From assembly GCA_014763665.1 (NCBI GenBank), contig JACXUY010000016.1, forward strand, positions 1-60,222: DNA of 60,222 nucleotides, given 5' to 3'. Every line of letters begins with the position of its first letter. The first letter of the stretch is position 1. The notes under the pieces are model-generated. The model saw only the letters and a list, made by a program, of their open reading frames with translations, was not told the DNA's origin and made no database searches. Position numbers and translations under genes: made by a program. Of the stretch, positions 1 through 60,222 are shown in pieces. This DNA comes from Gammaproteobacteria bacterium (lineage in GTDB: Bacteria; Pseudomonadota; Gammaproteobacteria; Thiomicrospirales; Thiomicrospiraceae).

Positions 1-234
1 GGATTGGTGTTAGACCCCTACGAAGGCGTCCGCCTAACCCAGCTAGGCAGTGAGCGCTTTACTGTGCCGCAAGCCCTATTGGTTGGTCCAGAAGGTGGAC
101 TCAGTGAAATGGAATTGAAGAACGCACTCCAGTCTGGCTTAACCGGCTGTCGACTCGGACCGCGAATTCTACGCACCGAAACAGCCGGCCCTGCTGCCAT
201 TGCAGCCTTACAAGCCTTGTACGGAGATGCTTAG
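1..234 (+). CDS. rsmE: RsmE, 16S rRNA m3U1498 methyltransferase (C-terminal part, cut by window edge)
   Basis: The 5' end lies outside the window and the reading frame is open from base 1, leaving about 77 residues. The visible part carries the SPOUT-fold SAM-binding signature of RsmE: LLVGPEGGLSEME, then LGPRILRTETAGPAAI, the trefoil-knot region near the C-terminus. RsmE methylates N3 of U1498 in 16S rRNA using SAM. Its TAG stop overlaps, on the opposite strand, the TAA stop of the convergent MerR-type gene (positions 231-234), so the two 3' ends interlock with no spacer. Confidence 0.93.
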   Translation, partial: GLVLDPYEGVRLTQLGSERFTVPQALLVGPEGGLSEMELKNALQSGLTGCRLGPRILRTETAGPAAIAALQALYGDA

Positions 235-1115
235 CCAGCGTTTAATTGTGCTAGCACTGGTAATAAAGCATCAAAATTAGTATAGACAACCGCATCAATT
301 ACCGATAAATCGACTCGTTTTGCGCCTGCTCCACCCAGCCATAAAGCAACTGAACTAGGTAACCCGTGACGCAACTGTACAACCGCTTGTTGCACCCGAG
401 CAGCGTTGGCTGCTTCAGAAATTGACAATGAAACTACCTGTACACCATGCTCTTGCGCAGCTTGTACGATGGTTTCTACAGGTGTTTGAATACCCAAATT
501 AATTACTTGTACGCCTTCTAGCCGACATAAATTTTCTACCATCAACAAGGCCAAACCATGCTGTTCTTCAGGCAAGGTTGTCAATAACACCATGGGCGCA
601 GTCGGGCTGGCTTCTGGCAAACGATCTAAACTTAAACGCAGTTTGCTTTGTAGCTGATCTGTCAATAAATGCTCATGATGAATATCTAATCGACCCGTTT
701 GCCAAGCATAACCAATTTGCATTAACCAGCTTGGCAAAAGTTCGATGACAAAGGCTTCCAGACCATAGCGTAATAGCCAGTAATCTAAATATTTCGATAA
801 GGCTATGGGTTGATTGCTCAATAACAGCGCCATCAACTCATCTACATGCGATTGAAAACGTCCTTGCTGAATACCGACAGGAACACTGAGCATTTGCACC
901 AACTCATCATTCGACAAGCTCATCAAACGTCCGGGGCGATGACCCAAATCCATCAGTCGCTTAATCAACAGCAAGCGCGCTAAATCTTCGGCACTATAAT
1001 TGCGCTCACCGCTGGATGCACGCGATGGCATGGGAAATCCATAACGTCTCTCCCACATACGCAGTACATCTTTAGAAATACCCGTTTCACGTTCAACACG
1101 ACTAATTGAGTACAT
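231..1115 (-). CDS. MerR-family regulator with C-terminal cobalamin-binding domain (CarH/LitR-like)
   Basis: This 294-residue protein starts with a MerR winged helix (MYSISRVERETGISKDVLRMWERRYGFP), goes through a helical middle, and ends with a B12-binding Rossmann-type domain from about residue 170 (LLTTLPEEQHGLALL, then VINLGIQTPVETIV). That is the architecture of CarH/LitR, in which adenosylcobalamin makes repression light-sensitive. The axial His of the E-x-H motif is present, but the Gly of the canonical DxHxxG is Ala here. Start: ATG with AAGGA about 8 nt upstream. It lies 70 nt downstream of ovoA on the same strand and could be co-transcribed. Light or B12 sensing is inferred from family, and the target genes are unknown. 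Confidence 0.85.
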   Translation of the reverse strand: MYSISRVERETGISKDVLRMWERRYGFPMPSRASSGERNYSAEDLARLLLIKRLMDLGHRPGRLMSLSNDELVQMLSVPVGIQQGRFQSHVDELMALLLSNQPIALSKYLDYWLLRYGLEAFVIELLPSWLMQIGYAWQTGRLDIHHEHLLTDQLQSKLRLSLDRLPEASPTAPMVLLTTLPEEQHGLALLMVENLCRLEGVQVINLGIQTPVETIVQAAQEHGVQVVSLSISEAANAARVQQAVVQLRHGLPSSVALWLGGAGAKRVDLSVIDAVVYTNFDALLPVLAQLNAG

Positions 1116-1184
1116 GCTTCACATCCTTAACTATTTTTTGATAATTCGACTGTCATCATTGCGTAAAGCTTCACTCTTTAACCC

Positions 1185-3299
1185 TTAACTCCGATAACGC
1201 CAACAACTCACCTGATGCAATTTGACTTGATAATGACGCGCATCATCGCGCCACACACTCGGTAAATCAATGGGCGGCTCAATCAACTCAAAATGCGCTG
1301 TCAACAAGTGTGAAATTGTGTCAAAACAGGCCACATTTTCACCATCCTGTTTATAACCACCCAAACGCTCAGTAGCATCAGTTCGCTGAGCGTCATAACC
1401 ATAGTGACTGCTGATCACCAATAACCCACCGGCATTCAAACGCTGATGAATGCTAGCCAAGAAAGTTCTCGGCTGAGCTAAGACTTCCAAGGTTTGATTC
1501 AGCACAATCACATCATAGCCACTGAAAAGTGGTTTTAGATTGTTCGGGTCTTGCTGTAAAAATGTGAGCTTATCCGAATTCATTAACCCAAATTCTGCCA
1601 AACTATGCTCGACAAAGTCGGGAATCTCACCTTCAACCGACAGGCGGTAACGAATGCGTCCTTCTGTCTGTAACTGATTGGCAACACGAATAAAGCGCGC
1701 TGACACATCCAGCCCAGTCAAGTGTTCGGCCTGAGTCGCTAACACAAACGACGTACGACCTACCGAACAGCCAATTTCCAACACGTTACCCAAACTGTGC
1801 TGCACTGAAATAACTTTCTCTGCCAACGCTTGCGCATAATTCTGAAGACCAAATAGCGATTGACCATAATGCAGCTCACAGGCTTGTACGACGTCTCTGT
1901 CAGTTTCTACCGGACTAAAATGGGTGATAACGGGTGCATCGCTGGCAATATAGCGGAATCCCGCGTGTTGAAAAAAGTGACGACGGAAAGCATAGCGCGA
2001 ATGTAAATTAGCCTCATTGCCGCTAGAAATCCACGAACCGCCTTTGAAGATATTGTGTTTATTATCGAAGGTTGGCGTCGTAAAATCATCGTATAAGGGA
2101 TGAACCTTAAAACCGTCAAACGGATAAATCGGTGTTTCAGTCCACTGCCAAACATTACCAACAATATCGTAAACATGACAAAATGGGTTGGCATTAACTG
2201 GCGTAGAGGAAGCCCATTGTTCCAAATTTAAATTCGCGCCGATACCAATAGCAGAATCCACATCGGGCAAGCTACACTGGGCACGCAAATGCAAATACTC
2301 ATCTTCGCTCGGCAAACGGATGGGCTCTCCAGTTTGTTCCGCTTTCCAGTTACAGAAGGCTTTCGCTTCTAAGTAGTTCACTTCTACCGGCCAAGACCAA
2401 GGCATAGGAATCTCCTCAACCATGGTTCTGAGCCAATAACCATCATCGCGCTGCAACCAGAAAGTTGGCATGGTCGCTTGACTGAAGGACAACCAACCTT
2501 GACCTTCCTCTGTCCAATAACTTGGGACTTGATAGCCACCCGCTTGAACAAACTCAAAAAACTCATGATTCGACACCAACATGGTCGCAGCTTTGAAGGA
2601 CGCGACTTCTGCCTGATGCGAGCCGTACTCATTATCCCAACCATAAACATTAGCAGGGTCTTGGTGATCAATCACCACTCGACCTGCTGGCACACTAAAC
2701 CAATCGTTGACCGGTACGGGCGTTTGTTGATGCGGACACAGGGGAAAGCTGACGTGCGGTTGCACCGCGCTAATCGGTAATTGTCGAATCAGTACCGATG
2801 AGGTTTCTAAATGAATACGCTCATGCTCAATACCCATCAAAATCGGCCATACTGGATTGTGCCAATTCATCGGAAATTGAATATCAATGCGATCAATTAA
2901 TGCCAAAATAGTCGCTTTAACTTGGTGACGATACTCACGTACCGCATCCACCGTTGGCCAATCATAGTGTGCATCGTTCAAATCATCCCACGACATCTCA
3001 TCGACACCAATAGCGAACATCGACTCAAACATCGGATTAATGCGATCCACTAATTTTGCCAATACCAACTTATTCATGAAAAAGGTAGCCGTATGACCGA
3101 AATAGAAAATTAACGGATGACGCAAAGAACAAGGGCGATCATAATAGCTGTCATCGTCACGAATGACTTCAAACAAACGCTCATACAAACGCCAAGTTTG
3201 CTCAAAGTAATCGCGCAATTGCTGACGGAACAACAGAGGATCTTGCGCCTGCAAACAAAATTTTGGATAACTCATGACTAACGATGTATCAGCAACCAT
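1185..3299 (-). CDS. ovoA: OvoA: 5-histidylcysteine sulfoxide synthase with C-terminal 4-mercaptohistidine N-methyltransferase
   Basis: OvoA is a non-haem iron enzyme that joins Cys to His C5 with O2, the first step of ovothiol A synthesis; the fused domain is proposed to methylate the product. Seen: a DinB-like domain with metal-site histidines (YFGHTATF, and HERIHLE near residue 160), an FGE-sulfatase domain (VGNVWQWTETPIYPF, FKGGSWISSGNEA, AFRRHFFQHAGFRY), and from about residue 510 a class I methyltransferase (VLEIGCSVGRTSF). At 704 aa it is full OvoA length. I chose the ATG at 3299, which has AAGG upstream, over an in-frame TTG at 3350 that would overlap the divergent gene. EgtB alone would lack the methyltransferase domain, so OvoA is preferred. 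Confidence 0.93.
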   Translation of the reverse strand: MVADTSLVMSYPKFCLQAQDPLLFRQQLRDYFEQTWRLYERLFEVIRDDDSYYDRPCSLRHPLIFYFGHTATFFMNKLVLAKLVDRINPMFESMFAIGVDEMSWDDLNDAHYDWPTVDAVREYRHQVKATILALIDRIDIQFPMNWHNPVWPILMGIEHERIHLETSSVLIRQLPISAVQPHVSFPLCPHQQTPVPVNDWFSVPAGRVVIDHQDPANVYGWDNEYGSHQAEVASFKAATMLVSNHEFFEFVQAGGYQVPSYWTEEGQGWLSFSQATMPTFWLQRDDGYWLRTMVEEIPMPWSWPVEVNYLEAKAFCNWKAEQTGEPIRLPSEDEYLHLRAQCSLPDVDSAIGIGANLNLEQWASSTPVNANPFCHVYDIVGNVWQWTETPIYPFDGFKVHPLYDDFTTPTFDNKHNIFKGGSWISSGNEANLHSRYAFRRHFFQHAGFRYIASDAPVITHFSPVETDRDVVQACELHYGQSLFGLQNYAQALAEKVISVQHSLGNVLEIGCSVGRTSFVLATQAEHLTGLDVSARFIRVANQLQTEGRIRYRLSVEGEIPDFVEHSLAEFGLMNSDKLTFLQQDPNNLKPLFSGYDVIVLNQTLEVLAQPRTFLASIHQRLNAGGLLVISSHYGYDAQRTDATERLGGYKQDGENVACFDTISHLLTAHFELIEPPIDLPSVWRDDARHYQVKLHQVSCWRYRS

Positions 3300-3349
3300 A
3301 TAGACAAACCTTATGCAAAATTGAATAATTAAGCCTATTATACTTAACA

Positions 3350-4114
3350 ATGACTAAACAAAAAACTTTTATGCACAATACACAACAACATTATGCGCAA
3401 CTAGCCGAGACATTCGACCAACTGTGGCAGTTTAGCCCAGACTATGAACCCTGGATGGTTGAACAAATACAAACACATCTAGCCTTACAACCCCACGAGC
3501 ACTGGGTTGACTTTGGTGCTGGCACAGGCAGATTTAGCCAAGCCATTCATCGTTACGCCCAACCTGCTTCTACCCTGTGTGTTGAACCCGATGCTGCTAT
3601 GTGTGCCATCGCTCAACAAAAAACAGAACTCATGAGTTTACAAGCCTGTGATCAGACTTTTGTCGAGCAGCCTTTGCGTTACGATGCACTGTTAGTAAAG
3701 GAAGTTATCCATCATTTAAGCGATAGACTATCCTTCTGGCGAGGCGTTAAACCACAATTGAATCCAAATGGTCGCATTTTGCTTATTACTCGACCACAAG
3801 AAACCACTCTTGCCCTATTTGAGCAGGCAAAAGCTCGTTTTGCACAGCATCAACCCAGTATTGACCTCTTGTGTCGTGAATTGCAAACTGCTGGGTTTGA
3901 CACACAGGTTTCGATCATTGACTTCCCCTTACGACAAACAAAGTCTCATTGGTACACTATGCTCAGAGCAAAATTCATGTCGGATTTAGTGGGATTTAGT
4001 GAAGATGAAATTGAAGCGGGTATTATTGAGGTCGATAAACATTACCCTGGCGAGTGGATAACCCATGCCGACCGTTTGTTGTTTGTTGTTGCTACAAATA
4101 AAAAACAGCTGTAA
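3350..4114 (+). CDS. Class I SAM-dependent methyltransferase, specificity unknown
   Basis: The 254-residue protein has motif I (WVDFGAGTGRFSQAI), an acidic post-I strand (CVEPD), YDALLVKEVIHHL at motif II, and LNPNGRILLITRP at motif III, typical of the UbiE/BioC-like methyltransferase fold. It is divergent from ovoA, with only 50 bp between the two starts. The ATG at 3350 has no Shine-Dalgarno, and TATACT sits 5 nt upstream of it, so a leaderless transcript or a downstream start (ATG 3371) is possible. Substrate cannot be told from sequence. A link to thiol-histidine metabolism is suggested only by position. Confidence 0.8.
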   Translation: MTKQKTFMHNTQQHYAQLAETFDQLWQFSPDYEPWMVEQIQTHLALQPHEHWVDFGAGTGRFSQAIHRYAQPASTLCVEPDAAMCAIAQQKTELMSLQACDQTFVEQPLRYDALLVKEVIHHLSDRLSFWRGVKPQLNPNGRILLITRPQETTLALFEQAKARFAQHQPSIDLLCRELQTAGFDTQVSIIDFPLRQTKSHWYTMLRAKFMSDLVGFSEDEIEAGIIEVDKHYPGEWITHADRLLFVVATNKKQL

Positions 4115-4134
4115 GGATTCTCTGCTGACAGATC

Positions 4135-4578
4135 TTAAACTTGGCAGCGTGCACAGACACCATGTAGCTCTAATGTTGGCTGATTAAGCGTAAATCCTAA
4201 GTGCTGTGTTTGTGATTGCAATGCCTGATAAATGCTTTCCATATCGGGCACTTCGGTTAAGTTGCCGCATTTATCGCAATGCAAAAACTCCACACATCTT
4301 CCATGCTTTTTGCCAAGTTCTTGGCACAGCACATACTGACGAGTGGCCGCTAATTTGTGCACTAAACCATGTTGCTCTAAAAAAGTCAGCACCCGATAAA
4401 CAGTAGTCGGTTGATAGCTTTTTTGGTAACGCTGTTGGTAACCTTCCAATAACTGATAAGCAGACAAAGGCCTAGTCGATTCCGCTAACAAAGATAGCAC
4501 TGCCAAACGCGTATTCGTTAGGCGAATCCCCTGTTGTTGACTGTAGCTATGTATCTTGTCTAGCGTGCTGACAGACAT
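4135..4578 (-). CDS. zur: Zur, zinc uptake regulator (Fur family)
   Basis: The protein has 147 residues. Residues about 1-85 are the winged helix (RLTNTRLAVLSLLAE, PTTVYRVLTFLEQHGLVHKL). The dimerisation part has the regulatory and structural zinc ligands: HGRCVEFLHCDKCGN and the C-terminal CARC. The two CxxC pairs, and the spacing to the HCDKCG segment, fit Zur better than Fur. It represses zinc-acquisition genes when zinc is plentiful. ATG with GAGGTG 6 nt upstream. It lies 27 nt downstream of the COG0523 GTPase on the same strand, so the two are probably one autoregulated zinc-starvation operon read from the palindrome at 5816-5839. Confidence 0.92.
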   Translation of the reverse strand: MSVSTLDKIHSYSQQQGIRLTNTRLAVLSLLAESTRPLSAYQLLEGYQQRYQKSYQPTTVYRVLTFLEQHGLVHKLAATRQYVLCQELGKKHGRCVEFLHCDKCGNLTEVPDMESIYQALQSQTQHLGFTLNQPTLELHGVCARCQV

Positions 4579-4605
4579 GACTCACCTCAGATTGTGTCAT
4601 TAGCG

Positions 4606-5793
4606 TTACGAAAATGGATTGGCCACATAATACCAATAATCATCGCCCTGTTGCAGTTCTTGTTCGGTTAATAAACACGCGTCTAATCGATTTTGCATAA
4701 CAGCCTTGTTCAAGGCTTGCCCAATAAAAACGATTTCTTGACGTCTATCGCCATAGGGTTCTTGCCAACGTTTCATGATGTAATCGTGAGACTCGGCATC
4801 GGTTGGCCACCGTTCTTTGCCTACGGCATGCCAAAATAGTCCTACCTTATTGGCTTGCCAAATACTGCCTGCTTGACTGTAAAACCAAACATAATTAGGC
4901 TCTGTCGCTAACCAAAGATAGCCTTTGCTGCGGAATAGATTACCTCCGCTCCAGCCCTTATCATTCAGTAACTCATACAAACGCTTAGGGTGAAAAGGGC
5001 GACGTGCAAGATAATTGAAATGACCAATGCCATATTCTTCGGTTTCTGGCGTATGGGTTCCGCGTGGCTCTGTTAGCCAGTCTTGATGAGTTTGAGCAGT
5101 ATCAAAATTGAATTTTCCGGTGTTCAAAATCAGCTTAGGGTCGAGTTGACCGTGGCGCATGACGTGAATGTCAGCATTAGGGTTTAGCTTGCTCAAAATC
5201 AGCTTTAATTGTGCGCTTTGCTCGTTACTAATTAAATCGGCTTTGCTGATGAGAATAACGTTTGCAAATTCAATTTGATCGATGAGTAAGTCAGCTAAAT
5301 TACGTTCATCTTCTTCACCTAAACTTTCACCGACATCTTGCAACGATTGTGCCTCATCGAGTTGGCGTAAAAAATTAACACCATCCACCAGCGTCACCAT
5401 AGTATCCAGACGGGCAATTTGCGATAAAGATTTGCCATTTTCATCTTCAAAAGTAAAGGTTTCCGCTACAGGCAAGGGCTCAGAAATGCCTGTTGATTCG
5501 ATAATGAGATAATCGTAACGCTGACTGTTAGCGAGTTCCGAGATATTTTCTAATAGGTCTTCACGCAAGGTGCAACAAATGCAACCATTGGACATTTCCA
5601 CCAATTTATCTTGTCCACGGTTGAGCGAGACCTCGTTGTGTACTAAGTCGGCATCGATATTGATTTCACTCATGTCGTTGACAATAATGGCAATGCGCAT
5701 GCCGTCGCGATTATGAAGCAAATGATGTAATAGTGTCGTTTTGCCCGCACCTAAAAAACCAGAGAGCACGGTAACGGGTAGTAAAGTAGTCAT
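4606..5793 (-). CDS. COG0523 (CobW/YeiR/ZigA-type) GTP-dependent metallochaperone, probably for zinc
   Basis: This 395-residue G3E-family GTPase has Walker A GFLGAGKTTLLHHLL near the N-terminus, IVNDMSEINID, the metal-binding SNGCICCTLREDLL motif with CxCC, and IIESTGISEPLPVAETF (Walker B region). A CobW C-terminal domain follows from about residue 250. Members linked to Zur deliver zinc to essential enzymes during starvation. The ATG at 5793 is preferred over an in-frame TTG at 5805 because GGA lies 7 nt before it. It is the first gene of a pair with zur. CobW proper (cobalt, B12 synthesis) is less likely because no cobalamin genes surround it. Confidence 0.88.
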   Translation of the reverse strand: MTTLLPVTVLSGFLGAGKTTLLHHLLHNRDGMRIAIIVNDMSEINIDADLVHNEVSLNRGQDKLVEMSNGCICCTLREDLLENISELANSQRYDYLIIESTGISEPLPVAETFTFEDENGKSLSQIARLDTMVTLVDGVNFLRQLDEAQSLQDVGESLGEEDERNLADLLIDQIEFANVILISKADLISNEQSAQLKLILSKLNPNADIHVMRHGQLDPKLILNTGKFNFDTAQTHQDWLTEPRGTHTPETEEYGIGHFNYLARRPFHPKRLYELLNDKGWSGGNLFRSKGYLWLATEPNYVWFYSQAGSIWQANKVGLFWHAVGKERWPTDAESHDYIMKRWQEPYGDRRQEIVFIGQALNKAVMQNRLDACLLTEQELQQGDDYWYYVANPFS

Positions 5794-5815
5794 TTCAAAA
5801 TCCAATAAGCATTAT

Positions 5816-5839
5816 ATAGATATATTATATCATATCTAT
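5816..5839. promoter_or_regulatory. 24-bp palindrome upstream of the COG0523-zur pair; candidate Zur operator
   Basis: Two perfect 8-bp arms, ATAGATAT and ATATCTAT, flank an 8-bp AT-rich spacer (ATTATATC), centred about 35 nt upstream of the GTPase ATG. Zur operators are AT-rich palindromes at this position relative to such genes. This one does not match the TGTTATAnTATAACA consensus closely, so the assignment rests on context. It would cover the promoter of the minus-strand pair. Confidence 0.5.
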
Positions 5840-5960
5840 TATAAATCAAATGCGCAAAACAGCAGAGTCCCAACACCTAACTACACCATAGTCTAAGTGC
5901 CACCTAAATTGGTGCAAAAGTTATGATACAATAAACGCTACTGACATTAGCCAAAAAATT

Positions 5961-6374
5961 ATGAGCAAAGACGTTGATACCAACCTCCCTTGGCTAGAGG
6001 CCATTGCTTGGGATGAAAAAGGACTGTTGAACACCATCGCCCAAGACGCTGATAGCGGTGATATTCTGATGGTCGCTTGGATGAATCGCGAATCCCTGCA
6101 ACTCACCTTAGCCAAAGGCGAAGCTATTTATTGGTCGCGTTCACGCAATCGACTCTGGCACAAAGGTGAAGAATCGGGCAACACACAACAAGTCGTTGAA
6201 ATGCGATTAGATTGTGACGGTGACGTATTGTTACTAAAAGTTCGTCAAAAGGGTGGTATTGCCTGCCATACGGGACGAAAAAGTTGTTTTTATCTCGGAC
6301 TCAATGCAGAAACACAACGCTGGCAAGCGCTCGATCCCGTCCTCAAAGACCCTAAGGAACTCTATGGAAAATAA
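5961..6374 (+). CDS. hisI: HisI, phosphoribosyl-AMP cyclohydrolase
   Basis: HisI opens the purine ring of phosphoribosyl-AMP, the third step of histidine synthesis, in the cytoplasm. The 137 residues show [32 protein letters not shown], the metal-binding [12 protein letters not shown] (D-x-D-x-D type) and [14 protein letters not shown] with its zinc cysteines. It is a stand-alone cyclohydrolase, not fused to HisE. Its end overlaps the hisE start by 11 nt, so the pair is translationally coupled. The start region has only a weak ribosome site. The remaining his genes are not in the window. Confidence 0.95.
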
Positions 6375-6696
6375 TACCTTAGTGCTCGCAGAACTCGCTC
6401 GCATTATCGAAGATCGCAAAGGCAAAGATGCCACAACCTCCTACGTCGCTAGCCTGTTTGCTAAGGGCACAGACAAAATTTGTGGCAAAATGGCCGAAGA
6501 ATGTATGGAAACGGGACTTGCCGCTAAAATAAACGATAAATCAGAAATCATCTACGAAATGGCGGACTTATGGTTCCATTGCATGGTATTATTAGCGCAC
6601 CACAATATTGACCACGCCCAGGTTCTACAAGAACTGGCTCGACGTTTCGGCGTTTCGGGACACGTGGAAAAAGCTAACCGCACAACCACCGCTTAA
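6364..6696 (+). CDS. hisE: HisE, phosphoribosyl-ATP pyrophosphatase
   Basis: HisE removes pyrophosphate from phosphoribosyl-ATP, the step just before HisI. The 110-residue all-alpha MazG-like protein shows [14 protein letters not shown] at the N-terminus, [18 protein letters not shown] with the metal-binding acidic pair, and [18 protein letters not shown]. The ATG at 6364 is preceded by AAGGA and lies inside the end of hisI. A longer frame opens upstream, but it only shadows hisI. Gene order hisI-hisE-HIT-tatABC is recurrent in proteobacteria. Confidence 0.95.
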
Positions 6697-6733
6697 GCCA
6701 GCGCGTTTGTGACTAACCTTGGGAAACTAAACC

Positions 6734-7048
6734 ATGAGTACAATTTTTGCTAAAATTATCCGCCGTGAAGTTCCAGCGGATATCGTGTATGAAGATGATA
6801 GAGTGCTTGTATTCAAAGACATCAATCCGCGCGCGCGGGTGCACTTGCTGATTATTCCGAAAAAGGAAATTGCCAGCATGTTTGAGGTAAAACCAGAAGA
6901 CAAAGATTTGATTGCTCATATGATGTTGCTATTACCGCAACTAGCCAAAGCTCATGGTCTTGAAAAAGGTTTCAAAACGCAAATTAACACTGGCGAAGCT
7001 GGCGGGCAAGAAGTTTATCACCTTCATATACATTTATTAGGCAACTAA
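6734..7048 (+). CDS. HIT-family nucleotide-binding protein (HinT-like)
   Basis: The 104-residue protein starts TIFAKIIRREVPADIVYEDD and ends with the histidine triad HLHIHLLG; ARVHLLIIPKKE lies between, giving the HinT subfamily layout. HinT-type enzymes hydrolyse purine nucleoside phosphoramidates (AMP-NH2-type substrates). It is about ten residues shorter at the C-terminus than Escherichia HinT and stops straight after the HIT motif. It sits between hisE and tatA on the same strand, with gaps of 37 and 18 nt, so it is probably in the same transcript. Confidence 0.92.
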   Translation: MSTIFAKIIRREVPADIVYEDDRVLVFKDINPRARVHLLIIPKKEIASMFEVKPEDKDLIAHMMLLLPQLAKAHGLEKGFKTQINTGEAGGQEVYHLHIHLLGN

Positions 7049-7066
7049 CAATAAAGGAAATCAATC

Positions 7067-7375
7067 ATGGGATTAAGCATTTGGCATCTGTTACTGGTTC
7101 TAGCTATTGTTTTAGTGCTTTTTGGTGCAAAGCGTTTACGTAATGTTGGTGGTGATTTAGGGGCTGCCATTAAAGGTTTCAAAGATGCCGTTACCGACGG
7201 TAAGAAAGAAGGCGAAACCCACGCTACAGGTAATGTTTACGATGCTCAGGTCGCACAGACTCAAGCACCTCAGCCAATTACACAACAATCGGCAACAGCA
7301 CAACCTCACGCAACGGTTACGCCTCAAGCTACACCACAGCCAGCGCCAACACAAGCACCACACAACCACGCGTAA
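7067..7375 (+). CDS. tatA: TatA, twin-arginine translocase pore-forming subunit
   Basis: Residues 1-20 form the single N-terminal membrane helix ([20 protein letters not shown]), followed by the hinge and amphipathic helix ([22 protein letters not shown]). The FG-x-K-x-L motif is typical of TatA/E. From about residue 55 the cytoplasmic tail is a low-complexity stretch of Gln, Pro, Ala and Thr, without structure signals. TatA multimers form the conduit for folded proteins carrying RR signal peptides. First of tatABC. The DUF882 protein at 36143-36688 is a likely client. Confidence 0.94.
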
Positions 7376-7414
7376 TGCTGGTTGATTGTGTTAAGCACGT
7401 CTAAGGTCGCCTGA

Positions 7415-7987
7415 GTGTTTGAACTAGCCTTCTCAGAAATGCTACTGGTGCTAATCATTGCCTTAGTGGTGATTGGCCCAGAAAGACTTCCTGAAGTGGC
7501 TCGTGGCTTGGGTAGCATGGTAGGCAAAGTAAAGCGTTTTATCGAAAACGTACGTAATGAAACCAGTTTGCAAGACGAATTAGCGGATTTGCGTCGTCAA
7601 CTCGACTTGTCGAGAGAAGCAGCACAGTTACAACAACTGGGTGAATCGCTTAAATCAGACATCCAATCCAGTGTTAACGAAATTGACTATTCCTTCTACA
7701 ATCGCCCAAGTAGCGATGAGATTCGTCGCCAGCACAACGAAGCGAATCAAGTTAACGCCACAGCTCACCTTAATGTCGCTGCCGAATCCAAAGAAGCAGA
7801 CGAACTCGCCAATATTCAACGACCGACATTTGGACGTGAGTTGTATGAAGAGCTACCCCCTTGGTATCACCAACACTCTGATGGCGCTATGACACCAAAA
7901 GTGCCAAGTGCACCTGAGTTACCATTATCAGCAGATCAAGCCTCTGTTAGTGAAACCATCCCGAGTACGACAGCTAAAACCTCATGA
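7415..7987 (+). CDS. tatB: TatB, twin-arginine translocase substrate-receptor subunit
   Basis: The 190-residue protein has one N-terminal membrane helix (FELAFSEMLLVLIIALVVIG) with the Glu near residue 7 typical of TatB, then PERLPEVARGLGSMVGKVKRF and a long charged helical tail with coiled-coil character. TatB forms the receptor with TatC. The start is GTG at 7415 with AAGG about 8 nt upstream; there is no nearby ATG that keeps the helix. It overlaps the tatC start by 4 nt (ATGA), implying coupled translation. Confidence 0.92.
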   Translation: MFELAFSEMLLVLIIALVVIGPERLPEVARGLGSMVGKVKRFIENVRNETSLQDELADLRRQLDLSREAAQLQQLGESLKSDIQSSVNEIDYSFYNRPSSDEIRRQHNEANQVNATAHLNVAAESKEADELANIQRPTFGRELYEELPPWYHQHSDGAMTPKVPSAPELPLSADQASVSETIPSTTAKTS

Positions 7988-9117
7988 GTACTGAAAATAC
8001 TGCCAAACCGACCGAACAGGAAATGTCCCTAATTGGTCACCTAATGGAATTAAGAGACCGTTTAGTGAGGGCAGTCATTGCCATTATTGTCGTTTTCTTG
8101 GTACTTTTTCCCTTTGCTAATGACATCTACAGCTTCATCGCTGAACCACTAACACGCTACCTCCCCGAAGGCAGTAGTATGATGGCCATAGGCGTTATCT
8201 CTCCTTTCTTAACACCGTTAAAATTGGCTCTGATCGCGTCGATTTTTTTATCTATGCCATTTTTGTTGTATCAATTATGGGCATTCATTGCGCCAGCCCT
8301 CTACCAAAATGAAAAACGCCTAGCTGCACCTATGTTAATTGCCAGCACTTTCTTGTTTTATGCAGGCGGTGCTTTTGTTTTCTTCTTGGTTTTCCCTCTC
8401 GTTTTCAAATTCATGGCTGGGATAACCCCCGATGGCGTACAAATTGGTACGGATATTCAACTCTACCTAGATTTTGTCATAGGTATGTTTTTCGCCTTTG
8501 GCTTAGCTTTCCAAGTACCTATTGTTACCGTTTTATTACTGGTAACACGCATGGTCAGCCCCGAAAAAATGCGTCGTGCCCGTCCTTATGTCATTGTTGG
8601 TGCTTTTTCGATTGCCGCCTTCATTACACCACCCGATGTGATTTCACAAACGCTGCTTGCTGTGCCTATGTGGTTTATGTACGAAGGTGGATTGTGGTTT
8701 GGCGAACGTATGGTTAAAAATCGTGATGCCGAAATTGCAGCTCAAGAAGCCAATGACGACAACCCACCAACGCCACCTGAAGGTAGCACACCAGCGAGCA
8801 CAATCTCAACTGAAAACGCCATCACAACCAGTGCCGTCGCTGGAGCAGGTGTCATAGCAGCAACCAGCGCCAGCGCTACAGAAGCAGTGACAGCCGATGC
8901 TCAAGCGTCAACAGAGATGGCTCATTCAACTGCCACAGCATCGTCCGATGCGGTGTTAGACAATGCCTTGAACAGTGACGAAGATTTTGAACGTGCTTTT
9001 GCTGCCATTGATATGGAACGTGCTAAATTACACGCACCATTAGAGCCGACTCACCTAGCCGACGCACCTAGCGCAGAAACAGACAAAACCAGTACAACAA
9101 ACAACGCATCAACCTAG
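7984..9117 (+). CDS. tatC: TatC, twin-arginine translocase core receptor, with an unusually long C-terminal tail
   Basis: The six-helix core is in residues about 1-250: the N-terminal LIGHLMELRDRLVRAVIAI with the signal-peptide-binding region, FLLYQLWAFIAPALYQNEK, FALGLAFQ-like helix 4, and AFITPPDVISQTLLAVPM. TatC recognises the twin-arginine motif. Family members are about 250-260 residues. This one runs to 377, adding about 120 residues rich in Ala, Thr and Ser that contain two hydrophobic Ala/Val/Gly stretches but no recognised domain. The last codons lie in the terminator hairpin at 9105-9140. Confidence 0.93.
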   Translation: MSTENTAKPTEQEMSLIGHLMELRDRLVRAVIAIIVVFLVLFPFANDIYSFIAEPLTRYLPEGSSMMAIGVISPFLTPLKLALIASIFLSMPFLLYQLWAFIAPALYQNEKRLAAPMLIASTFLFYAGGAFVFFLVFPLVFKFMAGITPDGVQIGTDIQLYLDFVIGMFFAFGLAFQVPIVTVLLLVTRMVSPEKMRRARPYVIVGAFSIAAFITPPDVISQTLLAVPMWFMYEGGLWFGERMVKNRDAEIAAQEANDDNPPTPPEGSTPASTISTENAITTSAVAGAGVIAATSASATEAVTADAQASTEMAHSTATASSDAVLDNALNSDEDFERAFAAIDMERAKLHAPLEPTHLADAPSAETDKTSTTNNAST

Positions 9118-9140
9118 TCAATGATTGACGAGTTGATGCG
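9105..9140 (+). terminator. Hairpin at the 3' end of the tat operon
   Basis: The outer arms CGCATCAAC (9105-9113) and GTTGATGCG (9132-9140) are a perfect 9-bp inverted repeat. Inside them GTCAA/TTGAC form a second stem. A run CCATTTTTA follows. It begins inside the last codons of tatC and ends just before the rpoH -10 element. Confidence 0.7.
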
Positions 9141-9153
9141 CCATTTTTATAAT
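9125..9153 (+). promoter_or_regulatory. Sigma-70-type promoter for rpoH
   Basis: TTGACG at 9125-9130 and TATAAT at 9148-9153 are separated by 17 bp, close to the vegetative consensus. The expected start is near 9160, leaving a short leader with GGGAGGGAG before the rpoH ATG. The -35 lies within the descending arm of the tat terminator hairpin. Confidence 0.75.
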
Positions 9154-9188
9154 CATAAGCTTAATAACTTACAGGGAGGGAGATTGAG

Positions 9189-10064
9189 ATGAACACCAAC
9201 AGCCAAAATCTACCAAGCATCGCCAAAAGCATTGCCCTTGCCGATCCCAGTCATGACCTAAGTGGTTATTTGCGTCTCATTCGTTCTTTACCACTGCTCA
9301 GTGCCGAAGAAGAAATGGAATTAGCGCGCCGCTATCATGAACATCAAGACTTACGTGCTGCCGAACAACTCGTGCTGTTTAACCTACGTCATGTAGTACC
9401 CATTGTGCGCTCCTACAAAGGCTATGGCTTACCAGAAGCAGACCTATTACAGGAAGGTAGCATTGGCTTGATGAAAGCGGTGAAACGCTTCGATATTGGT
9501 GCTGGCGTGCGCCTCATGACTTTCGCCTCACACTGGATTCGTGCTGAAATCAACGAATACATCCTGAAAAACTGGCGCATGGTCAAAATTGCGACCACTA
9601 AAGCGCAGCGCAAACTGTTTTTCAAACTGCGTAGTCACAAAGACAGTCTTGATGCCATCAATCATACCCAGGCTCTACGTATCGCCCATGAGCTCGGCGT
9701 TAAACCCGAAGAAGTCTTAGCAATGGATGCTCGACTTTCTTTGCCCGACGTGTCTGTTGCCACGCCGACAGACAATGACGAAGAAGATCAACCGCAGCTG
9801 ACCCTATTTGATAGCCGTTACATTCCCGAAGACATAGCGATTGAAGCTGAAGAAGAGCAACTTACCTACAGCCGCGTGCATGAAGCATTAGCAACGCTGA
9901 GTGAGCGTGAACAGGCTATCGTTGAAGCGCGTTTATTACGTGAAGATAAAGCAACACTAGCAGAGCTCGCAGAACAATTTGGTGTTTCCTTAGAGCGGGT
10001 ACGCCAAATCGAAAGCGCAGCATTGAAAAAGCTCAAAACACATTTATCGGTGCTGGTTGCTTAA
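9189..10064 (+). CDS. rpoH: RpoH, heat-shock sigma factor sigma-32
   Basis: The 291-residue protein shows region 1.2/2 (YLRLIRSLPLLSAEEE, NLRHVVPIVRSYKGYGLPEADLLQEGSIGLMKAV), the -10 recognition region 2.4 (MTFASHWIRAEINEYIL), the RpoH box (QRKLFFKLR) that separates it from RpoD/RpoS, and region 4 (LAELAEQFGVSLERVRQIESAALKKL). It directs transcription of chaperone and protease genes and is normally controlled by RNA thermometry and DnaK/FtsH. A strong GGGAGG ribosome site precedes the ATG. It has its own promoter overlapping the tat terminator. Confidence 0.96.
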   Translation: MNTNSQNLPSIAKSIALADPSHDLSGYLRLIRSLPLLSAEEEMELARRYHEHQDLRAAEQLVLFNLRHVVPIVRSYKGYGLPEADLLQEGSIGLMKAVKRFDIGAGVRLMTFASHWIRAEINEYILKNWRMVKIATTKAQRKLFFKLRSHKDSLDAINHTQALRIAHELGVKPEEVLAMDARLSLPDVSVATPTDNDEEDQPQLTLFDSRYIPEDIAIEAEEEQLTYSRVHEALATLSEREQAIVEARLLREDKATLAELAEQFGVSLERVRQIESAALKKLKTHLSVLVA

Positions 10065-10076
10065 CCGCACCGATAA
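10044..10076. terminator. Hairpin between convergent rpoH and bioC
   Basis: Arms TTATCGGTGC (10044-10053) and GCACCGATAA (10067-10076) match perfectly and enclose a second stem GGTT/AACC. The rpoH stop codon lies inside the structure. There is no strong T-run on either side, so termination efficiency is uncertain. Confidence 0.5.
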
Positions 10077-10083
10077 TATCATC

Positions 10084-10995
10084 TCATCCGTGCCAACGCT
10101 TAATGGCACTGACAGGTATGGATGCTGTTTGCGGTAAGTTCCGCTCTGTTGAACCCTTATGCTCAGCAATGAAAGCATGGGCATACACCACTTCAAAGGT
10201 AGCGGGAATACGACCATCGGGCATGGCATGTTGGGCATAAGCCGCTAAAAATGCTTGCCACTTGGCTTTACCCATCAATCCCTTCTGACGCTGACCACTG
10301 GCATTGGTTGCGCCTATGGCTTTAAGGTCTTTCAGCGCCGCTGGTGCGTCGGCATAGGTCAGCGTAATGTGTTCAACATCACACACTGGGTCACTGAAAC
10401 CCGCACGCCCCAAGGCATCACCTAAATCGTGCAAATCGGCAAAATGGAGCGTGTGTTCAGCGGTTTCGCCATCGACTTGTTGCCATGCCAAGCGAATTTC
10501 TTTCAAGGTATCCGGACCCAAACTGGCCATAAACAGCACGCCATTTGGCTTTAATACGCGCCGACACTCTGCTAGTACGCTGGGTAAATCATCACACCAT
10601 TGCAACATCAAGCTCGACACCAACATGTCCATACTATTGTCTGCAAAAGGTAACTGATAGGCGTCGGCATTGACAAAAGCCACACCTAGCTCAGAATGGA
10701 AGGGATTCAACTTTTGCCACCATGCAGGCGGCGGTGCTAATTTGGCACGACATTGTTGCAACATGCTCATCGATAAATCTACCGCTACCAACTGCGCCTG
10801 AACATAATAAGTGCGCAAATGCTGCGACAAAAAACCCGTACCAGCGCCCAAGTCCATTATCTGTTGCGGCTGGATTTTCAGTAACGGCCAGCGTTCTGCT
10901 AGGCGACTGGCAACCTCTTGTTGTAGCACCGCTGCCGCATCGTAGGTTTGCGCGGCGCGGCTAAAATGTTGCGCCACCGCACGACGGTCAATCAT
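10084..10995 (-). CDS. bioC: BioC, malonyl-ACP O-methyltransferase
   Basis: BioC methylates the malonyl-ACP carboxylate so that fatty-acid synthesis can build the pimeloyl moiety of biotin. The 303-residue class I methyltransferase shows VAQHFSRAAQTYDAAAVLQ at the N-terminus (typical of BioC), IMDLGAGTGFLSQHL as motif I, ADAYQLPFADNSMDMLVSS, and RRVLKPNGVLFMASLGPDTL. The ATG at 10995, with AAGG upstream, is preferred to a longer frame that shadows bioH. It overlaps the bioH end by 8 nt, making bioB-F-H-C one operon. Confidence 0.94.
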   Translation of the reverse strand: MIDRRAVAQHFSRAAQTYDAAAVLQQEVASRLAERWPLLKIQPQQIMDLGAGTGFLSQHLRTYYVQAQLVAVDLSMSMLQQCRAKLAPPPAWWQKLNPFHSELGVAFVNADAYQLPFADNSMDMLVSSLMLQWCDDLPSVLAECRRVLKPNGVLFMASLGPDTLKEIRLAWQQVDGETAEHTLHFADLHDLGDALGRAGFSDPVCDVEHITLTYADAPAALKDLKAIGATNASGQRQKGLMGKAKWQAFLAAYAQHAMPDGRIPATFEVVYAHAFIAEHKGSTERNLPQTASIPVSAIKRWHG

Positions 10996-11773
10996 GAGCC
11001 TTTCCTTGTAAAAATGAAATAATGGCTTCTGCCGTGACACTGGGTTGGGCAAGAAAAGGTAAATGTCCCGAAGCCGCAATCAACTGACAACTTGCCTGTG
11101 GCTGCCAGCGTGCAATCTCCGCCATCAAGCTGCTGGGCACAATGGCATCGGCATCGGCAAACAACCAGAGGGTTGGCATAGTCAACTCGGCTAACTGGTG
11201 ACGCATATCGAGCGTTTGCAGTAACCACAATCCTTGACGCAATGACAGCTGATGTCCTGACATCACCTGATTCATTAACGGAAGCAACTGTTTAATCAGT
11301 TGTTTGGGTTGCTGACTGCCGAGTGCTTGCAAGGAAAAAAACGATTTTAACAACTGCTGTGTCTGTTGCATCACTTCGGTTAAATAACGCGCAAACAAGG
11401 GTTTTTCTAACGCGGGCAACCAATCTTCACGCTGCACAAAGCAGGGGCTAGTGGCCATTAACACTAATGAGACCACGCGTTGCGGATATCGCCAAGCGAT
11501 CTGTTGCGCCAACAATCCCCCCAGTGACCAACCGACCAGAATAGCAGACTCTGGCAAAGCGGCAACAATGGCATCCACCCAGCCATCTAATAGCGCCTCA
11601 TCTGACCATGACGCCTGCGGGCTCTGTCCATGACCCGGCAAGTCAATTAAGGTGATGCGATAACCAACAAAATGGGCTTCAATCCAAGATCGCCACAGCG
11701 CACTATTTGCCCCCCAGCCATGCAGAAATACCAGCTCTGGCCCCTGACCAAACTCTTCACTCGCTAAGCGCAC
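10988..11773 (-). CDS. bioH: BioH, pimeloyl-ACP methyl ester carboxylesterase
   Basis: BioH cleaves the methyl ester made by BioC, releasing pimeloyl-ACP for BioF. It is an alpha/beta hydrolase of about 261 residues with the oxyanion segment FLHGWGANSALW, the nucleophile elbow ILVGWSLGGLLAQ (Ser), an acid in LWLFADADAIVP, and the His in ASGHLPFLAQ. A GTG at 11773, preceded by GAGGAGG at good spacing, matches family start sites; an in-frame GTG at 11794 is the longer option. It overlaps the bioF end by about 10 nt. Confidence 0.92.
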   Translation of the reverse strand: MRLASEEFGQGPELVFLHGWGANSALWRSWIEAHFVGYRITLIDLPGHGQSPQASWSDEALLDGWVDAIVAALPESAILVGWSLGGLLAQQIAWRYPQRVVSLVLMATSPCFVQREDWLPALEKPLFARYLTEVMQQTQQLLKSFFSLQALGSQQPKQLIKQLLPLMNQVMSGHQLSLRQGLWLLQTLDMRHQLAELTMPTLWLFADADAIVPSSLMAEIARWQPQASCQLIAASGHLPFLAQPSVTAEAIISFLQGKAHD

Positions 11774-12957
11774 ACCCCCTCCTCGCGCTGACACGCAGCT
11801 AAAGCAGTCAACAAGGATTCTATCTGCTCGACACTATGCCCCGCCGATAAGGAAACACGCAAACGTGCTGTGCCTTGGGCAACCGTTGGCGGTCGAATAG
11901 CGGGCAGCCAAAAACCCGATTGCCACAGCTTGGCTTGCCAGGCCAAGGCACGCTCATTAGAACCCAGCAATATTGGTTGAATCGGTGTAGATGAAGGCAA
12001 TAAGGACAATCCCAAGGCTTGCGCTCCCTGTCGAAAAACCGCAATCAGCTCATCCAGCTTTAACCTGGCTGCTTCGCCCACTTCCCCTGCTAGCAGACGC
12101 AAGGCAGCACGACTGAAACTGGCTTGGTAAGGCGGTTGAGCGGTGGTGTAAATATAACTGCGTCCCCACTGGGCAATGCTGTCTATCAATAAGCCAGAAC
12201 CAGCAATAAAAGCGCCACTACTGGCAAAGGCCTTACCTAGGGTACCCACTCGCAACACAGACGCATCGGCCGCCTGTTGCTGATGCGCAAACAAACCGCG
12301 ACCTTGTTCACCCAGAACGCCAAAGCTATGCGCTTCATCCACCACCAGCAAGCCGTCCTGTTCTGCCACTAAGGACAACATCTTGCCTAGGCAGACCGCA
12401 TCGCCATCCATACTAAAGACACCGTCAGTCACCACCATGGTCAACCCCTCTGTGGGCTGCGCCAAACGCCGTGCCAACGCTTCCATGTCATTATGCGCAT
12501 AACGCTGAAAACGAGCAGAAGATAAGCGTGCGCCATCTAATAGCGAAGCGTGATTGAGTTTGTCGTGATAGAGCGCATCACCGTCTTGTAGCAGTGCGGT
12601 TTGCGCCGCCAAATTGGCTAAATAACCACTCGAAAAAAGCAACACACGCTCGACACCCAACCAATCAGCCAGTTCATCTTCCAGTAAATGGTGCGGTAAA
12701 TGATGCCCTGCCAACACATGAGAAGCCGTGCTTCCCGCCTTTCCCGCCTGTTGGTGCAGGCCTTGCGCCAACAGGGGCAAGTCTGGCGATTCGGCTAAGC
12801 CTAAGTAATCGTTACTGGCAAAGTTAATAAGCCACTGACCATTGACCTGCACACGCGCTCCAGGTGCACTGGTGAGCAATGGACGCGACCGCCACAAGCC
12901 CAGTTGCTGTCGCTGGCGTTGACGTTCGGTCAGTCGCTGCTGCCAACGCAATGACAT
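11764..12957 (-). CDS. bioF: BioF, 8-amino-7-oxononanoate synthase
   Basis: BioF is a PLP enzyme joining pimeloyl-ACP and L-alanine. The 397 residues are full length for the alpha-oxoamine synthase family: FASNDYLGLAESP, LFSSGYLANLAAQTALL, VVDEAHSFGVLGEQGRG with the PLP-contacting Asp and His, and the Schiff-base lysine in VGTLGKAFASSGAF. It starts 6 nt downstream of the bioB stop. bioA and bioD, needed for the next two steps, are not in this window. Confidence 0.96.
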   Translation of the reverse strand: MSLRWQQRLTERQRQRQQLGLWRSRPLLTSAPGARVQVNGQWLINFASNDYLGLAESPDLPLLAQGLHQQAGKAGSTASHVLAGHHLPHHLLEDELADWLGVERVLLFSSGYLANLAAQTALLQDGDALYHDKLNHASLLDGARLSSARFQRYAHNDMEALARRLAQPTEGLTMVVTDGVFSMDGDAVCLGKMLSLVAEQDGLLVVDEAHSFGVLGEQGRGLFAHQQQAADASVLRVGTLGKAFASSGAFIAGSGLLIDSIAQWGRSYIYTTAQPPYQASFSRAALRLLAGEVGEAARLKLDELIAVFRQGAQALGLSLLPSSTPIQPILLGSNERALAWQAKLWQSGFWLPAIRPPTVAQGTARLRVSLSAGHSVEQIESLLTALAACQREEGVCA

Positions 12958-12963
12958 GGCGAC

Positions 12964-13929
12964 TTAACAACCACTCGCTGCTTGCGTTAAGCCCAGACGC
13001 TTAAACAGTAAGCGGTCATGTTGTGCATCGGGGTTGTCAGCAGTGAGCAATTTTTCTCCGTAGAAAATGGAATTAGCACCGGCTAAAAAACACAGTGCTT
13101 GCATTTCATCACTCATTGAACTTCGACCTGCCGATAAACGCACATAAGAAGCGGGCATCATAATGCGAGCCGTTGCAATGACACGAATAAAGTCAAACGG
13201 GTCAGTTTTACCGCGCATATCCGCTAATGGCGTGCCTTCAATGGGCACCAACAGATTAATGGGCACCGAATGCGGATGCTCGGGCAGGTTAGCAAAGGTA
13301 CGTAATAATTGGGCGCGATCGCCCTCACCTTCGCCGAGACCAATAATGCCACCAGAACAAACTTTCATGCCCTGCTCACGCACACGCGCTAAGGTATCCA
13401 AACGGTCTTGAAAACTGCGCGTGGTAATCACTTGCGGATAATAGGCTTCCGAGGTATCTAGATTGTGATTGTAATAATCTAACCCCGCTTCTTTTAAGCG
13501 AGCAGCCTGATCGTCATTCAGCATACCCAGTGTACAGCAGGCTTCCATGTTCAGGTCTTTGACGCCACGCACCATAGCCAGCACCAACTCGAAATCTTTG
13601 TCATTGGGATTGCGCCAAGCTGCTCCCATACAAAAGCGGGTAGCACCACTGTCTTTCGCTGCTTTCGCTTTGCTCAGCACTTCTTCTAGCTGCATTATCT
13701 GTTCTTTTTTTAAGCCAGTATCGTAACGTGCGCTTTGTGAACAATAAGAGCAATCTTCGGCACAGCCACCCGTTTTAATGTTCAACAAGGTTGATGTCTG
13801 CACGCTATTGGCATCAAAATATTGACGGTGAACCCTTTGCGCTTGAAAGATCAAATCGTTAAACGGTTGTTGAAGCAGTGCTTGCACTTCTTCTAGCGTC
13901 CAGTCGTGACGAATATCGCCTAATGCCAT
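12964..13929 (-). CDS. bioB: BioB, biotin synthase (radical SAM)
   Basis: BioB inserts sulfur into dethiobiotin. The 321 residues carry the radical-SAM cluster motif [14 protein letters not shown] (CxxxCxxC), the [2Fe-2S] ligands in the CMGAAWRNP and CTLGMLND segments, [13 protein letters not shown], and the Arg of [10 protein letters not shown]. It is the first gene of bioB-F-H-C. AAAGGAATG precedes the ATG. Its 59-bp divergent spacer with comF should hold the promoters; I see no convincing BirA-type operator there. Confidence 0.97.
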
Positions 13930-13988
13930 GCTGCATTCCTTTATAATGTGCGTGTAATTATCTATTTTACCTTAAACACGAAGCTAAC

Positions 13989-14708
13989 ATGAACTGGCTC
14001 GAAAGATTCCTTTTACCACCCCACTGCCAACTCTGCGGTGCTACGGCAGACCAAGATGAACTCTGCGCTAGCTGCGCCACCGACGTTCATGTCATTGACA
14101 CGGGTTGTCCGCTCTGCGCCCTACCCAACGATGACCATAGCATCTGCGCAGAGTGCGCCAAGCAACCACCTCATTGGCAAGCAGCACAGAGTTGCTTCGT
14201 TTACGATGGTGCGATAATGCAATTAATGCGACGCTGGAAATACGGCAAGCACAGCTCAGCAGAACGCTTGCTGTGCGAAGCTTTTGCCGGCTGGATTGAA
14301 GCGACCGAATTTACAACACAAGCGACAGCCATCATTGCCGTACCCATGCACCCGCATAAATTGCGAAAGCGCGGATTTAATGCCGCCTATCAACTGGCTA
14401 GAAGCGCCAGCCGCCTACTAAAGCTGCCACTGTTAGAACAGGCACTGAAGCGAGACCATCTTACCGATAGCCAAGCAGGCTTAGACAAAGCGGCACGACA
14501 ACAAAATTTGCTAGGCGCATTTTCCGTCAACGAACAAGCATTGAAGGGACATCAGCAGATTTTACTGATCGATGATGTTTACACCACCGGCGCGACAGCC
14601 CAAAGCTGCAGCCAGCTTTTAACCCGTGCAGGCGCGACACACCTACACTTACTGACACTGGCCAGAGCTTTGCCACCCAAATCGAACACCTTGCCATTAA
14701 CCTCATAA
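13989..14708 (+). CDS. comF: ComF-family phosphoribosyltransferase-like protein (GntX/YhgH)
   Basis: The 239-residue protein has an N-terminal zinc-ribbon region (HCQLCG, ELCASCATD, CPLCALP, SICAECAKQ) and a C-terminal type I phosphoribosyltransferase domain (KLRKRGFNAAYQLARS, and the PRPP loop ILLIDDVYTTGAT). In competent bacteria ComF helps bring single-stranded DNA across the inner membrane; in others the role is unclear (GntX). The divergent bioB/comF arrangement is common in gammaproteobacteria. Confidence 0.9.
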   Translation: MNWLERFLLPPHCQLCGATADQDELCASCATDVHVIDTGCPLCALPNDDHSICAECAKQPPHWQAAQSCFVYDGAIMQLMRRWKYGKHSSAERLLCEAFAGWIEATEFTTQATAIIAVPMHPHKLRKRGFNAAYQLARSASRLLKLPLLEQALKRDHLTDSQAGLDKAARQQNLLGAFSVNEQALKGHQQILLIDDVYTTGATAQSCSQLLTRAGATHLHLLTLARALPPKSNTLPLTS

Positions 14709-14756
14709 ATCCGTAAACTGCGTAGCAATCAATATTTTTACGTTAAGGAAACCACC

Positions 14757-15068
14757 ATGGGCACTCAATTTGATCAAGTTTCTGTTGGCAAAACCGCCAA
14801 CGTTTATTTTGATGGCAAATGCGTCAGTCACACCGTTACTTTTGCCGATGGCTCGCGTAAAAGTGTCGGCGTGATTTTACCCTCAACACTGACGTTCAAT
14901 GTCGGTGTACCCGAAATCATGGAATTACTGCAAGGTAAAGGCAAGGTCAGTGTCAATGACGGCGACTGGCAAAGCTTTGAAGGGGCTTTCACCTTCTCCG
15001 TACCGGAAAATGGTAAGTTTGTTATCGACGTGAGTGAAGACGTGCATTACGTTTGTCACTTTGGGTAA
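14757..15068 (+). CDS. ppnP: PpnP, pyrimidine/purine nucleoside phosphorylase (DUF1255)
   Basis: PpnP is a small cupin-like phosphorylase that splits several nucleosides into base and ribose 1-phosphate. The 103 residues match the family in length and motifs: VYFDGKCVSHTVTFADGSRK, GVILPSTLTFNVGVPEIMEL, and the C-terminal FEVP-type segment (FTFSVPENGKFVIDV) followed by YVCHFG. AAGGAAACC precedes the ATG. It ends 24 nt before a rho-independent terminator. Confidence 0.93.
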   Translation: MGTQFDQVSVGKTANVYFDGKCVSHTVTFADGSRKSVGVILPSTLTFNVGVPEIMELLQGKGKVSVNDGDWQSFEGAFTFSVPENGKFVIDVSEDVHYVCHFG

Positions 15069-15092
15069 TTAAACACCCCTTGAACGAATAAC

Positions 15093-15118
15093 GCCGCTCC
15101 ATTGAGCGGCTTTATTGT
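15093..15118 (+). terminator. Rho-independent terminator after ppnP
   Basis: Perfect 7-bp stem GCCGCTC / GAGCGGC with a 4-nt loop, followed by TTTATTGTT. It closes the comF-ppnP unit. Confidence 0.85.
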
Positions 15119-15124
15119 TGAAGC

Positions 15125-15736
15125 TTACAAACTCGCTAACCAAGCAGTGACATCGTCTAATTCTTCAGGCAAAATACTGTGCGCCATCGGATAACTCGCA
15201 CTGACAACCTGTCTTACTCCTAACTCGCTTAATGTCACCTTAGCGCGCTCATGGGCTGCCATAGGCACAATGTTATCGAAACGCCCATGACCTAACCAAA
15301 CGGGCGTTTGTTGCTGTTCTGTGGAAACAGACACTAAAGCATCCGCCGCTGGCAACCAAGTCGATAGTCCCACAACCGCACCAACACACTGATTGCCAGA
15401 CAAAGCCGCATGCAAGGCAACCACCCCACCCTGCGAAAAACCCAACAACAAAATACGACTGGCATCAACGCCCAGAGCCACTTGCTCATCAATCAAAGCA
15501 TGAACCCTAGCAACACTTAAGGCAATGCCTTGCTGATCGACTGGATCGGTCGGATTAAAGCCTAAAATATCAAACCATGCGGGCATACGCATACCCATAT
15601 TGGCGGTAACAGATAACTCTGGCGCATTGGGAAACAACCAAGGAACATCGTCCATACCCATCCTCTGCTGTAAGGGCATTAAGTCACCACCATCCGCACC
15701 CAACCCGTGCAACGCAATGACACAACTAGGACGCAT
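15125..15736 (-). CDS. Carboxylesterase/phospholipase-type alpha/beta hydrolase (YpfH-like)
   Basis: The 203-residue serine hydrolase has VIALHGLGADGGDL (oxyanion loop), ILLLGFSQGGVVALH (nucleophile Ser), an acid in VWLGHGRFDNIVP, and the catalytic His in YPMAHSILPEE. It belongs to the abhydrolase_2 / acyl-protein thioesterase-like group, as do YpfH and Pseudomonas EstA-type carboxylesterases. No signal peptide is present. It starts where the preceding lipoprotein gene ends (1-nt overlap), so the genes are coupled. The natural substrate is unknown. Confidence 0.85.
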   Translation of the reverse strand: MRPSCVIALHGLGADGGDLMPLQQRMGMDDVPWLFPNAPELSVTANMGMRMPAWFDILGFNPTDPVDQQGIALSVARVHALIDEQVALGVDASRILLLGFSQGGVVALHAALSGNQCVGAVVGLSTWLPAADALVSVSTEQQQTPVWLGHGRFDNIVPMAAHERAKVTLSELGVRQVVSASYPMAHSILPEELDDVTAWLASL

Positions 15737-16095
15737 TAGCGGGGACTCTCGAAGAAAATATACTGTGCTGTGTATTCACCCAATTCAAAGTAGACTTTTT
15801 TCTCTTCAGGGTCTTTAACAAAATTCAAGTTTTCATCCAACACACCATAGCCAAATCGGTAAGGACGCGCCTGACCATCACTGGTACCGTAAGCAGTCGA
15901 TAGCTTATCCACCTGAATGAAACGACGCACCACTTTTTCACCTGCATAGACTTCAACAACGCCATTGGTGCCTGTCCAGTTTTGAATACTGCGCGAAATT
16001 TGATTTTGTGATTCTTGCGTACAAGCACTCATTCCAACGCCTAAACCCACGCCCATTAACACCATTAAAGATACGATAAGACCACGCCTAACCAT
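15736..16095 (-). CDS. Small putative lipoprotein, function unknown
   Basis: About 119 residues. The N-terminus is a signal peptide (VRRGLIVSLMVLMGVGLGVG) ending in M-S-A-C, an acceptable though imperfect lipobox with Cys as the lipidation site. The mature part is hydrophilic (NGVVEVYAGEKVVRRFIQVD, YRFGYGVLDENLNFV). The ATG at 16095 has AGGGG 7 nt upstream; a TTG at 16113 would extend it. The gene begins inside the end of ubiA and abuts the esterase gene. I do not recognise the family. Confidence 0.7.
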   Translation of the reverse strand: MVRRGLIVSLMVLMGVGLGVGMSACTQESQNQISRSIQNWTGTNGVVEVYAGEKVVRRFIQVDKLSTAYGTSDGQARPYRFGYGVLDENLNFVKDPEEKKVYFELGEYTAQYIFFESPR

Positions 16096-16937
16096 AACAT
16101 CACCCCTATCCAAATATTCGATTTAAATGCCCGAAAAGCGGCCGCTCTTTCAGCCTCTCTTACCAACCAAAGTTGCCAAGCAAAGTGAAACGCAACCAAT
16201 AACACGGCTAACGACCATAACCACGACAAATTAAAGGCTTTACCTAGCTGAAGCAACAACCATAACATGAGCAGCATGAGTAAGGCCATGATAACGCCTA
16301 AATAGCGTCCAAACAAAATCGCTGTCGATTTAATGCCCACTTTCACATCATCATCACGATCAACTAAGGCATACCAAGTATCATAAATGAGTGCCCATAT
16401 CACCGTAACCGCAAACAGCCACCAGCCATCCGCCGGCATTTCACCCAACACCGCCACAAACCCCATCGGAATGGCCCAAGCAAAGGCTAAACCCAAAAAC
16501 AGTTGCGGATAGTAAACCCAACGCTTGGTGAAGGGATAAAGCGTCGCCAAAAACACCGCTCCCAACGCCCAGAGCAACACTTCCGCGCGCAAGGTGAGTA
16601 CCAACACACCACCCAAGAGCAGTAACCCGACAAATAGCATCAAAGCCGCTTTAGGCGATACTTCGCCACACGCCAACGGACGATCACAAGTACGCGCCAC
16701 CGCGCCATCCCAATCACGATCAGCATAGTCGTTAATGACACACCCCGCTGAGCGCATGACAAAAGCACCAAGCACAAAAACAGCCAATTCCCATAAGGAT
16801 GGAACACCCCCAGACGCTAACCACAGCGCCATTAGTGCAGGCAGCAAAACCAGATAAGTACCAACGGGTTTGTCGAGGCGCATCAAGCGAAAAAAGGGGT
16901 GCATACGCACCCCTGCTAACCAAGTCAGAAGCATCAC
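16065..16937 (-). CDS. ubiA: UbiA, 4-hydroxybenzoate polyprenyltransferase
   Basis: UbiA attaches the isoprenoid tail to 4-hydroxybenzoate in ubiquinone synthesis, in the inner membrane. The polytopic protein of about 290 residues carries both prenyl-diphosphate/Mg motifs: NDYADRDWDGAVART and DRDDDVKVGIKSTAILFG. The start is GTG 16937 or the adjacent ATG 16934, which shares bases with the glmS TGA (TGATG), so translation is coupled to glmS. ubiC is not adjacent; a lipoprotein gene follows instead. Confidence 0.94.
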   Translation of the reverse strand: MMLLTWLAGVRMHPFFRLMRLDKPVGTYLVLLPALMALWLASGGVPSLWELAVFVLGAFVMRSAGCVINDYADRDWDGAVARTCDRPLACGEVSPKAALMLFVGLLLLGGVLVLTLRAEVLLWALGAVFLATLYPFTKRWVYYPQLFLGLAFAWAIPMGFVAVLGEMPADGWWLFAVTVIWALIYDTWYALVDRDDDVKVGIKSTAILFGRYLGVIMALLMLLMLWLLLQLGKAFNLSWLWSLAVLLVAFHFAWQLWLVREAERAAAFRAFKSNIWIGVMLWLGVVLSYL

Positions 16938-18781
16938 TCCACCGTCACGCTCTTCGCCAAGTTACGTGGTTGATCCACATCGGTACCACGAATGACCGCC
17001 GTATGATAAGCCAACAACTGCAAGGGCACGACATAAGCCACTGGGGCAAGCGAGGTTAAGGTAATCGGCAAACAGATATTATGGTAGCGTGCGTGTTCGA
17101 ACTCACTTGGATCAATCATACCCTCCGCCGAGAAGACAAACAATTCACCGCCACGCGCCGACACTTCTTCCAAGTTCGACTTTAATTTAGCCCACAACAC
17201 ATCGTTAGGCGCAACCGATACCACAGGCATTTTCTCGTCGATCAACGCCAGCGGACCATGCTTCAACTCACCTGCAGGATAGGCTTCGGCGTGAATGTAA
17301 GATAATTCTTTCATCTTCAATGCACCCTCTTCGGCAATCGGATACATAAAGCCACGCCCCAAGAACATAGCATTATCTTTCAACGCCAATTTCTGCGCCA
17401 TTTGCTGAATTTCACCGTCTTTCGTTAAGACCTGACGTAACACATCAGGCAGTGCGCGTAGCTCATTGACCAAAAGCTGTGCCATTTCTTCAGTCAAATT
17501 CCCCTTAGCTTTGCCAATTGCCAATACCAACAACATCATAGCGACGAGCTGAGTAGTGAATCCTTTCGTTGATGCTACCGACATTTCACGACCGGCACGC
17601 GTGAGCAGTACCATATCCGCCTCACGCACCATACTACTTTCTGGCACGTTCACCACCGCTAAGGTCTTAAAGCCGCGCGCTTTCGCTTCACGCAAGGCGG
17701 AAAGCGTATCTGCTGTTTCACCTGACTGAGAAATAAACACCATTAGCGTATTTTTGAACATCGATGGTTGTCGATAACGGAACTCACTGGCAATTTCGAC
17801 TTGGCAAGGCATATCAACCAAATACTCCAGCCAATAACGCGCCACCTCTCCTGATAAAAAGCTGGTACCACAACCGACTACCTTAATGGCTTCAATGCCA
17901 CGCAACATCTCATCTGAATCCGGTCCAAGCAGGTTAGAAACGACACCATTAGGCAATAGGCGACCTTCTAAAGACTCGGCAATCAAACTGGGTTGCTCAT
18001 GAATTTCTTTGAGCATAAAGTGACGATACTCACCCTTGCTCACCGAATCATTGGTGAGATTACTTTGTACCACCGGACGCTCAGACGACTCTAATCGACG
18101 CCACTGACGATCATAAATGGTTAAGCTCTCTTTCGTAATGTCAGCAACATCACCTTCCTCTAGGAAGATGAACTGTTGCGTTACCGGCAATAACGCCATT
18201 TGATCCGATGCGACAAACTTCTCTCCAAAACCCAAACCAATCACCAAAGGACTACCTTCACGCGCTACAATCATGCGACCAGGAATGTCTTTATTCAAAA
18301 TGGCTAAGGCAAAAGAACCGTGCAATTTCGCCAGGGTGTTTTTCACTGCCTGCAACCAATCGCTCGTTTTTTTGCTTTCTTGCGCCAATAAATGCACCAC
18401 CACTTCCGTATCGGTTTCCGACGAGAAGACCACCCCTTGAGCTTGCATGGATTCGCGCAAATCAAAGGCATTTTCGATAATACCATTGTGCACCAACACA
18501 ATACGATCTTCTGAAATGTGTGGGTGAGCATTACGCTCCGCGGGCTTGCCATGCGTCGCCCAACGGGTATGGGCAATGCCATAGACACCTGCAACACCTT
18601 CTTCTGCCACTAAATCGGCTAGGTTTTGCACCTTACCCACAGCACGGGCGCGATCAATACCCTTATCATTTAATACTGCTAAACCTGCTGAGTCATAGCC
18701 ACGATACTCAAGACGTCGTAAGCCCTCAATCAAAATAGGAACAACATTACGCTCCGCAACACCACCAACAATTCCGCACAT
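16934..18781 (-). CDS. glmS: GlmS, glutamine:fructose-6-phosphate aminotransferase
   Basis: GlmS makes glucosamine 6-phosphate, the entry point to peptidoglycan and LPS amino sugars. The 615-residue protein starts MCGIVGGVAERNV; Cys2 is the glutaminase nucleophile after Met removal. Residues to about 240 are the N-terminal amidotransferase; then two SIS domains (VVGCGTSFLSGEVARYW, VFISQSGETADTLSALREA, SVASTKGFTTQLVAMM) and the C-terminal LAKSVTVE. The ATG at 18781 fits Cys at position 2; an upstream extension of 62 codons is spurious. The 151-nt spacer after glmU holds two hairpins (18849-18896). Confidence 0.97.
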   Translation of the reverse strand: MCGIVGGVAERNVVPILIEGLRRLEYRGYDSAGLAVLNDKGIDRARAVGKVQNLADLVAEEGVAGVYGIAHTRWATHGKPAERNAHPHISEDRIVLVHNGIIENAFDLRESMQAQGVVFSSETDTEVVVHLLAQESKKTSDWLQAVKNTLAKLHGSFALAILNKDIPGRMIVAREGSPLVIGLGFGEKFVASDQMALLPVTQQFIFLEEGDVADITKESLTIYDRQWRRLESSERPVVQSNLTNDSVSKGEYRHFMLKEIHEQPSLIAESLEGRLLPNGVVSNLLGPDSDEMLRGIEAIKVVGCGTSFLSGEVARYWLEYLVDMPCQVEIASEFRYRQPSMFKNTLMVFISQSGETADTLSALREAKARGFKTLAVVNVPESSMVREADMVLLTRAGREMSVASTKGFTTQLVAMMLLVLAIGKAKGNLTEEMAQLLVNELRALPDVLRQVLTKDGEIQQMAQKLALKDNAMFLGRGFMYPIAEEGALKMKELSYIHAEAYPAGELKHGPLALIDEKMPVVSVAPNDVLWAKLKSNLEEVSARGGELFVFSAEGMIDPSEFEHARYHNICLPITLTSLAPVAYVVPLQLLAYHTAVIRGTDVDQPRNLAKSVTVE

Positions 18782-18848
18782 GTTTACACTTCTCCAAACA
18801 CTAATCATTGCACAGGTCATCGAAGATATGGAATGAGCGTATTTATCC

Positions 18849-18896
18849 CGATGGGTCGAAGCCTGCTTCGGGGAACCCATCGTCGGATAACCGACG
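18849..18896 (-). other. Tandem hairpins in the glmU-glmS spacer (glmS leader)
   Basis: The first structure pairs CGATGGGT (18849-18856) with ACCCATCG (18875-18882), with an inner CGAAGC/GCTTCG stem and a 2-nt loop. The second pairs CGTCGG with CCGACG around ATAA (18881-18896) and shares two bases with the first. No T-run follows on the transcribed strand, so this is probably a leader or RNA-processing structure rather than a terminator. Confidence 0.6.
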
Positions 18897-18932
18897 CAAA
18901 TGGCGTAACTCGTGACCCTAATCTGTATTCTG

Positions 18933-20297
18933 TTACACTTTTTTAACCGGACGCTGCCAAGTCGCAATCGTCACCTGTTTAGCGCGCGCTAAGGTGAGTT
19001 GGTCATCTGGCGTATCTTTGGTAATGACTGATCCAGCACCAATGGTTGCCCCTGCACCCACCGTAACTGGTGCTACCAGTGCCGAATTAGAGCCGACAAA
19101 AGCCCCTTCACCAATAACCGTACGATGCTTATTCACGCCATCATAATTACAGGTAATGGTACCCGCACCAATATTCACCTTAGCGCCGACTGTTGCATCG
19201 CCAACATAACTGAGATGATTGACCTTAGCACCGCTAGCCAATTGCGCATTTTTCAACTCAACGAAATTACCAATATGCGCGTGATCCTGCGTCACCGTAC
19301 CTGGACGTACACGTGCAAACGGACCAACTCGCGAGTCTGCACCAATCGTGCAATCTTCTAATACGGAATAAGGATTGAGCTTAACACCATCAGCCAAGGT
19401 CACGTTATGCAACACGCAACCAGCCCCAATAGACACGTTGTTGCCTAAAACGACCTTACCAGACAACACCACATTCACATCAATAGCGCAATCCATACCG
19501 ACTGAAACCTCACCACGGATATCAACACGCGCTGGGTCAATAACGGTCACGCCTGCTTTCATGAGTGCCATCACTTGTTCCGCTTGGTACAAACGCTCTA
19601 GGCCAGCCAATTGAGCTTTATCGTTAACACCCAAGACTTCCATCTCACTACTGGCTTGAGTTGAACGCACCATAAAGCCATCAGCAACGGCCATAGCAAT
19701 AATATCAGTTAGATAATATTCACCCTGTGAATTGTTATTTTGTAGCTTAGCTACCCAACCACGCAACTGCGCTCCCTTAACCGCCATAATACCGGTATTC
19801 ACTTCAGCGATAGCGCGTTCTGCAGGTGTGGCATCTTTTTGCTCGACGATACGTTGCATATTACCACTAGCATCACGCACTATGCGCCCATAGCCAGTCG
19901 GATCATCTAAATGCACCGTTAACAATGCCAACGGATGAACGTCATCCACTAAATCCACCAAGCGTGCCAAGGTACCGACTTGGATTAACGGAACATCGCC
20001 GTAAAGAATCAAAATGGTCTCGTCGTTTTGTATATAGTCAATTGCCTGTGCGACAGCATGCCCTGTGCCCAACTGCTGAGCCTGCACGGCCCAAACAAGC
20101 GAATGATGCTGACAAGCAGCCTGTACAGCCTCCAAACCAAAGCCAGCCACAACCACCGTCTGACGTGCCTGTAAAGACTGAGCCGTGTCAATCACATGAT
20201 GCAGTAAAGGACGGCCCCCTAAAGGTTGTAGCACTTTAGGAAGAACAGAACGCATACGCGTGCCCTTACCAGCGGCAAGAATAATCGCACTGAGCAT
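18933..20297 (-). CDS. glmU: GlmU, bifunctional N-acetylglucosamine-1-phosphate uridyltransferase / glucosamine-1-phosphate acetyltransferase
   Basis: GlmU makes UDP-GlcNAc in two steps. In 454 residues the N-terminal nucleotidyltransferase shows IILAAGKGTRMRSVLPKVL, QLGTGHAVAQAI and LYGDVPLI. The C-terminal left-handed beta-helix has hexapeptide repeats, FVELKNA, the acetyl-transfer site NHLSYVGDA, and NIGAGTITCNYDG. It lies downstream of the atp operon, separated by a terminator, and upstream of glmS on the same strand, the classical atp-glmU-glmS order. Confidence 0.97.
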   Translation of the reverse strand: MLSAIILAAGKGTRMRSVLPKVLQPLGGRPLLHHVIDTAQSLQARQTVVVAGFGLEAVQAACQHHSLVWAVQAQQLGTGHAVAQAIDYIQNDETILILYGDVPLIQVGTLARLVDLVDDVHPLALLTVHLDDPTGYGRIVRDASGNMQRIVEQKDATPAERAIAEVNTGIMAVKGAQLRGWVAKLQNNNSQGEYYLTDIIAMAVADGFMVRSTQASSEMEVLGVNDKAQLAGLERLYQAEQVMALMKAGVTVIDPARVDIRGEVSVGMDCAIDVNVVLSGKVVLGNNVSIGAGCVLHNVTLADGVKLNPYSVLEDCTIGADSRVGPFARVRPGTVTQDHAHIGNFVELKNAQLASGAKVNHLSYVGDATVGAKVNIGAGTITCNYDGVNKHRTVIGEGAFVGSNSALVAPVTVGAGATIGAGSVITKDTPDDQLTLARAKQVTIATWQRPVKKV

Positions 20298-20359
20298 ATA
20301 ACCTCGTTATAGAATAAAAGACTGGAGCAACTTAGCTGATTGTACGCTAGCTGATGACA

Positions 20360-20397
20360 AAAAAAAACGGGAGACATAGACGTCCCCCGTTCTTTTT
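20360..20397 (-). terminator. Terminator of the atp operon
   Basis: Read on the minus strand, ACGGGGGAC and GTCTCCCGT form a stem with one mismatch around a 6-nt loop, followed by a run of T residues (complement of the A-run at 20360-20367). It sits about 20 nt after atpC and ahead of glmU. An opposite T-run also makes it usable from the other strand. Confidence 0.8.
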
Positions 20398-20414
20398 TGT
20401 GCCAAGATGCAAAA

Positions 20415-20852
20415 TTAATGCATCAAGCCTTGCTTGCTCAACTGATCACGTAAACGACCCAGCATCGCAATTTGTGCAGCGGCTTCTGCTAAAGCATTTT
20501 GAGCGCGCGTAACGTCCAAATCGGTTTTAGCATTATCCATCGCTTCTTGTGCACGCGCCATGGCTTCTTGTGCAGCGACTTCGTCCAGATCCTTAGCACG
20601 AATAGCTGTATCAGCCAAAATCGTGGCCACATCAGGCTGGATTTCCAAAACGCCACCAGATACATAGAAGTAGTTCACTTCATCACCTGTCAACACACGC
20701 ACTTCACCCGGCTTTAAGGTCGTGATGAATTGCGTATGGTGAGGCAGGATACCTACTTCACCATTAGCTGCCTGCGCAAAAAAACGATCTACTTTACCAG
20801 AGAAAATTTCTCCCTCTGCACTGACGATATCCAATTGCATGGTTGCGGACAT
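20415..20852 (-). CDS. atpC: AtpC, F1 ATP synthase epsilon subunit
   Basis: The 145-residue subunit has the N-terminal beta-sandwich (MQLDIVSAEGEIFSGKVD, GEVGILPHHTQFITTLKPGE, YVSGGVLEIQPDVATILAD) and the C-terminal two-helix hairpin (AQEAMARAQEAM, AQIAMLGRLRDQL). It couples rotation to the F1 head and inhibits ATP hydrolysis. Last gene of the operon, 12 nt after atpD and followed by a terminator. Confidence 0.96.
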   Translation of the reverse strand: MSATMQLDIVSAEGEIFSGKVDRFFAQAANGEVGILPHHTQFITTLKPGEVRVLTGDEVNYFYVSGGVLEIQPDVATILADTAIRAKDLDEVAAQEAMARAQEAMDNAKTDLDVTRAQNALAEAAAQIAMLGRLRDQLSKQGLMH

Positions 20853-20864
20853 AATCTGTCCTCC

Positions 20865-22274
<1,410 letters not shown>

Positions 22275-23141
22275 TTAACCAGAAACCGCCGCTGCACCCG
22301 CAGTGATTTCCGAAATCTCTGCAGTAATGGCAGCTTGACGCGCCTTGTTGTATGCCAATTGTAGTTCTTTGATGAACTTGCCAGCATTGTCCGTCGCGTT
22401 CTTCATCGCAATCATACGAGCTGACATTTCACAAGCAACGTTTTCTACCGTTGCCGTGTACACCATTGATTCAACATAGCGTTTGAGAAGTGCATCAAGC
22501 ACATCCTTAGCTTCTGGCTCATACAGGTAATCCCAATGACCATGAGACACTGCCACGTCTTCCTTAGCGATAGGTAACATACGGTGCATCGTCGGCTTTT
22601 GAGTCATGGTATTTACAAACTCGTTGGACAATAGCCACAACTCGTCAATGTTACCCTGCTCATAAGCATCCAACATCACTTTAACACTACCAATTAAATC
22701 CGTCACATGAGGCTTATCACCCAAACCTGTTCTAGTCGCTAATAAATTGCCACCAAATGATTTGAAGAACGAAGCACCCTTGCTACCGATCACGCTGTAA
22801 GAAACGTCAGTCCCTGCGCTTTGCCATTCCTTCACACGACCGCTTAAACGGCGTAGTAAGTTGGCATTCAAGCCGCCACATAAACCGCGATCCGACGTGA
22901 TGACGACAACGCCAACACGTTTTACCGGACGCACCGTCATGAAAGCATGCTTGTATTCGGGATGAGCTTGTGTCAAATGCCCGATTACACGCTTGATTTT
23001 ATCCGCATAGGGACGTGCAGCATCCATACGTTGCTTGGCGCGGCGCATTTTAGACGCCGCCACCAGCTCCATGGCCTTGGTGATTTTCTGCGTATTTTTG
23101 ATACTCGCAATCTTGCCGCGAATCTCTTTTCCGCTTGCCAT
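22275..23141 (-). CDS. atpG: AtpG, F1 ATP synthase gamma subunit
   Basis: The 288-residue central stalk subunit starts [20 protein letters not shown] and ends with the conserved helix ([34 protein letters not shown]). [17 protein letters not shown] marks the Rossmann part. It rotates within the alpha/beta head. Order atpA-atpG-atpD is standard. Confidence 0.97.
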
Positions 23142-23158
23142 GGCCTTACCCTCTTTAC

Positions 23159-24703
23159 TTAGTAAACGCCATTAGCCTTGAAGCCTTCCACGCAGGCTTT
23201 CAAGCCAGCCAAGATGTCATCGTTCAGGTCACCCTTAACGTTGATCTTGTCAGCCAAGTCTTTGTGGTTGCTATTCAAGTAAGCGTGTAATGCAGATTCA
23301 AATGAAGCAACTTTAGACACATCTACATCATCTAAGTAGCCTGAAACTGCCGCGTACAAAGAGATACCCATTTCAGCAATCGACAATGGAGAGAATTGTT
23401 TTTGTTTCATCAATTCTGTCACGCGTTTACCACGCTCCAACTGCTTACGAGTAGCCTCATCTAGGTCAGAAGCGAATTGCGCAAATGCAGCTAATTCACG
23501 ATACTGAGCCAAGTCTAAACGGATACCACCACCGAATTTCTTAATAATCTTCGTTTGTGCAGCACCACCCACACGAGATACCGACAGACCCGCGTTAACA
23601 GCAGGACGGATACCTTGTGCAAACAATGACGTTTCTAAGAAGATTTGACCATCAGTGATCGAAATTACGTTAGTCGGTACGAACGCAGACACGTCACCAG
23701 CTTGAGTTTCAATGATCGGTAGTGCCGTCAATGAACCAGTTTTACCTTTAACAGCGCCATTGGTGTAAGCTTCAACATAGTCTGCATTGACACGAGCAGC
23801 ACGTTCTAACAAACGGCTGTGCAGGTAGAATACGTCACCTGGGTATGCTTCACGACCTGGCGGACGACGTAATAACAATGAGATTTGACGGTAAGCAACG
23901 GCTTGCTTAGACAAATCATCATAAACGATTAACGCATCTTCACCACGATCACGGAAGTATTCGCCCATCGCACAGCCAGCGTAGGCTGCTAAGAATACCA
24001 TTGCTGCTGGATCAGCTGCGTTAGCAGCTACCACAGTGGTGAACTCCATCGCGCCAGCTTCTTCTAACTTACGAACAACGTTCTTAACAGAAGAAGCTTT
24101 TTGACCCATGGCCACATAAATACAAGAGATACCCTTGCCTTTCTGGTTAATGATGGCATCAATTGCAATAGCTGTTTTACCTGTTTGACGGTCACCAATG
24201 ATTAGCTCACGTTGACCACGACCAATGGGAATCATCGAGTCAATTGACTTGATACCCGTCATCATGGGCTGATCGACGCTTTGACGAGCAATTACGCCAG
24301 GGGCAATACGTTCAATCGGAGACATGACGACTTCGCCAGTCAACGGACCTTTCCCATCAATCGGCGCACCTAAAGCATCTACCACACGACCCAATAATGC
24401 TGGACCGGTTGGTACTTCAAGAATACGACCTGTACATTTAACACGCTGACCTTCAGCGATGTTTGTGTAATCTCCTAGAATAACGACACCTACAGAGTCG
24501 CGCTCTAGGTTCAACGCCATACCAAATACATTGTCGTTGAATTGCACCATCTCACCATACATGACATCTGATAAGCCATGAATGCGTGCAATACCATCAG
24601 CAATGCTTACTACCACACCTTCAGAACCTGATTCTGGTGCAGCAGTGAAACCGGCGATGCGTTCTTTAATCAGACTACTGATTTCAGAAGGATTCAATTG
24701 CAT
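23159..24703 (-). CDS. atpA: AtpA, F1 ATP synthase alpha subunit
   Basis: The 514-residue nucleotide-binding, non-catalytic subunit begins [16 protein letters not shown] (membrane-proximal N-terminal helix contacting delta). It shows P-loop [35 protein letters not shown], the Arg-finger region [11 protein letters not shown], and [19 protein letters not shown]. Full family length and no anomalies. Confidence 0.98.
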
Positions 24704-24720
24704 GTTTGTTCCTCTATAGC

Positions 24721-25257
24721 TTACTGGGCAATGACTGCAGACAGTTTGTTTAACTGACTTGCAATCGAGCCATCAATGACCCAATCGTGTGCTTTAATAA
24801 CAGCACCACCAACCAGTGTCGAATCCACATGATAGGTTACTTCAACATCCGCAGACCATTTAGCATCTAATGCTTTTTTAATTGCTGCTTGCTGTTCAGT
24901 CGTTAACATGACTGCTGAAGTAACTGATGCCTGAACTCGACCATCATTTTCCGCACGCAAGGCATCAAATTGCGCCTTAACGTCAGCAATGACCGACAAG
25001 CGACGGTTAGCAGCCATAGTTTCTACCAAACGTTTCGCACTGTCCGATAAGACAGTTGAGCCGACGGCGTTAACTACACTTGCCACCACATCGGTCGGCG
25101 TACTGGGGTTATTAATCAGCTCAGCAACCTGGGGTTCGGTCGTAATTGCAACCAGAGCAGAAAGTTGATCTGCCCAAGCAGCAACTGACCCTTGTTCGCG
25201 CGCCAAGCCAAAAGTGGCTTCAGCGTAAGGACGCGCCAGTGTCTGTGACTCTGCCAT
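24721..25257 (-). CDS. atpH: AtpH, F1 ATP synthase delta subunit
   Basis: The 178-residue peripheral-stalk subunit (OSCP) starts [18 protein letters not shown] and ends with the conserved [20 protein letters not shown]-type segment and [13 protein letters not shown]. It links subunit b to the alpha subunits. It lies between atpF and atpA with short gaps (15 and 17 nt). Confidence 0.96.
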
Positions 25258-25272
25258 AATATTACCCAGAAG

Positions 25273-25743
25273 TTAAATCTGTTTGACAAGACGATCGAGA
25301 ATGTCTTGATGCTTAGCAGCATCAATCTCGACTGCCAAAATCTGACCTGCACCTGCCACAGCCAATTTCGCCACATCACCACGTAACTGTTCACGCGCAG
25401 CGGCCACTTCTTGGGCTAATTCTGCTTGTGCACCAGCACGAACGCGGTCGGCTTCTTCTTGTGCTTTGGTTTTAGCGTCGTCAACGATTTCGTTAGCGCG
25501 CTTTTCAGCTTGGCCAATAATGTTTTGAGCCTGCTCTTTCGCTTCTTTAAGCACTTCTTTAGCGCGTTTTTCAGCTAATTCGAGCTCACGCTTACCTTTT
25601 TCAGCCGCTGATAGGCCGTCGGCAATGCGCTTTTGACGCTCTTCCATCAATTTGGAAATTGGTCCCCATAGGACCTTGTTCACGAACCAAATCAACAGCA
25701 CGAAAGCGATGATCTGGATCAAGAGCGTAGCATTAATACTCAC
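25273..25743 (-). CDS. atpF: AtpF, Fo ATP synthase b subunit
   Basis: The 156-residue protein has one N-terminal membrane helix ([20 protein letters not shown]) followed by a long charged coiled coil rich in Ala, Glu and Lys ([20 protein letters not shown]), the dimeric peripheral stalk. Typical length. It is 74 nt downstream of atpE. Confidence 0.96.
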
Positions 25744-25817
25744 GGTTCGCCCCTAAGGTTGGTTAACACAAAAACCTTGGTTGGGAAGCGTATAAGAACA
25801 CCACCCACAACCACAAA

Positions 25818-26123
<306 letters not shown>

Positions 26124-26184
26124 TTAAAGTTTAAAGGTTAAAAGTTAATGAAATCGTTTTGTTATTCGTCGCGGACATCGGGAC

Positions 26185-26210
26185 AAACTGATGGCATATG
26201 ACATCAGTTT
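26185..26210 (-). other. Perfect hairpin in the atpB-atpE spacer
   Basis: AAACTGATG and CATCAGTTT form a 9-bp perfect stem around an 8-nt loop, 22 nt past the atpB stop (26233) in the minus-strand transcript. No T-run follows in the direction of transcription, so it may act in mRNA processing or stability, or in atpE expression, rather than in termination. Confidence 0.55.
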
Positions 26211-26232
26211 TTTCGCGAGTGTCTTTGATGAA

Positions 26233-27108
<876 letters not shown>

Positions 27109-27477
27109 TTAATCTGTAAGCCTTTTTTTACCACGCAACGTCATCACTTGAGCAAGTTGCATCGCCACAAATGTCAGCACCATTGGCATAGGATCAAGCC
27201 CCATGCCACTAATCCCAACAACAAACAACACACCTAAAAGCACAAAGCGAACCGCTGCACTGGCATATAAAATCCACATGCTCTGTTGGGGCTCTGTTAT
27301 CGCTCGCGCATCTGCCATGCGTACCGTGAGTGCTAACAACCCAACATTTATCAGTCCGAGCATCAGACCATAGGCGCTTGCTGGCACGTTCATCGGTGAA
27401 AAAACACCAAATGCTACTAATGCCAACCCGCCAAAAAAGAGTTTCCATGCCACTAGGGGCTTCACATTCACTTGCAT
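27109..27477 (-). CDS. atpI: AtpI, ATP synthase assembly subunit I
   Basis: The 122-residue protein has four predicted membrane segments (VAWKLFFGGLALVAFGVFS; ASAYGLMLGLINVGLLALTV; YASAAVRFVLLGVLFVVGIS; DPMPMVLTFVAMQLAQVM), matching the AtpI/ATP-synt_I family, which helps c-ring assembly and Mg2+ uptake. Its ATG lies inside the end of the atpZ-like ORF (10-nt overlap), linking the two translationally. Confidence 0.88.
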   Translation of the reverse strand: MQVNVKPLVAWKLFFGGLALVAFGVFSPMNVPASAYGLMLGLINVGLLALTVRMADARAITEPQQSMWILYASAAVRFVLLGVLFVVGISGMGLDPMPMVLTFVAMQLAQVMTLRGKKRLTD

Positions 27478-27632
27478 TCGTGCGGCATCTTCATCAAGAT
27501 GTCATAAACCTTACGAGCACCACCAATAAAACCCATGACACCACAAATCAACAAACCAAATGGCTGTGTATCAAACAGACTGTCGAGCCAATAGCCGACC
27601 AAAAAACCTGCCACGACCATCGAGGTAAACAT
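27468..27632 (-). CDS. AtpZ-like small membrane protein (AtpI partner), possibly N-terminally truncated by an in-frame TAG
   Basis: Minus-strand frame of 54 codons, MFTSMVVAGFLVGYWLD then a short loop (SLFDTQPFG), a second helix (LLICGVMGFIGGARKVYD) and a short tail. This two-helix pattern, with the G-Y-x-L-D motif and a Gly-rich second helix, is that of the AtpZ/ATPase_gene1 family found beside atpI. The stop overlaps the atpI ATG by 10 nt. Upstream the frame runs on as ...SAVGK-TAG-PTRSLM...; the TAG is at 27648-27650, and a CAG there would give a longer, more typical N-terminus. Starts are ATG 27632 or TTG 27635, with no good ribosome site. Confidence 0.7.
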   Translation of the reverse strand: MFTSMVVAGFLVGYWLDSLFDTQPFGLLICGVMGFIGGARKVYDILMKMPHECK

Positions 27633-27717
27633 CAAGGATCGCGTTGGCTATTTACCGACCGCGCTATCTATTGACGCCAGCAAAAAACACAACCACTATA
27701 TATATTAATTCGGCAAG

Positions 27718-28605
27718 CTAAATGATCTTATGATGACATTTTTCAATTATTTTTTTTAGCACAGACTCATCGCCAAAGCTGATCTCTAGTTTACCTTTAC
27801 CATTCGCTTTGATGGACAATGTTACCGGCACCCCCAAGTGTTCACTGAGTTGCTGCTGCCAAACTTGCCATTGCTCAGTCTGAATGGATGGTCGGTTGTT
27901 TTGCGACAACTTGGTTGGCGGTTTTGGCTGAGCCAATTGACGCACAACCTGTTCTAATTCCCGTACAGACCACTGCAAGGACATAGCTTGTTGTGCCAAA
28001 CGTTGCTGTTCTGTCTCTGGCAAGGACACCAAGCAACGGGCATGACCCGCCGATAGTTGTCCATCAAGCACGGCTTCTTGCACACTTAATTCGAGCTTGA
28101 GCAAGCGCAGTAAATTACTTACTGCTTCACGTGAACGACCAAGTGTTTGTGCAACTTGTTCATGGGTTAGCGCGAAGCTCTCGGCAAGCTGTCGAATGGC
28201 GCGCGCTTCTTCAATAGCAGTGAGATTTTCACGTTGTATATTCTCAATCAGGGCAATGGCGAGCGCTGACTGATCGTCAATTTGGCGCACTACCGTCGGT
28301 ACTGTGACCAATCCGGCTAATTTAGCCGCACGCCAGCGACGCTCGCCGGCAATAATTTCATATTGCCCCACGCCGACGGGACGCACCACAATCGGTTGAA
28401 TGACCCCCTGCGAGCGGATCGAATCGGCTAACTCAGCCAGTGCGCCTTCATCCCATTGCGTACGCGGCTGAAAGCGACCGCTGGTTAGTGCTGAAACAGA
28501 CAATTGAATCAATTCATCCTGCGCATTGACCTCTGTCATAGCATGGTTGACACCCCCTAACAAAGAGGCAAAACCTGCACCTAACCCACGTGGCTTTTTA
28601 CTCAT
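27718..28605 (-). CDS. parB: ParB, chromosome-partitioning CTPase and parS-binding protein
   Basis: The 295-residue protein has a short N-terminal ParA-interacting tail (SKKPRGLGAGFASLLGG), the CTP-binding ParB/Srx domain (RFQPRTQWDEGALAELADSI, IIAGERRWRAAKLAGL, ALIENIQRENLTAIEEARA), an HTH (LTHEQVAQTLGRSREAVSNLL), and a C-terminal dimerisation domain. It loads at parS near the origin and slides as a clamp. It lies 11 nt after parA. TAG is its stop codon. Confidence 0.96.
   Translation of the reverse strand: MSKKPRGLGAGFASLLGGVNHAMTEVNAQDELIQLSVSALTSGRFQPRTQWDEGALAELADSIRSQGVIQPIVVRPVGVGQYEIIAGERRWRAAKLAGLVTVPTVVRQIDDQSALAIALIENIQRENLTAIEEARAIRQLAESFALTHEQVAQTLGRSREAVSNLLRLLKLELSVQEAVLDGQLSAGHARCLVSLPETEQQRLAQQAMSLQWSVRELEQVVRQLAQPKPPTKLSQNNRPSIQTEQWQVWQQQLSEHLGVPVTLSIKANGKGKLEISFGDESVLKKIIEKCHHKII
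28133..28148. promoter_or_regulatory. Candidate degenerate parS site inside parB
   Basis: TGCTTCACGTGAACGA matches 13 of 16 bases of the parS palindrome, with an intact central TTCACGTGAA. parS sites often lie in or near parAB. However, the core here also encodes the conserved Ser-Arg-Glu of the ParB HTH, so it may be coincidental. Confidence 0.3.
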
Positions 28606-28616
28606 CGCTCACCACC

Positions 28617-29378
28617 TTAAAATCGACGACGCGACAACTCTTGCGCCAGCGCCAAATAGGCCGCTGCACCCGTTGAGTTAGCATCAAATTCAAAAATAGA
28701 CTGACCAAAACTCGGCGCTTCTGCCAGGCGCACATTGCGCGGAATCACACTGGCCAAGACTTGAGGACCAAAATGCTTTAACAACTCATTCGCCACATCT
28801 TGCGCCAATTTATTGCGCTTGTCGTACATGGTACGCAACAAACCCGCAATAGCCAACTGAGGATTGACCGTCTGGCGGACACTATCCACCGTTCCCAACA
28901 AAGCCGCCAAGCCTTCTAACGCATAGTATTCGCACTGAACAGGCACCAGTATCCCATTCGCCGCCGTCAGTGCGTTTAGCGTGAGCAAATTCAAACTGGG
29001 CGGGCAGTCCATCAACACCCAGTCATACTGAGTTTCAATACCCGTCAGTGCTTGCTTCAACACGCTTTCACGGTGCGGCATGGCCATCATCGCCACTTCG
29101 GCCGATACCAAGTCGCCATTACTCGGTAGCACATCAACCGGAGCCGTCGGCGAACGCACAATAGATTGTGCTAGCGTGGTTTGACCCTGTAATAATTCGG
29201 TTAACGAGTAGTCGACATCATCTTTGGCAATACCCAAACCCGTGGTGGCATTACCTTGCGGATCCATATCAATCAACAGCACACGCTTGCCCAACATGCC
29301 TAATGCAGCCGCCAGATTGACCGTGGTGGTGGTTTTACCCACCCCACCTTTTTGATTAGAAACAGCAATAATCGGCAT
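28617..29378 (-). CDS. parA: ParA, chromosome-partitioning ATPase (Soj type)
   Basis: The 253-residue deviant Walker ATPase begins IIAVSNQKGGVGKTTTTVNL (signature Lys in KGGVGKT), with LLIDMDPQGNATTGLG, VLMDCPPSLNLLTLNAL and the conserved RTMYDKRNKLAQDV. It lacks an N-terminal HTH, as chromosomal Soj-type ParA proteins do. With ParB it positions the origin region. Its ATG directly abuts the rsmG stop. Confidence 0.97.
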   Translation of the reverse strand: MPIIAVSNQKGGVGKTTTTVNLAAALGMLGKRVLLIDMDPQGNATTGLGIAKDDVDYSLTELLQGQTTLAQSIVRSPTAPVDVLPSNGDLVSAEVAMMAMPHRESVLKQALTGIETQYDWVLMDCPPSLNLLTLNALTAANGILVPVQCEYYALEGLAALLGTVDSVRQTVNPQLAIAGLLRTMYDKRNKLAQDVANELLKHFGPQVLASVIPRNVRLAEAPSFGQSIFEFDANSTGAAAYLALAQELSRRRF

Positions 29379-30023
29379 TTACATACTTTCCTGAGATAAA
29401 GGCCAGCAGCGCACTAACCAGCGCTCAGCGTCCAGTTGTGGCACGCTAAGTTGGATGGTTTCAGCCTGAATCTGCTGCGGCATAGCATCGATTTCCGCTT
29501 GTGGATAAACCCCTTTCATCAGCCACCAACTGCCTGAATCAGCCCGCAAATGCTCAGTAAAACCAATGAAGTCGCTAATTTCGGCCACGGCACGAGCAAT
29601 AACGCCATCGTAATGCGCTTGATGCTGTTCAGCACGACTGTGTACCACACTGACTCTATTACCCAGCTGCAGTTCTAACACCGCTTGTGTTAAAAAGCGT
29701 GTTTTTTTGCCGTTACTGTCTAATAAGGTCCAAGTTCGACTAGGATCAGCGATCGCCAAAATCAGGCCCGGAATACCGCCGCCACTACCGACGTCAATCC
29801 AGCGCCCAACAGAGGGCAAGTGTGATTGTACCGATAACGCATCGAATAGATGTTTAATCAGCATTTCTTCAGGATCACGAATAGCCGTGAGATTGTAGGC
29901 CGCGTTCCACTTATGCAGTAAAGCGACATACTGCAACAACTGCGTTTGCTGCTGCTCCGACAGCGACAAGCCTAACTGCTGTAAACCGAGCGCTAATTGA
30001 GACGATAACACATCGAACGACAT
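29379..30023 (-). CDS. rsmG: RsmG, 16S rRNA m7G527 methyltransferase
   Basis: The protein of about 214 residues has HKWNAAYNLTAIRDPEEML, the SAM site WIDVGSGGGIPGLILAI, and WTLLDSNGKKTRFL, VIARAVAEI. It methylates N7 of G527 in 16S rRNA. The ATG at 30023 has GTGGA upstream; an in-frame GTG at 30035 is the longer alternative. It is part of mnmG-rsmG-parA-parB, conserved near origins. Confidence 0.95.
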   Translation of the reverse strand: MSFDVLSSQLALGLQQLGLSLSEQQQTQLLQYVALLHKWNAAYNLTAIRDPEEMLIKHLFDALSVQSHLPSVGRWIDVGSGGGIPGLILAIADPSRTWTLLDSNGKKTRFLTQAVLELQLGNRVSVVHSRAEQHQAHYDGVIARAVAEISDFIGFTEHLRADSGSWWLMKGVYPQAEIDAMPQQIQAETIQLSVPQLDAERWLVRCWPLSQESM

Positions 30024-30107
30024 GGATTTATCCACAAACCAAACGGCTCATAATAGCATTTTTGCGCTAATTAAAACAGACTGAGCAGCGACAACTAGCC
30101 CTTGCCA

Positions 30108-31982
30108 TCATGCCGCACGCTTCTTCAAATGCACGAGCAATAACGACAAAGCCGCTGGTGTGACGCCCTGCACCCGCCCCGCCTGACCAATGGTATTGGG
30201 ACGAAATTCTTTCAATTTTTGTTTCACTTCATTCGACAAGCCTTCAATGGCATCGTAATCGAGCGATTCGGGCAATAAAGTCGCTTCATTGCGCTTTAGC
30301 TTGTCGATTTCATCTTGCATACGACTCAGATAACCGGCATATTTGACATCAATTTCAACCTGTTCAATGACTGCTTCATCGGTTACCGCCTCGCCAAAAC
30401 CAGTTAAGGTCGCCAAACTATGATAGGTGACTTCAGGACGACGCAACAGGGTTTCTAAATTCTGCTCTTTACTCATGGTTGTGCCGAAAATGCGCTCACT
30501 TTCTTCAGCCGACAAACGCGCTGGTGAAATCCAGGTATCGCGCAAGCGTTGAGACTCTTGCTCAATCTGCTCTTGTTTTTGGCTGAAACTGACCCAACGT
30601 GCTTCATCAATCAGTCCCAATTCACGCGCAATCGGCGTTAGACGTCGGTCGGCATTATCTTCTCGCAGTAGCAAACGATATTCAGCGCGCGAGGTAAACA
30701 TACGGTAGGGTTCGGTTAAGCCCATGGTATGTAGATCATCGACCAACACCCCCAAATAAGCTTGGTCACGACGCGGAAACCACACCTCTTTTTCTTGCGC
30801 GCGACAGGCGGCATTAATGCCCGCCAATAAGCCTTGTGCTGCCGCTTCTTCGTAACCGGTCGTACCGTTAATTTGTCCGGCAAAATATAAGCCTGCAATT
30901 TGATGTGTCTCTAACGTCGGTTTCAGCGCGCGCGGGTCAAAATAATCATACTCAATGGCATAGGCTGGGCGCGTTAACACGGCCTTTTCTAAGCCTTTCA
31001 TGGTATGGATCATTTGAAGCTGTGCTTCAAAAGGCAAGCTGGTTGAAATGCCGTTAGGATAGAGTTCATGCGTCGTGAGCCCTTCGGGTTCAATAAAAAT
31101 TTGATGCTGTGGCTTATCGGCAAAGCGGGTAATTTTGTCTTCAATCGAAGGGCAATAGCGTGGCCCAACGCCTTCAATCACCCCTTGATACATGGGTGAC
31201 TGATCGAGGTACTGACGAATCACCTCATGCGTACGCTCATTGGTATGGGTGATGTAACAAGGCACTTGGCGCGGATGCATGGCGCGATTCCCCATAAAGG
31301 AAAACACGGGTAGCGGCTCGTCACCCGGCTGGGCTTGCATCACCGAAAAGTCGACACTGCGCGCGTCAATACGACAGGGCGTACCGGTTTTTAAGCGACC
31401 CACGGGGAGGTCTAGCTCGCGTAAACGCTCGGCAAGGCGAATACTCGGCGGATCACCAGCACGACCACCCGAATGGTTTTGCAAGCCAATATGAATTCGC
31501 CCATTCAGGAAAGTGCCTGCGGTCAGCACCACCTGACGCGCATAGAGTTTCCAACCCGTCGCTGTGATAACACCAACCACGTGACCCTGTTCAACGATTA
31601 AATCTTCTGCCATTTGTTGAAACAAGGTTAAATTTTGTTGATTTTCTAGCCGATAACGCACTGAAGCTTTGTAGAGTAAACGGTCGGCTTGCGCACGTGT
31701 GGCACGGACAGCGGGACCTTTAGAAGCATTGAGGGTGCGGAATTGAATACCCGCTTCATCGGTTGCTAATGCCATGATGCCGCCCATGGCATCGACTTCT
31801 TTCACCAAATGACCCTTGCCAATACCGCCAATCGCTGGGTTACACGACATGGATCCCAGCCCTTCAATACTTTGCGTTAACAACAAGGTATTGCAGCCCA
31901 TGCGAGCAGCAGCCGCTGCCGCTTCCGTACCGGCGTGACCACCGCCAATAACAATGACATCGTATTCTTGTTGTGCAAACAT
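30108..31982 (-). CDS. mnmG: MnmG (GidA), tRNA wobble-uridine cmnm5 modification enzyme
   Basis: The 624-residue FAD protein works with MnmE to place the 5-carboxymethylaminomethyl group on tRNA wobble U34. It has the FAD-binding [44 protein letters not shown] (in part), [11 protein letters not shown], the conserved catalytic Cys region KTGTPCRID, and C-terminal RMQDEIDKL. Full family length. First gene of the minus-strand origin-proximal cluster. Confidence 0.97.
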
Positions 31983-32049
31983 TGTGTGTAACCCTGTGAT
32001 AACGCCTTAATAATGGACGCTATTTTAGCACAGACGCTCTCAGTCTCGC

Positions 32050-32703
32050 TTATTCCTCGGTTTTTTCATACAAGCCACCCTTAAAGCCTTCTGGCGATGC
32101 TAGATAGGCAATTTCGGCTGGCGTACTCGTACGCCCTAAAATCGCATTACGATGCGGAAAACGCCCAAACTGAGCCACAATATCACGATGATGCTGAGCA
32201 AACGGCAAATTGTCATCTAGGTTAGCATTAAAAAACAACTGTACCGAAACCTCTTGATCTGCCATGCTTTCACTGTGCATAAAAGGCAAAAACAAAAAAG
32301 CCAACTGATCTTTTGCAATTTGTGATTCAAACCCTTTTTCGATGGCTTTCTTAGCCACATTACGTGCTTGTGCCTCAGTACTGAAACTCAGCTCTTGCCC
32401 GCGATACATATTGAGCGGAAACTGATCTAACACAATGATTAAGGCCAAACATCCTTCCGCTGTTTCACACCAATGGTCCAACTCATGACGTGAAGCAGCT
32501 TGCCAAGTGCTTTCAAAACGCTGACGAATCTCTTGATCGACTTCCGGTGTCAAAGCAAACCAATAAGGCTTAGCCGCATCAGAAAACCAATAATTCAATA
32601 CCGCCTGAGGGGTTGCCAAGGGCGGCTTAACAGCAGAAAACAGCATTGCAATGGCTAGCATTATGACTGCTAACCAACCCAAACCACAGAAAAATGCCTT
32701 CAT
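32050..32703 (-). CDS. DUF924 family protein with an N-terminal membrane anchor or signal segment
   Basis: About 217 residues. From residue about 35 it matches DUF924: AVLNYWFSDAAKPYWFAL, LALIIVLDQFPLNMYRGQEL, DQLAFLFLPFMHSESMADQ, FGRFPHRNAILGRTSTPAE. The family is a TPR-like helical fold of unknown function and is usually cytoplasmic. Here a hydrophobic segment (AFFCGLGWLAVIMLAIAMLF) precedes it, suggesting export or anchoring. The ATG at 32703 is preferred to a GTG at 32709 on ribosome-site spacing. Confidence 0.82.
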   Translation of the reverse strand: MKAFFCGLGWLAVIMLAIAMLFSAVKPPLATPQAVLNYWFSDAAKPYWFALTPEVDQEIRQRFESTWQAASRHELDHWCETAEGCLALIIVLDQFPLNMYRGQELSFSTEAQARNVAKKAIEKGFESQIAKDQLAFLFLPFMHSESMADQEVSVQLFFNANLDDNLPFAQHHRDIVAQFGRFPHRNAILGRTSTPAEIAYLASPEGFKGGLYEKTEE

Positions 32704-32743
32704 CCTCACTCACCTTCATGCAAAACCCCATCCCGTTAAGGAT

Positions 32744-33238
32744 TCAATGCACCACTTTGACACTCGGTTCATTGCTGAGCTGATGCATCCACAATGGCCA
32801 GTCGGCACATTGCCATTGAGCACGTTGATAGACACGATACAAAATATCGAACCACTGACGCATGGCCGTATTAACCAAGGTCATTTTCGCTGTCTGATCT
32901 TCTTCTTTTCCCTTAAAAATCAAAGTCATTAGAGTCGATGAATAGCTAACATCAACGCGATTAATCAGCCAGAAATGACTATTAGGCGGCACGACTACGG
33001 CCTGTTCGCTGGCATTCGCTTGCTGGGCAGCTTGTTGCTCGAACTGATGTAGTACATCCGAATTCACGCCACCCTGAACCTGCTTCAGTAACCAGTCACG
33101 TAATACGGGTATGAGCCGATTACCTAAACGCTGTGTTAACCAAAGCACCACCACCTCGCCTTCTGGAGTTTGCGCACTCAACCTTATGCGATCTTCTTCA
33201 TCAACATAGGTGAGCGTAACTTTTTCCAACTGCACCAA
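32744..33238 (-). CDS. Conserved-looking hypothetical protein, 164 residues
   Basis: No family recognised. The N-terminal part (KVTLTYVDEEDRIRLSAQ, VVVLWLTQRLGNRLIPVLRDWL) looks like beta strands leading to a helix. A middle Gln/Ala-rich helix follows, then VSYSSTLMTLIFKG and a helical end rich in Trp. No signal peptide or membrane helix. TTG at 33238 with AAGGG 7 nt upstream is the likely start; an in-frame TGA lies immediately before. It begins 4 nt after the ygiQ stop, so it is probably co-transcribed. Confidence 0.7.
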   Translation of the reverse strand: MVQLEKVTLTYVDEEDRIRLSAQTPEGEVVVLWLTQRLGNRLIPVLRDWLLKQVQGGVNSDVLHQFEQQAAQQANASEQAVVVPPNSHFWLINRVDVSYSSTLMTLIFKGKEEDQTAKMTLVNTAMRQWFDILYRVYQRAQWQCADWPLWMHQLSNEPSVKVVH

Positions 33239-33241
33239 TCA

Positions 33242-35491
33242 TCATCCCTTAGGCGCGTGCCGTGGCTTGCGTGGCTTGTCTTTTTTTATCGCATCGCCAG
33301 CCCGTTCGGTATATTTGGTGAGAAAAGTTTGCTTACCAAACTTTTTACCGGTGCGCTTGCCTTCGCCACCCGCCTCGCCTGTACCGGCAAGTTGCCAGGT
33401 TGGGATGAGGTGGTGCTTGCCATTACCAATCAAATCGGCGCGACCCATTTTTTTCAACGCTTCACGCAATAACGGCCAATTTTCGGCATCGTGATAACGC
33501 AAAAAGGCTTTGTGTAAACGGCGCTGTTTCATGCCTTTAGGGCTAAATACGCGTTCATTTTCATCGCCTTCACGCAAAATTTTACGCAAGGGGTTTTTGC
33601 CACTGTGATACATAGCCGACGCCAATGCCATCGGGCTAGGTAAGAAGGCTTGCACCTGATCGGCACGAAAACCATTGCGTTTTAACCACAAGGCTAGGTT
33701 CATCATGTCCTCATCATTCGTGCCTGGGTGAGCTGCAATAAAATAAGGGATAAGATACTGTTCTTTGCCCGCTTCAGCAGAAAATTTATCGAACATGGCT
33801 TTGAAGTTATCATAAGCGCCCATTCCCGGTTTCATCATTTTCGACAAAGGACCGGTTTCGGTATGTTCAGGCGCGATTTTAAGGTAGCCGCCCACGTGAT
33901 GTTGCACCAACTCTTTCACGTATGCGGGCGTTTCTACCGCCAAGTCGTAGCGCAAACCAGAGGCAATAAGAACTTTTTTAATACCAGGCAGAGCACGCGC
34001 TTTACGATACAAATGCACCAACGGCGTTTGGTCGGTATTGAGGTAACGACAAATCACCGGATGCACGCACGACAAACGACGACAGTTGCTTTCGATGCGC
34101 TCATCCTTACAAGCCAATCGCCACATATTGGCTGTTGGCCCGCCCAAATCAGAAATGACACCGGTGAAGCCTTTAACGCGGTCGCGAATTTCTTCCACTT
34201 CACGCAAAATCGACTTTTCCGAGCGGTTTTGAATAATACGTCCTTCATGTTCGGTAATGGAACAGAAGGTACAACCCCCAAAACAGCCGCGCATGATATT
34301 GACGGAAAAACGAATCATCTCCCAGGCAGGAATGCGGGCATCGCCATAACTAGGATGAGGCGCACGCGCATAGTACAAATCGAACACACAATCCATTTCG
34401 GGTGTGGTAAGCGGATAAGGCGGCGGCGTTAGCCACACTTCTTTATCGCCATGACGTTGCACCAAGGCACGCGCATTGCCGGGATTGGTTTCTAAATGGA
34501 ATACACGCGAGGCGTGAGCGTAGAGCACGGGGTCGTCTCTGACTTGCTCGAATGAAGGCATACGAATCACGGTTAATTCACGCGGATGAAAACGCGGAAT
34601 TTGGCTGGTAATGTGTACCACTGTTAGTCCGTTTTTCTCGTCAATGCTTTGCGACTGGACGACAACAGCTTTATTGGCGTTAGTTTGCTCAACGTTCGCC
34701 GTTTTGGCTTTATTGTCTTTGCAACTGGCTTCGGTTTGCATGGCATAGGGGTCGATATGGGCATCGATTTTACCGGGTGTATCTACTTCAGTCGAATCCA
34801 TCACAACAAAACCTTCTGGTACGCGATTACGCACGAACACCGTACCGCGCACATCGGTCATCTCTTTCGGGTGCTCGCCTTTAGCGATGCGATGCGCCAC
34901 TTCAACCAAAGCACGTTCGGCGTTACCGTAAAGCAAAATATCGGCTTTGCTGTCCATAATAATGGAGCGACGCACCTTATCCGACCAGTAGTCGTAATGG
35001 GCAATGCGGCGCAGGCTGGCTTCGATGCCACCAATGACAATCGGCACCTCTTTATAAGCTTCACGACAACGCTGTGAATAAACGGTTACAGCACGATCGG
35101 GGCGTTTACCATGGGCATCATTGGGTGTGTAGGCATCGTTATGGCGTAAGCGACGGTCAGAGGTGTAATGATTCACCATGGAATCCATGTTACCCGCCGT
35201 CACACCAAAAAATAGATTCGGTTTACCCAAAACCTTAAACGACTCTGCCGAAGTCCAGTCTGGTTGGGCAATGATGCCAACACGAAAGCCCTGCGCCTCT
35301 AACACACGACCAATCACCGCCATACCAAAACTGGGGTGATCGACATAAGCATCGCCGGTTACCAAAATAATGTCACAACTATCCCAACCGAGTTCATCCA
35401 TTTCAGCACGACTCATCGGCAAAAAGGGCGCTGTACCAAAGCGTTGCGCCCAGTATTTGCGATAAGAAAAGATATTTTTGGCGACGAACAT
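33242..35491 (-). CDS. ygiQ: YgiQ-family radical SAM protein (UPF0313)
   Basis: The 749-residue protein has an N-terminal domain ([39 protein letters not shown]), the radical-SAM motif [18 protein letters not shown] (CxxxCxxC), [11 protein letters not shown], and [10 protein letters not shown]. Its function is not established. The C-terminal tail is basic ([26 protein letters not shown]). A polar stretch of about 40 residues near 258-295 ([20 protein letters not shown]) looks like an insertion in the N-terminal domain. Confidence 0.93.
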
Positions 35492-35612
35492 AAACGATTA
35501 CTTGGGGTAGCCCATAAACATTTTATCATTGAAAGTATAGATATTTTACCGCATTTACGGCATCATAAAATCCCTAAAAAATGATTTAAAAAATTCGCAA
35601 TAAGGAATACGT

Positions 35613-36065
35613 ATGAAAAAAACACCACTACTGATGTTACTGGGTGCTTTATCGATGAGCGTCAGCGTTTACGCCGATTATGTTCAACCCAACATTCAAC
35701 ACGAAGCTTTTGGTAAGCAAAAAGTGGCTTACCAAATGAACACCGGCGATGACCAAGAGCAGCTACAGATCATTAAATATGTGAACAACCACATGCGAAC
35801 CGTCGGCAAAGAAAACATGGAAGTGCAAGTGGTGGTGTTTGGTGCTGGCATAAGTTTGCTGCAATCTAGCGACGAAAAACTCAACAAAGCCATTGATGGC
35901 ATACGCGCCAACGGCGTCAAAATCGCTATTTGTAACAACACACTGCGCAATAAAAAGATAGACTGGAAAACGCTACACGGAGTGAAAGAAAGTGACATCG
36001 TACCCGGTGGCGTGGCAGAACTGGCTTACTTACAGCAAAAAGGTTTTGCCTATATTAAGCCTTAA
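35613..36065 (+). CDS. Periplasmic DsrE/DsrF-like protein
   Basis: The 150-residue protein has a signal peptide (KKTPLLMLLGALSMSVSVYA, cleaved after about residue 21) and a DsrE-like fold (VAYQMNTGDDQEQLQIIKYV, VVFGAGISLLQSSDEKL, VKIAICNNTLRNKKI). DsrE relatives carry sulfane sulfur on a conserved Cys; here the Cys in ICNNTL is at the usual position. Export distinguishes it from cytoplasmic DsrE/TusD. AAGGA precedes the ATG. Sulfur transfer in the periplasm is an inference. Confidence 0.8.
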   Translation: MKKTPLLMLLGALSMSVSVYADYVQPNIQHEAFGKQKVAYQMNTGDDQEQLQIIKYVNNHMRTVGKENMEVQVVVFGAGISLLQSSDEKLNKAIDGIRANGVKIAICNNTLRNKKIDWKTLHGVKESDIVPGGVAELAYLQQKGFAYIKP

Positions 36066-36075
36066 TTGACCCTCA

Positions 36076-36097
36076 AGGAAACCTTAGCGGGTTTCCT
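36076..36097 (+). terminator. Weak hairpin after the DsrE-like gene
   Basis: AGGAAACC and GGTTTCCT are perfect 8-bp arms around a 6-nt loop, 11 nt past the stop codon. There is no T-run, so termination is possible but weak. Confidence 0.4.
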
Positions 36098-36142
36098 CAA
36101 CATTGCCACAGTAACGCCGCCAGATGCCTGTTGGCCCGTGTT

Positions 36143-36688
36143 TTAGCCTTCCCAAATCACCGTACGCCCAATATCCCGCGAATCTAGGTGCATCCAATTG
36201 GGTGTGCCACCATAAAACCCCATACCAACCCCTTCGTGAAACTTGACCTGCTTCATCCAGCTAAATAACACATCGGTTGGCACACCGGGAATATGAAAAT
36301 CAACCGCTTGCCCTTTCATGTGGTAGCTTCGTAACGCACCACCCACTTCCCGATTGGTTTGCCAAGTACGAAACGCACTGTGTACCAAGAAAGTCGGGTT
36401 AAGCACCCCCGCTTGCGTTAGCGCCACGCGAATACCATCCATAATGTCCAACAAACGCACATCAATAACGGATGCTTGATCGGCTTTCACATCGCGCATG
36501 ACATGACAAATTTGCCGATAAGCTCGCTCGTCCAACACGCCATTGCGCTTATAAACAACCGACAGCACCTCACTCGATTGCGGCCGTTTCAAGTTCAGCC
36601 AGCGCCCAGTTTGTTTGGCCTGAGCGGGCAGGGCACTGGGCAACAACAAACTGGCAGCGAGCGTTTTAATGAATAAGCGTCTTTCCAC
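36143..36688 (-). CDS. Tat-exported DUF882/M15 family protein (YcbK/MepK-like peptidoglycan hydrolase)
   Basis: The 181-residue protein begins ERRLFIKTLAASLLLPSALP, a twin-arginine-type signal (RR-L-F-I-K) with A-Q-A cleavage site, matching the known Tat export of Escherichia YcbK. The mature domain has the zinc-peptidase pattern of M15/DUF882: FLVHSAFRTWQTN, GGALRSYHMKGQAVDFHIPG (His and Asp ligands) and NWMHLDSRD (His ligand). It probably cuts peptide cross-links in the cell wall. tatABC is in this window, but not next to it. Confidence 0.85.
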   Translation of the reverse strand: MERRLFIKTLAASLLLPSALPAQAKQTGRWLNLKRPQSSEVLSVVYKRNGVLDERAYRQICHVMRDVKADQASVIDVRLLDIMDGIRVALTQAGVLNPTFLVHSAFRTWQTNREVGGALRSYHMKGQAVDFHIPGVPTDVLFSWMKQVKFHEGVGMGFYGGTPNWMHLDSRDIGRTVIWEG

Positions 36689-36721
36689 AGGTTATATTAT
36701 CATCGTTGATTTATTCATCTA

Positions 36722-36786
36722 GGGAAGGTCTGAATAATGGCTTCTGCTTCGCAGCGCTAAAGCGTCGCTTCTCATTCAGACTTCCC
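36722..36786. repeat. 65-bp imperfect palindrome with IS5-like ends (MITE-like element)
   Basis: The left end GGGAAGGTCTGAAT (36722-36735) and right end ATTCAGACTTCCC (36774-36786) are inverted repeats with one bulged base. The interior (TTCTGCTTCGCAGCGC and following) can also fold on itself. The GGAAGG-n-n-GAATAA type of terminus resembles IS5-family inverted repeats. No clear target-site duplication remains. It carries no ORF. Confidence 0.5.
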
Positions 36787-36806
36787 ATTTTCATTTTTGG
36801 GTTGGT

Positions 36807-36883
36807 GGAAGGACATTAAATCACGTGGTTACCTGTTACTAAAATGCAGTCCTTCCCCCACACTTTAGTGCACCGCAAGGTGC
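36807..36883. repeat. Two further inverted repeats in the same non-coding spacer
   Basis: GGAAGGAC (36807-36814) pairs with GTCCTTCC (36849-36856) over 34 nt; GCACC/GGTGC (36870-36883) form a small hairpin around GCAA. With the palindrome at 36722-36786 they fill most of the 313-bp gene-free gap between 36689 and 37001, which has no ORF. Confidence 0.45.
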
Positions 36884-36923
36884 CACCCCCATCCCTTTTG
36901 TATTTTTCAGAGATTCCCTAGGC

Positions 36924-36974
36924 TTCACGCAATTGGCATCAATTGGTACAATCAACTTAGAGTTATAAACTCTA
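36924..36974 (+). promoter_or_regulatory. Candidate promoter and 17-bp palindrome ahead of cytochrome c'
   Basis: TTCACG (36924-36929) and TACAAT (36947-36952) are 17 bp apart. Just downstream, TAGAGTT-ATA-AACTCTA (36958-36974) is a perfect 7-bp inverted repeat at the expected transcription start, a position suited to an operator. AATTG-GCAT-CAATT between the promoter boxes is a second small palindrome. No known regulator motif fits. Confidence 0.5.
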
Positions 36975-37001
36975 TTGTTTTTTACCTGTTGGAGCATTGC
37001 T

Positions 37002-37472
37002 ATGAAAACCCAATACCGCCTTGTTTTTTCTGCCGTAGCAGGCATGTTAGCGCTGAATGTCTCAGCTGCCGAGCTTAAACCTGAAGATGCCATTAAGCTT
37101 CGTAAAGCCAATTATAATACCTTGTCATGGAACATGAACAAAATTAAAGACGTACTTGACAATGAAATGGACTTTGATGCTAAAAAAGTGGCCGCTGCCA
37201 GCAATGTTATCGCGGCCATTGCCAATTCAGGCATGGGTGCACTTTACATCCCTGGTTCAGAAAAAAGCATTGGTGACATGAAAACCCGTGCTAAGCCCGA
37301 AATTTTTACCGATGGTGAAGGTGTGAAGGCCGTTGCCGTTAAATTCATTCAAACGGCGAATAAGTTGCAAACGGCAGCTGCTTCAGGCGACAAAGTGGCG
37401 GTAGCCCAAGCCTTCAAAAAAGTCGGTGCTAGCTGTAAAGCTTGCCACGACAAATATCGCGCTAAAAAATAA
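37002..37472 (+). CDS. Cytochrome c' (class II c-type cytochrome)
   Basis: The 156-residue protein has a signal peptide (RLVFSAVAGMLALNVSAA) and a four-helix-bundle body (AIKLRKANYNTLSWNMNKIK, AKPEIFTDGEGVKAVAVKFI). The haem site C-K-A-C-H lies at the C-terminal end (SCKACHDKYRAK), as in cytochrome c'. Such proteins bind NO and CO and help in nitrosative stress defence. The ATG at 37002 with GGAG upstream is preferred to a frame opening at 36975. It converges on a b561-type cytochrome gene, a common pairing. Confidence 0.93.
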   Translation: MKTQYRLVFSAVAGMLALNVSAAELKPEDAIKLRKANYNTLSWNMNKIKDVLDNEMDFDAKKVAAASNVIAAIANSGMGALYIPGSEKSIGDMKTRAKPEIFTDGEGVKAVAVKFIQTANKLQTAAASGDKVAVAQAFKKVGASCKACHDKYRAKK

Positions 37473-37479
37473 AATCCTA

Positions 37480-38169
37480 TTACCAATCGGGTGTCGTCTG
37501 CACCGCTGGCTTAGCTGGCGGTGTATACCAAGCGGCACTCGCTCCCCACATGGCCAAAGCGGCCACGCTCAAAGCCAAGATTAACGCCAACCATCCGCCA
37601 CCCGTTGCCGACTCATCTGTCTCACTTTCAGCCAGTTTATGCCCATCAATCATGGGTTGAATCAAATCCTTACCCAAAATCCACTTGTAGGCAAACACGG
37701 CCAATATGTGCAGACCAATGACCACAAACAACAATTTGAACACTAAGTAATGCACGCGCGTTAAGAAACTACTGACATCGGAAGTGACCATAAAGGCCAA
37801 GGGGGCGGTAAAATCGGCATCGTTATTGGCAAATAGCCCAGTCAACACCATAGCCGTTAATAGCAGCAACATAACCACCACCGACCAACCGCCTAAAGGA
37901 TTATGCCCAACGCCTTTCCAGTCGCCTTTTAGGTAAGCTTTTACCTGCGCGGGCTTAGCCACAAACTGACTAAAAAGCGCATAACGAGAACCCACTAGCC
38001 CCCAAGTTAGTCGAAAGCCAATTAACCCGACTATCGCAATGCCTAGCCACTGATGCTGCTCCATGCTACTTTCAAGCACATCGCCGGTAAACCAAGCTAA
38101 AAAAACAATCAGCACCAACGCCCAATGAAATAGACGGGTGGGCAAATCCCATACACGGATACGTTGCAT
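37480..38169 (-). CDS. Cytochrome b561-type membrane cytochrome b
   Basis: The 229-residue protein has four membrane helices with haem-ligand histidines: RVWDLPTRLFHWALVLIVF, QHQWLGIAIVGLIGFRLTW, then VHYLVFKLLFVVIGLHILAV, and an extra C-terminal helix (GGGWLALILALSVAALAMWG). PTRLFHW and GLHI are typical of the NiFe-hydrogenase/b561 family. It probably exchanges electrons between the quinone pool and a periplasmic cytochrome, perhaps the c' encoded opposite. Confidence 0.9.
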   Translation of the reverse strand: MQRIRVWDLPTRLFHWALVLIVFLAWFTGDVLESSMEQHQWLGIAIVGLIGFRLTWGLVGSRYALFSQFVAKPAQVKAYLKGDWKGVGHNPLGGWSVVVMLLLLTAMVLTGLFANNDADFTAPLAFMVTSDVSSFLTRVHYLVFKLLFVVIGLHILAVFAYKWILGKDLIQPMIDGHKLAESETDESATGGGWLALILALSVAALAMWGASAAWYTPPAKPAVQTTPDW

Positions 38170-38181
38170 CTGCTTATCCTT

Positions 38182-38394
38182 TTAGTTAATCAACAAGCGC
38201 ACCGCCGCGCCTTGTAATCCGTGTTGTAACGACATAATAATGTCCATTTCTTGCTGACTGCGCGTCAGCGGATCGTTTGCTTTAGCGCCCATTACCAGCA
38301 CTTGCCACACCTGCTGCGCATCTTGACTGGCTTCGATATGCACCTTGTCGCCCAAAACGCGTTGGCAAATATCGGTAATTAGCGGCAAAGACAT
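38182..38394 (-). CDS. Small hypothetical protein, 70 residues
   Basis: Its ATG lies 2 nt after the phnA stop, with no Shine-Dalgarno, which suggests translational reinitiation after phnA. The sequence (LPLITDICQRVLGDKVHIEA, QVWQVLVMGAKANDPL, EMDIIMSLQHGLQGAAVRLL) looks like a compact alpha/beta protein without signal or membrane helix. I do not recognise the family. It could be spurious, but it is in line with the phnA operon. Confidence 0.55.
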   Translation of the reverse strand: MSLPLITDICQRVLGDKVHIEASQDAQQVWQVLVMGAKANDPLTRSQQEMDIIMSLQHGLQGAAVRLLIN

Positions 38395-38396
38395 GA

Positions 38397-38975
38397 TTAA
38401 GCTTTTTTGGTGTACGCAGACACAATGACAATCGTCGTACCGTTAATTTTCCCTTCGATGTGTTTCGGATTGCTGGTTAAATGAATGTTTTTGACCAGTG
38501 TACCGCGTTTGGCGGTAAAGTTCATGCCTTTCACATCCAAGTCTTTAATCAGCGTGACACTATCCCCTTCCGACAATTCCATGCCATTACTGTCGCGTGG
38601 TTTAGGATCATCGTCATCGCTCGCCTGGGTTAGTCCTGCTTCTGCCCAAGCCTTAACCTCTTCTTCTAAATAGGCGGTATCGAGCAAATCTTGTGCCCAG
38701 GCTTCGCCACTTTCAGCCAAAATATGTGCCATACGATAAGCGACCACTTGCACTGCCGCAACTGGCGACCAAATCGCTTCGCTTAAAAAACGCCATTGGT
38801 TAGCGTCTAGGTTAGCAGGGGCAGCAATCGCCGCTGCCAATGGCGCACAGACCAGAATATGACTGTCCGCTGAATCATCTTTACCTGTCACGGCTAGCAT
38901 CACCAAATCATCACAGGCTTCGCCCGACAATTCACAACGTTGTTGGCTACGCGCCAGTAATTCCTGCATCATCAC
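38397..38975 (-). CDS. PhnA/YjdM-family zinc-ribbon protein
   Basis: The 192-residue protein has an N-terminal segment (ARSQQRCELSGEACDDL) and a C-terminal PhnA domain (PRDSNGMELSEGDSVTLIKD, LDVKGMNFTAKRGTLVKNIH, GKINGTTIVIVSAYTKKA). Despite its name, the family has no proven role in phosphonate breakdown. The N-terminal extension of about 120 residues with KAWAEAGLTQA is typical of the longer subgroup. It is divergent from greB. Confidence 0.85.
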   Translation of the reverse strand: MMMQELLARSQQRCELSGEACDDLVMLAVTGKDDSADSHILVCAPLAAAIAAPANLDANQWRFLSEAIWSPVAAVQVVAYRMAHILAESGEAWAQDLLDTAYLEEEVKAWAEAGLTQASDDDDPKPRDSNGMELSEGDSVTLIKDLDVKGMNFTAKRGTLVKNIHLTSNPKHIEGKINGTTIVIVSAYTKKA

Positions 38976-39053
38976 TTATTTCCTAAAAGCTTTTCTTCGA
39001 AGTTGTATTATAATCGATTGCGTAAAAAAATCCCTAATACTCAACACAACGCC

Positions 39054-39530
39054 ATGACATTAAAACCCATCACGCCGGAAGGCTACCGCCAACTAAAGGC
39101 CGAGCTGGATCAGCTTTGGTATCAAGAACGCCCTGAAGTGACCAAAATTGTGCAGTGGGCGGCCGGATTAGGCGACCGCTCAGAAAACGCCGACTATCAA
39201 TACAATAAGCGCCGCTTGCGTGAAATTGATCGTCGTGTACGTTTTCTCAGCAAGCACTTAGAAGAAGTGAAAGTGGTGGACTATCATCCACAGCAGGAAG
39301 GCAAAATTTTCTTTGGTGCTTGGGTAACCCTTGAAGATGAACAAGGCGAAACACTTAGTTTCCGCATCGTTGGACAAGAAGAAATTTATGGACGTGACGA
39401 TTACATCTCGCTGCATGCTCCTATGGCTAAGGCTTGCCTAGGCAAAGCCGTCGATGATGAAGTGGTGGTTAAGCTGCCAGCGGGAGATCAGATTTGGTTG
39501 GTGGTTGATATTCGCTATCAAGCGAGTTAG
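39054..39530 (+). CDS. greB: GreB, transcript cleavage factor
   Basis: GreB rescues backtracked RNA polymerase by stimulating RNA cleavage. At 158 residues it equals Escherichia GreB. The N-terminal coiled coil (YRQLKAELDQLWYQERPEV) carries the acidic tip in GLGDRSENADYQYNKRRLRE, and the C-terminal FKBP-like domain has VGQEEIYGRDDYISLHAPMA. ATG 39054 matches the family start; an upstream TTG is ignored. TATAAT at 39009-39014 may be its -10, but without a clear -35. Confidence 0.95.
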   Translation: MTLKPITPEGYRQLKAELDQLWYQERPEVTKIVQWAAGLGDRSENADYQYNKRRLREIDRRVRFLSKHLEEVKVVDYHPQQEGKIFFGAWVTLEDEQGETLSFRIVGQEEIYGRDDYISLHAPMAKACLGKAVDDEVVVKLPAGDQIWLVVDIRYQAS

Positions 39531-39536
39531 CCTTGA

Positions 39537-40125
39537 TTCTGCCCTGCCAGTAACAAGTCAATCAACCCATCTACCACACGCAATTCTTTTGCCTATAACC
39601 TAGATAATTTATCGACAACAGGTAACAAAGGCGCATATTCAGCACTCATTACTTGAAGATTCTAACGTGAACTTTGGTGTTCAGTTAGGTTATGGCGCCA
39701 CTTTAGGTGGTAATTTTTACTTGGGTGCAGAAATTGGTTTACGTAATAGCATTGGCGATTTTGGCGACAAAACTTCAACTGGTGAAATCAATGGCGTTGC
39801 TTACTCTGAAAAAATTAGCGCTAAAACCACTACAACAAAAATGTTTTCTATCCTACTAGGCTTCGTTGTGTCGCCGAATGCACTCATTTACGCACGTCTT
39901 GGAAAAGGCAATGCTGATAGTGAAGTGACTTACACGCAAAATGCTCCTTCAATCAATTTCAGTGAAACTGAAAAATCAACTAACGATGGCGACTTTACGA
40001 TTTATGGTTTAGGTTTAGACTATTTAATGACTAAAAACCTTTCGGTCAAAGTAGAAGCTAATAAAATCTCTGCTGACGACGCAGACGGCACTTCATTCAA
40101 TGTAGGTGTTAACTACCGCTTCTGA
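39537..40125 (+). pseudogene. Decayed outer-membrane beta-barrel protein gene (5' truncated, frameshifted)
   Basis: The frame 39667-40125 reads as amphipathic strands of an OmpA/Opa-like barrel: NFGVQLGYGATLGGNFYLGA, MFSILLGFVVSPNALIYARL, and the terminal FNVGVNYRF ending in Phe as barrel proteins do. It lacks a signal peptide, has no ribosome site, and starts at GTG in mid-barrel. A second frame upstream (39537-39653) reads NLSTTGNKGAYSAL before a TGA; a shift near 39650 would join the two. greB ends only 10 nt before, so the 5' part is lost. A terminator follows. Confidence 0.65.
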
Positions 40126-40157
40126 TAACTGGAAATCCTGATTTCAATAACCACTAA

Positions 40158-40186
40158 CCCCACCAACTCGGTGGGGTTTTGTTTTA
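40158..40186 (+). terminator. Rho-independent terminator after the barrel-gene remnant
   Basis: Perfect 7-bp stem CCCCACC / GGTGGGG with a 5-nt loop, followed by TTTTGTTTTA. Confidence 0.85.
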
Positions 40187-40216
40187 TAGCCCACTCAAAA
40201 ATTGGCTTTAACACCG

Positions 40217-40240
40217 CACAAGTCGACAAGTTGACAAGTT
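40217..40240 (+). repeat. Tandem 8-bp repeats upstream of the toxin-antitoxin pair
   Basis: CACAAGTC, GACAAGTT and GACAAGTT follow head to tail, 42 nt before the antitoxin ATG. The junction creates TTGACA (40231-40236), a consensus -35 hexamer. Repeats at this place could be the autoregulatory operator bound by the antitoxin. No clear -10 was found at normal spacing. Confidence 0.5.
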
Positions 40241-40281
40241 TTGTTGAATAATTGAGGGAAGAATTCACAGGAGGCGTAAAA

Positions 40282-40527
40282 ATGGAAGCAGTTGCCGTTG
40301 CCCAATTAAAGGCTGATTTCTCTCGTATTCTATCCAGAATTGAACAAACGGGCGAAGGAGTCATTGTCGAGTATGGACGCCTGCATAAAAAAGTTGCCGT
40401 TCTATTGCCTTACTCATCAAAATACGAAGAACAGGCAGAGCGTCAATTTGGCATTTTGCAAGGCAAAGGCAAGGTCGAATTTCATGATAATTTTGATATA
40501 ACAGAAGATGATTTACTCGGCTTATGA
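40282..40527 (+). CDS. Phd/YefM-type antitoxin
   Basis: The 81-residue protein begins MEAVAVAQLKADFSRILSRI and has EQTGEGVIVEYGRLHKKVAV, the N-terminal DNA-binding fold of the Phd/YefM family, then an acidic C-terminal tail (FHDNFDITEDDLLGL) that would bind and mask the toxin. AGGAGG lies 7 nt before the ATG at 40282, which is preferred to an upstream frame. The stop overlaps the toxin ATG by 4 nt. Confidence 0.9.
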   Translation: MEAVAVAQLKADFSRILSRIEQTGEGVIVEYGRLHKKVAVLLPYSSKYEEQAERQFGILQGKGKVEFHDNFDITEDDLLGL

Positions 40528-40925
40528 AGCTGCTGTTAGATACTCATATTCTGTTGTGGCTTATTTATTCACCCGACAAACTTCCCTCGCACTGGTTAAG
40601 TGCTTTGAAAAACCCTGATAACCAACTCTATGTTAGTCACTTGAGCTATTGGGAAATTGCATTAAAATATAGTCTTGGCAAGCTGACCCTGAAAGGCGCA
40701 ACACCCGAAGATATACCCACCTTAGCGCAACGGATGGGAATTACCTCTTTAGGATCTTCTGCGCAAGTATTAGCCAGTATTCATCAATCACCGTTAATAG
40801 AGGGACACAAAGACCCTTTCGATCGCGCTTTAATTTGGACAGCAATTTATGAGCAGCTTACATTAGTGTCCCACGATCAAAAAATGAATGACTATCACAC
40901 CCTAGGATTATCTCTGCTGAAATAA
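40524..40925 (+). CDS. VapC-type PIN-domain toxin ribonuclease
   Basis: The 133-residue PIN protein has LLLDTHILLWLIYSPDKLPS (first catalytic Asp), SHLSYWEIALKYSLGKLTL (Glu), and the HKDPFDRALIWTAIYEQ motif with the third and fourth acidic positions. VapC toxins cut tRNA or rRNA when released from antitoxin. Here the partner is Phd-type rather than VapB-type, a mixed pairing known for this COG3744 subgroup. ATGA overlap with the antitoxin gives coupled translation. Confidence 0.92.
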   Translation: MKLLLDTHILLWLIYSPDKLPSHWLSALKNPDNQLYVSHLSYWEIALKYSLGKLTLKGATPEDIPTLAQRMGITSLGSSAQVLASIHQSPLIEGHKDPFDRALIWTAIYEQLTLVSHDQKMNDYHTLGLSLLK

Positions 40926-40953
40926 AAACCCCACTATAGTAGCGGGGTTTAAT
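40925..40953. terminator. Bidirectional terminator between vapC and the chemoreceptor gene
   Basis: CCCC-ACTA / TAGT-AGC-GGGG forms a hairpin (40929-40947). The minus side is followed by TTTTTATT, a good U-run for the chemoreceptor transcript; the plus side has only TTT. Confidence 0.75.
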
Positions 40954-40974
40954 CGACAAACAAGTTACTTTGAG

Positions 40975-43113
40975 TTACTTCAGTCTGGGTACACGGGCAA
41001 AACCAGAGCCACTTACCTGAAAAAACGACATACTTTGCTGCAAACTCTCTACCTGATGATGCATACTGGCGGCACTTTGTGTCGTCTCTGCTACCACTGC
41101 CGCATTGGCCGAGCTTGCACGTTCAATCAACTCAACCGAATGGGTCACTTCATCAATGCCCTTCGCCTGTTCGACCGAAGCACTGGCCAACGACTTCATA
41201 ATACCCGTCACTTCATCCACCGCCGTCGCAATTTGATTCAGCACTTCACCCGAACGATCTGCTAACTCGGTGCCCACCTCAATGCGGTTAACACTGTCTG
41301 TAATCAAGGCGTTAATATCACGCGCCGCATCTGCCGATTTACCCGCGAGTGCGCGCACTTCGCTGGCTACAACGGCAAAACCGCGCCCATGCTCACCCGC
41401 ACGCGCGGCTTCAACTGCCGCATTCAAGGCAAGTAAATTCGTTTGGAAAGCGATGCTATCAATTAACGTCACAATGTCACTAATTTGATGACTTGAGGCT
41501 CGAATCGCTGACATAGCTTCAATGGTTTGCGACATAACACGCGAGCCTTCATTCGCTTGCAGACGCACCTGATCCGCTTTATTCGCCGCCAATTGCGCTT
41601 GTGATGTATTCGCTTTGGCGACCTGATTCATATGATGCATAACACTCGCCGCCTGCTCTATGGCTTGGGTTTGTTGTGCCACACTGCTGGAAAGCGATTG
41701 CGCGCCGCTCGATACCTGATCGGCATCGATGGCAACAACTTGAGCTGCCTGACTTACTTCAGAAACGACCTGCGCCAGCTTCTCTGAAGTATTGTTTACC
41801 GCCGTTGCTAAGTCCATCAAACGTCCTTCAAACACACCCGAAACTCGGCGAGACAAATCACCAGAGGCAATGGCATCCAGCACACTAGCTGACTCATCAA
41901 TGGCTCGTTCAAGCATGAGAGTGCGCTCACTACGCGTAATATCAGTGGCAAATTTAACGATTTTATAGAGCTTACCTTGCTCATCTAGCACTGGGTTGTA
42001 GCTGGCTTCCAACCAAACTGGCTCGCCCTTTTTATTGACACGTTTTAATGTACCAGCCACAAACTCTCCTTGTAGCAACTTTTGCCACATTTGTGTATAT
42101 TCAGCCGAAGCTGCAAAGTCGGCATCAACCAGCATTTTGTGATCTTTACCCAATATCTCTTGTTGTGAGTAGCCAAATACCTTCAGGAAAACATCGTTGG
42201 TCGATATGATTTTTCGGTTCAAGTCAAACTCAACCACAGCCATAGATCGCTGTAACGCTTCAATTTGACTTGCATAATCTCGATTCTCGCGACGACGAGC
42301 CTCCATGCGATCGCCCATTTCGTTGACACCCAAAATGAGTTGCTCGATTTGCCCGTGAAACTGACCACTCGCCTTCGCCAAATAGTTGCCCTTGGTAAAC
42401 TCTGCCACGGTATGAGCGACCTGACCAATGCCTTGTTGCAACGAGGCCAGCAGGCTATTCAAAGCGTCATTTGTTGGCGAACCATAAGCAGTATCAACAC
42501 GCGCTACGTACTGACCGGTCTGTGATACCTCGTTAATGACCAAAGCAGCAGCAATGTTACTGTCCTGCTCTTTACGCATAGTAATGGAGAAATAAATCAA
42601 TACCGCCGACTCAACCACCACAAAGGCCGCATGTAGGAAAGTAATTCCCCAACTACATCCATTGCTAAACGCAACAATTGGCATACCACCTAATGTTGCG
42701 CCCTGCATTTGCAAATAGGTAAACAGCAAATGATGAACTGCAATGACTGCTGCTGGCACCGCCACGGTTAGCCAATCTCGGTAGAGCAGCATAAAAGCTA
42801 AGGCCATAAAAACATGGAAGTGCATTTCGATACGCCCCATCTGCGCCTGAATCAAAATGGCAGACAACACCATGAAGCCAGCACCCGCAAGGACACCAAA
42901 CCAACGACTACCTTTGAGCAAGAAATAACCAGCCACAATGATGGCAGCAAAAATCACGCTCGACATCATGGCAAAAGTTGAAGTACCAAAACCAATTGGC
43001 GCTAAAAACATGGTAATCGGTAAATGGGCTAAGCTCAGTCCTAGCACCAGCTTATCTATTTTTAAACGACTTTGATCATGCTCTGCTGCTAAGGCTTGTG
43101 TTAATTGAATCAT
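40975..43113 (-). CDS. Methyl-accepting chemotaxis protein with histidine-rich membrane sensor and PAS domain
   Basis: The 712-residue receptor has four to six membrane helices in residues about 20-185 instead of a periplasmic loop. They carry GRIEMHFHVFMALAFMLLYR and AVIAVHHLLFTYLQ, a His-x-His and a His-His pair at membrane level. A HAMP-like linker follows, then a PAS domain (VVEFDLNRKIISTNDVFLKV, FGYSQQEILGKDH), and the signalling hairpin with the invariant tip IAFQTNLLALNAAVEAARAG. It lies 1 nt after a SCO-family gene and is probably co-transcribed. Metal, haem or redox sensing is an inference. Confidence 0.92.
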   Translation of the reverse strand: MIQLTQALAAEHDQSRLKIDKLVLGLSLAHLPITMFLAPIGFGTSTFAMMSSVIFAAIIVAGYFLLKGSRWFGVLAGAGFMVLSAILIQAQMGRIEMHFHVFMALAFMLLYRDWLTVAVPAAVIAVHHLLFTYLQMQGATLGGMPIVAFSNGCSWGITFLHAAFVVVESAVLIYFSITMRKEQDSNIAAALVINEVSQTGQYVARVDTAYGSPTNDALNSLLASLQQGIGQVAHTVAEFTKGNYLAKASGQFHGQIEQLILGVNEMGDRMEARRRENRDYASQIEALQRSMAVVEFDLNRKIISTNDVFLKVFGYSQQEILGKDHKMLVDADFAASAEYTQMWQKLLQGEFVAGTLKRVNKKGEPVWLEASYNPVLDEQGKLYKIVKFATDITRSERTLMLERAIDESASVLDAIASGDLSRRVSGVFEGRLMDLATAVNNTSEKLAQVVSEVSQAAQVVAIDADQVSSGAQSLSSSVAQQTQAIEQAASVMHHMNQVAKANTSQAQLAANKADQVRLQANEGSRVMSQTIEAMSAIRASSHQISDIVTLIDSIAFQTNLLALNAAVEAARAGEHGRGFAVVASEVRALAGKSADAARDINALITDSVNRIEVGTELADRSGEVLNQIATAVDEVTGIMKSLASASVEQAKGIDEVTHSVELIERASSANAAVVAETTQSAASMHHQVESLQQSMSFFQVSGSGFARVPRLK

Positions 43114-43114
43114 G

Positions 43115-43726
43115 CTATTCTCCGACCTGCTGTAAACGCCGATAATCCGCCACTATCTGCTCGGGTAAAAATTTATCCCCACTATATGTGAGTATAACAT
43201 TACCTTGTGACGAAATCATGAAAATATCGCCGGTATGATCTAGTTTGTAATCATTTTGTTGCCAATCACCGAGTTTAGAAAATGGTTGATGATAACTATT
43301 GGCAACCGCTTGTATTTCTTCTAACTTTTGACCACTAATAGCGACAAAGTTTGCGCCCAGATTGGATGCTAAAGTGGCAAAATCTTCTGCACTATCCCGC
43401 TGGGGATCTAGGGAAATGAGTACAGCGGTCACTGGCTCATCTTTTAAGGCTTGCATCACATGAAATAGCGTTACCCATTGATGCTGACAAAAACCATCAC
43501 AGTGTAAATAGCCAAAATAGAGCAATAGCGTTTGCCCGCGAAAATCGGCCAAACTCGGAGAAAGTCCTTGTTGCGTTCTTAATTGAAATTCAGGTGCTGG
43601 TTCATTGACCCAGCGTCCATGATAGTCACTGTGTGTTATCCAAGATAGTAATAACGGCAAGCTAAACGCCAGCAACAGCATCGACAAGAGCAATGAAAAG
43701 GCCCAGAGGGATTTGTGCTTTGACAT
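43115..43726 (-). CDS. SCO1/SenC-family membrane-anchored copper/thiol-redox protein
   Basis: The 203-residue protein has an N-terminal anchor (LWAFSLLLSMLLLAFSLPLL) and a thioredoxin-like fold with the copper-ligand motif YFGYLHCDGFCQHQW (CxxxC) and the third ligand in KLDHTGDIFMI (His). SCO proteins deliver copper to the CuA site of cytochrome oxidase or act as thiol-redox sensors. No oxidase genes lie nearby. Its immediate partner is the downstream chemoreceptor. Confidence 0.9.
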   Translation of the reverse strand: MSKHKSLWAFSLLLSMLLLAFSLPLLLSWITHSDYHGRWVNEPAPEFQLRTQQGLSPSLADFRGQTLLLYFGYLHCDGFCQHQWVTLFHVMQALKDEPVTAVLISLDPQRDSAEDFATLASNLGANFVAISGQKLEEIQAVANSYHQPFSKLGDWQQNDYKLDHTGDIFMISSQGNVILTYSGDKFLPEQIVADYRRLQQVGE

Positions 43727-43789
43727 AATGAAAGAATATCCTAAGACGATGCGTATTATCTTAACGCCAATTCACGTAAAATAGGGCGC

Positions 43790-44479
43790 ATGAATACACT
43801 ATTACTGGTTGCGATTGGCTTGGTTGCTGTCGCACTTTATCTGCCACAATGGCATACCAAACGCATTTTGCAGCGCTTTAGCGCGCCTCACCCGACCCTA
43901 CCGGGTACGGGTTCTCAGTTTGCGGAACACCTGCTCAAACAGCAAGGACTGGGGCATGTTCGGGTAGAGGAAACCAGCGACGGCGACCATTACGATCCAC
44001 TCAGCAAAACCGTGCGCCTCTCACCCAACAACTTTCATCGTAATTCATTGACGGCCATTGTCACCGCAGCCCACGAAGTGGGTCATGCCATTCAAGATGC
44101 GCAAGGCTACGAAGCCCTGCAAAGACGCACCGAATTGGTGACGCGTGCTCAAACCTTTGCACGTTTTTCGGGCTGGGCACTCATTGCCTTACCGATTCTA
44201 CTGGTGGTCATTCACAGCCCCATTTTGGCTGCCCTAGCCTTCGCCATTGGCTTTGTCTCTCAATTTGGCGGCGTACTGGTCAATATCACCACCCTACCAG
44301 TTGAATTAGATGCCAGCTTCAATCGCGCCATGCCTTTACTGGCACAAAGCAATTTATTAAGCCCTAAAGAATTACATTCGGCTAAGCGCATTTTGCGCGC
44401 ATGCGCCATGACCTACGTCGCCGGCTCTTTATCCAGCCTGTTGAATTTGTGGAAGTGGATGAAGGCGATCCGCCGCTGA
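43790..44479 (+). CDS. Membrane zinc metallopeptidase (YugP-like, DUF2268/Zn_peptidase_2)
   Basis: The 229-residue protein has an N-terminal helix (TLLLVAIGLVAVALYLP), the zinc motif TAAHEVGHAIQDAQGY (HExxH), a membrane hairpin (FSGWALIALPILLVVIHSPI, ILAALAFAIGFVSQFGGVLV), and TTLPVELDASFNRAM, which supplies the third ligand Glu and Asp. It matches the YugP family of neutral zinc peptidases, whose substrates are unknown. Its 3' end overlaps the convergent hemY by 51 nt. Confidence 0.9.
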   Translation: MNTLLLVAIGLVAVALYLPQWHTKRILQRFSAPHPTLPGTGSQFAEHLLKQQGLGHVRVEETSDGDHYDPLSKTVRLSPNNFHRNSLTAIVTAAHEVGHAIQDAQGYEALQRRTELVTRAQTFARFSGWALIALPILLVVIHSPILAALAFAIGFVSQFGGVLVNITTLPVELDASFNRAMPLLAQSNLLSPKELHSAKRILRACAMTYVAGSLSSLLNLWKWMKAIRR

Positions 44480-45628
44480 TGCGGCTTGCAATTGGTTACA
44501 AAGCAAACGCCGCCCCGCTTCGGGGTTAGACTGAGCAGCATATAAATCGGACAAAGCTACCGCCACTTGGGCATTGGGTGCCAACTGCAAACTACGCAAA
44601 AGATCCTGTTCCGCTTGTTGACTCATGCCCTGCCGTTGCGCCAACAAGCCAGACAACCACCATAAGGCTGGCTCGTTTGGCGAGGTTTTCAACCACAGTT
44701 GCACCTGCTTCAACTCACGATAAGGGTCTTGCCCAATCAAAGCCACCAACAAAGGCAAGAGCTGGGCGTCCCAGCGTTGTTCCAAGGCTTTCACCACCAC
44801 TTGCCATAAAGCGCTAGAGGCACCCCACACCAAGGCGCGTTCAACATAGGCTTTAACAATCAACGGATGACGCTGTTGTGAGCGAGACAAGGCTTTCCAC
44901 TCAGCTTCCAGCAGTTCCCGGTTATCGGCACGACTGAGGGATTGCGCCAGCAAGCGGGATTGCAATTCCAGATAACGCGAACGAGATAAGGCATTTTTCG
45001 CTTCGGGTAAATAACTCGCTAGGCTTTGCCAGTCCGATAAGCGCTCCAGTGCCTGCACGCGCATGGCTTTTAAGGTGCGCTGTTTTGGGTAAAGCGATTG
45101 CAAAGAGTCAATCAATGTCAAAGCCCGTTCGGGCTGCTCATCCATTAACCAACGACTGTGTAATAGCTGAATGGTAAAGGCCTGATCGGGTGCTAAGGCA
45201 AGTGCTTTCTCGATATAAGCATCACGTTGCACCCACTGATGTTGAGCCTGCGCTAACTGCGCCGCCAGACAATAACGTAACCATTGACTGGCATCCTTGC
45301 CAGCCACTAGTGCTTGCATCGCCTTATCATCTTCTTGCAGCGCCAATGCCTGCAACCCTTGAGCAACCTGCTTCATCGGTAGCGCAGCACGTTTTCCCTC
45401 TCGCCAACGACGCCAGCGCTCTGGCAAACGCCATACTCCCAATACCAAACGCATGACACCGTAAATAACGGCTAACGCCAACACCAACAACAACACTAAA
45501 AAGCTGACTGAGGTTTCAATCAGCCAACCCGACCAATTAACCGCGACATAGCCCTGTTCACTGACCGCGAACATGGCCAAACCAGCACCCAAAAGCGCCA
45601 GCACACCCCAAATAATCAGTCGAATCAT
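44429..45628 (-). CDS. hemY: HemY, haem-biosynthesis-associated TPR membrane protein
   Basis: The 399-residue protein has two N-terminal membrane helices (LIIWGVLALLGAGLAMFAV, SFLVLLLVLALAVIYGVMRL) then a tetratricopeptide-rich region (AYIEKALALAPDQAFTIQLL, QRQGMSQQAEQDLLRSLQLA). This is the proteobacterial HemY of the hemCDXY operon, not protoporphyrinogen oxidase; its exact role is not settled. Its start overlaps the hemX stop by 4 nt. Confidence 0.9.
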   Translation of the reverse strand: MIRLIIWGVLALLGAGLAMFAVSEQGYVAVNWSGWLIETSVSFLVLLLVLALAVIYGVMRLVLGVWRLPERWRRWREGKRAALPMKQVAQGLQALALQEDDKAMQALVAGKDASQWLRYCLAAQLAQAQHQWVQRDAYIEKALALAPDQAFTIQLLHSRWLMDEQPERALTLIDSLQSLYPKQRTLKAMRVQALERLSDWQSLASYLPEAKNALSRSRYLELQSRLLAQSLSRADNRELLEAEWKALSRSQQRHPLIVKAYVERALVWGASSALWQVVVKALEQRWDAQLLPLLVALIGQDPYRELKQVQLWLKTSPNEPALWWLSGLLAQRQGMSQQAEQDLLRSLQLAPNAQVAVALSDLYAAQSNPEAGRRLLCNQLQAASAADRLHPLPQIQQAG

Positions 45629-46671
45629 GATTGTGTTGCTGCAGTTGGCTGCGCTAAATAATCACGCAAATGACGCCATTCTGGTTTGCCCCAGCCAGAC
45701 CAAGTCTGCCAGCCAGTCAGCTGTGCGGACATAGTGTCTGGCAAACTCACCGCCATCACAGCCAACAACTGCGCTAATTGTTGACTTTCTGCTTGCACCA
45801 AACGAGGTTGATTCGTTTGCACGCCCCAGCGCAACTGCGCCAGTGCCATACTCGCTTGTGTTTGCCACAAGCTCGCATCTCTTAACTGCGTTAGCCGACT
45901 GACATCGACTTCTTGTGCCGGCGTAATGCGAATGAATTTGAGCAACCCACTCCACCAAGAAGTCGCTTCACCCTGCTTCACTTCACTCGTGGGCTGAATC
46001 AGTCCGTCGGTAGAAGCAGGCGCATAGTAATCAATCAGTCCTTGCCAAACGCGCCAGGTTTGCTCATTGACACTGGCAGCGCGCTCATTCGATAAACCAA
46101 TCAGCACTTGTACTTCCTGCGACAAGGCGCGGCGTAGCGGATGATGCTCCTCAACACCTTGCTGTGCCAACAAGGTCTGCCAGTGTTCTACAAAACCCAG
46201 CAAAGCCGCTGGTTCAACCGATAACAAGGACAAGCCTTCAAGCTGTGCTGTCATCAGTTTAACGATTTTCGTATCGGTGAATTGCCAAGGTTGTTGCTGT
46301 TCACGCGCTTTTAAGCGTGCATCAACTTGCGCAAAGTTATCGGCTAACTCTTGACGTAAAGCAGCCGCTAAGGTTTGCTGCTGTTCGAGCAAACTTTGTT
46401 GCTGTGTTCGCCACTGGGTTTGTTGTGCCTCTACCCACTGCTGGTTATCGCTGAGCGCCTGCGCTTGCGACGCCTCCAAAGACAACAAACGTTGCCCCAA
46501 CAGCATCACCGCCAACAAAGATAACAGCGCTAAAAAAGCGCCCAGCACGCCTGTCCAGAGCAACCACTTGGGGAATTTAGCCGAAGGCAAGCCCTCAGTC
46601 GCCTTGGTTTGACTCAGTTTGGGGGATTCTGTTACCGCTTCCGTTACGGTTGCATTGGCTGTATTTTCCAT
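45625..46671 (-). CDS. hemX: HemX, putative haem-pathway membrane protein
   Basis: The 348-residue protein has a cytoplasmic N-terminus, one membrane helix (LLWTGVLGAFLALLSLLAVM), a Gln/Ala/Leu coiled coil (QQTQWRTQQQSLLEQQQTL), and a helical C-terminal part (FTDTKIVKLMTAQLEGLSLL, FIRITPAQEVDVSRLTQLRD). It matches the HemX family of the hemCDXY operon, often mislabelled uroporphyrinogen-III methyltransferase although no methyltransferase domain is present. Confidence 0.88.
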   Translation of the reverse strand: MENTANATVTEAVTESPKLSQTKATEGLPSAKFPKWLLWTGVLGAFLALLSLLAVMLLGQRLLSLEASQAQALSDNQQWVEAQQTQWRTQQQSLLEQQQTLAAALRQELADNFAQVDARLKAREQQQPWQFTDTKIVKLMTAQLEGLSLLSVEPAALLGFVEHWQTLLAQQGVEEHHPLRRALSQEVQVLIGLSNERAASVNEQTWRVWQGLIDYYAPASTDGLIQPTSEVKQGEATSWWSGLLKFIRITPAQEVDVSRLTQLRDASLWQTQASMALAQLRWGVQTNQPRLVQAESQQLAQLLAVMAVSLPDTMSAQLTGWQTWSGWGKPEWRHLRDYLAQPTAATQS

Positions 46672-46705
46672 CTTGCTACTCCTTAGCAGGTTGCATCAAC
46701 CCACA

Positions 46706-47440
46706 TTATTGACAGGCTTTTGCTGCCTCAATTAAGCCCCCAGAGCTGGTCTCTGTCGCCACCTGAATCTCTCCCTGCCAGCCTTTAGCACGGGCAAAAT
46801 CGGCGATTCGCTGACTCATCACTGCCAGAGACAATGCCATTAACCGACGACGAAAACCAACGGGTGTCGCATCCATGGCACAGGTTAAACTCTCGGCGCT
46901 CGCCACACTTACCACCGCTTGATCCTGCTGCAGAAAAGTCGTTAACATGCCTTGGTCAACAGACTTACACACGCGGCGATAAAGGGGAATTTCGGTGACT
47001 AACGCACCACGCTTGGTGAGTTGCGTCAGCAAGGTGGTACGCCCACCTTCGCCTTTCAAAATAACGACAGCCTTACCCTCAGTATGCGCCAACACAGGCT
47101 CATTTAACAAGCCCTCGGAATCACTTTGAGTCGGTACAATGGCATCAATGCCTCGTTGCTGTAACGCCTTAGCGGTTGCTGCCCCTACCGCTAAATAAGT
47201 CGCTTGCATTGGCCAAGCAATACCCGACTTTTCCAAACTGGTCACAGCGTAGCGGCTGGTGACGATGATAATTTGTGCTTGCATCAACTGTCGCAAGGCT
47301 TCATGAGCGGGAGATTGCCAAAAAATATCCATCACTGGCATCAGCCAAGGCATCATGCCCGCTTCACGCGCGAGTTTGGCCATCTGCTCACCATCAGGAT
47401 TCGGACGCGTTACCCACAACTGCTTTACCGGTGAAGTCAT
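46706..47440 (-). CDS. hemD: HemD, uroporphyrinogen-III synthase
   Basis: HemD closes hydroxymethylbilane with inversion of ring D. The 244-residue bilobal protein is weakly conserved as usual: [81 protein letters not shown]. Its start overlaps the hemC stop by 4 nt. Confidence 0.92.
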
Positions 47441-48363
47441 GCGCGACCGTAAACGACATCTAAAATCGACTTGGCACCATTCGCTAACAACTCTCGCGCC
47501 AAATCCTCACCCATCGCTTGGGCATCCGCCGCGGCCCCCTTGCGTTCACCCCGAATAATGGTTTTGCCATCCAAGCTGGCCACCAAACCGCGTAACCAAA
47601 TCTGCTCGCCTTGCCAAATAGCGTAAGAGCCAATCGGCACCTGACACCCGCCTTCTAAGGCAGCATTCATCGCCCGCTCGGCACGCACACAAGCCAAGGT
47701 TGACTCATCATTCAAGCAATCGACAAAGCCCTGTGTACTCGCATCCTTTGCCAGCACTTCAATCGCCAAAGCGCCTTGCGCCACAGCAGGCAGACAAACT
47801 TCTGCAGCAATAATGCTACGGATACGCTCCGGCAACCCCATACGCTCTAACCCAGCTGCCGCTAAAATAATAGCATCATACTGACCTTCATCTAGTTTAC
47901 GCATTCGCGTATGAATGTTGCCGCGTAAATCATGCAGCTGTAAATCGGGGCGTACCGCTAACAACTGGCTTTTACGACGCAAACTCGAAGTCCCGACAAT
48001 TGCCCCTTGGGGTAACTCATCTAAACTGGCATAAGTATTAGATACAAAGGCATCCAAGGGGTTATGTCTTGCCATCACTGCACCGATGGCAAAGCCTTCT
48101 GGTAACACAACGGGCAAGTCTTTCATACTGTGAACCGCTAACTGAGCATTACCCGCCAACATCTGCTCTTCTAATTCTTTAATAAATAGTCCCTTGCCAC
48201 CGATCTTTGCTAAGGGAACGTCCAGCAAGACATCGCCTTGCGTGCTCATACCAATCAACTCAATGGCTAGCTGTGGGTGCTGTTGCTTCAACTGTGCTTT
48301 GACAAATTCGGCTTGCCACATGGCTAATGGACTTTTTCGCGTGGCGATGAATAACTTATTCAT
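47437..48363 (-). CDS. hemC: HemC, hydroxymethylbilane synthase
   Basis: HemC polymerises four porphobilinogens on a dipyrromethane cofactor. The 308 residues show [65 protein letters not shown], and the cofactor-carrying Cys in [12 protein letters not shown]. First gene of hemC-D-X-Y. Its 45-bp upstream spacer is shared with a divergent lipoprotein gene. Confidence 0.96.
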
Positions 48364-48372
48364 ACGAATTCC

Positions 48373-48402
48373 TTGGTAAAGTAATTAAAGCTATTCTATA
48401 AT
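48373..48402 (+). promoter_or_regulatory. Promoter of the thioredoxin-fold lipoprotein gene, probably giving a leaderless mRNA
   Basis: TTGGTA (48373-48378) and TATAAT (48397-48402) are 18 bp apart. The gene's ATG is at 48409, 6 nt past the -10, where transcription would begin, and no ribosome site precedes it. Confidence 0.6.
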
Positions 48403-48408
48403 AAACTC

Positions 48409-48915
48409 ATGAAAATATCTCGACGATTGCTACTCTCGGCCGCGCTACTCTTACCCTTGTTCGGGCTAGGAGCCTGTGAGGCTGCCAAATCTTCCGACTT
48501 ACTCACCGTGACGGACTTATCGACCTTAGCGCAAGAAGCACAAACAGCGCGACTGCCGATTTTGTTAGTTGCCACCGCACCTGACTGCCGTTACTGCCAT
48601 CAGTTGGAACGCGATGTCATACAACCGATGCTCAAAAACAAACAATACCAACAAAAAGTACTGATGCGCCGCTTAGATTTGGGACAGGACACCATCGTTG
48701 ATTTCGATGGTCAACGTAAAGAGAGCATGCGCGTGGCAAAGCGTTACAAAGCACAGCTAACACCAACCATCGTATTTTTAGCTCCCGATGGCGACATCAT
48801 TGAAGATCGCATCCTTGGGGTGGTCGCCGACATTGATCAGTATGGTGGTATGATTGATGCTCGTCTCAATAGTGCATTAGCTAAGCTGGGCAATCCAACC
48901 CGTATTACTCATTAA
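48409..48915 (+). CDS. Thioredoxin-fold lipoprotein
   Basis: The 168-residue protein has a lipoprotein signal (RRLLLSAALLLPLFGLGAC, lipobox L-G-A-C) and a thioredoxin-like domain with CRYC in VATAPDCRYCHQLERDVI, RVAKRYKAQLTPTIVFLAPD (cis-Pro), and ILGVVADIDQYGGMID. It resembles SoxW/DsbD-gamma-like periplasmic reductases. The redox partner is unknown. It is followed 23 nt later by purU. Confidence 0.85.
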   Translation: MKISRRLLLSAALLLPLFGLGACEAAKSSDLLTVTDLSTLAQEAQTARLPILLVATAPDCRYCHQLERDVIQPMLKNKQYQQKVLMRRLDLGQDTIVDFDGQRKESMRVAKRYKAQLTPTIVFLAPDGDIIEDRILGVVADIDQYGGMIDARLNSALAKLGNPTRITH

Positions 48916-48938
48916 GCCTCAACCAAAGTGACTTAACC

Positions 48939-49811
48939 ATGACCTTATTAACCCCACATGTGTATCGTTTAAGCATTGCTTGCCCCGATAAAGTGGGCAT
49001 TGTTGGTAAAGTCTCCAGTTTTATTGCGCTTTACGGTGGCAACATCACCGAAGCTAATCATCATTTGGATCAAGATGCTGGCTGGTTCTTTATGCGTACC
49101 GAAATCGAGGCCGCCTCCCTGCCCTTCGATGTCGAACAATTCCGCACAGCCTTTGAACCCATCGCTCGCGAGTTTTCCATGCACTGGAGTATCAGTGATT
49201 CAGCGCAGAAAAAACGCATCGTGTTATTGGTTAGCCATGAAGCTCATTGTTTGCACGACCTGCTTTACCGTTGGAAAGCAGGCGAATTAGATGGCGATAT
49301 TGTTGGCATCGTCGCCAACCATCAGTTGTTGGGAAAAATGGCGGGCTGGTACAACATCCCCTTCTTTTACATTCCCATCAACAAAGACAACAAAGCAGAA
49401 GCCTTTGCCGCTTACGAAGCCCAAATTGACGCACTCAACGCTGACGTCATTGTATTAGCGCGGTTTATGCAAATCATGCCGCCATCGCTATGCGAACGCT
49501 ATTTAGGACGCATGATTAACATTCATCACAGCTTCCTACCTTCGTTTATTGGCGCAAAACCCTATCATCAGGCATTCCAACGTGGCGTTAAACTCATTGG
49601 TGCCACCTGTCACTATGTTACCCAAGACTTGGACGAAGGACCCATTATAGAACAAGATGTGATTCGCGTTACCCATCGCCACAGCATCGAAGATTTGCAG
49701 CGTTTAGGACGAGATGTAGAACGCAACGTGCTTGCCAGAGGATTAATTTATCACTTAGAAGATCGCGTTATGATACACGGACATAAAACCGTGGTATTGT
49801 TGGAAGGTTAA
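48939..49811 (+). CDS. purU: PurU, formyltetrahydrofolate deformylase
   Basis: PurU hydrolyses 10-formyl-THF to formate and THF, balancing one-carbon pools. The 290 residues have an N-terminal ACT domain (YRLSIACPDKVGIVGKVSSF) and a C-terminal formyltransferase-like domain with VLARFMQIMPPSLCERY, the catalytic INIHHSFLPSFIGAKPYHQA (Asn, His) and DLDEGPIIEQDV (Asp). Full family length. Confidence 0.95.
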   Translation: MTLLTPHVYRLSIACPDKVGIVGKVSSFIALYGGNITEANHHLDQDAGWFFMRTEIEAASLPFDVEQFRTAFEPIAREFSMHWSISDSAQKKRIVLLVSHEAHCLHDLLYRWKAGELDGDIVGIVANHQLLGKMAGWYNIPFFYIPINKDNKAEAFAAYEAQIDALNADVIVLARFMQIMPPSLCERYLGRMINIHHSFLPSFIGAKPYHQAFQRGVKLIGATCHYVTQDLDEGPIIEQDVIRVTHRHSIEDLQRLGRDVERNVLARGLIYHLEDRVMIHGHKTVVLLEG

Positions 49812-49837
49812 CGGACAGATAGCGGAGGATAGAGCCC

Positions 49838-50713
49838 ATGGCAATACCTAAAACTAGTCACATTCTTTCAGAACTCAAACGACTCAATCGCTTGCCTGAA
49901 ATCCCACAAACACTGCGTCAATTTGAAGAAGCTTGGAAAAATCCTACTCAGCACATACAAGAGTTGGCCAGTATTGTGGGGGCCGATGCGGGTGTGAGCA
50001 AACGCGTTATGGACACAGCCAACTCGGTACTTTATCGCGGCGATACCAATGTAACCAACATCACCAATGCAGTTGGTCGTTTGGGGGTGATTGAAACACG
50101 CAATATTGTTCACGCCATTAGCCTGCACAGTACCTTTACAAGCCATTTAATTGACGCGAGAAAATTCTGGCGTCACAGCATCACCGCTGCTTTCTCTGCC
50201 AAACATTTAGCTGAATATATGAACAAACGCTTTAAGTGGCAGGTCGATCCTGCTATTGCCTTTCTGGCAGGACTCCTACATGAGGCTGGCAGTGTACTCA
50301 TGGCACGCTTTTTTATGCGTGAATACGAAATTCTGCGTGAAAAGTCTGATTCGCTCGATGCATTTATTGATAATGAGGTAAAACTCTTGCACATGAATCA
50401 CGCTATATTAGGAGCTGCTCTCTTCAAAAGTTGGAATTTGCCGCACGAAGTGGTTATGGCGGTGGCAGGTCATCATCATCCAGTGCGTATTCATGCCGAC
50501 CATTACCAAATCGCCTACGTTACCTGCTTAGCTGAGGGCGCCTGTTGGCTGATTGGCGAAGGTAACGGCTTTATTGAAGCCAATATCAATCAAACCTCTG
50601 ACCAGTTAATCGAAAATTTAGAAAGACAAAGACTGACACGAGACCATCTTGCCTTCATCGCCAAACAAGCTCAAGCTGACAGTGAATCTTCTAACATGCT
50701 CGGCATGTTCTAA
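49838..50713 (+). CDS. HDOD-domain signalling protein
   Basis: The 291-residue protein has ELKRLNRLPEIPQTLRQFEE, a degenerate HD fold (ASIVGADAGVSKRVMDTANS, VGRLGVIETRNIVHAISLHS, FLAGLLHEAGSVLMARFFM), and NLPHEVVMAVAGHHHPVRIH. HDOD proteins lack HD phosphohydrolase activity and act in signalling, for example in c-di-GMP or chemotaxis-linked control. No GGDEF or EAL domain is attached. GGAGG lies 9 nt before the ATG. Confidence 0.9.
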   Translation: MAIPKTSHILSELKRLNRLPEIPQTLRQFEEAWKNPTQHIQELASIVGADAGVSKRVMDTANSVLYRGDTNVTNITNAVGRLGVIETRNIVHAISLHSTFTSHLIDARKFWRHSITAAFSAKHLAEYMNKRFKWQVDPAIAFLAGLLHEAGSVLMARFFMREYEILREKSDSLDAFIDNEVKLLHMNHAILGAALFKSWNLPHEVVMAVAGHHHPVRIHADHYQIAYVTCLAEGACWLIGEGNGFIEANINQTSDQLIENLERQRLTRDHLAFIAKQAQADSESSNMLGMF

Positions 50714-50722
50714 TTGATTGGC

Positions 50723-51943
50723 ATGGCTTGCCATCTCCCAAAGAATTGGTTACCCTTATCACCAACAACTCTACCAATACAACACATTGCCATCATTGGC
50801 GCAGGTATTGCCGGTGCTGCTCTAGCACAAGAACTGGCGGTTACTGGACGAGAAATACTCGTTTTTGAGCAAGCCGTGGCGCCAGCCATGAGCGCATCTG
50901 GTAACTTAGCAGGCAATTGTTTGCCGATTATTGATCAACGTCCAGATAATCCTTACGCGCAATGGCATTGGTTGGCTTGGCAACGTGCCGTGCACTGGTG
51001 GCAGCAACAACCCAATCGAGAACAACTAGGACAATTAACGGGGGCGGCAAAGTGGTCAACTCATGCCAAAAACCTAACTGCTTGGCGGGCTTGGGCTAAC
51101 TCATACCCAGACAGTCAAGTACAATGGATGGATGCGCTACCCTTAGCGCATCAGCCAGCGGGCTTGTGGTTTCCACATGGCGGCAGTTTTTATCCAAGAC
51201 GTATCGTTCAACATCTGCTAACGCACGCCAACATCCAGCTTCATACTCAGACAGTGATTAACCAACTGGCACACACCGGCCAGCACTGGCAACTCTCGTC
51301 TAACCGAGGATTATTTGAAGCCGATGCCGTGATTATTGCCAGTGGCGCACAAACAGCGCTTGCCTTTCCTGAATGGGGGCAGGTATTACAACTGAACAAA
51401 GGGCAGGTTTCTCACCTACCCAGTTCAGCATGGAATAACCCTCCCGAATTTGCCTTATCCTATGGTGGCTATGCTTCACCTACGCCCGATGGCATCACCT
51501 GCATTGGTGCATCTTTCGAACAACAAGCCCCCTTAGGCTTAACCGATAGCGCCCACCTTCACAACCTAGCCTTACTCAATCAAGCCTACCCAAACGCCTT
51601 AACAACCGATGCGCTCCCCACACAAGGACACAGCGCATATCGTGCCAATACCTATGACCATCTTCCCCTAGTAGGACCCGTTATCGACATCCCAGACTAC
51701 CAAGCAGCTATTCGCTCGCGCTGTCATCAACCCGACACCATCCCCGATTTATCTTCGCTGTTACGCCCTCAGCTTTGGATGAGCATCGGTCATGGCTCAC
51801 ACGGGTTAACTTCAGCTTTTTTAGCCGCTCAACTCATCCGACAGCAACTCCTAAATCAACCAACCGAACTGAGTTTAACACTGCAACAGGCCGTCCATCC
51901 TGCACGTGCCATTTTTCGTCAAGTCTGTTATACAAAATCATAA
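50723..51943 (+). CDS. FAD-dependent MnmC-type oxidoreductase (C-terminal MnmC domain alone)
   Basis: About 406 residues. An FAD-binding N-terminus (HIAIIGAGIAGAALAQELAV) follows a short leader, then LNKGQVSHLP, YGGYASPTPDGITCIGASFE, and a C-terminal block typical of MnmC: YRANTYDHLPLVGPVID, LWMSIGHGSHGLTSAFLAAQ. In MnmC this domain oxidises cmnm5(s2)U34 of tRNA to nm5(s2)U; MnmG, also in the window, makes its substrate. The methyltransferase half (MnmD) is absent and would have to be encoded elsewhere. The start is uncertain (TTG 50714 or ATG 50723). Confidence 0.82.
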   Translation: MACHLPKNWLPLSPTTLPIQHIAIIGAGIAGAALAQELAVTGREILVFEQAVAPAMSASGNLAGNCLPIIDQRPDNPYAQWHWLAWQRAVHWWQQQPNREQLGQLTGAAKWSTHAKNLTAWRAWANSYPDSQVQWMDALPLAHQPAGLWFPHGGSFYPRRIVQHLLTHANIQLHTQTVINQLAHTGQHWQLSSNRGLFEADAVIIASGAQTALAFPEWGQVLQLNKGQVSHLPSSAWNNPPEFALSYGGYASPTPDGITCIGASFEQQAPLGLTDSAHLHNLALLNQAYPNALTTDALPTQGHSAYRANTYDHLPLVGPVIDIPDYQAAIRSRCHQPDTIPDLSSLLRPQLWMSIGHGSHGLTSAFLAAQLIRQQLLNQPTELSLTLQQAVHPARAIFRQVCYTKS

Positions 51944-51995
51944 AAATGGGTTAACATAATTCTTAATCACCAATTACGTTTGAGTTTATGTCCTA

Positions 51996-52241
51996 ATGAA
52001 TTTACAAGCCCTCAAAGTGTTCTTGTTGTCACGTGTTTTTTTAGGAAGTACTGCTACGACTCTACTCATCCTCGCTGCCATTGCGTTTAATTGGATGGAC
52101 AGTTATCACCTCGTGCGCAGTGGTTTGGTTACCAGTATTGAATGGATTGATACACTCAATGAATGGGGTAGCAAAACCCAACATACTGCTGAGAAAGTGA
52201 ATGAAGCCATTAACAAAGCGCAGCAAGAATTTCAAAAATAA
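51996..52241 (+). CDS. Small single-pass membrane protein, 81 residues, unknown
   Basis: One hydrophobic helix (VFLGSTATTLLILAAIAFNW) follows a short basic N-terminus; the C-terminal half is a charged amphipathic helix (NEWGSKTQHTAEKVNEAINK). No family recognised. The ribosome site is weak. It lies between the MnmC-type gene and tRNA-Thr. Confidence 0.55.
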   Translation: MNLQALKVFLLSRVFLGSTATTLLILAAIAFNWMDSYHLVRSGLVTSIEWIDTLNEWGSKTQHTAEKVNEAINKAQQEFQK

Positions 52242-52295
52242 GCCGCTTTCGTGTGACATAAAACACAAAACCCAGTACAAAAAGGCACAAACCGC

Positions 52296-52324
52296 TTGAC
52301 GCTGGTAGCAGTTTTTCCTATAAT
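52296..52324 (+). promoter_or_regulatory. Promoter of tRNA-Thr
   Basis: TTGACG (52296-52301) and TATAAT (52319-52324), 17 bp apart. The expected start is about 52331, just before the mature tRNA 5' end at 52334. Confidence 0.8.
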
Positions 52325-52333
52325 TTTTTTATT

Positions 52334-52409
52334 GCCGATTTAGCTCAGTTGGTAGAGCTACTGACTTGTAATCAGTGGGTCGGGAGTTCGAGTCTCTCAA
52401 TCGGCACCA
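52334..52409 (+). tRNA. tRNA-Thr (anticodon UGU)
   Basis: The 76-nt cloverleaf has acceptor arms GCCGATT / AATCGGC paired over 7 bp, discriminator A and encoded CCA. The D-arm has GCTCAGTTGGTAGAGC, the anticodon stem-loop ACTGA-CTTGTAA-TCAGT with anticodon TGT, and the T-loop TTCGAGT. It is transcribed alone from its own promoter and followed by a terminator. Confidence 0.97.
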
Positions 52410-52415
52410 TATTCA

Positions 52416-52447
52416 AAACCTAGCCTAATTGCTAGGTTTTTTTGTTT
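52416..52447 (+). terminator. Rho-independent terminator of tRNA-Thr
   Basis: AACCTAGC / GCTAGGTT stem with a 6-nt loop, followed by a T-run (TTTTTTT then GTTTC). Confidence 0.88.
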
Positions 52448-52533
52448 CTATGTCTGTTTAGACAGACGAAAACAACAGTCACTAACGCTCAGTGGTGTAA
52501 AATAAACACCATATATAATTTTTCGGATTCATT

Positions 52534-53925
52534 ATGTCATCAGCAGCAACCAACATGATGTGGGGCGGACGCTTTGAAGAAGCGGTCGATGCCTTTGTTC
52601 AAGCCTTTACCGCTTCGGTCGCTTTCGATCAGCGTATGTATGCACAAGACATTGCCGGCTCCATCGCCCATGCCACCATGTTGGCCAAAGTGGGAGTACT
52701 GACTGACGTTGAACGCGACCTGATTATCACTGGCCTCAATCAAGTCAAAGCAACAATCGAAGCTGGCAATTTTAACTGGTCGATTGCGCGTGAAGATGTG
52801 CATATGAACATAGAGTCTGAACTGACTGATGCTATTGGCTATATCGGAAAAAAACTGCATACCGGGCGCAGTCGTAACGACCAAGTCGCCACCGACATTC
52901 GTCTCTATTTGCGTGATGCCATTGATGTTATCACCGCTGAAATTCGCCGCTTACAAAAAGGACTGGTGGGTGTTGCCGAACGCGAAGCCGATAGCATCAT
53001 GCCAGGTTTTACACACTTGCAAACGGCACAGCCGATTACCTTTGGTCATCATATGTTGGCTTGGACAGAAATGCTCGAGCGTGACCATGAGCGCTTACTC
53101 GACTGTCGCAAACGCACTAATAGCCTACCGCTAGGCGCAGCGGCACTGGCTGGCACCACCTACCCCATCGACCGCGAATACACTGCTAGCCTACTGGGTT
53201 TTGAGCGCGTTTGCCAAAATTCGCTCGATGCCGTATCCGACCGTGATTTTGCCATAGAATTCACCAGTGTCGCCAGTATTTTGATGATGCACTTGTCGCG
53301 CTTCAGTGAGGAGCTGATTTTATGGACCTCGGCGCAGTTCCACTTTATTCATCTGCCCGACCGCTTCTGTACCGGTTCGAGCATCATGCCGCAGAAGAAA
53401 AACCCCGATGTACCCGAATTGGTGCGTGGTAAATCAGGGCGCGTGTTCGGGCATTTGATGGCGCTACTGACCCTGATGAAAGGTCAACCCTTAGCCTACA
53501 ACAAAGACAACCAAGAAGACAAAGAGCCGCTGTTCGACACCATCGACACGCTACTGGGTAGCCTACGCGCCTTTGCCGACATGATGCCTGCCGTACAAGT
53601 ACGCAAAGACATCACTCGTGAAGCGGCTCGTCGTGGCTTTGCTACCGCTACCGACTTAGCCGATTACCTCGTGAAACAAGGTACGCCTTTCCGTGATGCA
53701 CACGAAATGGTGGGTAAGGCTGTTGCCTATGGCGTTGCTTCAGCTAAAGACTTAGCGGAGATGACATTGGAAGAAATTCGCCAATTTGCACCCAATGCCA
53801 ATTCAGATGTGTTTGATGTACTCACCTTAGAAGGCTCAGTGGCAGCTCGTGACCATTTAGGCGGCACTGCACCCAATCAGGTGCGAGCGCAAATTAGACG
53901 GTGGCAAAAAATCCTACAGCATTAA
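52534..53925 (+). CDS. argH: ArgH, argininosuccinate lyase
   Basis: ArgH splits argininosuccinate into arginine and fumarate. The 463-residue fumarase/aspartase-superfamily enzyme begins [20 protein letters not shown], and has [40 protein letters not shown], and the signature [20 protein letters not shown] with the catalytic Ser. TATAAT at 52514-52519 may be its -10. Its stop overlaps the convergent glycosyltransferase gene by 12 nt. Confidence 0.97.
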
Positions 53926-54999
53926 GTCTTGTTGATTTGCCCACTGCCGAGCAATCAGTGGCAAATCATAGTCTTCCGCTCGGCGCATTGCACCGCGCTG
54001 TAACGATCGACGCAAATCCTCATGCATCACCAGACGATCGAACGCCTGCGATAGGGCCTTACTCGATTCAGCAGGCACTAATAATCCATCTACTTCATGC
54101 GTAATGATGTCTCTTGGACCAAAATCACAATCGGCGCTAATACAGGAACAACCACAAGCCATAGCTTCAATCAGCGTATTGCCCAAGCCTTCCGAACGCG
54201 AACTCATGACAAATACCCATGCACCCGCGAACCAAGGAAAGGGATTATTCGCCCATCCAGGCAGGTAAATCCAATTTTGTAAACCATGCGCCGCGATTTG
54301 TGCTTCTAAGTCAGCACGGCTATCACCCTCCCCTAAAATCACCAGTGGTTTAACACGACACAAGGCGCTTTGTTCATAAGCATCAATGAGTAAATCGAAG
54401 CCTTTTTGCGGATGTAAGCGACCAATACCTAAGATATAGTCTCCTTGCAGCGTTGGTATTTCTGGCGTGCGTGGCAAGGTTTTTTGCTGGGCAATATCGA
54501 CCAAATCGACTGGATTAGCAATCACCTGCCAGTCTTTAATGCCAAAGTCAGTTTCGAGCACCTTGGCAATACCATGCGATACCGCCACACGCGCTTTAAC
54601 ATTGGGTAGCGGGTAAAGCCATTTCATCAGCAAGCGCTGATAACTCGCCAACTCGAAACGCGGGTCAAGATGCACCGAAATGACCACAGGCACACCCGAT
54701 AACACAGCGGGGATGTTGGCAGTTTCCATTAAACTGATGAGCAAATCGGGTTGGTGCGCCTTGTGCCATTGCCTGAGTAACCACGCACGCTTCAACAGAT
54801 TGAACAGTTTGCCCATCAGCGAGGATGTTGCTGGTGTATTCAATACCGTGAGCGTCCCACCATGCGGATAATGTTGCACCTTTTCCCACAGCAAGATATG
54901 CACCTCGTGACCATCACGCTCAAACTGTTGCGATAACAACGAGGCGACACGCTCGGCACCACCCTTACCTAAGGTTTGTAATACTAGCGCGATTTTCAT
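53914..54999 (-). CDS. Family 4 glycosyltransferase
   Basis: The 361-residue GT-B enzyme begins [20 protein letters not shown], with the UDP-sugar site region [20 protein letters not shown] and the C-terminal E-x7-E motif in [20 protein letters not shown]. It is probably used in exopolysaccharide, capsule or LPS assembly, with sugar and acceptor unknown. It overlaps the asnB end by 4 nt (ATGA), a pairing common in surface-polysaccharide clusters, although no other such genes are here. Confidence 0.92.
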
Positions 55000-56951
55000 G
55001 CCTGACTCGACAAGGATTGATGAAAGTTAAGCAGCATCAATACTGTCCATAAGGGGGTTTTAAAATCTCGACTACCCGACAAATGCGCTTGCCATGTCTG
55101 ACGCACCAACACCGCATTCAGCCCCAAAGCTTCTAAACGCTCAACCGTGAGTAAGGACTCTGCCCAATCGCGCAGCTCCCCTCGCAACCATTGCGCCAGT
55201 GGCACGGCAAAGCCCTGTTTCGGTCTATCCATAATGGATTTGGGAATATAACGGTAGGTTAACTCTTTTAACAACCACTTACCCACCCCGTCACGACGCT
55301 TGAAATGACGCGGTAAACGCCAAGCAAACTCAGCGACACGATGATCCAATAAAGGAATACGACCTTCTAAACTGACCGCCATGCTGGCTCTATCCACTTT
55401 CGTTAAGATGTCATCACTCATATAGGTGCGCATGTCCAAGTACTGCATGATCTCATCCATCTCGACTAGCCCGTCGGGAATCGCTTCCAGCCCCGTTAAC
55501 AGCGTTAAGGGTTCTTGCACACCTGGCATTAAGGCTTGCAGATCACGCCAATGCGACACAAGACCACGGTAAGCATTGGCATGGGTATCGAAATAAGGCA
55601 GTACATCAGCAATTTTCGACAACTGATCGCCCAGATTGGCTTTGCCAAACACACCGCCCACTCGATTGAAAATCGTTGGTGGTAGCGTGTGCAATGCCTT
55701 AGATCCGAGCGAGAGCATCGAGGGTAAATTGCCGCCCACGACCGACCACAAGCGCTCACCGGTCGTATAGTGACCATAGCCACCAAACAGTTCGTCACCA
55801 CCATCGCCCGATAAGGCCACCGTAACACTTTGTCGCGTCAATTGAGAAACTAAATAAGTCGGCATAGCCGATGAGTCAGCAAAAGGCTCATCGTAAATAC
55901 GAGTTAATTGCCCAATGACATTCAATGCATCTTGAGCCGTGACAAATAGCTCGGTGTGTGCAGTTTGTAAATGTTTCGCTACCGCTCGCGCGTGCTCCGA
56001 CTCATTAAATTGTGCATCGTCAAAGCCAATAGAAAAGCTATTCACTTGCTGGGGCGAAGCTTGTTGCATCAAGGCCACAACCAATGAAGAATCAAAGCCG
56101 CCAGACAAGAAAGCGCCCAAAGGCACATCCGCCTCCATGCGCAGGGCAACGGCATCTTTTAGTAAGGCATCTAGCTGATCCATCGCCTCTTGTTCAGAGC
56201 CTTGGAAAGGATGACGCAACGCCTGCTCAACCACACTTCGAGGCTGCCAGTAATATTGAGCAAGCGGCAGCTGAACATCACGCAGCTCATGTTGCGCCAG
56301 CGTCAGATACTGACCCGGCAATAACTTATGCATACCCCTAAAAATGCTGTATGGCGCAGGCACATAGCCATGACGCAAATACAGCGCTTGCGCCTGTGCA
56401 TCGATTTCAGCAACGAATTGAGGGTGAGCGCGGCAAGCATCTAAGGTGGACGCAAAAAAGAAAATGCCATTTACCCAACCATAACTCAGGGGCTTTTCGC
56501 CCATACGGTCACGCGCCAGCGTCAGACTTTCTTGCTTACGATCCCATAGCGCAAAGGCAAACATGCCGTTAAATTGCGTTAAGGCGTACTCCACACCCCA
56601 ATGCGCGATGGCTGTAAGCATCACTTCGGTATCAGAATGCCCACGCCAAGGCACCGAAACGCCTTCCGCTACCAACTGAGCGCGCAAGATATGATGGTTG
56701 TACACCTCGCCATTAAACACCATGACATAACGACCACAATGCGAATGCATCGGTTGCTCACCCGCAGGCGATAAATCCATAATGGCTAGGCGACGATGAC
56801 CCAGCGCCACGCCATAGCTGGCATCACTCCACTCACCAGCCGAATCGGGGCCTCGTGCCAAAATAGCCTCATTCATAACGGCCACTTGCTGACGCAATGA
56901 CGCATCAGATTGGGTCTGTTTGGGGTCAATAAAACCGGCTAGTCCGCACAT
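54996..56951 (-). CDS. asnB: AsnB-type glutamine-hydrolysing asparagine synthetase
   Basis: The 651-residue protein has the N-terminal class II amidotransferase (MCGLAGFIDPKQTQSD, Cys2 nucleophile; LGHRRLAIMDLSPAGEQPMH; VMVFNGEVYNH) and the ATP-pyrophosphatase synthetase domain (PLGAFLSGGFDSSLVVALMQ, SGDGGDELFGGYGHY, DRPKQGFAVPLAQWLRGEL). Paralogues beside glycosyltransferases often amidate sugar acids in polysaccharides, so amino-acid synthesis is not certain. Confidence 0.92.
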   Translation of the reverse strand: MCGLAGFIDPKQTQSDASLRQQVAVMNEAILARGPDSAGEWSDASYGVALGHRRLAIMDLSPAGEQPMHSHCGRYVMVFNGEVYNHHILRAQLVAEGVSVPWRGHSDTEVMLTAIAHWGVEYALTQFNGMFAFALWDRKQESLTLARDRMGEKPLSYGWVNGIFFFASTLDACRAHPQFVAEIDAQAQALYLRHGYVPAPYSIFRGMHKLLPGQYLTLAQHELRDVQLPLAQYYWQPRSVVEQALRHPFQGSEQEAMDQLDALLKDAVALRMEADVPLGAFLSGGFDSSLVVALMQQASPQQVNSFSIGFDDAQFNESEHARAVAKHLQTAHTELFVTAQDALNVIGQLTRIYDEPFADSSAMPTYLVSQLTRQSVTVALSGDGGDELFGGYGHYTTGERLWSVVGGNLPSMLSLGSKALHTLPPTIFNRVGGVFGKANLGDQLSKIADVLPYFDTHANAYRGLVSHWRDLQALMPGVQEPLTLLTGLEAIPDGLVEMDEIMQYLDMRTYMSDDILTKVDRASMAVSLEGRIPLLDHRVAEFAWRLPRHFKRRDGVGKWLLKELTYRYIPKSIMDRPKQGFAVPLAQWLRGELRDWAESLLTVERLEALGLNAVLVRQTWQAHLSGSRDFKTPLWTVLMLLNFHQSLSSQA

Positions 56952-57080
56952 ACGATCGTTACCTAAGTCAACTTTGTTTCAATAACTGAATTGTGCCATA
57001 AAAAAAGGATTTATTCTGTAACTATTCACCAACAAGGGTTGTATCATAAGCATTCCGTTACTCACGCAAAGAAACCCAAG

Positions 57081-58421
57081 ATGCCCACTCTGCCTTTCGA
57101 CCCACTCTGGCTTTATGCCCTAATCATCCTCATGGCACTGCTTGCCATAGTGCTGTGGCAACAAAAACTTAATGCACAGCATCAAGCCTCACTCATTGAG
57201 CAAAACTTCGCCTTGCAAGCCGCACAATACGAGCAAAGATTAAGTGACATTCAGCAAGCGCTGCAAGAACAACAACAGCGCAACCAATACTTACAGCAAG
57301 AAATCACCGGTCTCAAAATCGAATTAGCGGAAAGCAACACCCTGCTCAACAAAGAACGTAGCCTCAGTGAAGAAAAACAACAGTTACTCGAAGAAGCAAA
57401 AACGGCGTTAACACATCAATTTCAAGCCTTAGCGGGCGATATTTTGCGTCAAACCGGTGAACAGCTGCAGCAACAGCAGCAACAAAGTCTGGTTGGCTTA
57501 ATGACGCCCTTCAAAGAAAACCTATCCGAATTCAAACAACGCATGGAAGAGCTGCATCGCCTCGACACCACCGAACGCACACGTCTATCGGAGCAGGTAC
57601 ACCACCTGATGAAAACCAGCGCCCAAGTGAGTGAACAAACTCACGCCCTTACCAAAGCACTCACCGGTCAAGCAAAAAGCCAAGGCGATTGGGGCGAGCT
57701 GGTGCTCGAACGCCTATTAGAAATGGCGGGATTAATGGAAGGACTGCATTATCAAACGCAACACAGCACCCATAATGAAGAAGGCGCTCGCCAACGCCCC
57801 GACATTCTGCTGCTGCTACCCGAAAACAAACATCTCATTATCGATAGTAAAGTATCACTCACCGCCTATACGCGTTTGGTCAATGCTGAACAGGAAAACA
57901 GCGAGCAACAAGCAACGCAAGAACATCTCACCAGTGTGCGCCAACATATTCTGGGACTCAGTCGCAAAAACTACACCACTGGTAAAGGCATTAACAGCCC
58001 CGATTTTGTGATTCTATTCATGCCCATTGAATCAGCCTTACTCACCGCAGCACGCGCCGACCAACAACTCTACGAATTTGCTTGGCAACATAATGTATTG
58101 CTCACCTCGCCCAGCACACTGTTATTTGTATTGCGCATGGTCAGTCAGCTGTGGCGCAATGCGCAGCAACAACAGAATGTGCAAGACATTATCAATCGGG
58201 GTGAAAAACTACTCGATAAGCTGAATGGCTTTGCCAGCGACTTAGATAAAATCGGCTCACAACTCGATGCCACACACAAAACCTGGCTGGATGCCAAAAC
58301 CAAATTTGCTGGCCGTGGCGGGCTACTATCACAGGCGCATACCTTGTCACAACTGGGTGTTAAGCCAACGAAAGCTTTGCCACCGCTGAGCGATCACGAT
58401 ATGCTTGACATTTCACATTAA
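57081..58421 (+). CDS. rmuC: RmuC, putative DNA-recombination nuclease-like protein
   Basis: The 446-residue protein has an N-terminal membrane helix (LWLYALIILMALLAIVLW), a long coiled coil rich in Gln and Glu (YEQRLSDIQQALQEQQQRNQ), and the RmuC domain (KSQGDWGELVLERLLEMAGL, QRPDILLLLPENKHLIIDSK with a PD-(D/E)xK-like core, NSPDFVILFMPIESALLTAA). RmuC limits inversions at short inverted repeats. ATG 57081 keeps the anchor; a longer frame from 56991 is less likely. Confidence 0.93.
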   Translation: MPTLPFDPLWLYALIILMALLAIVLWQQKLNAQHQASLIEQNFALQAAQYEQRLSDIQQALQEQQQRNQYLQQEITGLKIELAESNTLLNKERSLSEEKQQLLEEAKTALTHQFQALAGDILRQTGEQLQQQQQQSLVGLMTPFKENLSEFKQRMEELHRLDTTERTRLSEQVHHLMKTSAQVSEQTHALTKALTGQAKSQGDWGELVLERLLEMAGLMEGLHYQTQHSTHNEEGARQRPDILLLLPENKHLIIDSKVSLTAYTRLVNAEQENSEQQATQEHLTSVRQHILGLSRKNYTTGKGINSPDFVILFMPIESALLTAARADQQLYEFAWQHNVLLTSPSTLLFVLRMVSQLWRNAQQQQNVQDIINRGEKLLDKLNGFASDLDKIGSQLDATHKTWLDAKTKFAGRGGLLSQAHTLSQLGVKPTKALPPLSDHDMLDISH

Positions 58422-58508
58422 ACTGTCTAAGCCATCGTTAACAATAGACAAATCAATGATACACAGGCTATGATCCACTCATATCAATAACCATAAGGAA
58501 ACTGACTC

Positions 58509-58916
58509 ATGGCAAACCCCAACGCTGCATCCATTCAATTACCTAAACCCATTATGATTGGCGCAGCTATACTGATTTTACTTGGACTCTTCCTAGCATC
58601 TGGCGACCCTGGCAAAAAAGAACGAGAGTAGCTTCGTCAAGCATTGACAGAAGCACAAGCCAAGATTACCGCCTTGGAAGCTACTCAAACAGAACAACAA
58701 GCCCAACTCAAATCTCAGCAAGAAAATAGTCAGCTTCTCCTGCGTCGTCTCGAAGTCAGTGAAGAAAATAACACGCGTTTACGTTCGCGCATAGATGAAG
58801 TCGAGCGTCAGCTGACTGCACTACGCAAAGCGGTTGCCAACGCCATCGAACCAGCGGCAAAGCCAACAGCCAAGTCAGCAACAGCTACCAAAACCAAGGC
58901 ACCTAACAAAAAATAA
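58509..58916 (+). pseudogene. Membrane-anchored coiled-coil protein interrupted by an in-frame TAG
   Basis: A strong start (ATG with AAGGA 8 nt upstream) opens a frame with a membrane helix (KPIMIGAAILILLGLFLASG) and GKKERE, then TAG at 58629-58631. The same frame continues without break as LRQALTEAQAKITALEATQT, a long Glu/Gln/Leu coiled coil, ending in a Lys/Ala/Thr-rich tail at TAA 58914-58916. Together they make a natural anchor plus coiled coil of about 135 residues. A CAG in place of TAG gives the smooth helix ...KKEREQLRQALTEAQ.... Either a recent nonsense mutation, a readthrough gene, or a base error. Confidence 0.7.
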
Positions 58917-58933
58917 TCTAGTTTAGGGACGAA

Positions 58934-59398
58934 CTAACCAACGCGATCTAAAGGCCATGTCACCACATGGTCTTCTAGCTCATCATCTTCAACATCTAGT
59001 TCGCTTACTAACGGCATACCAGCTATGCCTGCACCATAATTATTGGTGCTATTCGCATCTCCTGTTATTAACGGATGCCAAGATAACAAGGGCTTGTGCT
59101 CATACAGACGACGATAAGCGCAATCAGGCGGCATCCATTCTAAATCTTCTAAATTGTCTTTACTGAGCTTCACACAATCAGGCACGAGGGTTTGACGTTG
59201 GGCATAATTCTGGCAACGACCCGAACTGCAATCTAATAACTGGCAAGCCACATCGGTAAAGTAAATTCGCTCGGTCTGAGCATCTTGTATCTTCACCAAA
59301 CAACACTTACCACAACCATCGCATAAGCTTTCCCATTGCGTTTCCGACATGGCGGAGAGCGGCGTCGATTCCCACCAAGGTTGTTCCACTTTTTTCAT
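58934..59398 (-). CDS. ycgN: YcgN/UPF0260-family cysteine-cluster protein
   Basis: The 154-residue protein begins KKVEQPWWESTPLSAMSETQ and carries the zinc/iron-chelating cysteine cluster LCDGCGKCCLVKIQD (CxxCxxCC) and later Cys residues in CQLLDCSSGRCQNYAQRQ, then PPDCAYRRLYE and LSWHPLITGD. It belongs to the YkgJ/UPF0260 group with unknown function; some relatives bind Fe-S or zinc. Divergent from msrA. Confidence 0.9.
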   Translation of the reverse strand: MKKVEQPWWESTPLSAMSETQWESLCDGCGKCCLVKIQDAQTERIYFTDVACQLLDCSSGRCQNYAQRQTLVPDCVKLSKDNLEDLEWMPPDCAYRRLYEHKPLLSWHPLITGDANSTNNYGAGIAGMPLVSELDVEDDELEDHVVTWPLDRVG

Positions 59399-59478
59399 TT
59401 CAAATCCCGCTAGGCTTTCGCTTAAAGAAAGTGCTATGATGAAGCACGTAACGGTTATTTTAACACGAGGAATAAATT

Positions 59479-60024
59479 ATGTCGGTCAGTCTTGCACTCG
59501 CCACCCTAGGTGGTGGCTGTTTTTGGTGTTTAGAAGCCGCTTTTGAACCGCTCAAAGGCGTGCAACAAGTCGTGTCTGGTTATGCCGGAAGTGAGTTTGC
59601 CAATCCTACCTATGAATTGATTGGTACTGGCAAAACAGGTCATGCCGAAGTAGTGCAAATTAGCTTCGACCCGACTGTAATCAGTTACGAACAACTGCTC
59701 ACTGTGTTCTTCACTATTCATGACCCCACTACCAAAAATCGTCAAGGCAACGATATCGGCAGTCAGTATCGGAGCATTATCCTCACCCACGATGAAGCGC
59801 AAGCAAAAGCGGCGCATGCTGTGATTAGTGCTATGCAATCCAGCAAAAAATACGCTAACCCCATCGTGACAGAAATACAGCCATTAGCTAAGTTCTACCC
59901 TGCTGAAGCCTATCATCAAGACTATTTCAAAAACAATCCTAATAAAGCTTATTGCCAATTAGTGGTCAAACCGAAAGTCGATAAAGTCAAAAGCCAGTTT
60001 GAGCCTTTATTAAAGTCTTTCTAA
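59479..60024 (+). CDS. msrA: MsrA, peptide methionine-S-sulfoxide reductase
   Basis: MsrA repairs oxidised methionine. The 181 residues have the catalytic GGGCFWCLEAAFEPLKGVQQ with nucleophilic Cys, VSGYAGSEFANPTYELIGTG, GHAEVVQISFDPTVISYEQL, DIGSQYRSIIL, and EAYHQDYFKNNP. The resolving Cys may be the one in KAYCQLVVKPK near the C-terminus. GAGGAATAAATT precedes the ATG. It is followed by a 16-bp perfect hairpin. Confidence 0.95.
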   Translation: MSVSLALATLGGGCFWCLEAAFEPLKGVQQVVSGYAGSEFANPTYELIGTGKTGHAEVVQISFDPTVISYEQLLTVFFTIHDPTTKNRQGNDIGSQYRSIILTHDEAQAKAAHAVISAMQSSKKYANPIVTEIQPLAKFYPAEAYHQDYFKNNPNKAYCQLVVKPKVDKVKSQFEPLLKSF

Positions 60025-60030
60025 CCGCTT

Positions 60031-60066
60031 TTCTCATTAAGGCGAGACAACTCGCCTTAATGAGAA
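60031..60066. terminator. Long perfect hairpin after msrA
   Basis: TTCTCATTAAGGCGAG (60031-60046) and CTCGCCTTAATGAGAA (60051-60066) form a perfect 16-bp stem with a 4-nt ACAA loop, 7 nt past the msrA stop. Only AATTT follows, so it is an atypical terminator. Confidence 0.65.
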
Positions 60067-60089
60067 AATTTATTGCTTAACTTCAGGCA

Positions 60090-60121
60090 ATAAAAAACCC
60101 CGATCATTTCTGAACGGGGTT
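60090..60121 (-). terminator. Terminator of the rRNA operon
   Basis: Read on the minus strand, CCCCG / CGGGG form a stem around a 12-nt loop, followed by a run of T residues (complement of the A-run at 60092-60097). It lies about 10 nt after the 5S 3' end. Confidence 0.8.
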
Positions 60122-60130
60122 AGGTATTAA

Positions 60131-60222
60131 GTGCCTGGCGATGACCTACTCTCACATGGGGAAGCCCCACACTACCATTGGCGCTGACGGGTTTCACTTC
60201 TGAGTTCGAGAAGGGATCAGGT
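60131..60222 (-). rRNA. rrf: 5S rRNA, 3' portion (5' end outside window)
   Basis: On the minus strand the 92 nt match gammaproteobacterial 5S rRNA: CGAACTCAGAAGTGAAAC, GCGCCAATGGTAGTGTGGGG, CCCCATGTGAGAGTAGG, and the closing GCCAGGCAC at the 3' end. About 20-25 nt of the 5' end are missing. The rest of an rRNA operon should lie beyond the right edge, oriented into this window. Confidence 0.96.

Follow-up and report, generated by a model that had tools for sequence, protein, structure and literature searches.

A TAG codon at a glutamine site of a small anchored coiled-coil gene is probably a recent nonsense allele

Comparison with a congener (genome G003) indicates that positions 58509-58916 of the window, i.e., the whole 60,222-nucleotide stretch of DNA analysed, hold one gene and not two, because the congener has a continuous frame, carries Gln where the window has an in-frame TAG, and shares the same downstream neighbours. 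The break is probably a recent nonsense substitution, from a Gln codon to TAG, in a single small lineage-specific gene, and the allele is most likely either a fresh pseudogene or a strain or population polymorphism. Features lie on the forward strand unless stated otherwise.

From ATG 58509 the frame runs through 40 codons (58509-58628), meets TAG as codon 41 (58629-58631) and then, by sequence and translation, continues with 94 in-frame open codons to TAA 58914-58916 (3' part, 58632-58916). The junction reads KKERE*LRQAL, and the +4 base is C. An open stretch of 90 codons arises in 1.75% of mononucleotide shuffles at the same base composition; chance is irrelevant to this stretch, since homology with G003 spans the TAG. 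The 5' half encodes one strongly hydrophobic helix at residues about 14-32 (Kyte-Doolittle maximum 2.29), conserved with G003, and the 3' part encodes a coiled coil, with L/I/V/M at 65% of heptad a/d positions from residue 42 to about 109 (reached by 0 of 10,000 shuffles), followed by a basic, low-complexity C-terminal tail rich in Lys, Ala, Thr and Pro. The preliminary description, made from the letters alone, had noted a frame that stays open past the TAG and coiled-coil-like to 58916, and this is borne out by the sequence, its translation and the homology with G003. No Pfam or NCBIfam family scored above cut-off for the product, which would be, as far as the collections examined show, a bitopic coiled-coil protein restricted to the genus; from its architecture one can only guess at a scaffold or at a tether in the envelope.

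Among 57 relatives searched, one clear ortholog was found, in the congener G003 (E 1.9e-39, no internal stop), on a 14,898-bp contig (public record JAEMQD010000003.1, Thiotrichales MAG). The match covers residues 6-132, across the TAG, and the G003 protein is a single unbroken frame of 146 aa, 59% identical across both halves. The TAG codon aligns with a CAA (Gln) codon of G003 (EERQQLAQ versus KERE*LRQ), so that the sole relative with the gene carries Gln at this site, and downstream of the G003 copy lie a CxxCxxCC/ycgN-type gene and msrA, as in the window. The earlier proposal of one protein, broken where an amber codon replaces Gln, together with the check that it suggested at the related locus, thus agrees with what G003 holds. 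Its further suggestion of a single C-to-T change from CAG to TAG stands for the Gln site; the codon in G003 is CAA, so a one-step C-to-T change requires CAG as immediate ancestor, and that ancestor is inferred and unseen. The evidence for the sense allele comes from the congener and not from same-species strains or reads.

Further orthologs were sought with a profile of the two sequences, which at E 0.001 gave none beyond G003 in 63 family and order genomes. Among the loci with weaker profile matches that were read, three (in G002, in G032 and in the window's own genome) proved to be FtsB lying after enolase. A class-level match in G052 (E 1.8e-4), confined to the coil region, was attributed to similarity between coiled coils and not counted as an ortholog. 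The viral contigs gave no ortholog, and a scan of genome contigs returned the G003 record as its sole match. In G002 an nrdB-like gene, not the anchored-coil gene, adjoins the ycgN-type gene. The nearest sister is G001, with 97% identity in its RmuC fragment; its contig stops inside rmuC, the TAG site lying beyond its sequence.

The continuous ortholog also bears on the alternative that the locus makes two proteins, one an anchor peptide that stops at the TAG and the other a soluble coiled coil that begins anew at TTG 58644 (58644-58646). This TTG is in frame, 12 nt past the TAG and within termination-reinitiation reach, and the open reading frame list gives from it a 90-aa coil, which would be soluble. 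However, no clear ribosome-binding site precedes it in the sequence and the ortholog is a single continuous protein, and we regard the alternative as extremely unlikely; two wholly independent genes were rejected on the strength of the G003 copy. The preliminary description had stated that without readthrough only a 40-residue membrane peptide would be made, which holds barring such a restart; the TTG was not mentioned there.

TAG is an ordinary stop in this genome, because RF1 is intact (TIGR00019, 538 bits), no CTA anticodon was found, PylS is absent and other frames in the window end in TAG. ARAGORN gave no CTA anticodon among 35 tRNA genes found with Rfam, a set that is incomplete (e.g., without tRNA-Ile GAT, probably owing to unassembled rRNA operons), although a missed suppressor is unlikely. 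A single tRNA-Gln was detected, with anticodon TTG. No PylS scored above cut-off, the sole TIGR02367 match reaching 19 bits versus 178, and a sub-cut-off score to this model occurs in E. coli and other controls as well. Among the main reading frames of the window, 8 of 66 end in TAG, and the open run after these TAGs is 1-41 codons, as opposed to 94 here. A changed genetic code or a suppressor tRNA was accordingly rejected (intact RF1, no CTA anticodon found, normal TAG stops), as was pyrrolysine decoding (absent PylS, no CTA tRNA seen). The earlier hint that TAG followed by C is a leaky context has nothing specific behind it, given that no suppressor tRNA was found, RF1 is present and TAG is a normal stop.

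No second stop or frameshift is present in the gene when it is compared with G003. By the Nei-Gojobori method, dN/dS is about 0.23 for the coil and 0.53 for the tail, and dN is 0.23 with saturated dS for codons 1-40, values which come from two sequences only and in which constraint cannot be assigned to the branch after the TAG arose. A dN/dS below 1 in the 3' part and the lack of a second lesion argue that the gene functioned as a whole through most of its divergence from G003, the TAG being either recent or tolerated. In-frame stops are widespread in bacterial genes, and most last only briefly, at the time scale of polymorphism within populations (PMC7918605).

A nonsense substitution would then read as follows. 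A gene for a membrane anchor of one helix, followed by a coiled coil and a basic tail of low complexity, would have had its Gln codon 41 mutated to TAG recently in this genome; translation would start normally and halt at the TAG, so that the product would be an anchor peptide of 40 residues and the cell would have no coiled coil, or traces of it only, through misreading by the near-cognate tRNA-Gln or a weak restart at the TTG. The comparison and the genome establish a single ancestral gene, Gln in the relative, TAG as a normal terminator in this genome and a frame free of other damage; how old the mutation is, and that readthrough is inefficient, we infer. Counter to the nonsense reading, a constrained 3' part is equally expected of a functional readthrough gene, and a hairpin directly past the TAG is stronger than chance expectation.

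It is quite unlikely that the TAG is instead a miscalled base, or one that a minority strain contributed to the assembled consensus. One wrong base would suffice if the true codon were CAG; the assembly is in fragments, 238 contigs in all, and the congener's sequence of this locus comes from a MAG, as the window's own may too. On the other hand, random errors seldom enter a consensus at normal coverage, and no other obviously interrupted gene, nor a second pair of frames resembling one gene split by a single TAG, occurs in the 60-kb window.

The hairpin (58631-58654) opens with the G that closes the TAG and folds as GCUUCGUCAA-GCA-UUGAC-A-GAAGC, with 10 pairs and one bulge. A 101-nt stretch with it has a fold z of -2.4, only 0.7% of the 27-nt windows nearby reach a comparable fold, and the hairpin's energy is -10.6 kcal/mol, versus -2.9 for the G003 equivalent. 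It is stronger than chance expectation, yet one hairpin beside a site picked for study says little, and it is likely due to chance. As a conserved stimulatory element it finds no counterpart in G003, though G003, without the stop, would not need one.

In functional readthrough, a fraction of ribosomes would decode the TAG, mainly with tRNA-Gln, and the gene would yield the membrane peptide plus a smaller amount of the full anchored coiled-coil protein; the hairpin past the TAG could pause the ribosome. We consider this unlikely, and very unlikely the stronger form of a regulated UAG readthrough switch in an orphan gene, setting the ratio of free membrane peptide to membrane-tethered coiled coil. 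The frame past the TAG is open and constrained and the hairpin folds better than shuffles, but a hairpin directly at the stop would sit inside the ribosome's mRNA channel, and G003 lacks it. RF1 is intact, the one tRNA-Gln detected has anticodon TTG, and the TAG is known from one genome, in which conservation of the stop cannot be shown. Misreading of UAG by tRNA-Gln in E. coli, as cited in PMC5289835, and the increase of readthrough by +4C in yeast (PMC5289835) count in favour of readthrough.

The gene starts 87 nt downstream of rmuC (PF02646, 310 bits), and its end lies 17 nt short of a convergent CxxCxxCC-domain (ycgN-type) gene (PF03692), with msrA (PF01625) next. A Shine-Dalgarno-like AAGGAA (58495-58500) precedes ATG 58509, and AAAAGGATAATAAAG stands before the ATG of the G003 copy. 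A consensus scan gave a sigma-70-like match, TAGACA-18 nt-TATGAT (58445-58474, 10 of 12 positions), which is suggestive only as a promoter of the gene, 0.7 sites of this grade being expected by chance in the region; upstream of the G003 copy TTGCTT/TATCAT can be seen by eye. In G003 a methyl-accepting-chemotaxis-like gene (L008:2171-3871), absent from the window, lies between rmuC and the ortholog. Shortly past msrA the contig, and with it the window, ends in an apparent 5S rRNA gene (60029-60222); a near-identical stretch recurs at G000:C153:73-144, and the break is therefore probably at a repeated rRNA operon. Elsewhere in the window, a minus-strand open frame of 98 codons, ended by TAG, lies at 40116-40409 between better-supported frames.

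A nonsense mutation is an ordinary event in bacterial genomes, and the case would bear on bacterial readthrough only if the TAG turned out to be conserved or to be decoded. It does show that a reading of raw sequence can correctly rejoin both parts of a broken gene, and it brings to light a small membrane protein, restricted to the genus, whose gene would be missed or split by gene callers in this genome.

With respect to known systems, FtsB/DivIC-type division proteins are likewise short, with a coiled coil after a single N-terminal transmembrane helix, and the weak profile matches of the gene's alignment land on FtsB loci. In contrast, the gene scores 11.9 bits against a DivIC cut-off of 28.9 and sits elsewhere than the FtsB locus. 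The window's genome has its own FtsB after enolase (PF04977, 62.5 bits), and paralogy with FtsB was rejected, the weak family-genome matches that were read being FtsB at that different locus. YtxH-like proteins (PF12732) similarly combine a small N-terminal transmembrane segment with a helical one, and of the weak Pfam matches that the intact relative gives, this family's is the best, at 18.6 bits, far under the curated cut-off of 37.5 bits. Finally, while the stops described by Belinky et al. 2021 (PMC7918605) are common to at least two species and the present TAG comes from one genome, both concern a TAG at a Gln site in an otherwise coding, constrained gene, TAG/CAG being the worked example of that study.
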